The notes below the pieces were generated by a model. That model was given only the letters and a program-made list of their open reading frames with translations. It had not been told where the DNA came from and did no database searches. From assembly GCF_018143015.1 (NCBI RefSeq), contig NC_054743.1, positions 33,071,934 to 33,135,933 of the forward strand: DNA of 64,000 nucleotides. Reading direction: 5' to 3'. Source of the stretch: Lytechinus variegatus (Eukaryota > Echinodermata > Echinoidea > Temnopleuroida > Toxopneustidae). The position numbers and the translations under genes were made by a program. Of the stretch, positions 1 to 64,000 are shown piece after piece; position 1 is the stretch's first letter; the number at the start of each line of letters is the position of its first letter.

Positions 1-215
1 ATCAGACTGATTCTAACAAAGATTCATCAAGTGAAAAGGGATTTAACACTAAAAATAACAGGTTATAATCTAACATATGCTTGTAGCTTTTATAATGCAT
101 TCACTACATTAGTAAAGGACACGTACATTTTTAAAAGAAAAAAGAAACAAGTACAGATGAACCTAAAATCAGACTGATTCAAACAAAGATACATCAAGCG
201 AAAGGGATTTAGCAG
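1..215. repeat. Direct repeat pair downstream of the LRAT-domain gene
   Basis: A unit of about 50 bp starting ATCAGACTGATTC occurs at 1-50 and again at about 167-216, differing at only a few positions. The spacing is about 167 bp, so this may be the edge of a tandem array running off the left end of the window. It lies 3' of the LRAT-domain gene on the minus strand. No coding content is seen from 1 to 468. Confidence 0.7.
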
Positions 216-468
216 TCACCTTTTTTAAAGATTGAAATAATAGGAATAGTCAACTGAAGCTTAACGTTATACGTAGGAACTTGAAGTCCTTTCATGTTAA
301 TATTTCTGGTTTTAGTATTTTTCATCCATCTTCCGCTTTCTTTGTGCGAATTAATTTAACATAAATATATTGATATCGAGTGTAATAGTAATGTTTAACA
401 GCTAAGAAAACCTTTTAATTTCAAGGAATGTATTTTTTTGCTTTCCAGGAACTGTGCAACACACTCAT

Positions 469-474
469 TTTATT
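469..474 (-). promoter_or_regulatory. Candidate polyadenylation signal of the LRAT-domain gene
   Basis: The plus strand reads TTTATT, giving AATAAA on the minus strand about 85 bp after the stop codon. Position and sequence fit a normal animal poly(A) signal, but the region is AT-rich and chance is possible. Confidence 0.4.
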
Positions 475-556
475 TTTGCGTATACATTTGAAGTAGCAGA
501 TATTTTACCTCAGCATGTTTAGCATGCGTCATGGGAACATTCAACTAAAACTACTT

Positions 557-1219
557 TTAATAGCCGATTGCATCATAGGAGCCAATACCAATAGCCGGCA
601 AGAACCTGGAAACTTTTCTTTTGATCCAACTACAGAACGTTGAACATTTTTCTTTCAAGGCCTTCCCGTGGTACCAAAGATATTCCTTAAATGTGATATT
701 CCCCGATTTGACATCGGAAAGTCCGAAAGACTGGAGGCTGATTTCTCTACCGTACCGACAGAGAGAGGCGAAATGCTCACAATTCTTGAAAATTAGGTTG
801 TATCGCCAAGTGGTGCCGACCTTTCTCCTCGCTGTTTGTACGATTTCTCTCGTACCTCTAGGAAGAAAGGAGTCATCCATGTGATTGTTCTTTCTCACAT
901 TCTTATCCCAAAAAGCAAGAATCATGTTTTCTCGTATTATATCAGCTTTGGAAGAGCTTCCATCAACCCCCGTCACGTGCACGATCTCACCATTTCCTAT
1001 GTAAACAGCCCAGTGACTGTAAAACCATTCTTTGATGGTGTCGCCTTTTTGTTGAATCAGATCTCCTGGATTGAGGTGATCCTTCAGGGCTGTAGCAGAG
1101 GTGAAATCTGACTTGCTGTGGTACCTCGCTTGCCTTGCAGCAGCTTGATCGTACAGCACAACATCAGTGGAATAGGAGGGTCCACTGCTACGACTACTTT
1201 TGGATGAACTGCTTCCCAT
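557..1219 (-). CDS. LRAT-domain (H-rev107/PLAAT-like) thiol acyltransferase or phospholipase, 220 aa, probably N-myristoylated
   Basis: A single open frame of 220 residues ends in TAA. The LRAT fold is shown by HWAVYIG with His69, VHVTG with His81, and NCEHFASLCRYG with Cys147. The two His are 12 residues apart, as in LRAT and PLAAT proteins, so the His-His-Cys catalytic set looks intact. Family members move acyl groups between phospholipids, retinol or ethanolamines by a Cys thioester, and some are phospholipase A1/2. The start MGSSSSK has Gly2, Ser6 and Lys7, a good N-myristoylation signal. There is no strong C-terminal membrane helix, unlike PLAAT proteins; the tail is basic with a weakly hydrophobic end. 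The ATG has Kozak context AAAATGG and an in-frame TAG lies 12 codons upstream. The substrate cannot be told. It could also be a FAM84-type or other divergent LRAT protein. Confidence 0.88.
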   Translation of the reverse strand: MGSSSSKSSRSSGPSYSTDVVLYDQAAARQARYHSKSDFTSATALKDHLNPGDLIQQKGDTIKEWFYSHWAVYIGNGEIVHVTGVDGSSSKADIIRENMILAFWDKNVRKNNHMDDSFLPRGTREIVQTARRKVGTTWRYNLIFKNCEHFASLCRYGREISLQSFGLSDVKSGNITFKEYLWYHGKALKEKCSTFCSWIKRKVSRFLPAIGIGSYDAIGY

Positions 1220-1263
1220 TTTGGTTTGAGACAGTCCAAGCTAGAGTGCGTCAGTTGTTGTCA
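1220..1263 (-). other. 5' UTR exon part with splice acceptor upstream of the LRAT gene
   Basis: On the minus strand the sequence TGTACCCTTTCAG, a pyrimidine tract and AG, ends at 1264 and is followed by 44 bases up to the ATG. This looks like a 3' splice site, so the first non-coding exon and the promoter probably lie further right. No obvious partner donor was identified. Confidence 0.5.
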
Positions 1264-1363
1264 CTGAAAGGGTACAGAAAATAGAACAGATTACTTCGAA
1301 TAAGTATGGTAGTTTTCAATTGATTACTTTTTTGTATTCCGTGCTAGAAAGAATGCCATGTCA

Positions 1364-1595
1364 CACAGTGGACTATGTGAAATATTATTCACACTGTTAA
1401 AATGCTAAAATTTTACAGTGTGAAGATATTTTCACACTGTGGAGAACTCGACATTTTGAATGTTCACAGCGTGTTCACATGGACCACTATGTAAGCATGG
1501 CTGATTCAAACAGTTGAAATGCTCAAAACTGACAGTGTGTAGGCATGGTGGGTGTTTTTACATTGTGTTCAACATTTTGGGACACTGTGGAACCC
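1364..1595. repeat. MITE-like repeat rich in CACAGTGT/ACACTGTG motifs
   Basis: The stretch is built of alternating inverted words such as CACACTGTTAAAATG, TTTTACAGTGTGAA and TTCACACTGTGG. It can fold into several hairpins. A related sequence occurs at about 18904-19033. Clear target duplications were not found. From 1596 to 2229 nothing coding or repetitive was recognised. Confidence 0.5.
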
Positions 1596-2229
1596 TGGCA
1601 TCATAATTTCATAAATATCACAAAAACTTATGAGAAACATGAGGGATAATTGTAAAAAGTATAGACCCCCAAAGATGATAAAATGTGAGATCACATACTG
1701 GCAGCTCCCCATATGCATGGTGGCTCTGAAGTACAGTCGATCACAATAGGGTGCCATGAGCCTACTTACATCAGGAGGGCTCAAGATATTCGTTCGACCC
1801 AACCCATTCGATTTTTTTTCAATTTGATGTGGCTGATTGACAAAACTGTATGAATATGATTCAAAATCTAACACTGATTCTAGAAATGGTAACTACTGAA
1901 CTTCCTTCGCCCAAATTGGGAAGATAAAAAATTGACTTGGAACTATTTTTTTGACTGGCGGACTAATTAGGGCTATTTTACTATTTGAGTCGATGAATTT
2001 GATCCATTCATAGTTATCTTCATAAATGGCAATTTATTTTTAAAATGAGCTGGCTACGCTACCCTTTCCTGGTCAGATATGGAATGCCAGATATATATCC
2101 TATCCAATGGTAGTAAACATTCCACCCTCTAATTTCACATTTATTTTTTATGAATTTTTCAAAAGTGCCATTTTAACACACAAGTCTATGGGGAATGTTT
2201 TACGCGCGTGACACCATAGGTCCATGATC

Positions 2230-2357
2230 ACACACGACTTCCTTTGCGAAGTTCGCGACTGTCGTTGCAAATCTTGCGATTTTAAATTGCGAATTTCACG
2301 ACTGAAATTGAAAAGTTTGGAACGAGAATCGCGAACATCACGACGGAAGTCGTGTGT
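2230..2357. mobile_element. 128-bp palindromic MITE-like element with perfect 13-bp terminal inverted repeats
   Basis: ACACACGACTTCC at 2230-2242 is the exact reverse complement of 2345-2357. The interior is rich in GCGAA and TCGCG words that also pair. It has no coding capacity. Likely a small non-autonomous DNA transposon; the superfamily is unknown. From 2358 to 2965 I see no gene. Confidence 0.65.
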
Positions 2358-2965
2358 CATTAAGCGTGACCGACCGTCATTCAAAGCCATCATACATATG
2401 TCGTGTAAGTTAAATTCCATAAATTGCCACGTTTTTATAGAGAGTGAATAAGTAACTGATTGATATACAATCTTACCTGTCTGATCTGTACAGCTGTATA
2501 AAGGATGCGACCAAATAATACCTGATGTGACATCAACCGATAAGAGGTGCAAACCAATTTAGTCGCAGTACAAGATGGACTGGAAATATATATATAATTG
2601 ACACAGACATATAGGCGATATGGAATGGAGTTCCTGGAAAATCCCAGGCGTCGTTTAGGGCAAGACAACGTGCAGTGGGGAGGGGGGGGGGAGCAAACGA
2701 ACCCATCTTTCGATCTTAGCTCCTCAATTTTCCTGGTTCGTTTCCAGAAACGTAGAAGAAATTACATATCCGCTTTATCCAAGCTCTTTATAAAAAAATG
2801 TATCGTCATAATAATTAGGTTTGAATAATAAAGGGGGAGTAATTCTGATTGGTCCCCCTTTCCTGGATTGCAATACATACCCTACTGAATGATGTTATCT
2901 TGCACTCAGAGAACGTTGGGAATTCCCACGTCAAAAGTTCAAGTTAATATTAATAGGTTCAGAGT

Positions 2966-3520
2966 CGAAAGTATGTTTATTAACTTGTAACGAGGTATTG
3001 ATGTTAATAACGACGCGTAATGGTTTCGTGCAATGTCTGCAGTACCCTGGTAAACATAACATATTTCAGGCCTGGGACTCGGGCGGAACGTTTTCCAATG
3101 GGGGGGGGGGGTATGTGTATTAACCTATAACGAGGTATCTATGTTAATAACGACCCGTAATGATTTCGTGCTAGTGTCCGCAGTACTCTGGTAAACATTA
3201 CATATTTCAGGCCTGGGACTCGGGTGGAACGTTTTCCAATGGGGGGGGGGGGGGTGATATGTTTATTAACCTATAACGAGGTATCTATGTTAACGACCCG
3301 TAGTGATTTCGTGCTAGTGTCCGCAGTACTCTGGTAAACATTACATATTTCAGGCCTGGGACTCGGGTGGAACGTTTTCCGATGGGGGGGGGGGTATGTT
3401 TATTAACCTATAACGAGGTATTGATTTCGTGCCAATGTCCGCAGTATTCTCGTAAACGTGACATATTTCAGGCCTGGGACTCAGGTGGAACGTTTTCCGA
3501 TGGGGGGGGGGGGGTGGCCA
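2966..3520. repeat. Minisatellite, about four copies of a 118-143 bp unit with a G run in each
   Basis: The words CATATTTCAGGCCTGGGACT start at 3060, 3201, 3344 and 3462, so the periods are 141, 143 and 118 bp. Each copy contains TATTAACCTATAACGAGG, TTTCGTGC, a CGCAGTA word, GGAACGTTTTCC and then a run of 10-13 G. The last unit is shorter by an internal loss. The G runs vary in length between copies. Short open frames across it are an artefact of the repeat. Confidence 0.85.
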
Positions 3521-5330
3521 TTAAGTGCTAACCAGATGGGCATCTTTACGTATTTGTATATGGTTTGGGGAAAGAAGTGGGATAGGCTGAACCCTCCCCG
3601 GCCTCCGGTTCCGCGTCCCCTGTGCTTGAAGATGATAAGAACGTTAGAACGTTAGGACTGTCAAATATTTACTCACTTTGTTCACTCTTAAAAATAGGCA
3701 TACTGCATTGAGATATTCATCATTATATTTTTTAAGACGGAAACTTTTATGATATTTGTGGGTTTTTTTAGTTTCGAAATAAGCATGACGATTAAATACG
3801 TGTCGCGAACTGGCTGAACTAGAGTATGGGCTGCGTGGGTGTGGGGATGAGCGAGAGTGCGTGAGGAAGATGATTCAAAAAGTTAAACCCCCTCGCCTCC
3901 ACACATGTGAATTCCCACTTGGTCCTTGTCATTTTCTCCTATCCGTTTTTCCATTTCTATTCGCTTCTATTCCTCCTAACCTATTCGTTGCCATTAACCA
4001 TCCGTTTCCTCTATCCATTCATTTTCCTCCCAGCTACCCGATTTTTCCCCTTATCAATCCTTTTCGATTTGTTTTCCAATCCGTTTCTGTTTTTTATCCA
4101 TTTTCTCTCTCTTTGCCTTTGATCCAAATTTTCTTGTTCTCATATCAGTTTTCACCGTAAACACGCTGTTTTATGGAAAGTGTAAACAAATTTTGATCTT
4201 CAAATAAATAGTTGTTTAAACCATAAAAAAAAATAAGTTCATAACAGTATTAGACAGTCTCTTATGGAGTTTTTTTTGTAGTGATTTTTATTATTCATCC
4301 AAATAAATTTCATACATACATAATCAGGAAAATTAAATAACAGTGTAATAACCATAGCAGGGAAATTGTATCAGAACAGAGACATCTTCCGAAATCATGT
4401 AAATATAACATTTCAACAACTTAAGTATGCGGCTAAAGCAAATAATAAAACAAAGACGTAACTGCGCGAATTGAAAGAATGAATGTATTTGAGATTCTCC
4501 CGTCCCATGAGCCCCCCCCCCTCTATCAGACCCCAAAACAAAATACAGGAACAATTAACATAGGGGAAAATAAACAAAAACAAACAAATAACAGACAGAA
4601 CAGAGGTCAGTTTACAGTGACAGTGATCGATCGATTCCGTGTACGGGCAGACGAGGGCACCCCTCCCTTTCCCATCCTTTTTATTTTGGTTAATGTAAAA
4701 AACCTTTAAATATTCCCATTTTTAAAGTGTCGCGTTAGCGTATTACGCTCTAATGCAATTTTCTTTTCTTCTTCTTTGCTAATAAGTAACTTTTCCTTTA
4801 TCTCTTCAGGAGTTGATGGTTTACCCTTCCCTCTCCCTTGATATATCAAATTTTTGATTAGCAAAATGATATGATTTAAGTAATTGTATGTTTTCCGTTG
4901 TTTCCTCGAGTTAGTTTTTTGAAAATTGGAAGGCTGAACAAATTACTACTCCGTTCCCACAAATCTCCTACTTTTTCACATTAAAAAATAAATGCTTTTA
5001 TGTTTCTTCGTATTTGCTACAGAAAGAACATTTATCACTTGCCATAAAATGAAACCAGTATAAGTGATGATTCAGAAATATGATATTGTATAACATTTTA
5101 AAGTGTTGCAAGTGTTGCAAATAACTTGCTATCGATTACAAGCTGATTTTTGGTCCCCTAATCAAGTCTTGTAATTGATTAGAGAATTTTGAATTTGTCG
5201 TTGATCTGCTTCTTAAATCAACATTTAAGTATTGATTTGCATTAGTTAATATTAGTTTATATATCACTTGTGAATTTGCAACTGAAAATTTGCCACTGAG
5301 TGCAAATATTTCTCTTTCATCAACCCCTTA
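3521..5330. other. Gene-free stretch
   Basis: No gene was recognised. About 3900-4160 is a pyrimidine-rich, low-complexity tract that opens spurious frames. Short poly-C runs and AT-rich sequence fill the rest. No domain, splice-bounded exon or transposon end could be supported. Confidence 0.5.
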
Positions 5331-5766
5331 AGGCCACCGCACACCTTACGACTGTTCGCGATCCGATTTTGGAACAAAATGCAATTTGCTCATTTTCTGA
5401 AAATGTGAATGGAACATATAATTTTATTTGAGGTCAAAATCAATTGAAAGAATACTAATGTAACCATTTTGAAAGATTGCAAGCCTTTATTTTGGAGCAA
5501 AGCCAAATTAGTTTCAAATCATAGCCAATCGTAAAACTGCTATGACGTCATTACGACTAGATATTAAATTCGTTTTTATTCTGTTTATTCTATTATTTTT
5601 ATTTTAAGAAGGATGATAGCATAGTCAAACATTTGAACAAAGGGATTCGTACAACGATTTAGAAAATTACACAGAAAGATATTCAAAGTCTCAATATTAG
5701 CATGAAATTGTACTACATCTCATTCTGAAATCGGGTCGCAGACCAATCGTAAGGTGTGCGTCGCCT
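5331..5766. mobile_element. 436-bp Harbinger-like MITE with TTA target duplication
   Basis: The left end AGGCCACCGCACACCTTACG pairs with the right end CGTAAGGTGTGCGTCGCCT at 5748-5766 with few mismatches. The element is flanked by TTA at 5328-5330 and 5767-5769. A 3-bp TTA/TAA duplication is typical of PIF/Harbinger elements. There is no transposase, so it is non-autonomous. Confidence 0.75.
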
Positions 5767-5769
5767 TTA

Positions 5770-7145
5770 GACTTCTCTTCGATTTCCCATGTTCTCTTAC
5801 ACTTCTTCTCTTCCTTTCTCGCTGCCTTTCTTTCTCTCTCTAAATATTGTCTTAAATTCTCAGCAATGGAGATTTGAAAGAAGGGTTAGTGGGAGTATTA
5901 CCTTTTAGTTGCAGGTATTTATTAAAACTCATCTTCACATCATGTACAAATTCGACAACTCCAGCAGAAAACAAGTATCCGGGTAATTCATGGAGAGAAA
6001 TCATAAGCCATCTGAACGTGGGCTACCAATCAAATGATTTGACAGAGTCGACGAGAAAGTAAGAAATATTCCGACTGAAAATTCATGCAAATTAAAGTGT
6101 GAGTTGTAAACCATCATAACACAATGGATTCATGAAATTACACCTGTTTGAATTTCCTTTTTCTCAGCCACTCTTAAAAAAAGAAAAACTAAAGTTTTTT
6201 TCGAGTGGGGGGGGGGGGCGAAATTTTACATTTAATTAAACTAAAATGCAAAACATCTATTTGGTTCTGTGGTGGAAAAATGTTTAATACATTAATTTAA
6301 ACAATCTCTTAATTTTGAAACTCAAACTTACATACTTTGTGTACCACAAAAATATCAACAAAAAGTGTGTGTGTGTGTGGGGGGGGGGTGTATTGGACCT
6401 ACCTCAACCATCGGGTTTCTGGGACTTGGCCCAGTAAGAACAATGTAGAAGTATGAAATCGGGTCACCAGCTCAACCTCATGAATATCAAACATTAGAAG
6501 CGGCAGCACAAATTCCTACAGCCATGAACGTTCGATAGAGATGGCAGCACATCATTTTGTGATGTTGAGTTGATACTTTGATTATACACACTCTATTGAC
6601 CAATTGACTCAAAACTATCGCAGAGAGATAAATTACCCTTCGGCGGTTTGGGGACTGGTTAAATTCATTTCATCTCTCTCACTTCCCTACCAAACAGTGA
6701 AAGTGTTATCAAGCATCTGTTACACAGCCAAAAGAAAAGAAGAAAAAAAGCTTTGCATGCTTAAGATCACGAGCAATTTCCAATATGTATATATGTATAA
6801 CATGTATACAATACATGAAAAAGACCTCCTTTGGAAATTGGGATTTAAGGATTTTGGAAGTTCAGACCGAAGGAAATTGTGGAACTTGATACTAATACGC
6901 AACAGTCCGTGTTATTTACAAAGGTCTACCTTTTTTGCCTTTAGTACAATACAATTCAATGGATGTTAATTATAACAACATCAAAATCAGTGTAATGTAG
7001 GAAAGCATAGAGCAATACAAAGTCACTGTTTTGCCAAATTGCCGTTTGTCGAGCAAATTCCATATTAAAATACATCTACTTGGCGGACTCGAGGTGATCA
7101 TGAATAAATCACCTCTCTAAAATGTAAATGTCAGATCTAATTTGT
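5770..7145. other. Gene-free stretch with G-run microsatellites
   Basis: Poly-G runs occur at about 6208-6218 and 6382-6389, the latter after a (GT)n run. Short open frames at 5874-6062 and 6604-6969 match nothing I recognise and lack convincing splice sites. The right part probably includes the 3' UTR of the GPCR gene on the minus strand. Confidence 0.4.
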
Positions 7146-10100
7146 CTATTCTCCTTTGCATGTGCATGATAAGCAATTGGCCATCGATTTCCTATACATT
7201 CGCAGTTCTTTCTTAACACGTCTGTTCATAAAGGCGTATACCATAGGATCCGCTATGGTCATGCAGTACGTCCACCAGACAGCCAGGACCCCGAACAGCT
7301 CCGAAGTTGAATCGAATGAATACCAGATGAAAAGTGGAATAGTGAAGAAGATACTACAACAGACCAGTAGCACACCTTTAGGGAAAATAAGATGGAATAG
7401 CGTTTGAATTCTGAAAGAATTATTCTTCTAAAAATTCAATCTGTTTTGATCAGGGTTAAGACTTCCTTGCTGTGGAAGAGTATCCACCCGAACCTGAAAT
7501 AAAAAAGCTATTCTCAGGGGCTGTTATCTTTTGCAGGCCATTCAAAAGCGTGTTACTAAATTTCCCAAGTTCTTACTAATAGAGGGCCTAAGAATATTCT
7601 ACCATGCTTTCAAAAAGTCTTTACAAGTGGGGGAAGGTGTATTAGACATAGTTGCTCTGAAAGGAAGTCTTTCTTAACATGCGCAAAGAGTATTCGTACC
7701 ACCACACATGTATTAAACATTAATATTTGATATGGCAGTATTGCTTACGGGAATTGCATACGAGGTTTTAAATTCACAGTATTTGTGCAAATCATGCCGA
7801 AATATATAATGAAAAAATGAATTCTCTCATTTTTGAAAAAGAAGAATGCTTTAAACACAAAAAGGTCAGTGGTACGCCTACGGAAAGAAAGTGCTTTCCT
7901 TTAGCTTTTTTGCCATCATATGAGATAATTATATCTTCTCCTAGACGTCAGTTTTACCTGTCCACGCGACTCTCCTTTGCCTAACTATTCGCAACTTTTC
8001 AAGCTTCGTCTTTCGAGTTCTCCGACGGACTCGCTTCGGTCGTATGACGTCCTCCCCGCTTTCGTCATCCTTGCCGGTGGTGAAATCCACCCCAGATGGT
8101 GACATGGAGTAAGTGGTAATTGTTTGAGATGGTTCAGAATCGAAATCACAGGTCTGATCATCATCTTCGCTGTAGTTTTCAGTGACATCATCATCATCGT
8201 TGTAATCCCGGCCATGGTTTCCAAGCCCGACTACACCCTTGAGGCTGCCGAACAGGTTGGACAAACGTCTTGTTCGCGTTTCAATGACAGTTCTGTAAGT
8301 CGTACCAATATCATCTTCTCCTGTTGCCGCAGTGTATAGACTGGTACCAGGAGTGAAACCAGTTCCATGTGCAGATTTAAATCCTTTGATGACACAGTTG
8401 ACATCACCATCATTTACTGCGTCTTCTTTGGCGCTAGATTCTCGCTTGATATTCAGCAATGCACTCAGCCGAGACCCGAGGCCGTACCTTCCTCGTGAAG
8501 CGCCCTCACGTGTAAGAGTTGATCCATCATCGAGCACTACACCTTTCCTTCTGCGTTTCACTACTTCCTTGTCTTTCAAAGCGAGTGAAACTTCACAATC
8601 CTCTACTTTACCCATTGGTTGTACTACTGATCTTTCAGTTTCATGCGATATGTGTCCTGTGGTAGCCACTGGGCTATAAACCTGCTGTCCAGGGCATTGT
8701 GGTGTGTTTTGCTCGAAATCGACCGATTCTGTATCTGCAAATGTGATATCAAACTTCACCTTTCGTAGACCAACAGGACTTGAGGGAATCGGTCTTGCCG
8801 GTCGAGCTCGCACTGTTGATTTAAGTCCACGTCGCCGTCTTCGCGTAAGCTTGCGATCCCTTTTCCAGAGTAAAACCGCTATGACGGTGTAGGAAACTAT
8901 CATTGTTGGAAGTACAATCGCAAGAATGGTGACCATTGTCAGGATGTTCTGGGAAAGCGTATCACTCTTCCAATCAAGCGGCAGGCACATCTTCAATTCA
9001 TCTGTGTACCCAATATTTGTTTTTAAGACAGGAGGTAGAGAAATCGTTGAAGCTATAAGCCAGGTCAATGTCAGCATGACACGAACTCTTGCCCAATCGG
9101 AAATTCCACACTTGTTGCAAGACGTGACGACAATAACCCGATCTACGGCGATGAATGCAATCGTCAAGAAGTGGGTGTAGCCAAAGGAGAGGGCAAAGAA
9201 ACCAAAAATCTGTTATGAAAAGATTGAAAAGAAGATGCTACCATTTATTTCAATTCCTCAGGAATCTCGTTTCTCTGTGATCATATAGAATAAACAATCA
9301 TCAATATCGAGCGTAGCAGGGCATGGAGAAAATGTCCCCATCCCCGGATTGAAACGTGAATTGTTACGTCTTACGAGTACTTTCCTACGATTCCTCGGAT
9401 TTTAAGCACAACCATGATCAGTGCATAGCGTCATCAGGTAATTCAACAATTGAGTGTGTGTGCGCGAGGGTGGGGAGGGCAGGGGGGTGGGGTATTAGTG
9501 TATATAATGTCACATATTTTCTCTTTTTCCCATTTAACTAGAGGTATCATACATACATGATGCAGTCACCTATATTCGATGGTGTTCTTTCTTTTTGTTT
9601 CTCCCTTTCTATCACCCTTTTGTAATTTTTTAGCACTTAAAAAAAATAATTATTTGTACGTGCTTGCAGCTGATGATAGCTAAAATAATGTCGTATAAAG
9701 GACTGAGGGAATGTATTGCATCATGATCATGGGCTTAACCTTTGCGAAAACAACAATTTCGAATCATTATTATCTGGTCAAGATTTATAAAAGACCTACA
9801 CTGTTAGAAAATTTATCCTTAAAATAAAAGAAGTTCTTGCAGCCGAGTCTCGAGAACACCTGTAATCTTACCAGATTGCGTAATCTTACAAGAAATTGGT
9901 ATTTGGTGTGTGTAATCTTACAAATTTCCTTAAATAAAACACTCTTTTCCCCTTTTTCTAACAGACCTGTTCTGTTAAATTGCAGAAAAATTCCTGTTTC
10001 ATGAATTTAAAGAATGATTCTGGTATTGCTTTCTGCAAATCTTCTTTTATTTTTCTGTAAAATCAGGGTTTTTTTAACAGTGTACACATTTTTATTGTAA

Positions 10101-10742
10101 TACCTTTCTTTTTAAATCTCATACCTTACTTGATCATGATACTATCCATTGATTTGAATTCTAGCGACTTTCCATCTATTACTAATAATTACATTGGAAG
10201 TATGATTGCTTTTATGTAATGTCTATACTATAAATATATGGCGTTAAAATCTCCACTGGTCGGTGTTATGAAGAAACCGCACGCCAAGTGTCAAAATACA
10301 CAACACAGTTTGAATATAACACCAAATGATTACGATATAACAAAGAAAATAACACCAATCATTGTTGTACTAGCACGGTGTAGTGTTTTGAGCCGGTCCC
10401 ATTACAACAACGACCGGTGTAATTTTGACACCACTGCTTTTGGCATTTACAATGCATCTCCTTCTCTCAGCTCATTGAATATACCTTACAGCAGGTATCC
10501 TCCAAACCTTCGCCATGATCAAAGACTGATTTGAGAGAAAAGGGCATGGCCAGAAAAACCCTTCCAAGATCAGCTGCAATCAGGTTTAAGATGAGTAGGT
10601 TATGGGGAGTCTGTCTGAGGCTTCGAACCCGCAGGATTGTGATCAGTGCTGTTAGGTTCGTTAGTAGGGCCACCAGCATGATCAACACCAAACTGCAGAG
10701 GAAGAAAAATACCACAGAAATATGAATTGTTCTTGAAGGCAT
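7146..10742 (-). CDS. Class A (rhodopsin-like) G-protein-coupled receptor with a very long third intracellular loop
   Basis: Exon model by eye: 10742-10485, 9209-7958, a weak 31-nt microexon 7493-7463, and 7410-7146, giving about 601 residues. Exons 1 and 2 join in phase 0 (donor AAG/GTATAT). The last two large exons do not share phase unless the microexon, or another small exon, is used. Visible hallmarks: TM1 with TNLT; TM2 NLIAAD; TM3 opening with CCK; DRV in place of DRY, 24 residues after the TM3 Cys; TM4 Trp and Pro; an ECL2 Cys; TM5 Pro and Tyr; TM7 ADPMVY. The loop between TM5 and TM6 is about 270 residues, starts with KRDRKLTRRRRRG, holds an Asp/Glu-rich patch, and ends basic. The retinal Lys position of TM7 is Tyr and the aminergic Asp of TM3 is Ala, so an opsin or amine receptor is unlikely. 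The ligand is unknown. The extracellular N-terminus is only about 7 residues from this ATG, so a 5' exon may be missing. Confidence 0.82.
9797..10085. mobile_element. MITE with TACACTGTTA termini inside the GPCR intron
   Basis: The left end TACACTGTTAGAAAA pairs with the right end TTTTTTTAACAGTGTA. TA at both ends suggests a TA target duplication, as in Tc1/mariner relatives. The interior contains three TGTAATCTTAC words. It has no coding capacity and lies in the first GPCR intron. Confidence 0.6.
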
Positions 10743-10751
10743 TGTGATTTG

Positions 10752-10991
10752 CAGTGGCGTACCTAGGATTTTCCACGGGGGGGGGGGGGCAAAACCGGTC
10801 GAAAAATTTGACTAGCAAAAAAAAAGTCTTTAATCACAAAGGTCTTCAAATCGTACCATAAAAAAAAATTGAAAAGCAAAAAAAAAAAAGAAAAAGAAAG
10901 GTCTTCAATCATGCCATTAAAAAAATGAACAAGCAATAAAAATAAAAAATTATTCAGTCGTACCAGAAGGTACGACGCAGGTACGCTAGTG
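10752..10991. mobile_element. 240-bp hAT-like non-autonomous element just upstream of the GPCR start codon
   Basis: The left end CAGTGGCGTACC and right end GGTACGCTAGTG are inverted with two mismatches. The candidate 8-bp target duplications GTGATTTG (10744-10751) and GTGACGTG match at 6 of 8. It carries a poly-G run at its left end and A-rich sequence inside. The ends resemble those of the element at 19999-21192. It stops about 9 bp before the GPCR ATG. Confidence 0.65.
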
Positions 10992-12391
10992 GTGACGTGG
11001 TAAAATTTGAATGATGATATTTCATTAGAGCAAACATGTGAAATTCTACGACAAGGAGCACTTATCAAAATGAGTTACATATCCGAGGAGAAAAAAAAAC
11101 CCGATGCCGATGATGGTGATAATTATTATCATAATAATAATGATGATGATATTAACGAGATGAAGATAGATAAATAGAAAGACTAAACCGAATTGAACAT
11201 GAATTACAAATAAAAATAAACATCATATATTATATTATTAAATATACAAGTAATATCATAAATCAAAACGTCATTTCCGTGGTGCATTCGAATATCCAGG
11301 CACCCAAGAGAGGGTATCTGAACCTTAATATATTCATCCAGAATGCACCATGAAAATGACTCAAAATATACATTACATAAAATTATAATAATACAATACT
11401 GCATGTAATAATAAAAACTGTAGCATCCATTCAATAACTATTAAAACTATCAAAATTCTATTAAACAAAGATCAAAAGATGATCCACAAAAGCTTCCTTT
11501 AACATTGATTATAAACGAATATATTGCATTATTTGTCCAAAATTAATTATGAACCCTATCTGCACTCTTTGAAAACAGTAAGATTAAGCTTTAGAATATA
11601 TATATTGCACAATGAATAAGAGATATAGTTATAAAACCCATCAGTTGTTGGTTAATCCTGAATACATAGGACCATGTAACATAATTCACAAAATTACAAC
11701 ATTTAATTTCATTATTATTGTCATTATCATTATAAAATAAATGAAAGGATCGATATGTATGTAAGGTTTGTTTTCTTCTTAGATCAGTGATTATACTTCG
11801 TAAATAATAACAAGTGCGAATTTGTAATTTGCACTTGTTCCTTCACCGCTGGCCGAAAGTGCACTCAAAACATTTTATGACCTAATAAACCGTCATTGCG
11901 ACAGTGATTCTTTTCAAATTTGTCCCTCAACGATGGACGCAATATAACATGTTATCACACACTGGTCCTCATAATGTGTACATGTTTCGAACCGCATTTG
12001 TAATTTATAAGAGTGAAACAAATCTATTCACTAAGTCTTTTCAAAGAATTGTCATACACAAAATCGATGATAGCCAGGATAACCTTCAAGAAAAGTGCAT
12101 GCCCGTAGACCGGGGGAAACTAGGATATCACCTCTATATATTACGGAAATAATAATTAAAAAACCCAAGTTAGAATTCTACAATAATAGGAAATTACTAT
12201 CATCTATACATCCGCAGGTCTATAATGTTGCCCGATTGTACAATGTTTTCTTTTTTTTTCATATACAATTTATAAAAAAAAATTACCAATCATTTTAAAC
12301 TTTTTTTTTTTAATATCTAAAATATATTTTTCTCGGACTATTCTTACTACCACAGTCGATGTTGGTGTAACAATAAAGCTGTGGTCAGTTT
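10992..12391. other. Gene-free AT-rich stretch
   Basis: ATGATG/TAATAA-type simple sequence occurs at 11095-11170. A palindromic pair around 11276-11360 (TGGTGCATTC and GAATGCACCA) may be an old hairpin. The open frames here are short and without recognisable domains. Confidence 0.4.
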
Positions 12392-13185
12392 ATGAAGTTT
12401 GATTGTTTGTTTTTATTTCTGCGTTCAAATCATTCAATTTCAATTGTGACAGGTTTTAACTCTGTATGTTCAAATAATTGTAGAGAAATAGGCGGTGGAG
12501 TTGGCCTTTATGTAAGAAACACGTATTCCTATTTTGAGAGACGTGATCCTGTAAGTGATGGAGCTTTTTATGAGTCTGTTTTTATTGAAATTAGTCAGCA
12601 AGCAGGTAAAAAGATTGTTATTGGTGTGGTATGTAAGCCTCCCAGTGCAAATTTGAATAACTTTAATGCAGCATTTGACTACTATGATTTTACCCCTGTT
12701 GAAAGATAACAAAATGATATACATCATGGGTGATTTCAATCTTGATTAATTGAAATGTAATATTGATAATAATTTAAATGAATTTGTTGATACTCTATAA
12801 TCATGATATCATGTTAGCTCATTTAAAGCACTATACGGGATTCGAGGAATAGCATTTAGTTGGTTAGTAACTACCTTTCCATTCGATTGCAATGTACTAA
12901 ATATAATACCTGTTTGTCAGAACCTAGGAAAATATTGTGTGGTGTTCCGCATGGGTCCTTGTAAGGGCCTTTGTTATTTATATGGTACATAAATGATATT
13001 GCAAATGTCTCAAATATCCCATCATTCATCATAGGCGGATCCAGCTTTTGGCGAAAGGGGGGGGGGGCGCACTGCCGAGCGGCGCACATATTTTTGCACT
13101 TCACCGGCGCCATAAAAGAAAATGTTGAAAAAGAAAAAGGGGTAATGCCTGATCCTGTCAAAACACGCACACGCACACACACACA

Positions 13186-13186
<1 letters not shown>

Positions 13187-13244
<58 letters not shown>
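13187..13244. repeat. (TA)n microsatellite
   Basis: About 27 TA units lie after a (CA)n stretch, within the element at 13030-14684. The open frames it creates on both strands are meaningless. Confidence 0.95.
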
Positions 13245-13246
<2 letters not shown>

Positions 13247-13929
13247 CTCATATCATATAGATATATATGACTCATGAGATAGAGACACATATTTCACCGA
13301 CAAATTAATGCGAGCGCGAAGCGCGAGCTGAAATTTTTAAAGTATACTGACCTGAAAACAGGAAAAAGGTGCCTGTTTAGGACTTTTTATAGTAACTCAT
13401 GAGGAGGATACATATCTCACTACACAGATAATGCGAGTGCCGAGGGCGAGCTGAAATTTACTTATATTCTGACCAGAAAGCTTGATATTCTAAGCATTCT
13501 TGGTACCAATGATTAAGATGGGTATCTAAAAAAATGCGAGCGCGAAGCGCGAGCTTAAAATTTTGATATTTCGATCTGAAAACATTACAGTTTAATGTAC
13601 GTTTTAATAAAGAACAAGATTATATCCAACAAAAGATTATTGCAAATCGAAGCGGGAGTTCTTTTGAGGTTCAGAACTAAGAACGGGACATTCTATTCAC
13701 CTATTTAATCATGAAAAGTATGGGGTTTTGCTACAGAAATGATGCGAGCGCGAAGCGCGAGCTGAAAATTTTTATGTTCCAATCTGAAAAGCGGATAATT
13801 TGAGCACGATTTTTAATAAAGAACGAGTTGTGTAGCTCAATCTCGTTTGCTGATTTCTGTGTAACATTACCATCTTATTGTTTTTGCACATGCGGAATTA
13901 TTGGGGGAGGGCAAAACGATCATTCTTGA

Positions 13930-14400
13930 CCGCGGCGCCGATCTAGATTTGGTTAGCAATAGGCCCTTCTTCATTATTCTACCGGCGCTTATTTATTGAA
14001 ATCAGGGGACGCTGATCATTCTTGACCGGCGCCGATTTAAATTTAGGTGGCGCCGGTTAAGACAAAGGCAGCGCCGATTTGTCTTGACCGGCGCCGATTT
14101 AAACAAGTAGTACTGATTATTTTTACCGACGTTACGTAAGATTCAGGCAGCGGCAATCCATAATCGACTGGCGCCGATTATTCTTGACTGGCGCCGATTG
14201 TTCTTGTCCAGCGTCGATTTAGATTTAGGTGGCGCTAATTATCCTTGATCGGCGCCGGTTAAGGCTCTGGTAGTGCCGATTTTTCTTGACTGGCGCCGAT
14301 TTATAACTAAATAGCGCTGATTATTCTTGTCCGGCGCCGATTTAGATTAAGGTGGCGCTGATTATTCTTAATTGGCGCCAGTTATATGCAGGCAGCGCAC
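13930..14400. repeat. Tandem array of GGCGCCGATTTA-type units
   Basis: A degenerate unit of about 35-45 bp, containing GGCGCCGATT, CTTGAC and AGGTGGCGC, repeats roughly ten times. Many units contain the palindrome GGCGCC. It forms part of the element at 13030-14684. Confidence 0.75.
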
Positions 14401-15714
14401 TGCTACCGGCGAAGTTGTTGGGAAAAGGGTAGTTAAAAGAAAAAATAAGGAAGATGATATTATTACGCTTTGCTGGGGATAGTCTTTCCTTTACTGTTGC
14501 TAATGTTATATCAGTGTATATTTTTTTTAAGCAGCGCCTTTTCCCTTTCTTTCCTTTATTTTTAATTTTTCAAGCGGCGCCTTTTCTTTCTTTTACTTTT
14601 TTTTTTATTTTGAGCGGCGCCGCTCAAATATTAGGGGGGGGGGGGCGCGCGCACCCTGCGCACCCCCCCCTGGATCCGCCGATGTTCATACTATATGCTG
14701 ATGATAAAAATATGCTGTTTAGTGGTAAAGATCTAACTTCCTTGCAAGAACAAGTAACTAAAGATCTCTTTAAACTGTGCATGTGGTTCCAGGCAAATAG
14801 GCTATCTGTCAGCCCTCGTAAATGTTACTTCATTGTTTTTAGCAATCGTAACAAGCAATACGACACTCATTGTTCTAAATTACAATTGAATAGCATTGAG
14901 ATTCCTAAGGTTGAAAAACAATTTTTCATGTTGTAACCATTGATTCAAAATTAACTTGGAAATTTCACATACAAAACATAGAAAGAAAATATTAAAGAAT
15001 AATTATTATTCGTATAACATCCAGATATAATTACTTTTCACCAGCTCATATATTGCGAATTTTGTATTCCACACGTATTTTGCCATATTTGTCTTATTGT
15101 AACTTAGTTTGGGGTAGTACATTTTCGTCTAACCAAAAGAAACTTGTTACAAAACAAAATAAAATAGTTAGAATCATAGCTGGAGTAAGCCCTAGATCTA
15201 AAGTTAGCACATTCTACTATTAGTTTAAACTGCTTACTTTAGAAAATATTACAACCTACCAGCAATGTATTTCTATTTAACAGTCGGCTTATGCCTGTTA
15301 ATTTTTCTCAGTTGTTTGATACAAATCTGAATTTATATAAATACAATACACGCTCCTCTTCATTAATTCATTTGCCAAGACACAGGACCTGTAATTCTTA
15401 TCGACATAATATTCGTCTCATTCGGGTCCGAGAAAGTGGAACAATTCACCTACAGACATCAGAAATGCACCAACTTTGAATAATTTTAAGACAAAACTTA
15501 AGAAGAAACTTACGTCTGGTCCCTGAATTTTGGGATTTGCTTCATAGTTTTAGTTGAAGGATGATTGGTTTGACAATTTATTTTCTGTTTCAAATTATAT
15601 ACTAGTATTTGTATGTAAAGTTGCCCTGTCCCCCATTTCCCCCTTGTTTTGTATTGTACTCCGTTTGGATATTTTCTTTCATGTACTATGTATTTATTAT
15701 TTATGTCACGGTGA

Positions 15715-15953
15715 ACAGCAAAAACTGTGGTGTTAACCGGTGTACATAGAGGACCACACCAGTTTTTTTTACACCGATGTTAAATTGGTGGTGTTAGTTT
15801 TACACCTATAGGTGTTATTACAACACCTATGGTTGTTACATTTACACTCTTTGGTGTTATGTTCAATCTCTAGGGTGTTATCTTAACACCTCAGGGTGTG
15901 GTCCTCTATTAACACCAATTTGGTGTCAGTTTTAACACCACAGTTTTTACAGT
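15715..15953 (+). mobile_element. 239-bp GGTGTTA-rich MITE, copy 1
   Basis: The ends ACAGCAAAAACTGTGGTGTT and AACACCACAGTTTTTACAGT are inverted repeats. The interior is a chain of GGTGTTA and TAACACC words and can fold into a long imperfect hairpin. GTGA flanks both ends and may be the target duplication. A near-identical copy lies in the opposite orientation at 21827-22063. Confidence 0.8.
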
Positions 15954-15957
15954 GTGA

Positions 15958-17449
15958 ACTCCTCACAAGCTGTACTTTCTGAGTTGCTACCTCCCATGTT
16001 TTGTTCAAGTTCTTGAAATGTATTGATGCTTTTATAGTTGGAAATGAATGTACTTCATTCAATTAAACGTCATAATTATATGCAATATACAAAATAGTCC
16101 ATAACATAAACATGATAATCATAATGCATAATGAATACAAAATAACGATGTGAGCAAAAATTTCAAATAACTTTTTGATAACAATAATACTTAATGAACG
16201 ATGGAGACCGCCATCGTGAGCGGTTAAGCTTGAAATTGATGGCGGCCTCATAAAACGGTTCGTTACCGAATGGAGGTGCAGGTGCGGGTGCTGTAGATAG
16301 CAGTTTAGAGTAAAAATTTAACTGGCGAGTGTGGATATTTGTGAGGCTACGCTAATTTAGAGTATGGTATGAATACGATTGAGTGATATTTCTTTTAAGA
16401 GCGACTTTTTAAAGAGTATAGAGTAGAACAAGATTTTATATTGTCTGCAGGATCATCTCACAGCGCGTCTGTGAAAAATAATATTTCAATTAATAAATTA
16501 GATATAGGCTAGTATTTCAAAGTTATTTAGAATAGTCCTCAGCCCTCCTCCACAAAACTTCATGCACCCGAAGAGTTAAAGCTGCCTTATTACATTTAAA
16601 TAACACTTTTTAAAAATTGATTTCGACTCTTTTCTTCATACATGTAATCACTGGAGTGAGTCTATTCACTTTTTCACCTTCAAATTACTCATCACCAATG
16701 ATAAAATTCCAAGTGGTATTAAGTGTTAGAGATACATACCTGGTAGAGTAGACGATTATTGTCGTTGAATTTGTTGAATTGCTATCCATATTCATGTTAT
16801 TTTTTCCGACAAAAATGCAATAAAAACAATCACAAACAAATCAATATCTATCCGAATAAACTAATGCTTATCCCGATTCATTCGATAGAGTCCAACTGCC
16901 GAACGCATGCGGATAATACTGGCCGACGTTTGAGCAAATGATATTTCAGTTTCTAATTATTTTATAAGGGTGATATCAAATTAAAGAGTGTTTTGTCATT
17001 GTCTTCGTGTCAGGTTTAGACTTCATTGTTCTTGGTTTCGATGTATAATCAATCAGAATACAATATACATGTACATACTTTCTTTTTATTATACACCAGT
17101 CTTAAGTCTATATTAATTGTAAGATAATTTAATGACATAATCGCTTGTAAGTACTAACCCAAGGGTGACGAGGGGACATTCTATACGCACGAAAGTCACT
17201 GAAACTTGAACTTAGATAATGTTAAAACCAATTCATTATGTGTACTTCATAAGGTATATTTACATCTATACTTGATCGGTGCATCCTAACAAATATAATA
17301 TATTTCTTTTGAAACATATAGGGTAGGAATACTTCCTTATAACGTAAGCCACATGTTAAAATTAAACTGCTCTGTACATAGTTGTAATGCCAGAAATAAC
17401 ATGAATTACCATTCATATGCTATCATTAAATAATGACATAAATAATTTT
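15958..17449. other. Gene-free stretch
   Basis: AT-rich sequence with no recognised gene, domain or transposon end. A local palindrome (GGAGACCGCCATCG with GATGGCGGCCTC) sits at about 16203-16250. The short open frames have no splice or coding support. Confidence 0.4.
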
Positions 17450-17915
17450 AGATACAAAGCTCCGTCAGCATGGAACTCCCACCCATCACATATAACTTAA
17501 CATATACAAATATGAATTTCTTTCAACAAAAGCTTAAACAATATCTTATTTCCAGTGACGCCAAAGTGTTAAAAATGATGCAAATTTATATTTCACAAAT
17601 TCACAGTGTTTTCTAGGATTGTGCGGTTTTTTTTATTTTCTTATATTCTTTGCATATTTTAGATTATTTTGTCGTTATGCTGTTTTTTATTTGTTATGCC
17701 GTTAAACTATCCCGATGTTTAGTCCCTTCTCAATAATTGTTTTCCAAAACTGATTTATTTAATGTTGTGGTGGCTGTCAAAACAAACCCTCTCAGGTTGA
17801 TCATATAATATTATCTCTATCATCTTATCATTGCATTTTGATAACTATATTTTTAATTGTTGATGTAACTGTTTTATATAGAATTGAATAAAATCATCTT
17901 GAAATGATTTGAAAG
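17450..17915 (+). mobile_element. 3' end fragment of a LINE
   Basis: A translated stretch reads RYKAPSAWNSHPSHI followed by FFQQKLKQYLI. This matches the usual extreme C-terminus of CR1/L2/Jockey-type LINEs (WN-LP then FK-LK-LL). An AT-rich 3' UTR follows, with GAATTGAATAAAATC and a CTTGAAATGATTTGAAA tail. The 5' part is absent, as expected for 5' truncation. Confidence 0.65.
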
Positions 17916-17937
17916 CAGTGAGACTGCTTCACCACAT

Positions 17938-18346
17938 ACATTCGTAGTTCCGAAGGTTCGTTATTCCGAAGGTTCGTAAGTCCGAAAACGAAATGAGGTT
18001 CGTAATTTCGAAGATTCGTTAGTCCGAAAACGAAGTGAGGTTCGTAATTCCTAAGGTTCGTTAATCCGAAAACGAAATGAGGTTCGTAATTCCAAAGGTT
18101 CGTTAGTCCGAAAACTAGATGCTTAACTAACCTTATTTCGTTTTCGGATTAACGAACCTTCGGAACAACGAATCTTATTTCGTTTCCGGATTAACGAACC
18201 TTCGACCATCGAACCTTATTTCGTTTTCGGATTATCGAACCTTCGGAATAACGCCACAAATGTTCGGATTAACGAACCATTTTACGTTTTCGGATTAACG
18301 AACATCGAGGTATAGGCAATTTACGTGCTTCGGAATTACGAAGTGT
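17938..18346. mobile_element. 409-bp foldback element made of TTCGTAATTCCGAAGG arrays
   Basis: The left half has about four direct copies of a unit reading GGTTCGTTAATCCGAAAACG then AAATGA. The right half has the same unit about four times in inverted orientation (CGTTTTCGGATTAACGAACC). Outer ends ACATTCGTAGTTCCGAAG and CTTCGGAATTACGAAGTGT are inverted. The whole can fold into one long hairpin with many registers. There is no coding content. Confidence 0.85.
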
Positions 18347-18494
18347 AACCCTGCTTCTCGCACCTACCATCACCAGAATTTGCAATATAGGAAATGTTTG
18401 TTTTCATGTTTCGACATATTTTACACATAATCAAATACATTTCAAAACACAATATGAACCATGACAGATACTTAAGATTTACTTGGGAATCTTA

Positions 18495-18560
18495 AGATCT
18501 GCACTCCTGAAGACAGACAGTCAACCTGTCCGAAACATCGAGTCTCTCTACTACGCATCA
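18495..18560 (+). other. Hammerhead-core-like motif, possible Penelope-like element remnant
   Basis: CTGAAGA at 18507-18513 fits the hammerhead CUGANGA core. It is followed by GACAG, a 5-nt loop, CTGTC, and CGAAAC at 18531-18536. Penelope-like elements are known to carry minimal hammerhead ribozymes with such cores. Here stem II is closed imperfectly, with extra unpaired bases beside the core, and no reverse transcriptase was found nearby. It may simply be a degraded copy or chance. Confidence 0.25.
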
Positions 18561-18903
18561 TCTCTACTCGCTGACTCAAGCCAGCATCTCCTCATCAGCT
18601 CTACTACTCAAGTTGTTCTCAACTCGACAATCTCTTCTGGTTTAGAGTCCTTTTAGGACTACTTTCAAGAAAGAATGCACGACTCTCAAATCTCCACTTT
18701 CTCGCCTATCCATTTCTTCTCTCCTTCTATCCTCTGTTCCTATAACACTCCACATAGTGTGTAGTGTAAACCACATCAGCGATAAGATTTACTTGTTGTT
18801 AATGAAAATTCAGGTATTAAGCAAATGGGACCTTAATTAAAAAATATAAGTAAATTAAACATTTCTTTTTACATCAGGTTGGCTGCTACAGACAGGGAAG
18901 AAT

Positions 18904-19270
18904 ACAGTGTCACACCCACACCATTTGATCACAGTGTGTTCACAGTATGTATGGACTGTGTGGATCATGTGATTCGCCGAAATGTTCAAATTTAACAGTG
19001 TAAAGGGGGATCTCATGCACATCGTGTTCCGCGCACCTTAAACCACGGGCGGATCCAAGGTTTTCCAAAAGGGGTGCACATTTTTTCGGAGGGAAAATTT
19101 GACAAGCCAAAAAAATGTTTTTAACCAAAAATAAGGATATTTTGTACCGATAAAACTTGACAAGCAAAAAGAAAATAAGTATTCTCTTTCAAAAGAGGGG
19201 CACACCTCTGTTTTAATGGCATTTTTACATTACAGTGCCAGTGCCTTAAACACAGACTGCAGCATACACT
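18904..19270. repeat. CACAGTGT-type MITE remnant carrying a GGCGGATCC-type fragment
   Basis: 18904-19033 resembles the repeat at 1364-1595 (CACAGTGTGTTCACAG, TTTAACAGTGTAAA). At about 19046 a GGGCGGATCCAAGG end begins a fragment with GGGGTGCACA, AATTTGACAAGC twice, and GGGGCACACC. Similar sequence reappears at 22743-22978, 47220-47400 and 54650-54870. The right end is unclear. Confidence 0.5.
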
Positions 19271-19369
19271 GTGAGACAATGCGTTCTTTCCAGTAGGGAA
19301 TTTATATACACACGATTGCTTCCATTGTGTGGAATTATCCGTGCAAGTGGTCACTATATATAGGTGGCT

Positions 19370-19545
19370 GTTATAGAGAGGTGGCGTTGTGGCGTGCAAG
19401 TGTAATCCAAGCTGTGGGGAAGTTACAAATTGATGCAGAGGTTCGAGGTGCGAGCCCTGGTCACGTCTTTCGGATGGTGACGTTAATTAAGGTTTGCCCC
19501 AGACGTAAATAATCATATCTGATTGATACACGTCTGACAAAACTC
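19370..19545 (+). mobile_element. Possible tRNA-derived (V-SINE-like) SINE
   Basis: A tRNA-like start (GTGGCGTTGTGGCG...) is followed 55 bp later by a B-box-like GGTTCGAGGTGCGAGCCC, then GGATGGTGACGTTAATTAAGG, a pattern seen in V-SINE-type elements. The A box is poor. From about 19545 to 19990 no gene or element was recognised. Confidence 0.35.
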
Positions 19546-19998
19546 AAATACACACACACACAGGTGGCCACAATACATGTATGACTTATTCAGCAGGCAC
19601 AGACCCTGATCAACAAGTGTGCCTCCACGCAAATACTAGTACATACAAAACTTGCTGTACCTTCATCATGTTCATCAGTATACAAGGCATGAGTAGGCTG
19701 CACATTCAGACCCTTAACTCGAGTGAAGAGTTTGCCGAGCAGACAAGGTTTGAATGGCTTTTACAAAGCTTTGTTCAATCGAAGGCCTACCCTGATGCCC
19801 GAGGACAAGCCCAAAGACAACCGTGACAAACTAGACAACCGAAATCATGATAAAGGACTAGACTTCCGAGATCAAGACCAAGGCCTAGACTGACGAGGAT
19901 AGCTAGGCCACAGAGTTATCCTCGATGCCAGCCTTGGAGATACAACTCGGGGGGGGGGGGGTGCGTGAACGCTCCGATGTTTTTAAATCACTCAAGCA

Positions 19999-21192
19999 CA
20001 GTGGCGTAACTACGGGGGCATGGGGGGCACGTCCCCCCCCCAATCGGCTGGCAAAAAAAAACGAGCAAAAGGAGAAAAAGAGGGAAAAGGGAAGAGAAAG
20101 GTAGTGGGAAAGAAGAAATTATCAATTTTGTATTACATTATAATTATGATATATTGCTGTATATTAGATCAATAAACACTTTTTGGTCATAACTTTATGA
20201 AACATAATTTGCTCAGGGCCTATGTCTTCATTGTGCTTGGTGCTCGCATTGTCCGTTTAACTAGATATAATAGATCAAATTTTTTTTTCGGAATACTATA
20301 GTTTTCAAGTATGTTTGAGAGACGTGACTTTGTCAAATCAAGTCAATATACTCCAAATATGTTTCCTCGCACTTCAAGCTGTTATTGTTTTATGTAGTGA
20401 CATGCTTCTTTTTCATGACTACTTAAAGTGATCGCCCCATTTTAAGGTCTTAATATAAAACATTTCCTGTCCGTGCTTACATTCGCATTAAAGGATTGGT
20501 GAGATATGTCTGCTCTTCATGAATTCCTAAAATCAGTCCTTAAATGTCCCTTTTTCTGATCTGAATATCAAAAATTTTCAGCTCGCGCTTCGCGCTCACA
20601 TTATTTGGTTAGTGAAATGCGTAAGGTCTTAGTGAATTCCTATAAACAAGCCTTAGAATGCCCCTCTTCAGGTCTGAATTTCCTATATTTTCAGCTCGCG
20701 CTTCGCGCTCGCAATATTTCATTAGTGAGATGCGTATGATAATCATGAGTACAATGACTACAGAAAGTGCTTCATGTGTTAAGATGTAATTCTAACCAAA
20801 TAAACAAGCGCTTGGTATACGCATTAGATGACTATGGTGAGATATATTTACTCTAAATTGATTCCTAAAATATAATCATTAAAATGTCCCTGCTTGGGGT
20901 CAATATATACAAAAAAATTAGCTTGTGCTTCACGCTCGTATTGTTTGTTTAGCGAGACAGGTATGTCTCGTGATTAAAAAAATTGCTTATAATGCCCCTT
21001 TCTAGGTCTGAATGTCAAAAATTTTCAGCTCGCGCTTCGCGCTCGGATTATTTGATCAGTGAGATACATATCCGTTTAAAATGTCTCTGTTGGGTCAGTA
21101 TATCTGGCAACTGAGCGCGCGAAGGTGACTCAAAATTTTTGATGGTGCCCCCCCCCCCCCTCCCCAATGCCGTGACCCACGGTACGCCACTG
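19999..21192. mobile_element. 1194-bp hAT-like non-autonomous element
   Basis: Termini CAGTGGCGTA and TACGCCACTG are perfect 10-bp inverted repeats. The 8-bp flanks CTCAAGCA (19991-19998) and CCCAAGCA (21193-21200) differ at one base, fitting a hAT target duplication. Near the ends are poly-G/poly-C runs. Inside, a unit of 100-200 bp containing TCAGCTCGCGCTTCGCGCTC is repeated about four times. No transposase is seen. Confidence 0.75.
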
Positions 21193-21550
21193 CCCAAGCA
21201 CATTCCATAAACCCGAAAATACAAGCTCATTTTGATTCATGCAAATTGTTTTTCTTAGCTTTCGGCCTGTTCTTTTTTCCCCCCTTCGGTCTATTTTTTT
21301 CTTATCTTTTGGCCATGCGGAAAATTAATAATACGTCCATTGTTTCTCTCTGATTGCATTGCTTTGCTTGCCGGCTTGGGGAAATAATTGTAAACATCAT
21401 AAAATTCCATTTAATCTTTGTCCAGGTCCTACCCCAGTCATGCGTAAGGACAAAAAATAAAAAAAAACCAATAAAGAATAACGGAAAAATCATTCAATAT
21501 CAGGTGTCTATGGTTAATATCATCGCTTCGTTATGGTGTTGTATTCACAG

Positions 21551-21688
21551 AAGCAGAATTATTCCAGACAATGAAATTTGGCCTGAAGGCAATCGAGTGT
21601 TATGCGCACGTCCTTCAAAAGATCAGCGACTTGGAACGAATAATACGGGTTGCATTCGAAACAAAAGCACAGAAATGCCGTGATTTCT
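21551..21688 (+). CDS. Candidate internal exon of an unidentified gene
   Basis: 138 nt are bounded by a good acceptor (GTGTTGTATTCACAG) and a good donor (TTTCT/GTGAGTATT). The phase is 1 at both sides, so the exon could be skipped without a frame change. It encodes AELFQTMKFGLKAIECYAHV followed by LQKISDLERIIRVAFE and TKAQKCRDF, which looks like a long charged amphipathic alpha helix rather than a chance frame. I do not recognise the family, and no neighbouring exons were found. It could be a relic exon or part of a gene with long introns whose other exons lie outside the window. Confidence 0.4.
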
Positions 21689-21826
21689 GTGAGTATTTAA
21701 TACGGTTGGTAAATATAAATTGTGTTTTGAATTGTCAGGGATTTCCCCTTGATTTTCTAGTGTGTTATTTACAGTGTTTTCCCACATAGTGAACTTACAC
21801 ACACCTTGGGACAATGTCCTTTCTAC

Positions 21827-22063
21827 ACTGTAAAAACTCATGTATTACAATTGACACCAATTGGTGTTAATAGAGGACCACACCCTGAGGTGTTAAAATA
21901 ACACCCTAGAGATTGAACATTGCACCAAAGAGTGTAAATGTAACAACCATAGGTGTTGTAATAACACCTATAGGTGTAAAACTAACACCACCAATTTAAC
22001 ACCGGTGTAAAATAACTGGTGTGGTCCTCTATGTACACCGGTTAACACCACAGTTTTTGCTGT
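21827..22063 (-). mobile_element. 237-bp GGTGTTA-rich MITE, copy 2 (inverted)
   Basis: ACTGTAAAAACT at the left and CACAGTTTTTGCTGT at the right match, in reverse orientation, the ends of the copy at 15715-15953. Long blocks such as ATAGAGGACCACACC and AACACCTATAGGTGTAAAAC are shared. High similarity suggests recent activity of the family. Confidence 0.8.
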
Positions 22064-22655
22064 GTAGTATATATGACGGCATATATCAATGAAATTTGGG
22101 TATATTACCTTTCATTCAAATCATATACAATCATATACACAGATAAAGAAATCTAACTTGTTTTTATTTATTATTGTTTACACTTCACTTCAACTTTCAC
22201 CAACAATGGGTAAAATCACGTTCCATTGGTAAATTTTAAGCATTATACAGAGAAGAAGAAAAAATTGTAATAATAATCAGCTCTCTCAAAAAGTGTTCTC
22301 CCATCAGGTATTACCTAATTATGCTATAATTAACCTTAAATCCTAACGATTGCATTCAGGTATGAAATTCGTCAAAATATACTTTCGGTGAAAATCTATG
22401 TCAATCTAGGGTATAAAAGACGATTCATATTGCTTAACTAAAAAAAAGTTAAACAATCGTCCTATCACTCACATCTATCATCACGTTGTCTTTTGGAGAA
22501 ATCTTTTTGATTATCCTTCTATAATATCCGAAAAGTACATGCCAGACATACTTTCTACTTGGGTCAAATAGTGAATTTGCATACACTTCAGCGAAGTTAA
22601 AACAAAATTCTTTCCATTTTGACCAAGATTTCGTCATATATTTTTATTTGAAATA
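22064..22655. other. Gene-free stretch
   Basis: AT-rich sequence. No domain, strong splice pair or transposon end was recognised. Confidence 0.4.
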
Positions 22656-23195
22656 GTAATAAAAAAATAATAATGACCATATTTATATAGCGCATACATA
22701 CATCTTCTTCGGTGCTCAAGGTGCTCATATCATACCCCGGCTCACTGGCGGATCTAGGGGTGGGGCACAGCCGACCCGTGCCCCCCCCCCCCCACTTGAG
22801 AGCCATAATCTGAATCTGTAATGTAAATGTGCCGTTTTTACCCAAGTGTGCCCCCCTGAAAGTGATGACACTTTTTATTATTATCATTATTTTTAATTTT
22901 ATTTTTTTTGGCGCTAGTCAAATTTTCATGCAAAAATGTGCCCCCCCCCCATCGAAAATCCTGGATCCACCCCTGCCTCGGCTAGTAGCTAGGCTACCAA
23001 TTCCGGTGCTCACAGCTGTTTGAAGACTTAAATCTAACTGGTACCCATTTACTCTTGGTTGGGTAGGTAGGCCTACAGTACGAGTGGATGAATATATTGC
23101 TTCATGGAGTTGATGCCGTACGTGAATGTGATGCGAACCCACGACCAATTCTGGTTGCAAGCCGAGGGTCAGAACCAGTAGACCAAGACGCTTTC
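22656..23195 (-). mobile_element. tRNA-derived SINE, interrupted by a later insertion
   Basis: The outer parts (22656-22742 and 22979-23195) match, read on the minus strand, the SINE copies at 33838, 36795, 38532 and 51343. Shared words include ATTTATATAGCGCATACAT, GGTGCTCAAGGTGCTC and ACTGGTACCCATTTACTC. The tRNA-like head is diverged in this copy. Confidence 0.65.
22743..22978. mobile_element. 236-bp GGCGGATC-ended element inserted in a SINE
   Basis: It begins CACTGGCGGATCTAGGGG and ends CTGGATCCACCCCTGCCT, imperfect inverted repeats. CGGCT at 22738-22742 and 22979-22983 is a 5-bp target duplication. Poly-C runs flank the interior. Short, with no coding capacity. Confidence 0.75.
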
Positions 23196-23605
23196 ATGAT
23201 ATTACAAAATCTTGGTTCATATTTTCAATGTATACAAATCTTTTGACATTTTCGGAAATGAAAATTAGTCCCAGAGATTATGGGGGTGGAGGGTGAGGTC
23301 ACTGAGGTGGATAGTGCGGTGACAAATCATAAACACGGTCCTCTTTCGTAAAGGAAGAATAATCCTTTTTGTACATAATTGATGAACCTTGGAATCATGA
23401 CCGGGATTCATGAACCCGCCTCTGATTTTTTCGTTTGTAACGGATTAGGAGACCATGTCGTGGAAATCGATACCTAAAATACTTCCGCGTGAAGTCGGAA
23501 GGATATTTCATGGGAACAATGTACCAAGTCGTAAAAGATTCGTTTATATGAACAAGCCACCCTGGATAAAATGTGGGCGTGTACCGAAAGAGTGGAATAC
23601 AACTC

Positions 23606-23778
23606 GACTATATAAACACCACATGGACACGTTGTTTGCTGCTTAGTACGAAATACAGTTGGTAGCTGAAACAAATTCATTTTAAATTTGCCGAAAAGTA
23701 ACGGTATCAAACATTATTCGAATTTTTGCACTGTGGATTTAGTGAATATAGCTGGAGGGAAATTAAACTTAACAAAAG
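23606..23778 (+). promoter_or_regulatory. Possible TATA promoter and first exon with donor site
   Basis: CTATATAAACACC at about 23608-23620 is a consensus TATA box. About 160 bp downstream AACAAAAG/GTAAGTAG is a strong splice donor. Between them no long ATG frame is seen, so this could be a 5' non-coding exon of a plus-strand gene. The upstream open frame 23455-23646 ends at the same place and is unrecognised. No partner acceptor was identified. Confidence 0.25.
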
Positions 23779-25110
23779 GTAAGTAGCTCATTCATTGATT
23801 TTGGAGTGTTCTGTGGCCTATACTCCAAACATGACTGATCCATGATTGTTTGGCTCCAAACATTACTACTGATCCATGATCATTAATATTGTTTGGCATG
23901 TGGTCGCGGGCATCATATGCCAGCCGAGCCCTATAACCATGATAACCGGACTCTGACAAACTTTTGTCATGGATGCAGTGCTCGCGCGGGAAATACTTCA
24001 AATAGGGATTGTTGAGTGTGATGATGGGCGTGTAGTGACTGACGGCAAAGTGATGTTAGGGTTTCTAAATAATGTTCTGCTTATATATCGATTATGATGG
24101 ATCCATGTGATCATCATTTAGGTATGATAAGATAGCCTAATATGATTTTCCCGTCGCATCAGCACAGTTTCGTTATTTTCACAAGGAATTTGTGGTGGAT
24201 AATGAATTAGACAGATCGGATTTCTAGGAATAAAGGCAAACATAACAGTAATACTTCACAGATCTCCGATACATTTTTAGAATCTGCTTAACAACATGCA
24301 AAAAAAATCTATCGATCAATTTGTTAAATGGGTGATGTTTTTACGGTAATTTCCAAGGAGAAGGGTGGTCTCAAAATATGCCCTATTTATGCCCTGACGT
24401 AACAACACACCAAGTTTTGCCAGTGCGTTTGTTCTTCTCTGGAAGCAGCTCCAGTCATGCCCGCCATAACAGTTCTCGGAAGTGGGATACATCTATGCAC
24501 CTCTCCAAAAGTCAGAGGCTCGATTTCACAAAAGGTGTTGATTGATTCAGTAATGATATGAACTATTGCACTATTGATGTCATAAGGAGTGACATTCTCT
24601 TGTTAATTAGAAATATACCAATGATTGGCAAAAACATCGGTGCACGTGTGAGTGTTGAAGTGGTATTGGGAGGGGAATCAACACCATATGAAAACTTCTG
24701 AAAAAAAAAGAAAAAGGGCAAATTAAGAAAAAAAAAGTTTAAGTTAAAGTTTACCCCTTCTGATCAAGGTGAAAATTCCGCTTTGATCCGAAGTGGGTCA
24801 ACTTTTAACCTTATAATTCTTAATCGTGAAAAGGATTGTTTTTGTTCAAAGAAGTCAATCATTATACTATACATATCAATATCATGCGTGTCATACCTGT
24901 TGAGATTCAAATTAAATCGGATTACAGTAACATCGTTTAACAACGAGAGCCACTCGCATGACTGACAGTAAAGAATACAACAGAGCAGAATAAACTGCGT
25001 CTTCAGGACAAAGATAGGTGACGATCCTCTGTGCATTATTAGCTATGCTTTTGTTCAAAATCATTCCCTACAGATTGAAATTGTGCATATCTCCATGTGG
25101 GAAATACGGA
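23779..25110. other. Gene-free stretch
   Basis: Nothing recognisable beyond a local duplication of a TGATCCATGATNNTT word at about 23838-23885. The short open frames lack support. Confidence 0.35.
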
Positions 25111-25116
25111 ACCTTT

Positions 25117-25305
25117 AGAGTGCCATCGACTTGACGACTTAGCGGGATACTTTATCTTGCCATGTAGACATAATTACCTTATCATATCGACATGGCGAGA
25201 TACGTTATCTCGCTAAGTCGACTTGTAAAAAGTTATATGTCAACATGGTGAGATATTTTATCTTGCCAAGTTGACTTATCAAAAGTTATATATCAACCCT
25301 CGCCG
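25117..25305. repeat. Repeat with alternating GTCGACTT and GGCGAGATA words
   Basis: Words such as CATGGCGAGATACGTTATCT, GTCGACTTGTAAAAAGTTAT and CAAGTTGACTTATCAAAAGT recur in direct and inverted order. It looks like an eroded short palindromic transposon; the ends were not defined. Confidence 0.55.
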
Positions 25306-25439
25306 GGCCTTGGACACTTCATATCACAGTTATATGAATTCAGATTTTTTTGTTTTGTAATAGGTTTAATATTACAATATCCATTGTAATACTTTTTATG
25401 CCATCGATTCACCTATCTGTTTAATCGATTCTTGTTTCA

Positions 25440-26187
25440 TCTTATATAAACCCCTCAAAAAAGTTCTGCAACTCAAGTTTGAGTGCTAATCATTCTTGTA
25501 TGTGTGCCATCATCATATGTTAAAGTGGTATCAATGGAAAGCATGATTATTCCTCTTTACAATCATGTGTCATTTGTAATGCTAGTGTTATCATGAAATA
25601 CACAGACATGATAAATATGCAGCAATGTAAAAAAATGAAATGTTGCAAAATTCGTTGCCATGTCATGTTTGAGTTCTGCAACTCAAACTGCAAGTTTGAG
25701 TGCCGATAAATTTCTTAATGTGCCATCATCATGTGTAAAATTGATATCTTTAGAAAGCATGATGATTCTTCTTTACAATCATGTGTCATTTGTAATGCTA
25801 GTGTTATCATGAAATACACAGACATGATAATACGCAGCAATGATAGAAATGAAATGTTGCAAAATGCGTCGTTTCCAATAGCGAATTTCCAATTGTTTCG
25901 AGGATGGACCGAGTGCATTCACTGTCACCTGCATGGTGGAAATTCTATAGAAATGGAGACTCTTGTTAGAAATCAATGCATTTTGCAACATTTCACTTTT
26001 GACTTTTCTCAATGTTCAGGGTGATTGCATATTCAATGATTACATAATCACAGCAAATGGCATGTCATTGTAAAGAAGAATAATTTAGCTTTCCAATGAT
26101 ACCAGTTTCACCTTTTATACTTCATTAACCAAAAAGATATCATCCCCAAAACTGAGTTGCAAAACTTTTTTTGAGGGGTTTATATAT
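25440..26187. mobile_element. About 745-bp TIR element with an internal 190-bp duplication
   Basis: The left end TATAAACCCCTCAAAAAAGT and right end ACTTTTTTTGAGGGGTTTAT are long inverted repeats, extending into CTGCAACTCAA / TTGAGTTGCA-like sequence. Flanking TA repeats suit a TA target duplication. The block at about 25470-25660 is repeated at about 25690-25870, containing TACAATCATGTGTCATTTGT and ATGAAATACACAGACATGAT. No transposase was recognised. Confidence 0.75.
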
Positions 26188-26263
26188 ATATATATTTTTA
26201 CTCATTTGTAACCTTTAAGTTTGGCATTTCAAGCTTCAGTAGCCCATACGTATTGTATTGTAC

Positions 26264-27246
26264 TACAGTGCGTATCAAAAAAATTTTACACTTTGAAAAA
26301 GCCCTGGGAATTAAAAAATATACAACATGTGGGTATTCTTTTCACATATAATCATGGGTTTGGGTCTCATCTATCCAATGAAAGTAAGATTTTTGACAGA
26401 ATGTGGCACTTGAGTGAGCACTGTCCATTTTTGTAAAGCTCACAGAAATCTGTTTGCGCAGAAATGCTCGTTTTCACGCTGTGTCAAGGGGAAACGGTGA
26501 AATCAAACTTACCCTGCGAAACATTTCTCATACATTTCCCTTGCACTTTTAGTCAATTGAAATAAAACGGATACATTCAAGCATTTTATAACAATTTTAC
26601 TACCCAAATTGAAATTTCAACACTTAATAATCACAACCTTTACCCTTTTTGTGCCAGCTGGATCTGAGGACATAACCGAATCTGAACAAAAGTTTATATC
26701 AGACATCTTTTTTCACTAAGTTTTTATCATTCAAAGTGGGTTTACATTTCATTTTTCGTGTAATACTTGTTTCTCAACACTTTTTCCAAGCTTGACAATG
26801 ATTAACAAAATGAAAATCAAGCCTAAGCCATTTCATGTAAATCACGGCTCAGTGTAAAGCAAACATCGTCACGATGGCCTCGGTGTGTGGGGGAGTGGGG
26901 TGGGGCGCAATGCACTCTTTGAAGTGTTTTAGGCAAGGAAATAAGTTTAAAAAGGGTTAAAGATATCTTCTAATCAAGTTTCCTAGTTAAATTCCATGTG
27001 TTATTCATGATCAAGGTCTATTTCATATGCATAACTATTTCAAAGTTTTGCACAAATCATTTTTCACCAACTTTTCAAGAGTAAGTGGTGCTCACTCAAG
27101 CGGAAATATTTTTCGACAGTTATATCGTCACTTGCTTAAATGGATACGTACCAATGGTAAAATGCGGAAAAATCTTCAGGATATTACAAATGTATGATTT
27201 TACATGATTTTTTCTAAGTGTAAACTTTTTTTTGATACGCACTGTA
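26264..27246. mobile_element. About 980-bp Tc1/mariner-like non-autonomous element
   Basis: The left end ACAGTGCGTATCAAAAAAAT and right end TTTTTTTTGATACGCACTGT are inverted, with pairing continuing into TTTACACTT / AAGTGTAAA. TA lies at both outer edges. The interior also shows paired halves (GAGTGAGCACTGTCC and GGTGCTCACTCA). No transposase frame was found. Confidence 0.75.
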
Positions 27247-27299
27247 TATATTTCTAAAGTTAGTACCCCTATCAAGGGAACCTTTCTTCCACAGCATTG

Positions 27300-29640
27300 T
27301 ATTTTAAGTTAGCTTTAAGTTAGAATTTGACCTTAGTCTTCACTTATCCATCCCAATTGTTTAATGACCGATTCTGAACTACTTAATACTCCTCCAGATT
27401 TAATCGATATCAAAGAATGCCGATACTACTTACCGAGCAAACTTAATGATGTACCAATTAGTTCATCAGACTTAAGCCTTCTTCATCTCAATGCCCGGAG
27501 CTTATCGTGTAATATAGATAAAATACAAAGTCTTTTGTGTTCTTTTAGACATATAGTTTCTCTGTTATCTGTGTAAGCGAATCATGGCTTCATGATCGAT
27601 CCCCATGCCAATTGTTAGACCTCGAGGGCTACAAAATGCTTCGTGCAGATAGAAAGACTGGCCGTGGAGGTGGAGTTGTTGTGTACGTAAAGGATGATAT
27701 CTCTTTTCATTTTTTCAACGACGCCTCCCTTTCTCCCGACTTCCAATCCCTTTTCCTTGAAATTAAGAACAACCGGAATAAAAAGAACGTCATAGTCGGT
27801 TGGAGGGGCACTGCATTGTTTGTGAACAATGCTGTGCCCCTCCAATGCTTTGTTTCCTCCGGGTTACGGTCCGCTGCTGACCTTGATCCTCTTTTAAGTT
27901 CTTTTTTCTCGAGGGGGTAAAGAAATCTTTCTCCTTGGAGATTTTAACATCTTCAGATTCTCGAATTAGTAGCACATTTACGAATTTTCTTCATTCGTAT
28001 GCATTGTATCTATTAATAGATAAGCCGACACGCATTGTTGGCTCCTCGCAAACCCTGCTTGATAATGTTTTTACAATACAAGTTCTTTATCTGAAAATCT
28101 TCAAAGTGGAATACTATATTCGGACGTCCCCGACCACATGCCAGTCTTCGCTTTTCACAAAACACACAGTCACCCAACTATAATCAATAATCCTAAACAA
28201 GGGCTTAGTTATTTAAGAAAAAAATACGCCAGAAGAAATTAAAGAATTGAATAATGCTCTTTGCAAAGAGAAGTGGTCAGTAGTTTTTGAAGTGCAAAAT
28301 GATGTCGATAAGGCCTATGATCTGTTTCTTGATATTTTATTGAAAAAAATTCAATAACACGTCCCACGTCGACTTGTAAAAGGCAATAGATGGAATATAA
28401 ATCGTAAACCGTGGATCACTAAAGGTTTACTTAAATCAATTAACTGGAAAAACGTCTTATTCAAGAATTACATACGTAATCCAAGTGACTTATCACTACA
28501 CAATAAGTTTAAAAGGTATCGTAACAAATTGAACGCCTTGATTAAGCATTCTCGAAGACAAATTATTTTAACAAATTGCATGCTGCATCCGGTCAAACCT
28601 CAGCAACATGGACAATTTTAAACGAGATACTAGGGAAAAGAAAAGGAAAAGATTTTCCTTCTGAACTTAATATGAATAACTTAAAAACTAGTGAACCACA
28701 AAAATAGTTAATATGCTTAATAGTTACTTTGTCAACATCGGTGTAAATTTATCAGATTCTACAGGTGGTAATGAGCCGTCTCCAAAGGAGTCATTATTTC
28801 CAAGATGCAGTAAATCAATATTTTTCCAACACGTTACTCCTAGCGAGATATCCATTGCCAAAACTCTGAAAAACAGTAAATCATGTAGTCACGAAGGATT
28901 GAATACTTTTATTTTAAAAAAGATCATCGATAATATCGCTGATCCATTATGTCATATATTCAACATGTCGCTCACGACAGGAACTTTCCCCCAATCCTTC
29001 AAACTGGCAAAGGTAATACCAATATTCAAAAAGGGTGACCGCAATCAATGTAACAATTATCGACCAATTTCAATATTGCCTTGTATGTCTAAGATTCTCG
29101 AACGGATAGTTTAGAATCAATTATATTCTTTCTTATTTTAACATGATATACTGCTCCCCACACAATATGGCTTTCGTAAGAATTACTCTACAGATTTGGC
29201 AATATTGGACATATATGATAAAATAACAACTGCCATCGCCAAAAAGCAATTTGTCGTAGGTGTCATGTTAGACCTGTCCAAGGCATTCGACACCCTAAAT
29301 CATAAAATTCTACTCCATAAGCTCGAACAAAGTGGTGTAAGGGGAACGCCACTTGCATGGTTTAGTGATTATATTTCCAACCGGCAACAATATACCGAAT
29401 TTGACAATCATAAATCCGATATCCTAAATCTGAAATGTGGCGTCCCCAAGGGTCTATACTCGGGCCTTTCTTATTCCTAGTTTATGTAAATGATATCTCA
29501 CATGTTTCTCCCAATCTACAATATGTCTTGCTTGCTGACGACACAACCCTACTGTACACTGATGAAAATCTGGATAATATTTTTTCTCTGTATAACAGAA
29601 AATCGAGTTCATGGACGATCGGATGAATGGGTTATCTATA
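27300..29640 (+). mobile_element. Decayed non-LTR retrotransposon (CR1/Jockey-like LINE) with endonuclease and reverse transcriptase
   Basis: In order and across several frames: LLHLNARSL and ESWL-type endonuclease start (27470-27600); GYKMLRADRKTGRGGGVVVY (27625-27680); IDKPTRIV and LLDNVFT (28015-28075); a basic linker (RKPWITKGLL, 28405); and reverse transcriptase blocks GDRNQCNNYRPISILPCMSK, VVGVMLDLSKAFDTLNHKIL, GVPKG and LADDTTLLYT. The D-LSKAFDTLNH and ADD catalytic motifs are visible. The element ends abruptly after the ADD block at about 29640, so the thumb and C-terminal part are missing, which is unusual for a LINE. Several frameshifts and stops show it is inactive. Confidence 0.88.
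27800..27845. repeat. 21-bp-arm hairpin inside the LINE endonuclease
   Basis: TTGGAGGGGCACTGCATTGT... at 27800-27820 pairs with 27825-27845 with one mismatch around a 4-nt loop. It lies where the family normally reads VIVG-VYRPP, so it looks like a short insertion of about 65 bp. Confidence 0.7.
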
Positions 29641-30055
29641 CGCTGCTTGTCCATGTGGTATGGTTTTGAAAAATCCAGGTCATCTCTATACAAGAGTTCA
29701 TGTGACTGCTGCTCGTATTGAAACGAATGATAATAATTATGTTTCATAACCTCGTTGCATCATAATGAATAAATAGGATTCAGTGAGAAGCAAGACCTCT
29801 GGAGCTTTCGAAATCGTCCCTATATAGGCATGATAGGACTGATAGAAGTGGATAATAGAAAACGATTATTCAGTAGCGCCTAGACTCTTGAAAAAACGAT
29901 TAGTCAAAAGTGACCAATCTTTTGGTCAGTTAGTAAATATGTGCCAGAAAATGGTCAATATCAACCAATATTCTCCTAGATTCTATTTTCTGACCAATAA
30001 ATTGACTGATTTTGACCATATTCGTCGGTCGGACACTTATTCATCAACGGTGCCA
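29641..30055. other. Gene-free stretch
   Basis: Sequence after the LINE break contains short direct words (TGACCAAT, GGTCAGTTAGTAAAT) but no recognised gene or element boundary. Confidence 0.35.
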
Positions 30056-30056
30056 A

Positions 30057-31095
30057 GTAAAATGGCAGAGGTAAAAATGGCAATGGTAAAATTGGCAGAG
30101 GGAAAAATGGCAGAGGTTAAGATGGAAAATCCATTAAAAATCGAGAAAGTTATTAGAACTTTTAAGTTTTTAGTCTATGACGTCATATATACGAGCAGCT
30201 GCCCCATGATAATTTGTGCACTACAAAATGTATATTTTTCCATTTTTTGATGGTTAGTGATTGCTGAAAAAAAATAATTCAAGAGCGGAAGTGCGATAAA
30301 TCGTCTCTTGATATACTGAAGATACAATAAAAACAATTTTCATTTTTTAAAAAGAAAATTACGTTACTGATATTGTTTTTTATTACACCATTTACGGGAA
30401 AGCTGTTTGCAAATGACGTCACCATTAAAATAATATTCTAATAATAATAAATAATAATAACTCTTATTTACCCAGGGTAGCCACTCTCAGCTGTAAGCTG
30501 TTCTTCCAGCGGGCCCTGCATAACATTATATGTTATTATTACCCTTCTCCATTCTAAATGCTGAGCGCCAAGCAAGAAGGCTGAAGGTCCCATTTTTATA
30601 AGTCTTTGGTATGACTCGGCCGGGGATCGAACCCACGACCTCCCGTCCATCAGGCGGGCGCTCTACCACTGAGCCACCATGTCCGGTAATAGCTTTTGAA
30701 TTCTTCGATAGATTTCCTAAAACCCTCACCAATATTATTTTTTATATTTTCTACTATTTTTATAATAAACTTTATGTATAGTGATCCAAAGTGAGCTTAA
30801 AATGTGAATATTAGTAGAGCGATTTGACATGAGAAGGGCCACGCATGCAAATCCAGGAAAACAAAATAAACCAACAAAAGGTTTATGAATTTGGTGCAGA
30901 CGATCTATCTATGATTTAAAAATGTTACCCTTTCCATTAGTCAAACATTATAATTTTAATTTTCTTCTCAGAACCTTTCTTGTTTAATCTATGTGCATGC
31001 GGAGGCATTTTGACAATTTTTTTGCATGGGGGTTTAAGATTTGCCATTTTATACTTCTACCATTACTATTTTTACCTCTGCCATTTTTACACCGA
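30057..31095. repeat. Inverted pair of AAAATGGCAGAGGTAA arrays about 0.9 kb apart
   Basis: 30057-30130 has five copies of a unit like AAAATGGCAGAGGTAA. 31036-31092 has the complement (TTACCTCTGCCATTTTTA and relatives) three to four times. The arms could close a large loop that contains a SINE and may be the ends of a composite foldback element. Confidence 0.55.
30455..30686 (-). mobile_element. tRNA-derived SINE, second family
   Basis: On the minus strand it starts GGACATGGTGGCTCAGTGGT (A box TGGCTCAGTGG), followed by GAGCGCCCGCCTGATGG and the B box GGTTCGATCCC. A non-tRNA body and a TAATAA-rich tail follow. The head resembles a tRNA gene, but the body, tail and lack of cloverleaf closure argue for a SINE. 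Confidence 0.75.
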
Positions 31096-31431
31096 ACCTT
31101 CATCAACGCAGTTCTTATTTTAACCAATCCTTTTTTTAAGAGTGCAACCAATACCTGGAAAACCAGTATATATAGATGCAAACATTTTCTGACAACTACA
31201 AAGAGAGAGAGAGAGAGAAAAAAACAAGCGTGACAGGGGTCACCAATTTTTTTTTGAAGCATTTTCCAGGAGAAAAATCCTGACGGCTAAAAGGGTACGT
31301 TAGTTCTTTGATGATGAAATAGAGTAACAAATCTCACATTTATGTTTGGGGACGTAACAATTAAGACGGTATCTTTGGAAAGGTAGGTCAGACCGTCGGA
31401 GGGCAGTTCAATTCAAATCTAATACTCCATT

Positions 31432-31625
31432 TTCTTGAAGATATTAATGAAGAAGGAGGAGGGAAGAAAAAGAAAGAAGGGGAAGAAGGAGGAGGAAATG
31501 AATTAGAGGAAAGCGAGGGGAGAAGAAAAGGAAGAAAAGGGAAGAAGAAAAAAAGATAATAGATCCAAGAGGAACAGCAAAAGGAACAGGCAAAGAAAAG
31601 GCAAACGAAATAGAAAAGGAAATTG
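31432..31625. repeat. GA-rich polypurine tract
   Basis: Almost only A and G over about 190 bp (GAAGAAGGAGGAGGGAAG type). The complementary strand opens a Phe/Ser/Pro-rich frame that is not a gene. Confidence 0.85.
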
Positions 31626-31722
31626 AGAGGGATAAGGGTTAGGATAAGAGAACCGCAAACCCGACCCATCAGACAATTGTGTCTTGCAGCGCTAGCTGAT
31701 ACGTTTTGACAATCAGACCTCA

Positions 31723-31866
31723 GGCCCTTTGCAGAAAGAGTTGCAATAAATCGTAACTCTAAAAATCATGCGCAACTTGATTTTTAACCAATCAACAGCG
31801 CGCATTCGGGACTTGCGATTGACATTTTTACTTGCGTTTAAACGCAACTCTTTCTGCAACGGACCC
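31723..31866. mobile_element. 144-bp MITE ending GGCCCTTTGCAGAAAGAGTT
   Basis: GGCCCTTTGCAGAAAGAGTT at the left pairs with AACTCTTTCTGCAACGGACC at the right with few mismatches. The interior (TTTACTTGCGTTTAAACGC, TGCGCAACTTGATT) is self-complementary too. Non-coding. Confidence 0.75.
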
Positions 31867-31929
31867 GTGAAGGGACATTTTGAAAACTTTATTGAATACA
31901 CGAAAATAATAGGTACTTGACCATGTTGA

Positions 31930-32367
31930 CAAATCAAATAATGCGAGCGCGCAGCGCGAGATGAAAATGTTGATATTCAGACCATAAAACGGAAATTTTA
32001 CAGAGCACTTTTAAAAATCAAACAAAATAATGAAAGCTAGTTATCCGAGCTGAAATATGATTTTTTATATTGACTTCAAAACTTGATATTTTAAGCTCCA
32101 TGTCAGCCTAATGATAAGACATGTATCTCATCAAACAAGCAATTCGAGCGCGAGCGAAACTTTTTAATAAAGATATGAAAGATTTTCGTTTTATTTTCCA
32201 AGTCTTTCCCTTACCTAATTTTATTCACTCGTCTTCCTTCTCTTTTTTCCTCTCTTTTTTCCTCTCATTACCTATTCTTTTTTTTTCTTCCCCCTTTTTT
32301 CCTTTTTTTTTGCTCCGCCAATAGGAGGGGGGGGGGGCAGGCCCCTCACCCCCTGGATCCGCCTATG
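31930..32367. mobile_element. Left-truncated GGCGGATCC-family element
   Basis: The right end CCCCTGGATCCGCCTATG is the complement of the CATAGGCGGATCC end of the 13030-14684 element. A poly-G run lies next to it, and ATGCGAGCGCGCAGCGCGAG occurs near 31940. The left terminus was not found. Confidence 0.65.
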
Positions 32368-32395
32368 CAAAGTTATACATGGCATTTTATATATT

Positions 32396-32886
32396 TGTAT
32401 TATTCCGGTGAAACGGTTCTCGGCATGTCTTCATGAATATTCAATGAACAAACTGATGATGTCATTTCCTCACTTGTTCTTTGTATTTTATTGAAGTAAG
32501 GTTTGTTCATTGTTTTTCCTTCAAGAACCAAAAATATTAGAATTTATTCATTTTTTCCCTTCAAGGATAAAAAATAGTGGAATAACAACTAATTAAGTGC
32601 ATTGAATATTCCTTACTGCAAGTTATTTCACTCTAAATCATTCACACATGTATGAAAAAATGAAACAATTATGATTTCATGTAATTTCATGGGGATGTGA
32701 CATCGTCAGCCCATCTAATGAATATTCATGACTACGTGCATGTAACTGTTTTCACAAAATATTGCTAAACATAAAAATTCAATAAATTCGCTATTTTTAT
32801 CAGATTTTGATGAAATTTTTGCATTTTGAGCTGTGAATTTTACTCTATTTATTTAGATATAAATATTTTCAGCCCAGAGCATCCCT
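32396..32886. mobile_element. Kolobok-like MITE, partial copy
   Basis: The right end reads AGCCCAGAGCATCCCT and is followed by TTAA at 32887-32890. It shares CATGAATATTCA, GATGATGTCA and ACTCTATTTATTTAGATATA words with the copies at 41285-41866 and 44190-44722. The left terminus is missing. Confidence 0.65.
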
Positions 32887-33425
32887 TTAATTTGAAAGAG
32901 GCATCGTACTCGTATAGTCAAGAACTTGATAATGTACAATGCTTTACAAATATTAGTAAGGACACTTATCTTAAAATCAAACAAGTTAAGAGACAGATGG
33001 TAAACAAATAATCCACATTGTATTCAAAATGATGCTTCCACAGTGACTTGTGAGTCATCATTCTTGTCAAAGGAAATTTAAAGTTCGTAGCTTTTATTCA
33101 AAATAATTATTCAGATGTGCTGGGAAAAATGATGCATTTTGGTAACAGATATTAAGAAGGTGAAGAAAATAAATTTTCGTAACAGATATTATATACCAAA
33201 TTTGGATTTGAATATGGCTTTTAAGACATTTAGCGATGGAGAGCTTTTTATATCAATCGACAGACCATTCCTTAGTTTGGGGGCAGCTAATTTCAAAGGG
33301 GGATCTTGAAGAGTAATTTATCTGTGAAGTTGCACAGAATTCGACTGTATTACCATGACTACTGTATGATTGGGATTTAAGTTTGAGTACAATTTGAAGC
33401 TTGATGAATAAATTATTTATGACAA
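32887..33425. other. Gene-free stretch
   Basis: AT-rich sequence; AAATTTTCGTAACAGATATTA-like words are locally duplicated at about 33135-33190. No gene is seen. Confidence 0.35.
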
Positions 33426-33429
33426 TTAT

Positions 33430-33492
33430 ATTACAACTACTAGTATTACTACTACTACTGCTACTACTACTACTATACTACTACTACTAGTT

Positions 33493-33573
<81 letters not shown>

Positions 33574-33579
33574 TTACTG

Positions 33580-33650
<71 letters not shown>

Positions 33651-33681
33651 GCTACTACTACTACTATACTACTACTACTAG

Positions 33682-33758
<77 letters not shown>

Positions 33759-33770
33759 TTACTGCTACTA
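33430..33770. repeat. Long (ACT)n/(CTA)n microsatellite
   Basis: About 340 bp of nearly pure CTA trinucleotide with a few interruptions (CTATACTACTACTACTAG occurs twice about 190 bp apart, suggesting a block duplication), followed by a TAATAA/GATAAT stretch. The poly-Val frame on the minus strand is not a gene. Confidence 0.95.
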
Positions 33771-33837
33771 ATGATAATAATAATAATAATGAGGATAATA
33801 ATGATAATAGTAATAATGATATGAATAATAATAATAG

Positions 33838-34094
33838 GGTATTTATATTGCGCACATATCCACCTTATTAGGTGCTCAAGGCGCTCCTATATTACCCGGC
33901 TAAGCTAGGCGTTCATAGCGCACACAGCTTTTTAAGGAATTACTTCCTACCGGTACCCATTTACCTCACCTGGGTTGAGTGCAGCACATTGTGGATCAGT
34001 TTCTTGCTGAAGGAAATTACGCCATGGCTGGGATTCGAACCCAAGACCCTCTGTTTCAAAGTCCGAAGACTAATCCACTGGGCCACAACGCTCC
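33838..34094 (-). mobile_element. tRNA-derived SINE (sea-urchin type), copy
   Basis: On the minus strand: GGAGCGTTGTGGCCCAGTGG (A box), then GGGTTCGAATCCCAGCC (B box), CCTTCAGCAAGAAACTG, CTGCACTCAACCCAGGTGAG and GAGCGCCTTGAGCACCTAAT. The body ends at a TAT/AAT-rich tail. It is clearly the same family as 36795, 38532, 51343 and 22656. Confidence 0.9.
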
Positions 34095-35457
34095 ATAATG
34101 ATAATAGTGATAAATAATAATAACAACAGCAAAGAATAAAGTGCTTTGACCCACTGGTAACTGAAGAGGTATAGTTTATCCGAACTTTGGCTGAACTTTG
34201 ACTAACGACAGACAAGTCTTGTATGCATTTCGGGTTTGTTGGAACTTAGCCATCAAATCCTGCAAATCATCAGAAATTTTAAGCAAACATTGTAATCACA
34301 GCATTTAAAACCAATGTGATACGTTTCTGCAGATGGAATTTTGCAGAATTTATTCGGAGAATATTTATATTTGCAGAATATTTAGAGGTTAGAAGTAAAT
34401 ATGTTGATTTTCATCCCGATTTACATAAATTAATTTGTGATTCCGTGTTCAAGTTTGTATCAACTCAGATTAACTAATCAAATTGTGCTTAATAGCTGGG
34501 CCCCTGTATTTTACTTATCTTTCTATATCACATGCTTTATGTATGATTTAATTATCAGTCTTTGCCATTATTGTTTATCTCTTCAATTATCACATTTAAC
34601 ATGAATTCATTTACATTTTTTTTATTATGTGAACATGTTAATTTATCATTGATTCATGATTGAAAGTATTGAAATACAGAAACTCCTGTAAAAAAAAGAT
34701 GATCACTAGATATCCATGAACGAAATGAAAGGAATACATTTTCCAACATTGAAACACCTGTTTCTAAAAAAAAATAATAATAATAATAAAAAAAAAAAAA
34801 AGAAAGAAACACCTGTTTCTACACAGGGGTGTCTACTGTTATAGTGGAAGGTCTGAAAATGTAGAAACATGTATTTCACTTACATAATATTATTGGAAAA
34901 ATTATCAAGAGATTTACAGTAAATTACTACCCCAAGTTGCCAAGTAATTCGATATGCATCATCCTATAAATTTATTATTCAAAGTTCATTTGTTGAAACC
35001 AAACTCAACTTGGTGGCATTTCATATTGTTTTCGTGTTAATGCGCTCATAGATGATGACAGACTTTGACCTGACAGCATACATCTTAGGATCAGCTATCA
35101 CAATAGATAACCATCGATTGTTATGATTCTGACAAAGTTCCCATAAATACTATTTTCACGGCGAAGCAATAATAACAGTAGCAGTCTTTATCAACAGATG
35201 ATCTTATTGTCAATCAAATTCGTGTGTAATAGCACATCCGACGAGACTTGTTTTGATTCGGTAGCTTTAAGACGAGAAAATATTATTTTGATTCTCCTAA
35301 AATCAAAAGGACATGGTACATAACAACTACTGATGTTTATTAGCTGACACTGTGGCCCATTCACCCCTAAATCAACATATTTTGTTGGCCTACATGAGAA
35401 TATTCATGCATTTATTCATGTTTGTTCGTTTGTTTGTATTTTCACTTCATTATCAAG
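34095..35457. other. Intergenic stretch upstream of the creatinase gene
   Basis: AT-rich, with a short direct duplication of GAAACACCTGTTTCTA at about 34751 and 34807 and A/AAT simple sequence between. The proximal promoter of the creatinase gene should lie at its right end, but no clear TATA box was identified. Confidence 0.4.
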
Positions 35458-38400
35458 ATGTATCGCTCCCTGATTCGTCGAGTTTCATCCGCAGTCGATG
35501 TCATAACCAGAGCCCAGCAAAATCGAATAGGGAGGGCCATAGCATCGAGTGGATATCGACGGAAAGAAACGAATTGTTACAATGGGAACCTTGTTCGCTT
35601 CTCGTCTGAAGCAGCAACATCCCCAGCGAACCAGGAGATGCCAAGACTTTATACCTTGAACAATGGAGAAAAGGTAATTTTTCCGGCGTACCAAATCTCT
35701 ACATTAACTAGTTATGAATGTGTTTATTTATGTATTCATGAAACAATATCTTAATTGACTCTCTCTTCGGCAATATTTATGATACAATTGACCTTATAGA
35801 TCTGCCAATAGTGTATCAGATGTATAAAAATAAGGTTGAACAAAATTGTTAAACAGTTTAAATCTTTATTTTTAAGTAATGTTAACCCTCATTAATAAGA
35901 TTCAACATAAAAGAGGAAATTTCCGTACTTACCCCCCCTGGTTTATCTTATACTTATATTCATTTCTTATATTCTTATATTTTTCGAAAGGTCTCCCCGA
36001 CTTTTTCAAAAGAAGAGATGGACAGCCGTATAATGATGGTAAGGAAATACATGGAAGAAAACCACCTCAGTGGAATCCTTTTCACCTCAATGCATAACGT
36101 TAATTACTTCTCAGACTTCCTCTACTGTTCCTTCGGTCGTCCCTACGGCTTGGTCATCACCGCGGACAAGGTAACGAGCATCTCCGCAGGAATCGACGCA
36201 GGACAACCCTGGAGAAGGACAAGCACTGGAGGTAACGTTATCTACACCGACTGGCACCGGGACAACTTCTGGGTCGCCGTCCAGGAGGAACTGGCCAATG
36301 TGCCTTCGGGAAAGATCGGTTGCGAATTCGACCACATGACGCTGGACAACATGGTGAAGCTGGAAAAAGCCGTTTCTGGCAAGGACATCGTTGACGTCGG
36401 AACGCCGATGATGATGCGGAGATTGATCAAGTCCGATGAGGAGATTGCGTTGATCACCGAGGGGGCGAGGATATGTGATCTCGGGGGAGATGCAGTGGTT
36501 GGTGCCATCGCAGAAGGTGTTGGTGAACACGAGGTGGCCCTCCAGGGTACTGAAGCAATGGTCATGGAGATAGCTAAGTCCTTCCCTCATGCAGAACTTA
36601 GAGATAGTAAGTTCCCAGTATCACTTCATCTGATATCAGTCATGTCGGTGTTTTCACAAATCATGTTGTTAGGCCAAAGAGGACGTATATTTCATTTCCC
36701 TGTATATTTAGCCCTTTTGCTCCGTCAATATCCCACCGAATCTTGGATATACCACACCGACGCGTCGGTGTGGTATATCCACAGCAGTTATTGTGGAGGC
36801 GTCGTGGTCTAGTGGTTAAGACTCTCATCTTTCAATCTGAAGGACCTGGGTCCGATTCCAAGCCATGGCATGTTTTCCTTCAGCAAGGAATTTACCCAAA
36901 TTGTGCTGCACTCAACCCAAGGAAAGTACATGGGTACCGACAGGAAGTAACCCCTCAAAAAGCTGTGCGCATCGGATTAGCCTGAGATTTACGTGAGCGC
37001 CTTGAGCACCTATAGCAAGGTGGATACGTGCGCTAGACGAATCATATATTACTATTATTATTATTTATTAATTTATTTCTTATTTTCTTTTTAACGATAT
37101 TGTATTTAAAAAACGACAATGCATCACATTATATCAGTTCAATGTCTTAAACAATTGGTTGCTTATTGAGCTATTAGAATTATTATAGTAGTATCAGCCA
37201 TTAACTAGCCCTATCTAAAGTATACTGTTCTTTTTCATCATGTTCATTCTGTAGCATGGATTTGGTTTCAATCTGGTATCAATACGGATGGAGCACATAA
37301 TCCTGTGACATCGCGCAAAATTCAGAAAGGTGATATTCTTAGTCTGAACACATTCCCCATGATTGCTGGGTAAGATATTATTTCTTGGTACTGACACATC
37401 TGTAGCGTAGGCAGGGTAGGAATGAACTTAAAAAACTGTGAAAAGGTACAAATCAGGGAGCGAAGCGACCGAGCTGCTCCTTACATTGAAGAGTTAAACG
37501 ACTCTCCTTAGCAAGTTAAAAAAATCACTAAAATGGTGATTTTCTTAATTTCGAGGTAGATAGGTGAAATTCCTAACAAGACTTTATAGCCCTGAACATT
37601 TTTCTCCATTATCGAATAATAATTTATGAAATAAATAAATAAATAGTATTTAATAATGTTCTGCATTTTGTAAGAAGCGGGGATGGGGGATCAGCCGATC
37701 AGCTCTTGACCCAGATAGCTTTAGAATTCAACATTTATATTGCAATTTTACTGCCATGAATTCCACCCAAAATATATTGTGCACCATTAATTGATCCCCC
37801 GCCAAAAAGCCAAATCAAACCAAACAATATTATCGAGTAGGCCTTGTCAGATTCACTCCCTTGCTCAGCTGCTTCGGATATTTCCCTAAATATTTCACAT
37901 TACCCCCGATACCCCCCCTTCCGTGTCTGCGTTTGACTAGAATTTTCTCGAATAAGGTAGAGATCATCTTCAAATTAACTTCTCTATAGAAAGATTTTTG
38001 CATCTCACTTGCTTACAGCTAGAGAAGATTTGAAAATATGATTATCGTCATTGTTATGGTACTGACATCCTCGTCTCATTAGTTATATCCATATTTTACA
38101 AAAGCTATTACACTGCTTTAGAACGAACGCTGTTCTGCGACCACGTCCCCTCTGATCGACACATGGAGGTATGGGAGAAGAACTGCGACATTCACCGACG
38201 CGGTATGGCTCTCATCAAGCCAGGTGTTCGAGTATGCGACATCGCAGCCGAGCTCAATGACGTCTATCGGCAGTACGATCTCCTCAAGTACCGGAGCTTT
38301 GGGTACGGCCATTCCTTCGGTGTGCTGTGTCATTATTATGGCAGAGAAGCAGGTGAGGGTATGCTACCGTCACACCAACGAAACCGACTCCTGACCGACC

Positions 38401-41400
38401 AAAGCAATTAGGTTATATCGAATGGTAGACCATCGGTCGGCTTGGAGTCGGTTTTCGTTGGTGTGACTGATCAGGGCCCGGGCCCCGTCGCACAAAAGTT
38501 ACCATTATGGTAAAATATGGTATACCATTGTGGAGCGTTGTGGCCCAGTGGATAAGTCTTCTGACTTTGAAACAGAGGGTCGTGGGTTCGAATCCCAGCC
38601 GTGGCGTAATTTCCTTCAGCAAGAAACTCATCCACATTGTGCTGCACTCAACCCAGGAGAGGTGAATGGGTACCCAGTAGGAAGAATTTCCTTGAATGCT
38701 TGAGCGCCTAAGCAGCCCAGCTAAAGCCGGGGTAATAGTAATAGCAGGGCCCACTGGTAGAACAGTTTTCGAAACTGAAGTGGCTTCCCTGGGTAAATAT
38801 ACCTATATTATTGTTATTATTATTATTATTATGGTAACTTTGGCATCCAATGGTAACGCTGATCAACAGCCAATCAAAATCCAGGATCTTATGGAAGTAA
38901 CCATATTGGATGGCAAAGATACCATAATGTTAACTTTCATGCGACGGGGCCCTGATCTGTAAGGATGCCCCCCCGGATCCCCCACTCTCTTGACATACTG
39001 GGGAGCGCTTCGTGAGAGGACTTGAAAGATTTTTTATCCGACATTTCCCATATTAACAGTCAGATGTTTGAGCTTAATTCTTAGTCAATCGAAATCAAGG
39101 AGTTGTCAGATCTGATATCGTCTCAGACGACATCAAAATGAAACGACGGAACCCATTCCTGTTGAAGGTCGACCATTATTGTCCCGAGTCACCTACAATA
39201 GTTGGCCGGTTCTCTGACAGTGTCTGATGAGGAGTCGCATGGAAGTAAAAAGCAATACGGTTATATTATTTTAATCTATAGCAGCCGTCTTCTCCGTACG
39301 CAAAACTATTTCTTACCACTCCTGATTGGGGGTCATGGAAAAGTCAAAGATGTCTACAACGCATGACTTATCTGAGAACCGTCGGAGAATCAGGGTGCCA
39401 AAGGGAACCACTGTTTTATTTTTTTTTATAAAGAGGGCTGATGTATTTGATATATGCTTCAACGAATTCAAGACAAAAAATACGTCTCCTCTTTCTCAGG
39501 GCTTTGTCCGGGTCACATTGAATGATCTGAATATAATCCTAAGGAAATCCTACTGTATTCTTAACCCTAAGAAGACTGGGGGCTGATTCAGCCCCCCATC
39601 GACATTTTTCGTGATAAATCTGCCACGCGAATTTTTGACCACGTCACTAGCTGAATTTTTACTTTCAAGTCTCGCGCAACTTTTGAGACCAAAATTGTGA
39701 CCCCCGAGTACGCGGTTCCGAAATTACACAACATTTTTTAAGTGCATGCAGACCAAAAATTACTCAAAAACGTGACTTTGTGTACAAATCCAATGCAAAT
39801 AGTGTTTTTAGCCAACATTCATTGAATGTATCATTATTTTTCCTTTAACTGCATAAAATCAATTGATTTTATCTTTTTATGGTCAAAATAAAGTCCCTGA
39901 CGATTTCCATTGAAAAAAACAATAAAAAACAAAAAGTCGAAAAACACAGAAATACATAAATTTAGAAAACAATAGAATACATTTGAAATTTTTGAAAAAT
40001 AAATTTGATCAGATGCCTATCTAGAGTATGTGAAACAAAAATTATCATTTTAGGGGCATTATGTTATTCGCTAGAGCAAACTTATGATTTTACGCATAAA
40101 TTAGCATAATTAATGAGCAATGAGATTTTTCGCAGACTTTGATATTTTAGTTTTGTAGATAATGCCATGGGTAACTCGCGTGCCAATTTTCGTCGCGATC
40201 GACGGCCGAGATCATAAGTGGGGGGGGGGGGGGGCTGAATCAGCCCCCCAGTCTTCTTAGGCGTCGAAATAGCCCAGTCTATTTAGGGTTAAGGAATAAT
40301 GGGGAGAATATAATCATAGGAAAACCCTACTGCATTTTAAGGGATAATGGGGAGAATATAAACCTAAGAAAACCCTACTGCATTTTAAAGGGGTAATGGG
40401 TAGAATATAATCCTAAGGAAGACCTACTGTATTTTTAAGGGATAATGAGGAGAACATAATCCTAAGGAAACTCTTCTGTTTTTTAGGGATAGTGGGCAGA
40501 ACATATTCCTAAGGAAACCCTACTGCATTTTAAGGGATAATGGGGGGAATATAAACCTAAGGAAACCCTACTGCATTTTAAAGGGGTAATGGGTAGAATA
40601 TAATCCTAAGGAAGACCTACTGTATTTTTAAGGGATAATTAGGAGAACATAATCCTAAGGAAACTCTTCTGTTTTTTTTGGGGATAGTGGGCAGAATATA
40701 TTCCTAAGGAAACCCTACTTCATTTTTAAGGGATAATGGGGGGGGGATATAATCTTAAGGAAACCCTACTGTATTTCTAAGGGATAATGGGGAAAATATA
40801 ATCCTAAGGAAACCCTACTGCATTTCTAAGGGATAATGGGGAGAATATAATCATAAGGATAAGATGCTTAAGGGATAATGGGGAGAATATGATCCTAAGA
40901 AACCCTATACTGTATTTTAAGGACTAAGGCTTAAATAGGAATGGGACATTATTATTTTTCTAAATATATTGTCAAAATATGTCCCAAACCTAATTTTTCG
41001 TATTATTGTAAAAAAAAAATCGTGCTGCGCGTATACCCCACTGGTTTCCCCTTTTCACTCGCAGTGTAGTAGCTCCACTGTTTTGAAGTACATTTGAGTG
41101 ATATTCATATGCTCTTAACTTTCGCCATTTATATACAATCGATACTGTTCCTTCACAGTTTATCAAAATAATAACCATGAGATCTGTCCGTCATTTATTA
41201 TTTGCGATCTGAAGTATTCTTTCTATGGGATTTAAATCTATATATCTATACATTTCTTTAGGGGTCCGTTTCATGAAGACTTAAAGGGATGCTCCGGGGC
41301 TGAAAATATTTATATCTAAATAAATAGAGTAAAATTCACAAAGCAAAATGATGGAAATTTCGTCAAATCTGATAACAAATAGTTAAGTTATTGAATTTTA

Positions 41401-42402
41401 AAGTTTAGCAATATATTGTGAAAGCATGCACGTAGTCATGAATATTCATTAGGTGGGTTGATGTCACACCCCCACTTTCCCTTTTTTATGTTACTTCATG
41501 ATATCATGATTGGTTTATTTTTCATACATGTGTCAATGATATGTCTCCCTCAATGGAATAAGTTACAGCAATCAATATCTAATGCACTTAATCAGTTGTT
41601 ATTCCAATAATTTGGGCTCTTGAAGGGAAAAAATTGAATAAACCTAATTTCTTCATTTCTTTTAATGAAACAACCAAAAAAAGTGGGGATATGACATCAT
41701 CAGTTTTCTCATTGAATATTCTTGAAGACATGCCTAGAACTGCTTCACGTACCAGAATAATTCAATAACTTCGTTATTCCTTGTCCGATTTTGATACAAT
41801 TTTCAGTGTGTTGTTTATCCGATTTTTTCTTCATCTGTCCATATTATTTTCAACCTGGAGTACCCTTTAAACGTGGTAGCTTTGCCACAACTGCTGATCC
41901 ATGCCATGGTGGTTGTTATCATGGCAAAAAGTTTATGGAACGACGCATTGGCGGCGGAAGCCAAAAAAATTAGGGGGGGAACCACCAAAATTTTGCAAAA
42001 AAAACAGATTATCAACAAAAAGTTTAAGGGGGGTCGTCCCTGGCCACCTGAAATCACGTCCCCCCCCCCGCTTCCGCCGCCTATGGACCGACGGGGAACG
42101 ACACCCTAGACACCTTCAAAACACTTTTCAAACCCATGTCATGACTCAAAATCGTTCATTAAAAGATTAATAAATACTCCCTATGTTACTTCCATTCCAA
42201 AGCTCTTGAAATTCGTGAAGACATCAAGACAGTATTGGAACCCAACATGGTGATCTCAATGGAGCCTATGGTCACCATACCAGAAGGCCAGCCAGGCGCA
42301 GGAGGTTACAGGGAACACAACATTCTGGTAGTAACACAAGATGGTGCCCGAAACATCACTCATTTTCCGTTCGGGCCCGAACACCTTGTTGTGAGAAAGT
42401 GA
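35458..42402 (+). CDS. Creatinase (creatine amidinohydrolase, peptidase M24 fold), 464 aa, five exons, probable mitochondrial presequence
   Basis: Exons: 35458-35673, 35991-36606, 37255-37369, 38105-38352, 42203-42402. All junctions are GT-AG and every phase fits (0, 1, 2, 1), giving 464 residues. Creatinase hydrolyses creatine to sarcosine and urea as a dimer with a pita-bread fold but no metal. The known bacterial active-site residues all have counterparts: Phe120 and Arg122 in CSFGRPYG, His292 in TDGAHNPVT, Glu322 in YTALERTLF, Arg396 in HYYGREA, Glu419 in SMEPMV. His292 and Glu322 are offset by 60 from bacterial His232 and Glu262. The first 60 residues (MYRSLIRRVSSAVDVITRAQ and on) are Arg/Ser-rich and poor in acids, like a mitochondrial presequence. 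SINEs and DNA transposons fill the introns, so the gene is eukaryotic and not a contaminant. It could instead act on a related guanidino compound. Confidence 0.93.
36795..37050 (+). mobile_element. tRNA-derived SINE in creatinase intron 2
   Basis: GGAGGCGTCGTGGTCTAGTG and GGTCCGATTCCAAGCC correspond to the A and B boxes. The body CCTTCAGCAAGGAATTTACC, CTGCACTCAACCCAAGG and GCGCCTTGAGCACCTATAG follows, with a TATTAT tail. It is older or a different subfamily from the 38532 copy, with a diverged head. Confidence 0.88.
38369..38467. mobile_element. 99-bp MITE with 23-bp inverted ends in creatinase intron 4
   Basis: GTCACACCAACGAAACCGAC at the left pairs with GTCGGTTTTCGTTGGTGTGAC at the right (one extra T). 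The middle contains CCGACC / GGTCGG words that also pair. It starts 16 bp after the exon 4 donor. Confidence 0.75.
38470..38958. mobile_element. MITE with GGGCCCCGTCGCA ends, carrying a nested SINE
   Basis: The left part (CCGTCGCACAAAAGTTACCA) and right part (TTAACTTTCATGCGACGGGG) are inverted. Between them a SINE at 38532-38832 interrupts paired GGTATACCAT / ATGGTAAC words. The SINE therefore arrived after the MITE. Confidence 0.7.
38532..38832 (+). mobile_element. tRNA-derived SINE in creatinase intron 4
   Basis: GGAGCGTTGTGGCCCAGTGG, GGGTTCGAATCCCAGCC, CCTTCAGCAAGAAACTC and CTGCACTCAACCCAGG are near-identical to the 33838-34094 copy. A (TTA)n tail ends it. Confidence 0.9.
39526..40930. 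repeat. Roughly 50-bp minisatellite with higher-order pattern, split by a transposon
   Basis: The unit is like AATATAATCCTAAGGAAACC then CTACTGCATTTTAAGGGATA plus ATGGGGAG, about 14 copies. One copy lies left of the insertion (39526-39564); the rest at 40289-40930. A four-unit block (CTACTGC, GACCTACTGT, ACTCTTCTG, CCTACTG variants) occurs twice in a row, so a block of about 190 bp was duplicated as a whole. It lies in creatinase intron 4. Confidence 0.85.
39565..40288. mobile_element. 724-bp piggyBac-like non-autonomous element
   Basis: TTAA flanks both ends (39561-39564, 40289-40292). The element starts CCCTAAGAAGACTGGGGG and ends in CAGTCTTCTTAGG... TTTAGGG, with subterminal GGGGGCTGATTCAGCCCCCC palindromes at each side. 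TTAA plus CCC termini fit piggyBac. The flanking minisatellite units confirm the insertion point. No transposase is present. Confidence 0.8.
41285..41866. mobile_element. Kolobok-like MITE, 582 bp, in creatinase intron 4
   Basis: Flanked by TTAA (41281-41284 and 41867-41870). The ends AGGGATGCTCCGGGGCTGAA and TTCAACCTGGAGTACCCT are inverted repeats. The interior is largely palindromic, with TCATGAATATTCATTAGGTG and its complement-like partner. TTAA plus a purine start fits Kolobok; piggyBac is less likely. Confidence 0.75.
41946..42088. mobile_element. 143-bp GGCGGCGGAAGC-ended element in creatinase intron 4
   Basis: The left end CATTGGCGGCGGAAGC pairs with GCTTCCGCCGCCTATG at the right. CGACG at 41941-41945 and 42089-42093 is a candidate 5-bp target duplication. 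Poly-G and poly-C runs are inside. It ends only 114 bp before exon 5. Confidence 0.65.
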
Positions 42403-42611
42403 CAATCATGCGACACAAAATAATATCATGAATGTATTGTCTTATTTTATTTGCAGTTCGAACGATCGTGACTGTCCCATATGACTCAGTAAAAACGCTG
42501 TTTTAAATGTTATACAACGTTGCTTTCTATTTGAACTTAACAGTAGTTGTTTAACAGTTAAATTTAAACTTGTGTTAAAATGATATCTTAGACAATTAAA
42601 GTTTAATCTTT

Positions 42612-42617
42612 AATAAA
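42612..42617 (+). promoter_or_regulatory. Candidate polyadenylation signal of the creatinase gene
   Basis: AATAAA about 210 bp after the stop codon, in AT-rich sequence. A plausible 3' end, not decisive. Confidence 0.4.
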
Positions 42618-43019
42618 TCTTCAATGAAATAAGCATGGTTATTTTAAACAGTTTCTGTATGTAATGTTCATAAAGTAAACAGCGTTGTATAACAATTAAC
42701 TGCGTTTTCATTGTTTCTATGAACCAGTCGGGAATGTTTAAACATATACCTATAAAATGGAGATATATGTGTTGGCATTATAATGATTTAGCAACAAGGT
42801 GGATTACAGTATCCAGTATATATGAAGGGATTTGGTGAGAAAGTGTACCGTTACAGCGAAACATTCGTGATATACATATTCAGCGAGTTAGAGGCAATCA
42901 GGGGTGAATATATATATTCAGGGAGTAGGCCTATACTGTTGTCATGGTTGTAAACTTATTTCAGGGGGCCTGTTGTATATAAATTTAGGATGCAATTAAG
43001 CTTTAAGTGTACTCTTTTG

Positions 43020-43290
43020 GATCAACTTAGGAGGGGGTGGGGGCAAAGTAGCCCCATGGTCAAGGCCGTACGCCGCAGGCATGTGAACATTTTCGAAGAA
43101 TCCCGAAAGTGAGGGAGCGAAGTGGCCGAGCTTGTCATTTGGGGCACTGTTTACACTTTCATTAATGAAATTGAAGAATTTTGCGAAAATTTTCAGTAAA
43201 AAATGTATGTTTTCAAAGTTTCGGGGGGGGGGCAGCTGCATGCCACTTCTGCCCTCTGGAACCTGTTGCGTACGGCCATGCCCAAGATTG
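43020..43290. repeat. GTACGCCGCAGGC-type repeat with G runs
   Basis: Contains a G-rich start, AAGGCCGTACGCCGCAGGC, GTGAGGGAGCGAAGTGGCCG, a poly-G run and TTGCGTACGGCCATGCCC. GGGAGCGAAGCGACCGAGC at about 37458 is a related fragment. Probably a non-autonomous element with eroded ends. Confidence 0.5.
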
Positions 43291-43858
43291 GTAATTTAAA
43301 AAGAGGTAAACACGGTGATGGTATATGGTGCTAAAATTCCCCATTCTACATGTTCTATTTAAATCTCCCCTCTCATTTAGTTTCACTCTTTCATTTAGAA
43401 ATCAATGAGTTCATTAATAATGTTTCGAAACAAGCATAACGACAGTCGAGGAGCTATAACTGATTTGAAATATAGGGGAAGAGAATGGGGATTTATTTCG
43501 AATGATGTACATGATCGTCGGACGGGAAGTTCATATAATCATGATAATTGCATTCATGGCAGTGCTGGTAGATCTATAACAACTATTGAATTATAGGCTA
43601 TTTATCATATTCTGCATATCCTCAGATGAACTAGCTTATTTGTGCAAATACATCCGCCTCTAGGAAGTTATTAATGACATTACAACAGCAATTATATGAC
43701 AATATTATTCTGTGTACAATCATGTATATAAATCTAGAGAAATATGATTGCTAAAATTGTTTTTGCTTAATTAAGTTGAACGAATAGAGAAGTGAACGAA
43801 AAAATCAGTCATGAATTCTGAATGCTGAGAAATGTGAAAAGAAAGTATACGGCATAAA
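43291..43858. other. Gene-free stretch
   Basis: No gene or repeat recognised; the short frame at 43405-43596 is unsupported. Confidence 0.35.
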
Positions 43859-44784
43859 GGTTAATTTCCAATTCGTCTATTATCATTTGGTCTACCATAT
43901 CTCAGTTCGTCCACTGTACGCATGGTCTAATTTCCAATTCGTCCACTCATCATTTCGTCTAATAACCAGTTGGTCCAAAAGCCATTTAGTCCATACACCA
44001 TTTGGTCTAATTGGACTGAGCGTTAATTGTACAAAATAAATGAAAATGAATTGGATATTAGACCAACTGGTTATGAGACGATATTGTAATTTACGAAATA
44101 GTGATTAGACGAAGTGATGATTGGACCAAATGGTTTTGTACCTTGGTTGTTAGACAAGTGTTGATGGACGGAATGGCATTAGACTTTAAGGGATGCTCCG
44201 GGCTAAGCCTAAATATTTATATCTAAATATATAGAGTAAAATTCACAAATCAAAATGCTGAAAGTTTAATCAAAATCCGATAACAAAGAACGAAGTTATT
44301 GAATTTTGAAAGTTGGCAATATTTTGTGAAAACAGTTATATGCACGTGTCATGAATATTCATTAGGTGGGCTGATGATGTCACACCCCCACATTTCTTTT
44401 TCTTATGTTATTACATGAAATCATAATTGTTTCACTTTTTTCATACATGTGTAAATGACGTGTCTCCATTGTGATGAAATAAGTTGCAGCAAAATGCACT
44501 TAATCGACATTCCAATTGTTTTAGTTCTTGGTAGAAAAAATTGAATAAACCTAATTTCATACAAATGAACAAATAGGGATTTGACATCATCAGCCCACCT
44601 AATGAATATTCATGAAGACATGCCTCGAACTGTTTCACCGGGATAATGCAAATCCAACATTCTGCTTTGTGAATTCTACTCTATTTATCAAGGTATAAAT
44701 ATCTTCAGCCTGGAGCATCCCTTTAATGAAAGTAGACCATGTGGCGAGTGGACGAGTTGGCGGTAGACGAATTGGCAATTTACC
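43859..44784. mobile_element. GGTCTAATTCGTCC-type MITE, split by a nested Kolobok-like element
   Basis: The left end GGTTAATTTCCAATTCGTC pairs with GACGAATTGGCAATTTACC at the right. The interior is a chain of TTGGTCTAAT, CGTCCACT and TAGACCAAC-type words in both orientations. A related fragment is at 59280-59398. The nested element occupies 44190-44722. Confidence 0.8.
44190..44722. mobile_element. Kolobok-like MITE, 533 bp, nested
   Basis: Flanked by TTAA at 44186-44189 and 44723-44726. Ends GGGATGCTCCGGGC and GCCTGGAGCATCCCT are inverted. Same family as 41285-41866 and 32396-32886. Outside sequence on both sides belongs to the host MITE, so the order of insertion is clear. Confidence 0.82.
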
Positions 44785-45301
44785 GACATAAAACTAAATA
44801 TTTTTTAAAAGAAATATTAATAATGAATCGCATACACATAGACAATATGGCAATTCGTGAGGACAATGAATATGAACTCTTTCAATAATTTATCCTATAT
44901 GAGAGCTAACTTATTGATCACCATCAATGCAAAAAAATATTATATCAAGAAGGGCAAGTATACGATTGGTATCACCTTCCCTCCGAATTAAATGCAGATA
45001 AGCTGTTGGAATTACGTTCCATTTTTTGTTCCCTGCAAAAATGATGAATAACGATAATGTATCTGGTAATTTGTATCCGATTCTGATTATTTTGAATGTC
45101 GTAACTGTTCATCACATATGTTTTCCAGGCTCTTCGTTTAGGCGGAATCAATCAATCATTTATTTTTGCTATCGGAAATCATGTCATAAAGAAAAGAAAA
45201 CAAAGAAACTATATATAAAAAAACGTATATACGGTTTATTGTTTTGTACTGTATTCATTTGCATGATCTGGAATCGTTTCCCACAGACTTGAACGCGCAT
45301 T

Positions 45302-45937
45302 GGCCTCGTATTCTGAAGTCAGGTTTAATTAACTTAGACCACGGTCTCTAACTAATGACAAACACAGTTCTGACATGATTTATATCCTCGTCAGAAATAA
45401 CTCTGTTCTAGTAAAATACGACCAAAAATAGTCAAATATGACCAGAATAATACACTCTAAAAAATGAAGTGCTAATTCAGCTCTTAAAGAGCGTGTATAG
45501 TGACTGCACTTCGGAGTGCTGTTTTGTCTAGTTCAAATTTGAACGAGGAATATCAGCACTCCGAAGTGCAGTCACTATACACGCTCCTTAAGAGCTGAAT
45601 TAGCACTTCATTTTTTAGAGTGTAGTTGCACCCAGCTGACATTATTAAGTAGTCTTTTGTTTCTGATTTGTTTTTAGAGTGTATGGGGAGCCAAAAATGC
45701 GAAAGTTCTGTTTATGTTGTATATTTTTTGTTAACTATTTTGTTTCGTTTTGCTTTCATAATGAGGAAAAATAGTTCAGCTATCATTCCAAGACAAGTAT
45801 GAACAGTTTGGGTGTAATATGAGTTAATAAATTGGATGTGTACTGTGAGGGATTTGTGCCCCAAATGGCTCTCCATATAGTTAAACCACAACTTTAAACC
45901 AGTCCAGGGTTAACCCGAGTTCAGAATACGGGCCACT
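45302..45937. mobile_element. TIR element with CGTATTCTGAA ends, host of a nested hairpin element
   Basis: GGCCTCGTATTCTGAAGTCA at the left pairs with TGAGTTC-type sequence ending CCGAGTTCAGAATACGGGCC at the right. TTTAA / AACTTTAAACCAGTCC words continue the pairing. It encloses the hairpin at 45451-45624. Confidence 0.7.
45451..45624. mobile_element. 174-bp near-perfect hairpin element, 71-bp arms
   Basis: Arms 45451-45521 and 45554-45624 are reverse complements with a single mismatch; the loop is 32 nt. The ends are TACACTCTAAAAAATGAAGT and its complement. The outermost TA may be the target duplication, as in mariner-type MITEs. The near-identity implies a very recent origin or gene-conversion between arms. 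Confidence 0.9.
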
Positions 45938-46191
45938 AATTGTAGCTTTGCATTGTAGTAACCTTCAGGGCTATATAACCTTGAATTTGATTGGCTGCTG
46001 AGCTCTGTGTACACTTAATGGAAATTACTTTGTGTTATGAAAAGGGGTTGATATGATATATTCTTTTTCTCATTCTCTCTTAGTTTTTATTTGAAAGTTT
46101 GATTAAGACCATGGAGGTTAGGCCTACAAAATCTTAATTGAGTCAATAATAAATTGCAACAGTGGAATGAGACACACATAGGAGGAAGTGA

Positions 46192-46285
46192 AAAAGAGGG
46201 AGGGGGAGAGATGGAGGGGGAGAGAGAGGGGGAGAGAGAGGGGGAGGGAGAGGAAGGAGAGGGGGTAGAGAGAAAGAGATCATCA
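46192..46285. repeat. GA/GGGAGA microsatellite
   Basis: About 90 bp of GGGGAGAGAGAGG-type purine repeats. 45938-46190 and 46286-47170 hold no gene that I recognise; a G run is at about 46794. Confidence 0.85.
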
Positions 46286-47214
46286 GGGTGGGGATAACAG
46301 TGGCGTAAATCCGGCCAGAGCAGGCCTGGGAAGGGTAGGGATAGCTATAGCTAAAAATTACAAATTTACAATGAACACCATATCAAGTGTAACGTTTTCA
46401 AGTGTTGTATGTGAGAGACTGAATGAAGGCCTTCAAATCGATTCTAATATTGCGAAAGGATGTATGAAAGCGCATTTGAAAGGTTGCATGCTTCAGTCAT
46501 TTAATGTGTACACTTTTAAAGAGGAAATTAAGGGTTATTAATTATCAATAGCGAAATAAAATCTAGAAGAAAAAATCACGAAAGAAATAGAAAGTTGTTA
46601 TATCAAAGGGGGATTAAACAGTCGATTTTTTTTCCAATGAAACCTGTTTACTCACTAGTTAGAAATGAGATCAGAATGGGGAAAAATTGGATCATATAAT
46701 TTTTAGGAAAAAGGTTGCTTTGTAAAATGAATAGTATTCCACCACAGACCTAAGTATTAACTTCGAAAACGTGTAAATAGCACATTGATGAATGGGGGGG
46801 GGGAAGACTTCGAATAATGTGTAAGATAATGCAAAATTCAGAATTTTCAATAATATCCCATCCATATTTCAAATCCTTACAAAAAAACTGTTCCATATGT
46901 TAATAAGGATTTACTTTAAGTCTCCAATGAATTAAGAAAGAAATCGATAAGATACGGAATATATTGCTATTTTATTAACATCATTGATTTGATCAATGCC
47001 ATACTTTAAAATTATTCTGGAGCATGGATGCAGACGTGTAATATTTGTACAAACTATCCCCCTCTTCCCTAATTTAAAGGTACCAAGACAGGATCCTCTC
47101 CCGCCCCTGCCATTCACGCCAATGCATTTGTTTATGATCAGTTGTGAACATACTTGAAATCATATAACTGGTGATAGCAACTGTCTTGTGATCAGTGCGT
47201 ATAATGTTTGCAAT

Positions 47215-47515
47215 AAAGCCAAACGTAATTTGACAAGCAAAAAAAAGGGGAAAAAAAGGCTTTCACATAAACTTGAAGGTAATTTCGCCTGCGAAAGTTT
47301 GACAAGCAAAAAAAAGTTCCTCACTTTCAAAGGGGGAGGCACACTGGCGTCAAAACGGTATATTTACATCACAAATTTTGGTTTTCAAAGGGGGAGGGCA
47401 CGGGCTAACTCATGCATTTTAACGGCGTTTATTAAACATGTTAAACATAAATCCACCAAATATGATAAGGAAAATGTTTTTTTTTTGTCTTGAAGTGTGC
47501 GTGTGTGTATGGGGG
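47215..47515. repeat. TTTGACAAGCAAAAAAA repeat fragment (GGCGGATCC family interior)
   Basis: TTTGACAAGCAAAAAAA occurs twice, with TTTCAAAGGGGGAG-GCAC twice, then a G run at about 47512. Same words as at 19046-19210 and 54650-54870. The terminal repeats were not found here. 47516-48586 shows no gene. Confidence 0.5.
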
Positions 47516-48679
47516 GGGGGTCCCATTGCTATTCGGCATTTACAAGATAGATATAGCTCTGTCAAAACATGTCACGATATCACAAATCGTGTTTTAAAGT
47601 TAATGCAATTTTTACCAAGCTTGAAGAGCGCCACCTTAAGCTCAACACTAAAATAACTTCACCCGTTTTTTTACACACATTATGAAAAATACGAGACATT
47701 TGGCTTCCTCCTGCTCGTACGCACGGGCGTCCGTCGATATAACACATGATATTTTTATGAAAATATGCACCCTTTTTCTTAAAAGTTGATGGAGAGGGGG
47801 AAAAATTAATCGTATCAAGTCGGGGTATTCAGTAATGAGTACAGGAGAAACTATATTTCACTGATTTTCATGATTCATTCCATTTGATTAACTCATCTAT
47901 TCGTGTTTTGGGGCTAATCTTTCCCTTACGCATTGCTTTTTGGCAGAAGTTCTATGGAAAATACACCTTTCTTCACACAAACTTTGAGACACTCTGTATT
48001 CATTCCCCCATTGCTCGAGAATGAATGGGCAGTTAACGACGGGTTAAAGATTTATTGAGGAACGGAATGTATATTTCATGAAAATGAAAGCCATTTTCCC
48101 ATTGGATATCTTCAATACGTGTTTTTTACTAGATGAAGTTAGTTGTCGAATAGGCTGTCCTGGCATTTGAGGTCTCTATCGGTGACGTCACTCAGGATCG
48201 TCATGCCTGAACCATCGGCCGGGCAGGGGTCGCAATGGTAGTATGATTTATGGATAATGCACTCGATATATACAATAATCTTGTCCACCCGTTCAAATGA
48301 ATGTGAAACTCATATAATTTTCATCAGAGCATTCAACAGGAGTACTGTAGTACACATTTCTTTGTTATAAGTGAATTAAAGTCCCTCCAGTGAGTTTGAT
48401 CACACCTATTGCGAAAATGTATCACCCCTACGTTGTAACACAGTCAGCTGTTTGCACTCAGGGTCACTCCGTGACCTGTGTGTGCGTTCAAGAGTTGTAC
48501 ACGATTTTCTGTCTCATTTAGGCAGAAATCTTTCATAATGATTCTGTTACTTCTTTTTCTGACACTATATTCCACACAGCAATGACCAGGGTGACCAGAT
48601 TTTACAAAATGAAATACGGGAAAAATTGACAGATAAAGATCAACAAAGAAGCCCACCCGCAGTATTAGACTTGTGAAAA

Positions 48680-49412
48680 AATATAAAGAATTGAAAGGGA
48701 GGGTGAACGAAAGAATGATGGAGAGAAAGAAAAGAGATGAATTGAGAAGCAAAGAAAATTGAGGAAAAATACAAAATAACAGAAAGTTAGAACAGAAGGA
48801 TGAAAGAAAGAATAAGAGAAAAAAGGGTTTCTGTCATTCTTTGAAATGAATATAGAAAGAAAGAAAGAAAAGAAAAGAAAAGGAAAGGAAGTGAAGATGA
48901 ATAAATGTGTGAAAGACAAAATAAAGGAGAGTATTAAAGGAAAAAGGTAAACAAATGAGGAGGGAAGAAAGAATGAAGGAAAGAAATATGTTTCCTTCAT
49001 TCTTTGAAAGAAAGAAGAAAACGGGAAGGGAAGGAAGGGAAATAAAGAAAAATGGGAAAAATACGAGAAAAAAATAAAATAAAGAAAGGAAGAAAGAGAG
49101 GGAGGGAAGAATGAAGGGAGGCGAGAACGAAAAAGGGAAAATAAGGGAAGGAGAGAAAGAACGAAAAGAAACAGGAGAGGAAGGAAGAAGTTAAGGTAAA
49201 TTTAAGGAAAGAAAGAATGAAGGAAATAGAAAAGGGAACTTTGATTGATAAAGAAGGAAAGTAGAGAAAGAAGTAAAGAAAGAAAAATGAAAAGAGAGAG
49301 AAAAAGGTGTTCAGGAAAGAAAGATAGGAAATAAAGATGGATGGGACGAAAAGGGGCATGCAGGAAGGATAGGGTAGAAAAGAAAGAAAAAGGAAAAAAG
49401 TTCAAGTAAACA
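48680..49412. repeat. 730-bp polypurine tract (GAAAGAAAGGAA type)
   Basis: Strong A/G strand bias with degenerate GAAAGAAAGAAGGAA units; some longer blocks recur (GAAAGAATGAAGGAA). The Phe/Ser/Leu-rich frames on the minus strand come from this bias and are not genes. Confidence 0.9.
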
Positions 49413-49574
49413 AAAAAAATTAATCATCTAATAAGAATCATGTTATTTGGTGTTTTTCTTAATGTATTTTAAAAGTAAAATGTTCTAGAAATGAATAAAA
49501 TTTCACACCAATTAAGACTCAAAACGAAAGCTGAAAAAACTAGATCTATGAAAAGTCAATAACTATTTTTGCTC

Positions 49575-50375
49575 AAAGTACTTTCATTTTTACAGCCCCA
49601 AAATTTTGGAACTCTCTCCACAATGATGATATTCAACAGGCCCCCTCCATTAACTCCTTTAAGAGAAAATTAAAAGTATTTTTGTTAGTATCCTACAAAC
49701 GAAGTTGATTTGTTTGTAGGTATTGATTGTCTTGTATCCATCTTGTATTTAACACTAAATTTTCCATATCACCCGGGTATCAATCCCAAATCTGTGTTTT
49801 CATGCTAGCGCTCTCGTTGATCCATGTTCAAATTTTGTTCTCCCCCTCTCTCTCTCCCTCTATCGGTCAGCCTAATTCTTTTTTCTCTCTCTCTCCTCCA
49901 TCCTCTAATATGTCACTATATTGTTTTCTTTGTTCGCGTGTCTGTATGTGTGTGTGTCTTTGATAATACATGTCCCATATTTTTGTCACCTTATTTCCAT
50001 TTTTTGCTATCATTTCCTTTCTTACTCTAAAATAGTTTTTCCTATTATATTTATCACATTTTACTTTCCCATTTTTATATTGTATATTCGTTCAGCCGAA
50101 TGAATTTCCATATTTACTTAATTTTTATTGCTTTGTCTTGTCTTAATTGCTTTATATAAATTATTTATTCAACTAGCTATAGGGGATCCACGCTCTACAA
50201 GCAATGCTTTTTAGTGGATCCCCTCATTTCCATATACGCTTTTTTTTTATACAAGCGTTTGTTATATAATTATGCTAAGTTAAAAATTATTTTGTATTCG
50301 TACTTTGATTTGTATTTGCATTCGATTTATATTTGTTTTGGAAATGAAATAAACCTCTTGAATCTTGAAAACTTC
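49575..50375 (+). mobile_element. LINE 3' end fragment inside the hAT element
   Basis: The frame reads PKFWNSLHNDDIQQAPSINS then FKRKLKVFLLVSYKRS and stops, the typical LINE C-terminus. A long AT-rich 3' UTR follows, ending GAAATGAAATAAACCTCTTG then AATCTTGAA. It is 5' truncated, and it lies within the hAT ends, so it probably landed after the hAT element formed, or was captured with it. Confidence 0.7.
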
Positions 50376-51342
50376 TTGCACCGATTACATCTCCAAATCA
50401 CAAATCTGAGAATAATTGGAAGAATTACCTGCCGACTTTGTGACTATTTTGGTGGAAAAACTGTTTATCATGTGAGATTGTTTGCACCATTGAGAATTTG
50501 CTCCGATCATACATGCCTAGCTAGTCGCCTGCCACACACACATAGGCAGAAGGCCAGTTCGTTTGCAATGTATAGGGTTACAGAAGCAAGAAAATCACTG
50601 CAAAGGTTTACAGTTATCGATGTAATTGTTGTCTCTGCTTCGTCATCTGTTGGTTATTTATAATTTAATGAAAATTTGACACTTTTAAATGTATGTTTGT
50701 TCAATATTCTGAAATACGGGACAATTAGGCGTCCCGGGGAGGGTTTGTCGGGACGCCGGGACAAAGGAGCAAAATACGGGACAATCCCGGGAAATACGGG
50801 ACGTCTGGTCACCCTGGCAATGACGGTGATTTCAAATCCTGCATGTTGCACCTCTCTACTCTTCTGCTATCTTATCATGATATAGATTCTCTCACAAAGA
50901 AATCTCAACTCCGGGGAGTATTTTTGCCTTTATTTATTCACAAAAAAATGATTATGCAACAATTCCTCTCCTAGTGGCATTAATTTCATTTTCTGCTTAA
51001 TATAACATGTTTGATTTTACACCATTCATCTTACTTCATTCTTTTCTATGAATCTCATTTGAAAATTCAACATATACTTTGGAGATTGCATTGCGACTGA
51101 AGTCATTTGTGGACAGAAGCAAAGTTCATCAGCCACTGACACAAACTCACAAAACAATTCAATTAGAGATACAGATCTAATAACATGACAGCATAAAAAA
51201 TATACAAATTGTGATTGAGAATCGAATGATTTATGATTCTGGTTTTCATTTTCTTTATTTTCAATACCTTGGAGATACTACAGGTAGTTTCCAGCACTAA
51301 GGTTTTTCCTCACTGTGGCTGAAAGTGAATACCAGTACAGAT

Positions 51343-51640
51343 GCAATAATGATAATAGCCAGTTCTTGTGTAGCGCATAGCACATTATGAATAACGTCTT
51401 TATGTGCTTCCAAAGGACTTGGATATTATTACCCTGGCTGTAGCTCAAGCAGCTTTTACGCCCTCGGCATTTCAAGGATTACATTCCTGCCAGGTACCCA
51501 TCCACCTCACCTGGGTTGAGTGCAGCACAATGTGGATAAATTACTTGCTGAAGGAAACTACTCCATGGCTGGGATTTGAACCCACAACCCTCTGTTTCAA
51601 AGTCTGGAGACTAATCCACTGGGCCACAATGCTTCGCAAC
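51343..51640 (-). mobile_element. tRNA-derived SINE copy
   Basis: On the minus strand: GAAGCATTGTGGCCCAGTGG, GGGTTCAAATCCCAGCC, CCTTCAGCAAGTAATTT and CTGCACTCAACCCAGGTGAG. Same family as 33838-34094. The tail end is ATT/ATC-rich. Confidence 0.88.
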
Positions 51641-51799
51641 AGAGATACACATCACAATATGTTTAACATTCTCTCCATCTCTCTCTCATTGCCATTATCT
51701 ATTGACAATATGTTGCTCGTGGATTGGCATTGGTCAAGAGCCAGTCAGGGGATTAATCAGTTCTATCAGAGAAATCAGAATTCATCTGAGATTAACAGA

Positions 51800-51960
51800 A
51801 GTCATAACATTTATGACGCCATTCACATAACTGTTTTCACAAAATATTGGGAGACTTCAAAATCCACTTTGATATCAATAAAATTATTAGCATTTTGCTC
51901 TGTGAAATTTTCTCTTAATTCATTAAGATATCTATTTTGGGGGCCCATAGTGCCCCTTTG
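51800..51960. mobile_element. Fragment of a Kolobok-like MITE
   Basis: TGTTTTCACAAAATATTG, TTTTGCTCTGTGAA-TTT and GGGGCCCATAGTGCCCCTTT resemble the right half of the 41285 family. One end only is present. Confidence 0.45.
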
Positions 51961-52318
51961 AAGTCGGGAGTTGGAATAAACAATAAAGAAATGCCAAACA
52001 GCAATTTGAATTTCAGCTACATTAATCTCTTTGCAAATATAGACCTAGTATTCAATTACTGTCTGCAACTCACATAGGCCATGGAAAGAAGGAACAAGAG
52101 AATACTCGGACTACACAATAATTTTGGTACACTGCTATATCAAATTCAAATTCTTTCAAGGTATAATTGAAGCCCATTAATATGAATTTAGAAGAAAAAA
52201 AAACACATGCCAAACAGCAGCAATAACACAAATAATGCATTACTGATATTCACAAGGAACAAAGACATATGTAGGTATAATCTCACAAGTACATGTGCAT
52301 GAGCTTATAAATCAATCA
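51961..52318. other. Gene-free stretch
   Basis: AT-rich, no recognised feature. Confidence 0.35.
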
Positions 52319-52829
52319 ATGGGGGGCCACTTCCATTGACGAGTGGTAACCATGCGTGACAATGGGCTTTCGAAAAGCACCCTAAACAAGTATTTTCCAT
52401 GTTCTGAAAATGCACCCTTTAACAAGTATTGGCAGTGAAACCTTACCCTTAACAATTGTTGGAAACAAACACATATTCCTTGATTTGACCCCCTAAACAA
52501 GTAGGTGTGTAGTCACAGACGTCGGCTTCACCTTCACTTTCGTTGGGTTTAGTACCACCCTACACAACTCGCTCAAATCGGATCCTAAACACATAGTGTT
52601 GGGGCAAAAAGAAATTCTAGTCTTTTTTTACCCTCCTCACATATTGGACCGTAAACATGTAGTTTTCCTATCAAAATATGTACCCTTTTTCATTATTTTA
52701 GCGTTTTTGACACCCTTATTACGTTACGTATGTAACATGCCCTATCTTGAAAAAGAGATCTTTTTTACTTGTTTATTTGGTCATGCATGGTATCTACTCG
52801 TCTATGAAGTGCCCCCCCCCCCCCCCCCG
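52319..52829. mobile_element. About 510-bp TIR element with ACCCTAAACAAGTA words
   Basis: The left end GGGGGGCCACTTCCATTGAC and right end (complement) GGGGGGCACTTCATAGACGA continue into CGAGTGG / CGAGTAG. Inside, CCCTAAACAAGTA, CCTTTAACAAGTA and CCTTAACAATTG recur about every 50 bp. The element ends about 110 bp from the MIS18A-like stop codon, so it may supply part of that gene's 3' UTR. Confidence 0.7.
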
Positions 52830-52941
52830 AAATCAATATTACTCTTTTCCAAGGAAAATACAAAATGCAGGGATCCAAGCTGTCGGTGATCAAAGATGAG
52901 ATCAACATTCAAGCAAATTTATGGAATTCAAATCTCAAGCT

Positions 52942-55900
52942 TCATAATGGTTTGTTTAATCTTCCACCTGAAATTTTCCTGATTGGTGACAGTAACTCCA
53001 ATTCATTCTGAAAGTCCCCTTGACTTCCAGAAACCTCATTATAGTCTTTGGTACGCTTGGTTCCTCTAACCCGGCTATCCTGACCCTTGGTAGCAGCTCT
53101 GGATGTCTTTGAAGATGATCTCTTGCTTCTCTTGCTTCCACTGTAATCATCCATGGATGCTCTGCTGGTATCACTATCAGTTAATGTCTGTTGGCTTCCA
53201 TTTGCTTTTTCGAAGACACCATTCCTTTGCACATCCTTCCCGAGATACTTTCCAAGTCCTTGGCCACGTTCCGATCCTGGACCCAAGGCTGGATTCCTTC
53301 CTTCATTCTTTCGAGAAGCAAGATTCTTGGCCGATCCACTTTGTAACCCCTCTTTGGGTTGGTGAGGGTACTTTGTAGACAGTAACCCCGGGTTGTTTTC
53401 TAGAATTCCTGACATGGACTGAAGAGGGTTCTCTGAAGGATTGGTGTCCTCGATCTCGAGTGATTGTTCAATGTTCTGGATACGTTGATGCATGGCACAC
53501 ATCAGCACCTGCAACTGTTCAATGAAGAGGCGTGTTGTTAGTGAAAAAAAGTTCCAGGTTTTATGCATATTGTCACAATCAAATGAAAAACACATTTATT
53601 CATTTATTTATTTCAAGGAATAATTTTTCTGGTAGTGCATTGCAATTTGCTTCTCATTTTTGAAAGACTGCTATGCATAAAGTCTTTTGTAAAGCATATT
53701 TTTACATAGGACTGTACATTACTTAGCTGAGAGCTTTTCTCTTATGACTAAAATACTATTCAAATTTGTAAAGCGATATTATTCCCTGTATTTATTAATC
53801 TTTTTTTTTTTTTTGGGGGGTGCAACCTTTGGGCCAATACATTCCCTGTACAGGGAATTTGTACATTAATTTAGAAACACATTTAGTACATACACCCTGA
53901 TGTGACAAGGTCGAGTGTGGAAATTAATTATCTTTTGGAGTGAAGAATATCCTTGTCTAGCTTGTCAGATTTGTCATGGGGAAAATTTGGAGTAACGATC
54001 TATTTCATTTTTGCTTGTCTGCTCATCTTGATGGCAATTAGGTCTTTCTTTTCTGTAAAAAATCTTACTTTTGCCAAATAAGAAAATATTTCTGTACCCC
54101 CAATTAGGAAATCTTTGATTCCTTTCTGAGCTAAGCATGAAAAGTATAATATTACTAAACTTTTATCAAACTCTTTTTAAAGACCTCCCAACTTCTCATA
54201 GAGCAACTTTTAATGGTAAATACCTTAAGTGTTGTTTCTTTCAATGCTTTCACGTTGGTGAACTGTTGGAAAGGGGTATCTGACTCAGGGAGAGATGATG
54301 AATCAGTAGAACCAACTTGGTACCTGTGGTGTAAGATTAATGGGTTAATGCAAGAAATTATTTTAAACTTCAGCAATAACTGATAGGCCTAATGAAAGTG
54401 TTTTGACTTAGATCAGATTTTACTCATTCACATGAAAAACAGGGAGAATGAATTTACAACTACTGTCACGTCTGTCTATAGCAAAGTATCAATGAATCTC
54501 TCAATTGTTCACTTCATAATAATGTAGAGTATCACAAGAGGATCTTGTTGTGTTATCAGTAAAAGTACCTCATTTTCCATTTGTTACACTTACAGAGTAA
54601 TTATTTCAGAAGTGTAAAATATGTGTGCAACTCTCTTGACATGTAATGGCTGTGCCCCCCCCCCCCCTTTGAGAGACACAATTAAAATTTGTAATGTAAA
54701 TATGGCAGCCTAACACAAGTGTGCCCACTCCCCTTTTGTCATTTTTTTGTGGACGAAATGACCTTTAATTTTGGGTGAAAACCATTTTTTTTTGCTTGTC
54801 AAATTTTCCTCTGGAAAATGTGCCCCCCTTATGGAAAATCCTAAAATCCGGGATCTGCCCCTTGACAGAATGAAATCAAAGAGACAAATTGAAATGTTCG
54901 ATGTCCAATGACGACTTACACTGAAAGTTTGTTGACATCGATTGTGAAGTAATCTCTGAGGTCGTCCAAGGGTCGTGGTGTTGTCCTGTAAACCTTCCCA
55001 AGCACCGTTTTACATCCTCGGCAAACAAGTGGGCTGAAAGTACTACATGAAAAATATGAAGGGGATATCAACTTAATCAATACATGTATCTCCATTTTTA
55101 GAAAGAAAAAGAAAATTGCAACTATAACAAAGTATAGGCCTAACTAATAAACAATGTATAGATCATAAAAAGAATAAGCATAAAAATAATCATCATCAGA
55201 TGAAAATTGGAAGAATACAAATATAGGGAGAATAAGAAATGGAAAATAATAGACAACAGAAGAGAGGGTGAAATAGAAAAAAAATAAAAAAAACGATGAC
55301 AAACAAAAGGATGATAAATAAGACAATAAAGGGAGAAAAAAGGAACAAAAGTAAAGAGAAAAATTGAAGTTACATGTAGAGCAAAAGAGAATAAAAAAAA
55401 GTATTCACATATAATGATAGGCCTATATTCTCAAATATTCATCAGTATAGATATGTTACTAGCCACACATAACACAACAGAGACTTATAAGAATTAAAAC
55501 TAAAAAAGGCCTATTCAATAAAAAAAGAAAGAAAAGAAAATGGGATACAAACCTTCCTTGGTCAATACCATCTGTTGATGTGATCAGCTTTGTTGATAAT
55601 TCTACAGATGCATTCACACCTGAAGTAAGAAATCAAAGAAAATGCAAATTTTGCTTTTTGTATTTCATAACTACCCCCTACCCCCCCCCCACTCATGCTA
55701 TAGTATAGCATTATTTGCTAGCATACATGTACATGTTAGTATGCCTCAGCGCTGCATTCAGACAGTGCAAATCAAGTTGGAAAACACTCGATCTGAAAGG
55801 CTGGAAGTGTTTACTGTCAGTCCTTTGTTAGAAAGTCACAACCTATGCATGATAAAACTAATCCATGCATTTGTTCTCTGTCATATTGATTTCTGTAACA

Positions 55901-57361
55901 GCCTCATTTTCGGTCTACCACAGTGACAAATGAAGAAAATACAGACTATCCAAAATTATGCTGCAAGATTAGTTACTCAAATTCGAAAATATGAATCAAT
56001 CACCCCTGTACTACGAAACCTACATTGGCTTCCTGTTCATTCTCGTATTTCTTTCAAATTATTAGTTTTTGCATATGAATGCTTCCATGAGATAGCTCCT
56101 TCATATTTTCCCGAACTATTAACTTTATATCAGACTCCTCGGAGTCATACTCTAAGATCAACCACAAAGCGGCTGTTTGCTATTCCCCATATTGTTACCA
56201 AAACATATATGGTGAGCGATTATTTGCACATGCCTCTTCCGTCATATGGAATGCACTTCCTAATTATATGAGAAATACGCATGATTTAGATAAGTTTAAG
56301 ACTACCCTAAAAAAGTATCTGTTTAACTTGTAATGAATTCAGTGCCCAACACCCTTTACTTACTTTCTAATAATTTCTTTCCTTAGTTTCATCCAAGTGC
56401 ATAGGGACATGCATTTCTATGTGTTCTGCGCTATAAATGAACTGAATATTATTATTATTAAAATCCAAGACACTATCGGTCAAAAAGGAGGGTGTCCACC
56501 AGAGAACGACAAGAGTTGAAAAAATCACAATAATGTAATTGCAACTTCCAGGGATGTGTCACAGCCCTTTCACAATACATTTTGTGAGATGGATCCACTT
56601 TCTGATCTTGTCATTAAACTTTAATGACAAGACAAGATCATAATTTTGTCATTTATGGTACGGTAGGATGGGGGGTCGGGTGTCCGGACACTTTATCTTT
56701 TTGAAGCCTTCTTTTTTGTCTGTGGATTACACTAAAAATATGAATCCATTACCATGATTACTTGTAATCATTTTCTATTTTGTTCTTTATAATATTTCCT
56801 AACATTTTGTACTAAAAATTGATGAAACTTCGCTGGTAAATTTTTCCAAATGACATTGTAAAATTGATCGTCCGGACACACAACCCGTCCGGAACTCCGG
56901 ATACAAAACAACTGGGTATACTCATTGTAATTTTCCCAAAAAAATGTTCTGCCCCCCCCCCCATTTTGATTCACCATTAAAACAAACAACATATCTGCAG
57001 ACCGTATCACTTATAGTAAAGTTATTATCAGATTGTATGAATCAAAATACAAAAGTGGCATAAGTTTGTAACTCATTGCACAAGCAATTTGTTAAACTAA
57101 ACACGATAGTGTGATAATGCATGCTCTCTTGTGTGCACGAGAAATCGCGCGCGCCGCGGTCGAATATTACGGCTTACGCTATATTCACTCACTGTTCAGT
57201 GTGATAGATTTCAAATCATCATGAGCAGCGATGAATGCTATGGAATCACTTATTATCACATTGCAATGTTGACACTGGAAAACAGCAGGTAGATCCTTGT
57301 TAGATTGATCATTTTCCACAGTCTCAGGATCAGGGCTGTCTTTTCCCGTCGCAGACTCCAT
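52942..57361 (-). CDS. MIS18A: MIS18A-like centromere protein (Mis18/yippee zinc fold), about 343 aa, five exons
   Basis: Exons on the minus strand: 57361-57193, 55619-55553, 55042-54920, 54323-54224, 53514-52942. All have GT-AG sites and matching phases (1, 2, 2, 0), giving 343 residues. Mis18 proteins license CENP-A loading at centromeres by recruiting HJURP. The yippee-type zinc fold is shown by CQHC (Cys30, Cys33) and CRGC (Cys86, Cys89). VFQCQHCNVIISDSIAF and LGKVYRTTPRPLDDLRDYF resemble Mis18-alpha more than OIP5 (Mis18-beta). A Gln-rich helical segment (CAMHQRIQNIEQSLEIE) fits the family's C-terminal coiled coil. The roughly 150-residue Ser/Lys-rich tail is longer than in vertebrates (about 230 residues total). 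A TTGCAG doublet gives two possible acceptors for the last exon. OIP5 identity is the main alternative. Confidence 0.85.
54650..54870. mobile_element. GGCGGATCC-family fragment in a MIS18A intron
   Basis: GGCTGTGCCCCCCCC, TTTTTGCTTGTCAAATTTTC, ATGTGCCCCCCTTATGGAAA and CGGGATCTGCCCC match the fragments at 19046 and 22743-22978. The ends are eroded. Confidence 0.6.
55745..56460 (+). mobile_element. CR1/L2-like LINE 3' fragment in a MIS18A intron
   Basis: Reads HAFVLCHIDFCNSLIFGLPQ, QNYAARLVTQIRKYESITPV then LRNLHWLPVHSRISFKLLVF and, after a frameshift, SVIWNALPNYMRN and FKTTLKKYLFNL. It ends with GCGCTATAAATGAACTGAA and an (ATT)n tail, typical for CR1/L2 3' ends. It is 5' truncated and antisense to the host gene. 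Confidence 0.88.
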
Positions 57362-57959
57362 TCTTGCAATTTGAGCTTTTGACTTTTCGCGGATGTTTAC
57401 AAGTTACAACTATTTCTTCTTTCCAGTCTAACGTTACATTATTAATACAAATAACCAAATTTGAATCGGTTGATTTTTCCCGAAATACTAAAGAAAAGTT
57501 CAATCGATATTATTTTGTAGTATATTAACCAAAATTTGTATTTCTAAAGTTACAGGATTGCAGCTGTAAGACCAGTATTTGAAAGAATAATGAAAAGTTC
57601 GATTTAATTAGAGTCTCTCGTGAAGTTATGGTCTGACTCAAGTCTAGCATCAACATAACGAATTTCTGCTGCTCAGCATCGACACGTTCACGTCAAAATA
57701 GCAATATACTTCTAATTTAGTGGATCGTACTCCAAATGTGTTCATTTCCCATTTGTAACGTTAATAAATGGATAAATGGAATAACTGAAATGAAAGCCTC
57801 TATTATTTTATTATATCAGTCTTCGTACGTAGCAATAATTTAAAGATCTTGCTCGGTCGCGACTTCTGTCGTGAAACTAAAGACATTGTCGCCTTAGGTT
57901 TCGGCGGAGAATCTTATCGTGTGCCGCTGGAAGCAGCCAGTATCAGCAGAGGTATCAAA
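57362..57959. promoter_or_regulatory. Bidirectional promoter region between the MIS18A-like and MTRES1-like genes
   Basis: The two start codons point away from each other with about 600 bp between. No transposon was recognised in the gap, unlike nearly all other intergenic DNA here. No TATA box is obvious. An in-frame open stretch from 57849 precedes the MTRES1-like ATG without an ATG of its own and may be 5' UTR. Confidence 0.55.
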
Positions 57960-59893
57960 ATGATGGGTGTGTCGCGTTATAGACCATCATCGTTTTTCTT
58001 TCTGGGAAAGTCTTCCTTTCTGTTACAGCCTCCCGTCTTCAAATATATTAGATGTTTCTCTTTGTATTCTGCACGTTTTTCTTCGATTTGTTTGCCTTCC
58101 CAAACACATGGAAAATGCCGAGAAGTTGAGAGGAGTGCACAGTCACAGATAAGGTGCAGGGTCATTCCCAAGACCACGATGAACCAAAGTAAATTTTTAG
58201 CTGTTGAGCCAATGTCACTTCTGAACAAGCTTGTGTGCTATTACTCAAAGAAGTCAAAATCAAAACAGAAACTTATGAAAGGTGATAGCACAGATGATGA
58301 AAGTGATCTGGACGAAGAAAATGGCTACAAATCTGATTCTGAAGATGAAGACGAGATTGAAGATGGTAGTAAGAAAGATTGGAAAGATCTAAAAATTAAT
58401 GTACCATCTCCGAGGATAGATGCTGTTTTGAGTGCTGGGCTTGGAGTATCCAGGAAGTGAGTGTTTTAATTTCATTTATTTTATTCATTTTATATATTGA
58501 TGTCATTTTTTATGACATCACAATTTGGGGTTCTACACTTGAGTACACTACATGTAGTTGGATTTTTTGTTGCTTTTAGTATCATTAAAATAGTTTCTAC
58601 TACAAAAAGGTTTAAATGGCATGAAGAATTATAAACACGCAATAAACACAAAGTTTGGAATGGTATTGACTTTGACTTTAAAGTTAGTAAAACACAAATT
58701 TATATCCTTCATGAATTGGGCACCTATTCATGTTGTATCTGTATATGGAGTTAAAGGAAATGTGATTTGAATTCTAGAATATTTAAGGGATATTTTGATT
58801 GTAAGTTTTGTAACCTTATAATATTACTCTTTTATTTCCAGGAAAATTGAAGAAGCCTTCCTGAATGCAAAACTCCGGCACAATGGCAAGAAGGTGATGA
58901 AAAAGAGTCGACAGGTATATAATGATTGTAATAGAATTTCAAGTCATTATCTTCAAATAGATTTAACCATCGTTTGTCCTATTTTTTTATCCTGGTGTGG
59001 GGCCAGGAGGGGGTGGAAGGAAGGATTGCTGTCTCAAGATCACAAATGATGTGAAAAGAAACATTGAGATTGTATTTAGAACTACTCTGGGACATAATTT
59101 TTATGAGGATATTTATTGTGGCACATCCATAAAGCAACTCTTGTGAAATCATTAATTTGCCTTTTTTGATTTGTCTGTCAATAAAGGGTAGCATCGTGAA
59201 GGGGAGGGGGTCGAGGGGTGCAAGAAGACCTGAAAATTCACTGATGGTGATTTTGTTTTCTGTCCTTCATTTGGGATTTTTTCCAATTGGTCTAATGCCA
59301 ATTCGTCCAATTGCCAATGGTCTACTTTCATTTAGACTAAATGAAGGTAGACCATGCGGTGAGTGGACGAGTTGGCAGTGGAAGAATTGGCAATTTACCC
59401 TTGATATTAAGGGCTTTATCAAGATGTATTTTACCTAGTCCTGTCATACTCTCCTCTATTCCTTTTATTCATTGATGGGTGGCAGAAGGGGGGGGGGGAG
59501 CGGTCACCCAGGTGCCTGGGAATGATTTTCGAAGAGGGGATCGTGGATTGTTAAAAAATTGACAAGCCCCCCCCAAAAAAAAAAAAAACACACAAACAAT
59601 CGAGATCTTCATTTCACAGTGAATGTGTTTTTTGTCAGCTAATTGTGCTTCCATTGCGCACTTCACTCAAGTAAATATTAAGTGCAACTTGATAATCATT
59701 TTTCTTGTAGGTACAAGAAGGAGATGTGTTGGATGTTGTGAAGGAAGACCGCATCACCAACAAGGAAGGAAACCAAGTGACACTCGTCATGAGGGTGGAG
59801 ATGAAGAAAATCAAGGAGGAAAAAACGTCAACGGACAGGACGCCTGTCAAGCTCCGGAGATGGAAACATCTAGAACTCCCAAGGGAGAAGTGA
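57960..59893 (+). CDS. MTRES1: MTRES1-like mitochondrial transcription rescue factor (S4 RNA-binding domain), 250 aa, three exons
   Basis: Exons 57960-58456, 58842-58914 and 59711-59893 join with GT-AG sites in phases 2 and 0, giving 250 residues (human about 240). MTRES1 (C6orf203) binds RNA in the mitochondrial matrix, supports mtDNA transcription and helps ribosome quality control. The first 50 residues are basic and hydrophobic (FFFLGKSSFLLQPPVFKYIR), a probable import presequence. An acidic stretch lies at about 120-140 (DDESDLDEENGYKSDSEDED). The S4 domain follows from about residue 147: SPRIDAVLSAGLGVSRKKIE, LRHNGKKVMKKSRQVQEGD. The C-terminus LRRWKHLELP is a family signature. The first ATG is doubled (ATGATG), so the start may be 57963. 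Confidence 0.92.
59280..59398. mobile_element. Fragment of the GGTCTAATTCGTCC MITE in MTRES1 intron 2
   Basis: CCAATTGGTCTAATGCC, TTCGTCCAATTGCC and AGACCATGCGGTGAGTGGAC match 43859-44784, with the same GAATTGGCAATTTACC end. It shows the likely uninterrupted state of the region where the Kolobok-like copy sits in the other element (CTTTCATTTAGAC). Confidence 0.75.
59480..59592. repeat. G-run and C/A-run repeat fragment
   Basis: A poly-G run, TGCCTGGGAATGATTTTCGA, AAATTGACAAGCCCCCCCC and a poly-A run. It resembles interiors of the GGCGGATCC family. It is within MTRES1 intron 2. Confidence 0.45.
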
Positions 59894-61132
59894 TACCAGT
59901 ATTCCTTATTCAAGTAATAAGTTAAAAATATGTCAAAATCACTGCTTATAGAGAATTCATGCATCCTTTTATTTTTCGAGTTGTAGCCTTAAGAGCCTGA
60001 CGTTTTGTATCTGATCAAGATTGCAAAATATGATACATTTTGTTTTTATTTCAGAAAGTAGTCTGGACATCATCTTTGTACCATTTTTTATATATTCTCA
60101 GCAAATCTGTGACAAAATTTCATGCACTGATATGATTAGCCAGATAAGTGTAAGAGGTTAACATTATTTACATATCTCTCTTGCCTCACTTATCAGGAAT
60201 GAATTAGGTTGAGGGAAAGATTTTTTATTTTTTTTTCAAATTGATTTCATGCAGGAAAGTACATTATGAATTGAAATCATGAATGATTTTTTTTTCATTT
60301 ATTATAAGTAGTGAGGTTAGGTAGTAGTAATATAAGTTTTTTTTGGGGGGGGGAGTTCACCCCTATGTACTCTGAATGCGCTTTATTTGAGTTAAGTTTT
60401 TGAAGTTGATTAAATTGAACGAGATATCTCTCCATAAAAGCATTTTTAATTTATTTTTCTCTTGTACAAGTCATGTAAACGGTCAACAAAACCTACATTG
60501 TAGATCATTGTGTTTTTCAAAGTCATCCAAGCATACATTTTCAGATTATGGTAGGATTCCTGAAAAAAAAACTGATAAAAAAACACTGCACCTTTATCTA
60601 TTATGAGAGAGGGGGAAAAATGAAAGTTTGAAAGCAATAGGTCAAAAGATAAGAAAGTTAAGGCTGTTTTGATATTGAGATCCCTAAGACTGTCAAATTT
60701 GAAATTGGCAACTTGGTAATTAATTTATGACAAGTGGTGGGGACAATTTTCCCATAGTATCTGGGATATATGTCTTTTTTAAAGTACATAATGTCCTGTG
60801 GTATCAATATAAATATTGCTATCATACTAGTATTGTTTTATGTCCTGCAAAAAAATTTAAAGTACAATTTTTGAAAGAAAGTTTCATCTTTACCCTTACG
60901 AGTATCGGAGCAAATGGAAGCATATTGATGATGCCCATAGAATTTGTAGGGTTCTATTTCAAATAAAGTGTTTACAGCTTTTTAAAACTTTTCAAATATT
61001 CAGAGTTTTCTTGTTCGTGTAATATCATGCAATATTTTGCTGATTTGTCTTTTTCTTCTAAAAACACTTATTAAAAAATTTCATTCAGGTTTTATATTGG
61101 TTGCATTTGAATTTTAGGCTTTTCTTGTCTCG
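59894..61132 (+). other. 3' UTR/flank of the MTRES1-like gene
   Basis: AT-rich, without a gene. AATAAA at 60962-60967 is a candidate poly(A) signal, about 1.07 kb after the stop; nearer signals were not obvious. A G run lies at about 60343. Confidence 0.35.
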
Positions 61133-61136
61133 TTAA

Positions 61137-61697
61137 AGGTCAAGTCCACTTCAGAAAAATGTTGATATCAGACAAGCACAATGCTGAAATTTTCATCAAA
61201 ATCGGATGTAAAATAAGAAAGTTATGACATTTTAAAGTTACGCTTATTTTTAACAAAATTGTTTTATGAACGAGCCAGTTACATCCAAATGAGAGAGTCG
61301 ATGATGTCGCTCACTCATAGTTTCTTTTGTTTTTATTGTTTGAATTATACAATATTTCAATCTTTTAGAATTTGACGATAAGGACCTCCTTGCCTGAAGC
61401 ACAAAATGTTAAAATAATGGAATTCCACCTGTTCATGGAGGAATGAAACTTCATTTCACATGGCAATGCGAGAAAAAAAAATCATATTTCATATAATAAA
61501 ATACAAAAGAAAGTGAGTGATGTCATCAGTTCCTCATTTGCATACTGACCGAGAAATTGTTTTGTGAAATGAAGTGAAACTTTGAAATGCCGTAACTTTC
61601 TTATTTTACATCCGATTTTTATTAAATTTTCAGTGTTATGCTTGTTGAATTTTCTCTTTTTATTCAAATCAAGTTTCTGTTGGGGTGGACTTGTCCT
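61137..61697. mobile_element. Kolobok-like MITE, 561 bp, AGGTCAAGTCCAC family copy 1
   Basis: Flanked by TTAA (61133-61136, 61698-61701). Ends AGGTCAAGTCCACTTCAG and GGGGTGGACTTGTCCT are inverted. Long internal pairing: AAATCGGATGTAAAATAAGA with TCTTATTTTACATCCGATTT. Confidence 0.82.
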
Positions 61698-61814
61698 TTA
61701 ACTTAAAGGGGTTTTCTTGAAGTTTGAACCAAAAAGTGTTTTTAGTTTTGCAATCAACATTTCATGTGGCAGTTTTCTTTATTGAAATATATGAAAATAC
61801 GATTGCATCTTTAA

Positions 61815-62397
61815 AGGTCAAGTCCACCCCAGAAAAATGTTGACTTGAATGAATAGAGAAAACTCTAACTAGCCCTAACGCTGAAAATGTCATCAAAATC
61901 GGATGTCAAAATAAGGAAGTTATAACATGTTAAAGTTTTGCTTATTTTTCACAAAATAGTGATATGCACAACTTAGTGACATGCAGATGAGACAGTCGAT
62001 GATGTCCCTCACTCACTATTACTTTCGTTTTTTATTGTTTGAATGATACAATATTTCATTTTTTACAGATTTGAAAATAAGGACTACTTGACTGAGAGAA
62101 AAAGTATTACCCGGTACACAATGCTAATTCCACATGTTCAGGGGGAATTAATCATTGGCAATGAGAAAATTAGAATATTTCATATATTTAATGAAATACA
62201 AAAGATGACATCATCAGTCTCCTCATTAGCATACCGACCAGAATGTGCATATACTGCAACTGTTTGTGAAATTTAGCAAAACTTTAAAATGTCATAATTT
62301 TCTTATTTAACATCCGATATTGATGACATTTCCAGTGTTATTGTTATATTTTCCTATTTTTATTCAAATCAACTTTTAGTTGTGGTGGACTTGCCCT
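61815..62397. mobile_element. Kolobok-like MITE, 583 bp, AGGTCAAGTCCAC family copy 2
   Basis: Flanked by TTAA (61811-61814, 62398-62401). Ends AGGTCAAGTCCACCCCAGAA and GTGGTGGACTTGCCCT are inverted. It is in the same orientation as copy 1, 117 bp away, and clearly diverged from it, so they are separate insertions or an old duplication. Confidence 0.82.
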
Positions 62398-62401
62398 TTA
62401 A

Positions 62402-64000
62402 AGCCAGATAAAGGGCATATTGTGGAAATTATGGCAATGTACATGTAAAGATTATCAGTATGATTATTTACATTATTTTTTGGTGTGCAAACTCTAAATT
62501 ATTTCAAAACAAATAATGCTAATTTTCAACCAATATATTTCAAGTATTTTTTTTTGTGTGTGAAAAACTTGATAATATGGTTTCTGTTAACACAGTAAGT
62601 CCTGTAGGAACTCGACACTGACAGGACAGCTTTCTGCTGCATAATGCCTAGCAGGTTTAACTAATTATATAGGAAACATTTTAAATGGCCAAGTTAATCA
62701 TACTTACATGTGTTGGCTGATCTTTTTGACCTATATGTACATGTAAATCACTCTTGGACCTTGATTATAATCCTGCTAGAAATGATTTAGAAAAAAATTG
62801 CCTTGGATTTTCTCCTCATACATGTAATTCAAAGTTTTTCAACCCAACATATATAAGAAACAATATATTCACACTACAGTACAAACTAAGTTTTTAGAAA
62901 AGAAGGTATTGGTAGCAAATAAATATATTTATTAGGAAACTTCATACCATCACAAGGTTACACACTGTACATGTATATTGCTTGGATATTTGTAGAAATA
63001 AAAATGTGCAGTTAAAAATGTGTAATGTCCTCTGAATGCCATCTGGCAATGTTCTATGTGGGTAGACCATGGAGGAAAATAATATTTACTAATAGATCAC
63101 AATTACATGCATTTTATGATGACTGCTCTTGTGAAAAAAAATATAGTCCCTCATTCACATTGGTCATGATACTGTTAGGGCCCATGGCAGCTATTTTGAA
63201 TTTCAAAATCCAGCATTTATGATCTATATGCCAAAAGAAATATCTCTTTGAAATTATGTTGCCAGACTATAAATTTCACTCGTACATCACTGTAGGCATT
63301 TTGTAGTCAAGCAGAGCTAAATTTGGTAAAAAATGATTTGCCCCACTCAAACTGTTCATAATATACATGTAGTTAGGGACGTAGAGTAGCCATTTGGAAT
63401 ATATAAAAATACAGCAAAAAACCCCTACATGAGATAAGTAATGATATATTTTATCATGTTTTCACACAGTTCTTCACTCAGAGATCACATTACAATATAC
63501 ATTTTAGTGCTCACTTTTGAGAAAATGTGTTTTTTTTTTGCCCATTCATATTGTACAATGTACATAATCGATTATACAGAGGTCAGTAGTGGCAATTTAG
63601 AATATCCAGAAAATTTAAAAAGGGTCCCCTTTTACATACATTTGCATACACAAAGGCAATATCAGTAATACCAATGGTGGGTGCAACCTTCAGAGAAATT
63701 AAATTTTGAAATGTATTAGACTTATATAATTAATGATTTAAATCATTCAAATATATATATAACATCAAAAATCATATTACATTGAAATTCAAAATAAAAT
63801 CAAACAAAATTCAAATTATGTACAATATCTATACAAAATTCAAGATAAGTAAAATAAAGTCATTGAATATAGAAATATATATTGGTAATACTGTTTGAAA
63901 TGAAAAGAGAGACCACTATTCATTAATAACAACAAACAAGAGGGCTCATCATAATCATGAAACCCGATGCCCCAAGTGCCTCCAACAATCAACTTTTGCA
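62402..64000. other. Gene-free right end
   Basis: AT-rich with repeated TACATGTA words. Similar phrases at about 63120-63200, 63330-63410 and 63540-63610 (AAAATGTGTTTTTTTTT/CCATTCATATTG, GTAGAGTAGCCATTTGGAAT / GTCAGTAGTGGCAATTTAGA) hint at a degenerate tandem repeat of about 200 bp. No gene was recognised. Confidence 0.35.

Follow-up and report, generated by a model that had tools for sequence, protein, structure and literature searches.

The sea urchin Lytechinus variegatus carries an intact, nuclear, intron-containing gene that is, judged by its sequence, a creatinase gene. It occupies positions 35458-42402 (+ strand) of the 64,000-nucleotide stretch analysed here, which is referred to as the window. 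Creatinase (creatine amidinohydrolase) is a homodimer known from bacteria, where it hydrolyses creatine, yielding sarcosine and urea. Animals are generally considered to lose creatine non-enzymatically, and vertebrates lose it as creatinine. With a probability of about 0.74, the sea urchin protein is a nuclear-encoded creatinase that is imported into mitochondria, hydrolyses creatine without a metal ion and thereby supplies sarcosine to the one-carbon pool.

The gene consists of five exons, all joining in phase, and encodes 464 residues followed by a stop codon. Exon 1 (35458..35673, +) encodes Met1-Lys72, which comprise the N-terminal extension (residues 1-60) and the start of the creatinase core (12 residues). 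Exon 2 (35991..36606, +) covers residues 73-277 plus a single base of codon 278; Phe120 and Arg122 lie in this part, which holds the N-terminal domain of creatinase. Exon 3 (37255..37369, +) encodes residues 278-316, including His292 and Asn309, and shares codon 316 with exon 4 (38105..38352, +), which encodes residues 316-398 with Ala320, Glu322, His385 and Arg396. Exon 5 (42203..42402, +) encodes residues 399-464, including Glu419 and His437, and the stop codon. The four introns of 317, 648, 735 and 3850 bases (phases 0, 1, 2 and 1) are all of the GT-AG type. Two possible polyadenylation signals (AATAAA/ATTAAA; 42595..42617, +) begin 193 and 210 bases downstream of the stop codon. An independent entry, 'creatinase-like [Lytechinus pictus]', is of equal length and 97% identical from end to end. 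The exon joins are supported, because this entry differs at only 16 of the 464 residues. The GT-AG introns, the open frame and the L. pictus entry confirm the complete, phase-consistent five-exon gene of 464 residues that the first-pass annotation had proposed. The same window also carries a GPCR gene and an LRAT gene.

The protein is a creatinase by sequence, as the first-pass annotation had suggested, and groups with creatinases, far from Xaa-Pro peptidases, by scores, fold and tree. Its bit scores to the solved creatinases 7yto (Alcaligenes), 1chm (Pseudomonas putida) and 1kp0 ('Actinobacillus') are 567, 547 and 524 respectively, and that to the next M24 chain is 78. In the alignment with 1chm, 236 of 401 residues are identical. 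The L. pictus protein is 57-61% identical to the solved creatinases, and a predicted monomer model of it, standing in for the window protein, finds the same three creatinases at ranks 1-5 of a fold search (TM-score by target 0.92-0.93) and a prolidase at rank 6 (0.83). The protein matches the Pfam domains PF00557 and PF01321. It passes no creatinase model in NCBIfam, where the best match is PepQ with 89.8 of 630 bits. Xaa-Pro dipeptidases and aminopeptidase P, which are M24 metallopeptidases, have the same fold and the same two Pfam families, and it has to be considered whether 'creatinase' is a misnomer for an ordinary Xaa-Pro aminopeptidase or prolidase of animals. Their identity in structural alignments is, however, just 16-23%. 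Moreover, when 40 spread-out records among 700 plasmid records are compared, the creatinase-like proteins form a group with identities of 57-62% (in another comparison, the upper value is 64%), well separated from the next M24 proteins at 21-27%. The bit scores, the fold ranking and the loss of metal ligands described below lead us to reject this identity, which is highly improbable.

Conservation of the active site also argues for creatinase. All eight residues of what we take to be the active-site set of P. putida creatinase (F62, R64, H232, E262, H324, R335, E358 and H376) are identical in the alignment with the sea urchin protein. Six of them had been correctly listed before as F120=F62, R122=R64, H292=H232, E322=E262, R396=R335 and E419=E358, and two further matches, H385=H324 and H437=H376, are added here. 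The two proteins are colinear, with an offset that shifts from 58 to 61 as claimed. The metal ligands of M24 peptidases are presumably Asp, Asp, His, Glu and Glu. Three of these five are replaced in the sea urchin protein, which therefore lacks the full set that M24 requires: N309, A320 and H437 occupy the Asp, Asp and Glu sites in the alignment with 3q6d, and the same is seen in 1chm. Bacterial creatinases thus have the fold, the active-site residues and the loss of metal ligands in common with the sea urchin protein. Unlike them, the latter is encoded by a nuclear gene with four introns and has a 60-residue extension resembling a presequence, and its activity is a predicted one. Ten diagnostic positions are intact in 23 of 24 animal or unplaced sequences and in all 58 other sequences, which are bacterial or presumed bacterial. 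One crinoid paralogue is altered at the positions of F120 and A320.

This paralogue indicates that drift happens within animals, and the fold includes non-peptidases acting on other substrates, such as DoeA and DddP among the fold matches. The sea urchin protein may accordingly be a hydrolase of the creatinase fold whose main substrate in animals is another guanidino compound or an amide. This possibility is a minor one, given that all presumed creatine-contact residues are present, that the L. pictus protein is so similar to the solved creatinases, and that four of five plasmid neighbourhoods of bacterial relatives hold genes of creatine, creatinine or sarcosine metabolism. Creatininase adjoins the relative in two of these five. 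One neighbourhood contains serine hydroxymethyltransferase and sarcosine oxidase beta, another contains sarcosine reductase genes, and in one no creatine or sarcosine gene was found. In a survey of 79 bacterial loci, 54 of them at least 13 kb long, creatininase lies within about 6 kb of the relative in 20 and sarcosine oxidase beta occurs in just 2, both being raw counts without a chance baseline. Sarcosine reductase was found in none of the 79 by a search with reference proteins. The survey used six such proteins, so that other types of sarcosine-oxidising enzyme would escape it.

The N-terminal 60 residues (35458..35637, +) are predicted to be a mitochondrial presequence, with a candidate processing site RF/SS at residues 47-50. 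Residues 1-59 contain 9 Arg, 1 Lys, 3 acidic residues (Asp and Glu) and 11 Ser and Thr. An extension of at least 20 residues is present in 21 of 24 animal or unplaced sequences. In the extensions of 23 sequences, Asp and Glu account for 39 of 939 residues, versus 1287 of 9249 in the cores, and Arg and Lys for 138 of 939, versus 1003 of 9249. Among 27 presumed bacterial sequences, by contrast, 23 have an extension of 0-19 residues, two gave no anchor, and two have basic, acid-free tails of 34 and 38 residues. By composition and length, the acid-poor basic extension is therefore without counterpart in most bacterial homologues. Of the 21 sequences with an extension of at least 20 residues, 13 carry the motif R[FWY] within the final 28 residues of the extension. 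Shuffled extensions give a mean of 4.4 such sequences, and none of 5000 shuffles reached 13, but the motif was picked after inspection of the extensions, and the test overstates the result because some sequences (window and L. pictus, corals) are close kin. The motif is absent from this region in eight of the 21, including Diadema, Antedon and all four unplaced cnidarian-like sequences. The extension evolves faster than the core, with 7 of 60 versus 9 of 404 residues differing between the window protein and L. pictus. The maximum helical moment, examined for an amphipathic helix near the N-terminus, is 0.76 at LIRRVSSAVDVITR in the window protein, 0.30-0.80 in other animal or unplaced sequences and 0.38 and 0.47 in the two bacterial tails, values that stand without a background distribution. 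The L. pictus model has a helix at residues 2-20 and low confidence over residues 17-58. The comparison across animals thus supports the earlier suggestion that the Arg/Ser-rich N-terminus of about 60 residues resembles a mitochondrial import signal.

The protein may instead be a genuine creatinase of the cytosol or peroxisome, its extension not being an import signal. The extension is only 16 residues long in Dendronephthya and 10 in the unplaced sequence P0008, the Paramuricea entry begins within the creatinase core, and basic tails are also found on the two presumed bacterial sequences mentioned above. This alternative is nevertheless unlikely, as the extensions are jointly acid-poor and basic and often contain a candidate processing motif. 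A C-terminus of the SKL type is a peroxisomal signal. The sea urchin protein ends in VRK, which is not of this type, and the relatives inspected mostly end in KK, KN or KS. Peroxisomal targeting through the C-terminus is rejected. By eye, the protein shows no hydrophobic core of a signal peptide.

Under the favoured mitochondrial reading, the gene would be expressed, and the protein would be synthesised in the cytosol, imported through the Arg-rich presequence and cleaved near residue 48 or slightly later. The mature protein would adopt the two-domain 'pita-bread' fold. Bacterial creatinase works without a metal: Arg and Phe hold creatine, Glu residues grip its guanidinium group, and His acts as acid/base. 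By analogy, two Arg and one Phe of the sea urchin enzyme would hold creatine, two Glu would grip the guanidinium group, and His would serve as acid/base while water attacks, yielding sarcosine and urea. Mitochondrial sarcosine dehydrogenase oxidises sarcosine, and could thus convert this product to glycine and folate one-carbon units, which would give the enzyme a role in one-carbon metabolism.

The named animal relatives among the matches listed (best 120 per protein search) are echinoderms, hemichordates and anthozoans. Close homologues named 'creatinase-like' are found in Lytechinus, Diadema, Patiria, Anneissia, Antedon, Ptychodera, Saccoglossus and corals, and most have a comparable N-terminal extension. 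These animals, which include starfish, feather stars, acorn worms and corals, may therefore destroy creatine enzymatically. The names are apparently automatic, as the sources wrote them, and the literature search found neither a functional study of these proteins nor any study of animal creatinase, as judged by titles and abstract openings. A term search for 'creatin' in the main text of a hemichordate genome paper (PMC11175523) gave no match. Databases already name such proteins automatically, so that the enzyme itself is not of a new kind; what has gone unstudied is its animal branch.

The non-animal relatives among the matches listed are mostly bacterial or metagenomic and about 62-68% identical, which is close for such a distance and might suggest bacterial contamination of the assembly, or a dead gene copy. 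Contamination is rejected, given the four introns and the GPCR and LRAT genes of the same window, and the open frame and the occurrence of this gene across three phyla of animals make either explanation barely credible. In the best trees, the animal sequences do not all lie on one side of any branch, but a single animal clade is not rejected (p-AU 0.137 and 0.304). An ancient transfer from bacteria with later gain of introns agrees with these results, but no more than that, because the tree is unrooted, only short, weak branches link the animal groups to bacteria, and one or two animal origins are both allowed. For the question of how often animals have acquired a bacterial metabolic enzyme, once or repeatedly, and redirected it to mitochondria, the family is a clean test case.

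Vertebrate creatine loss and the proposed sea urchin route both dispose of creatine, but the former is spontaneous and non-enzymatic and gives creatinine, whereas the latter would give sarcosine and urea. If the proposal is correct, the account of non-enzymatic creatine loss changes for echinoderms, hemichordates and anthozoans, and the phosphocreatine system is tied to one-carbon and nitrogen metabolism. More tentatively, and with the odds somewhat against it, a mitochondrially targeted creatinase may pre-date the cnidarian/deuterostome split and have been lost in vertebrates. In that case, many marine invertebrates would have a pathway of their own, encoded by the host genome, that turns creatine via sarcosine into glycine, one-carbon units and urea and allows phosphagen pools to be burned actively or recycled, for instance in sperm-rich gonads once spawning is over. 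Both creatine and sarcosine have been reported in sea urchin gonad in a metabolome study (PMC12735097). The passages of that study considered here attribute the sarcosine to a betaine route and microbes and do not mention creatinase, which provides a directly testable alternative to these sources.

The creatinase gene occupies positions 35458-42402 of the window on the + strand and consists of five exons, all on that strand (35458-35673, 35991-36606, 37255-37369, 38105-38352 and 42203-42402), which are joined into 464 residues and a stop codon. All four introns, which are 317, 648, 735 and 3850 bases long and of phases 0, 1, 2 and 1 respectively, have GT...AG borders. An in-frame stop codon is located upstream of the first Met, with no earlier Met in frame (ORF 35398-35754), and AATAAA/ATTAAA hexamers begin 193 and 210 bases beyond the stop codon of the gene. 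The database protein 'creatinase-like [Lytechinus pictus]' is equal in length to the window protein and 97% identical to it from end to end; the 16 differing positions comprise seven in residues 1-60 and nine in residues 61-464. The five-exon, in-phase gene for 464 residues that the first-pass annotation proposed is thus borne out by the joined frame and the GT-AG introns. Intron 4 holds a minisatellite (40289-40907; 49-base unit, 12.8 copies, alternative period 193 bases), and by eye introns 2 and 4 contain tRNA-like stretches resembling tRNA-derived SINEs (~36795-36870 and 38530-38610).

Pfam matches of the protein are confined to two shared domains, M24 and the creatinase/prolidase N-terminal domain, and none of the NCBIfam models is passed. 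When PDB chain sequences are searched, it scores 567, 547 and 524 bits to three creatinases, and the next match is the M24 dipeptidase 3q6d at 78 bits. A structure model built on the L. pictus protein (pLDDT 79.6, pTM 0.79, 18-row alignment) is nearest to these three creatinases, with TM-scores by target of 0.92-0.93, against at most 0.85 to prolidase-type enzymes, the next matches listed. In a spread sample of 40 from 700 matching plasmid records, the creatinase family forms a separate block of 57-62% identity over most of the query, followed by 21-27%; four rows are partial matches of 61-68% identity, and in the best-hit plasmid list identity reaches 64%. In P0003, a metagenomic protein of 611 residues, the creatinase N-terminal part is repeated, which may reflect tandem duplication or an assembly chimera.

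Pairwise alignment with Pseudomonas putida creatinase gives 236 identical residues among 401 aligned. The residues that we take to be catalytic or substrate-binding in that enzyme (F62, R64, H232, E262, H324, R335, E358 and H376) are all kept, as F120, R122, H292, E322, H385, R396, E419 and H437 respectively, and the residue numbers and offset assigned previously by sequence inspection agree with this alignment. N309, A320 and H437 stand opposite three of the residues presumed to be the five metal ligands of 3q6d, and their counterparts in bacterial creatinase are N249, A260 and H376. All ten of these diagnostic positions are unchanged in all 58 bacterial or presumed bacterial homologues and in 23 of the 24 that are animal or have no assigned source organism (unplaced). 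The one departure comes from a crinoid paralogue (P0040, Anneissia japonica), which carries F120V and A320G and is a candidate for altered or lost activity.

The N-terminal extension of the window protein is 59-60 residues long, and its first 59 residues contain nine Arg, one Lys and three acidic residues. In the extensions of 23 animal or unplaced proteins, Asp and Glu account for 4.2% versus 13.9% in the cores, and Arg and Lys for 14.7% versus 10.8%. Among 21 proteins with an extension of at least 20 residues, 13 carry an Arg-Phe, Arg-Trp or Arg-Tyr pair within its last 28 residues; the shuffled mean is 4.4 and none of 5000 shuffles reaches 13, a statistic that ignores kinship among these related proteins and concerns a motif picked after inspection. 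The motif is absent there from the other eight, including Diadema, Antedon and all four unplaced cnidarian-like proteins. Of 27 presumed bacterial proteins, 23 have extensions of 0-19 residues, two have basic N-terminal tails of 34 and 38 residues, and two gave no anchor. The L. pictus model has a helix at residues 2-20 and pLDDT below 50 at residues 17-58. The C-terminus is not SKL-like. The best reading of the leader is that it would direct import into mitochondria. Sarcosine dehydrogenase works in mitochondria, and a mitochondrial creatinase would supply sarcosine at the site of this enzyme.

Animal matches, among those listed, come from echinoderms (the echinoids Lytechinus and Diadema, the asteroid Patiria, and the crinoids Anneissia and Antedon), hemichordates (Ptychodera, four entries, and Saccoglossus) and anthozoans (Oculina, Pocillopora, Montipora, Acropora, Actinia, Dendronephthya and Paramuricea). 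Further phyla may have creatinase, because each search is surveyed for its top 120 matches, out of 8000 or more. The four Ptychodera flava entries (P0004, P0005, P0006 and P0013) share one value for the longest contig and are probably on one chromosome, a possible local duplication.

In a tree of 82 proteins, the ambulacrarian and cnidarian-like proteins form two groups, and the branches that set them apart, both from one another and from bacteria, are short and weakly supported; the ambulacrarian group is weak and open (89/83) and includes a long-branched actinobacterial MAG protein (L076) and an unplaced one (P0008). When these two are left out and five further presumed bacterial proteins are added (85 in total), a weakly supported branch (67/62) sets off the 12 ambulacrarian proteins, whereas the branch that sets off the 11 cnidarian-like proteins, four of them unplaced, is strongly supported (99/96). 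Neither data set rejects a constraint that unites all animals (p-AU 0.137 with 24 of 82 proteins constrained, and 0.304 with 23 of 85). The trees are unrooted, and transfer from bacteria to animals is a natural but putative reading; no donor stands out among bacterial groups. The Acropora muricata isoform P0134 is without a stretch that falls inside exon 2 of the window gene, which hints at coral introns at other positions and faintly suggests independent intron gain.

According to annotation, creatininase adjoins the bacterial relatives on two of five plasmid stretches. Serine hydroxymethyltransferase, serine ammonia-lyase and sarcosine oxidase beta are near the relative on one stretch, sarcosine reductase genes and a BCCT transporter on another, and the fifth has none of these genes. 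At 79 genome loci, the raw counts, which have no chance baseline, are 20 for creatininase, eight for serine hydroxymethyltransferase, three for serine ammonia-lyase, two for sarcosine oxidase beta and none for sarcosine reductase.

Creatine and sarcosine are both reported from gonads of the sea urchin Arbacia lixula, above Paracentrotus levels, and the metabolites are placed in the glycine/serine and folate one-carbon pathways; that study discusses sarcosine in terms of a betaine-sarcosine route and microbes and, in the passages covered, does not mention creatinase (PMC12735097). The animal creatinase gene with a probable mitochondrial presequence that the first-pass annotation described is real, and its interpretation was right for the most part. 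The enzyme kind is already known, and databases already use the name creatinase-like. No study of an animal creatinase was found in the one open collection searched. What is probably new is the combined evidence that animals from three phyla hold a creatinase that is catalytically complete, as judged by its residues, and probably mitochondrial.

Elsewhere in the window, an ORF with a lecithin retinol acyltransferase (LRAT) domain match of 78.5 bits is located at 560-1240 on the - strand, and a rhodopsin-type GPCR gene with a 7tm_1 match lies in two pieces at 7944-9212 and 10470-10811, also on the - strand, which are probably exons of one gene. Reverse-transcriptase-like ORFs of a retroelement are seen by eye in translations at 28695-29477 (+ strand). 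The only Rfam match in the whole window at the gathering threshold is a tRNA at 30612-30683 on the - strand (47.4 bits).
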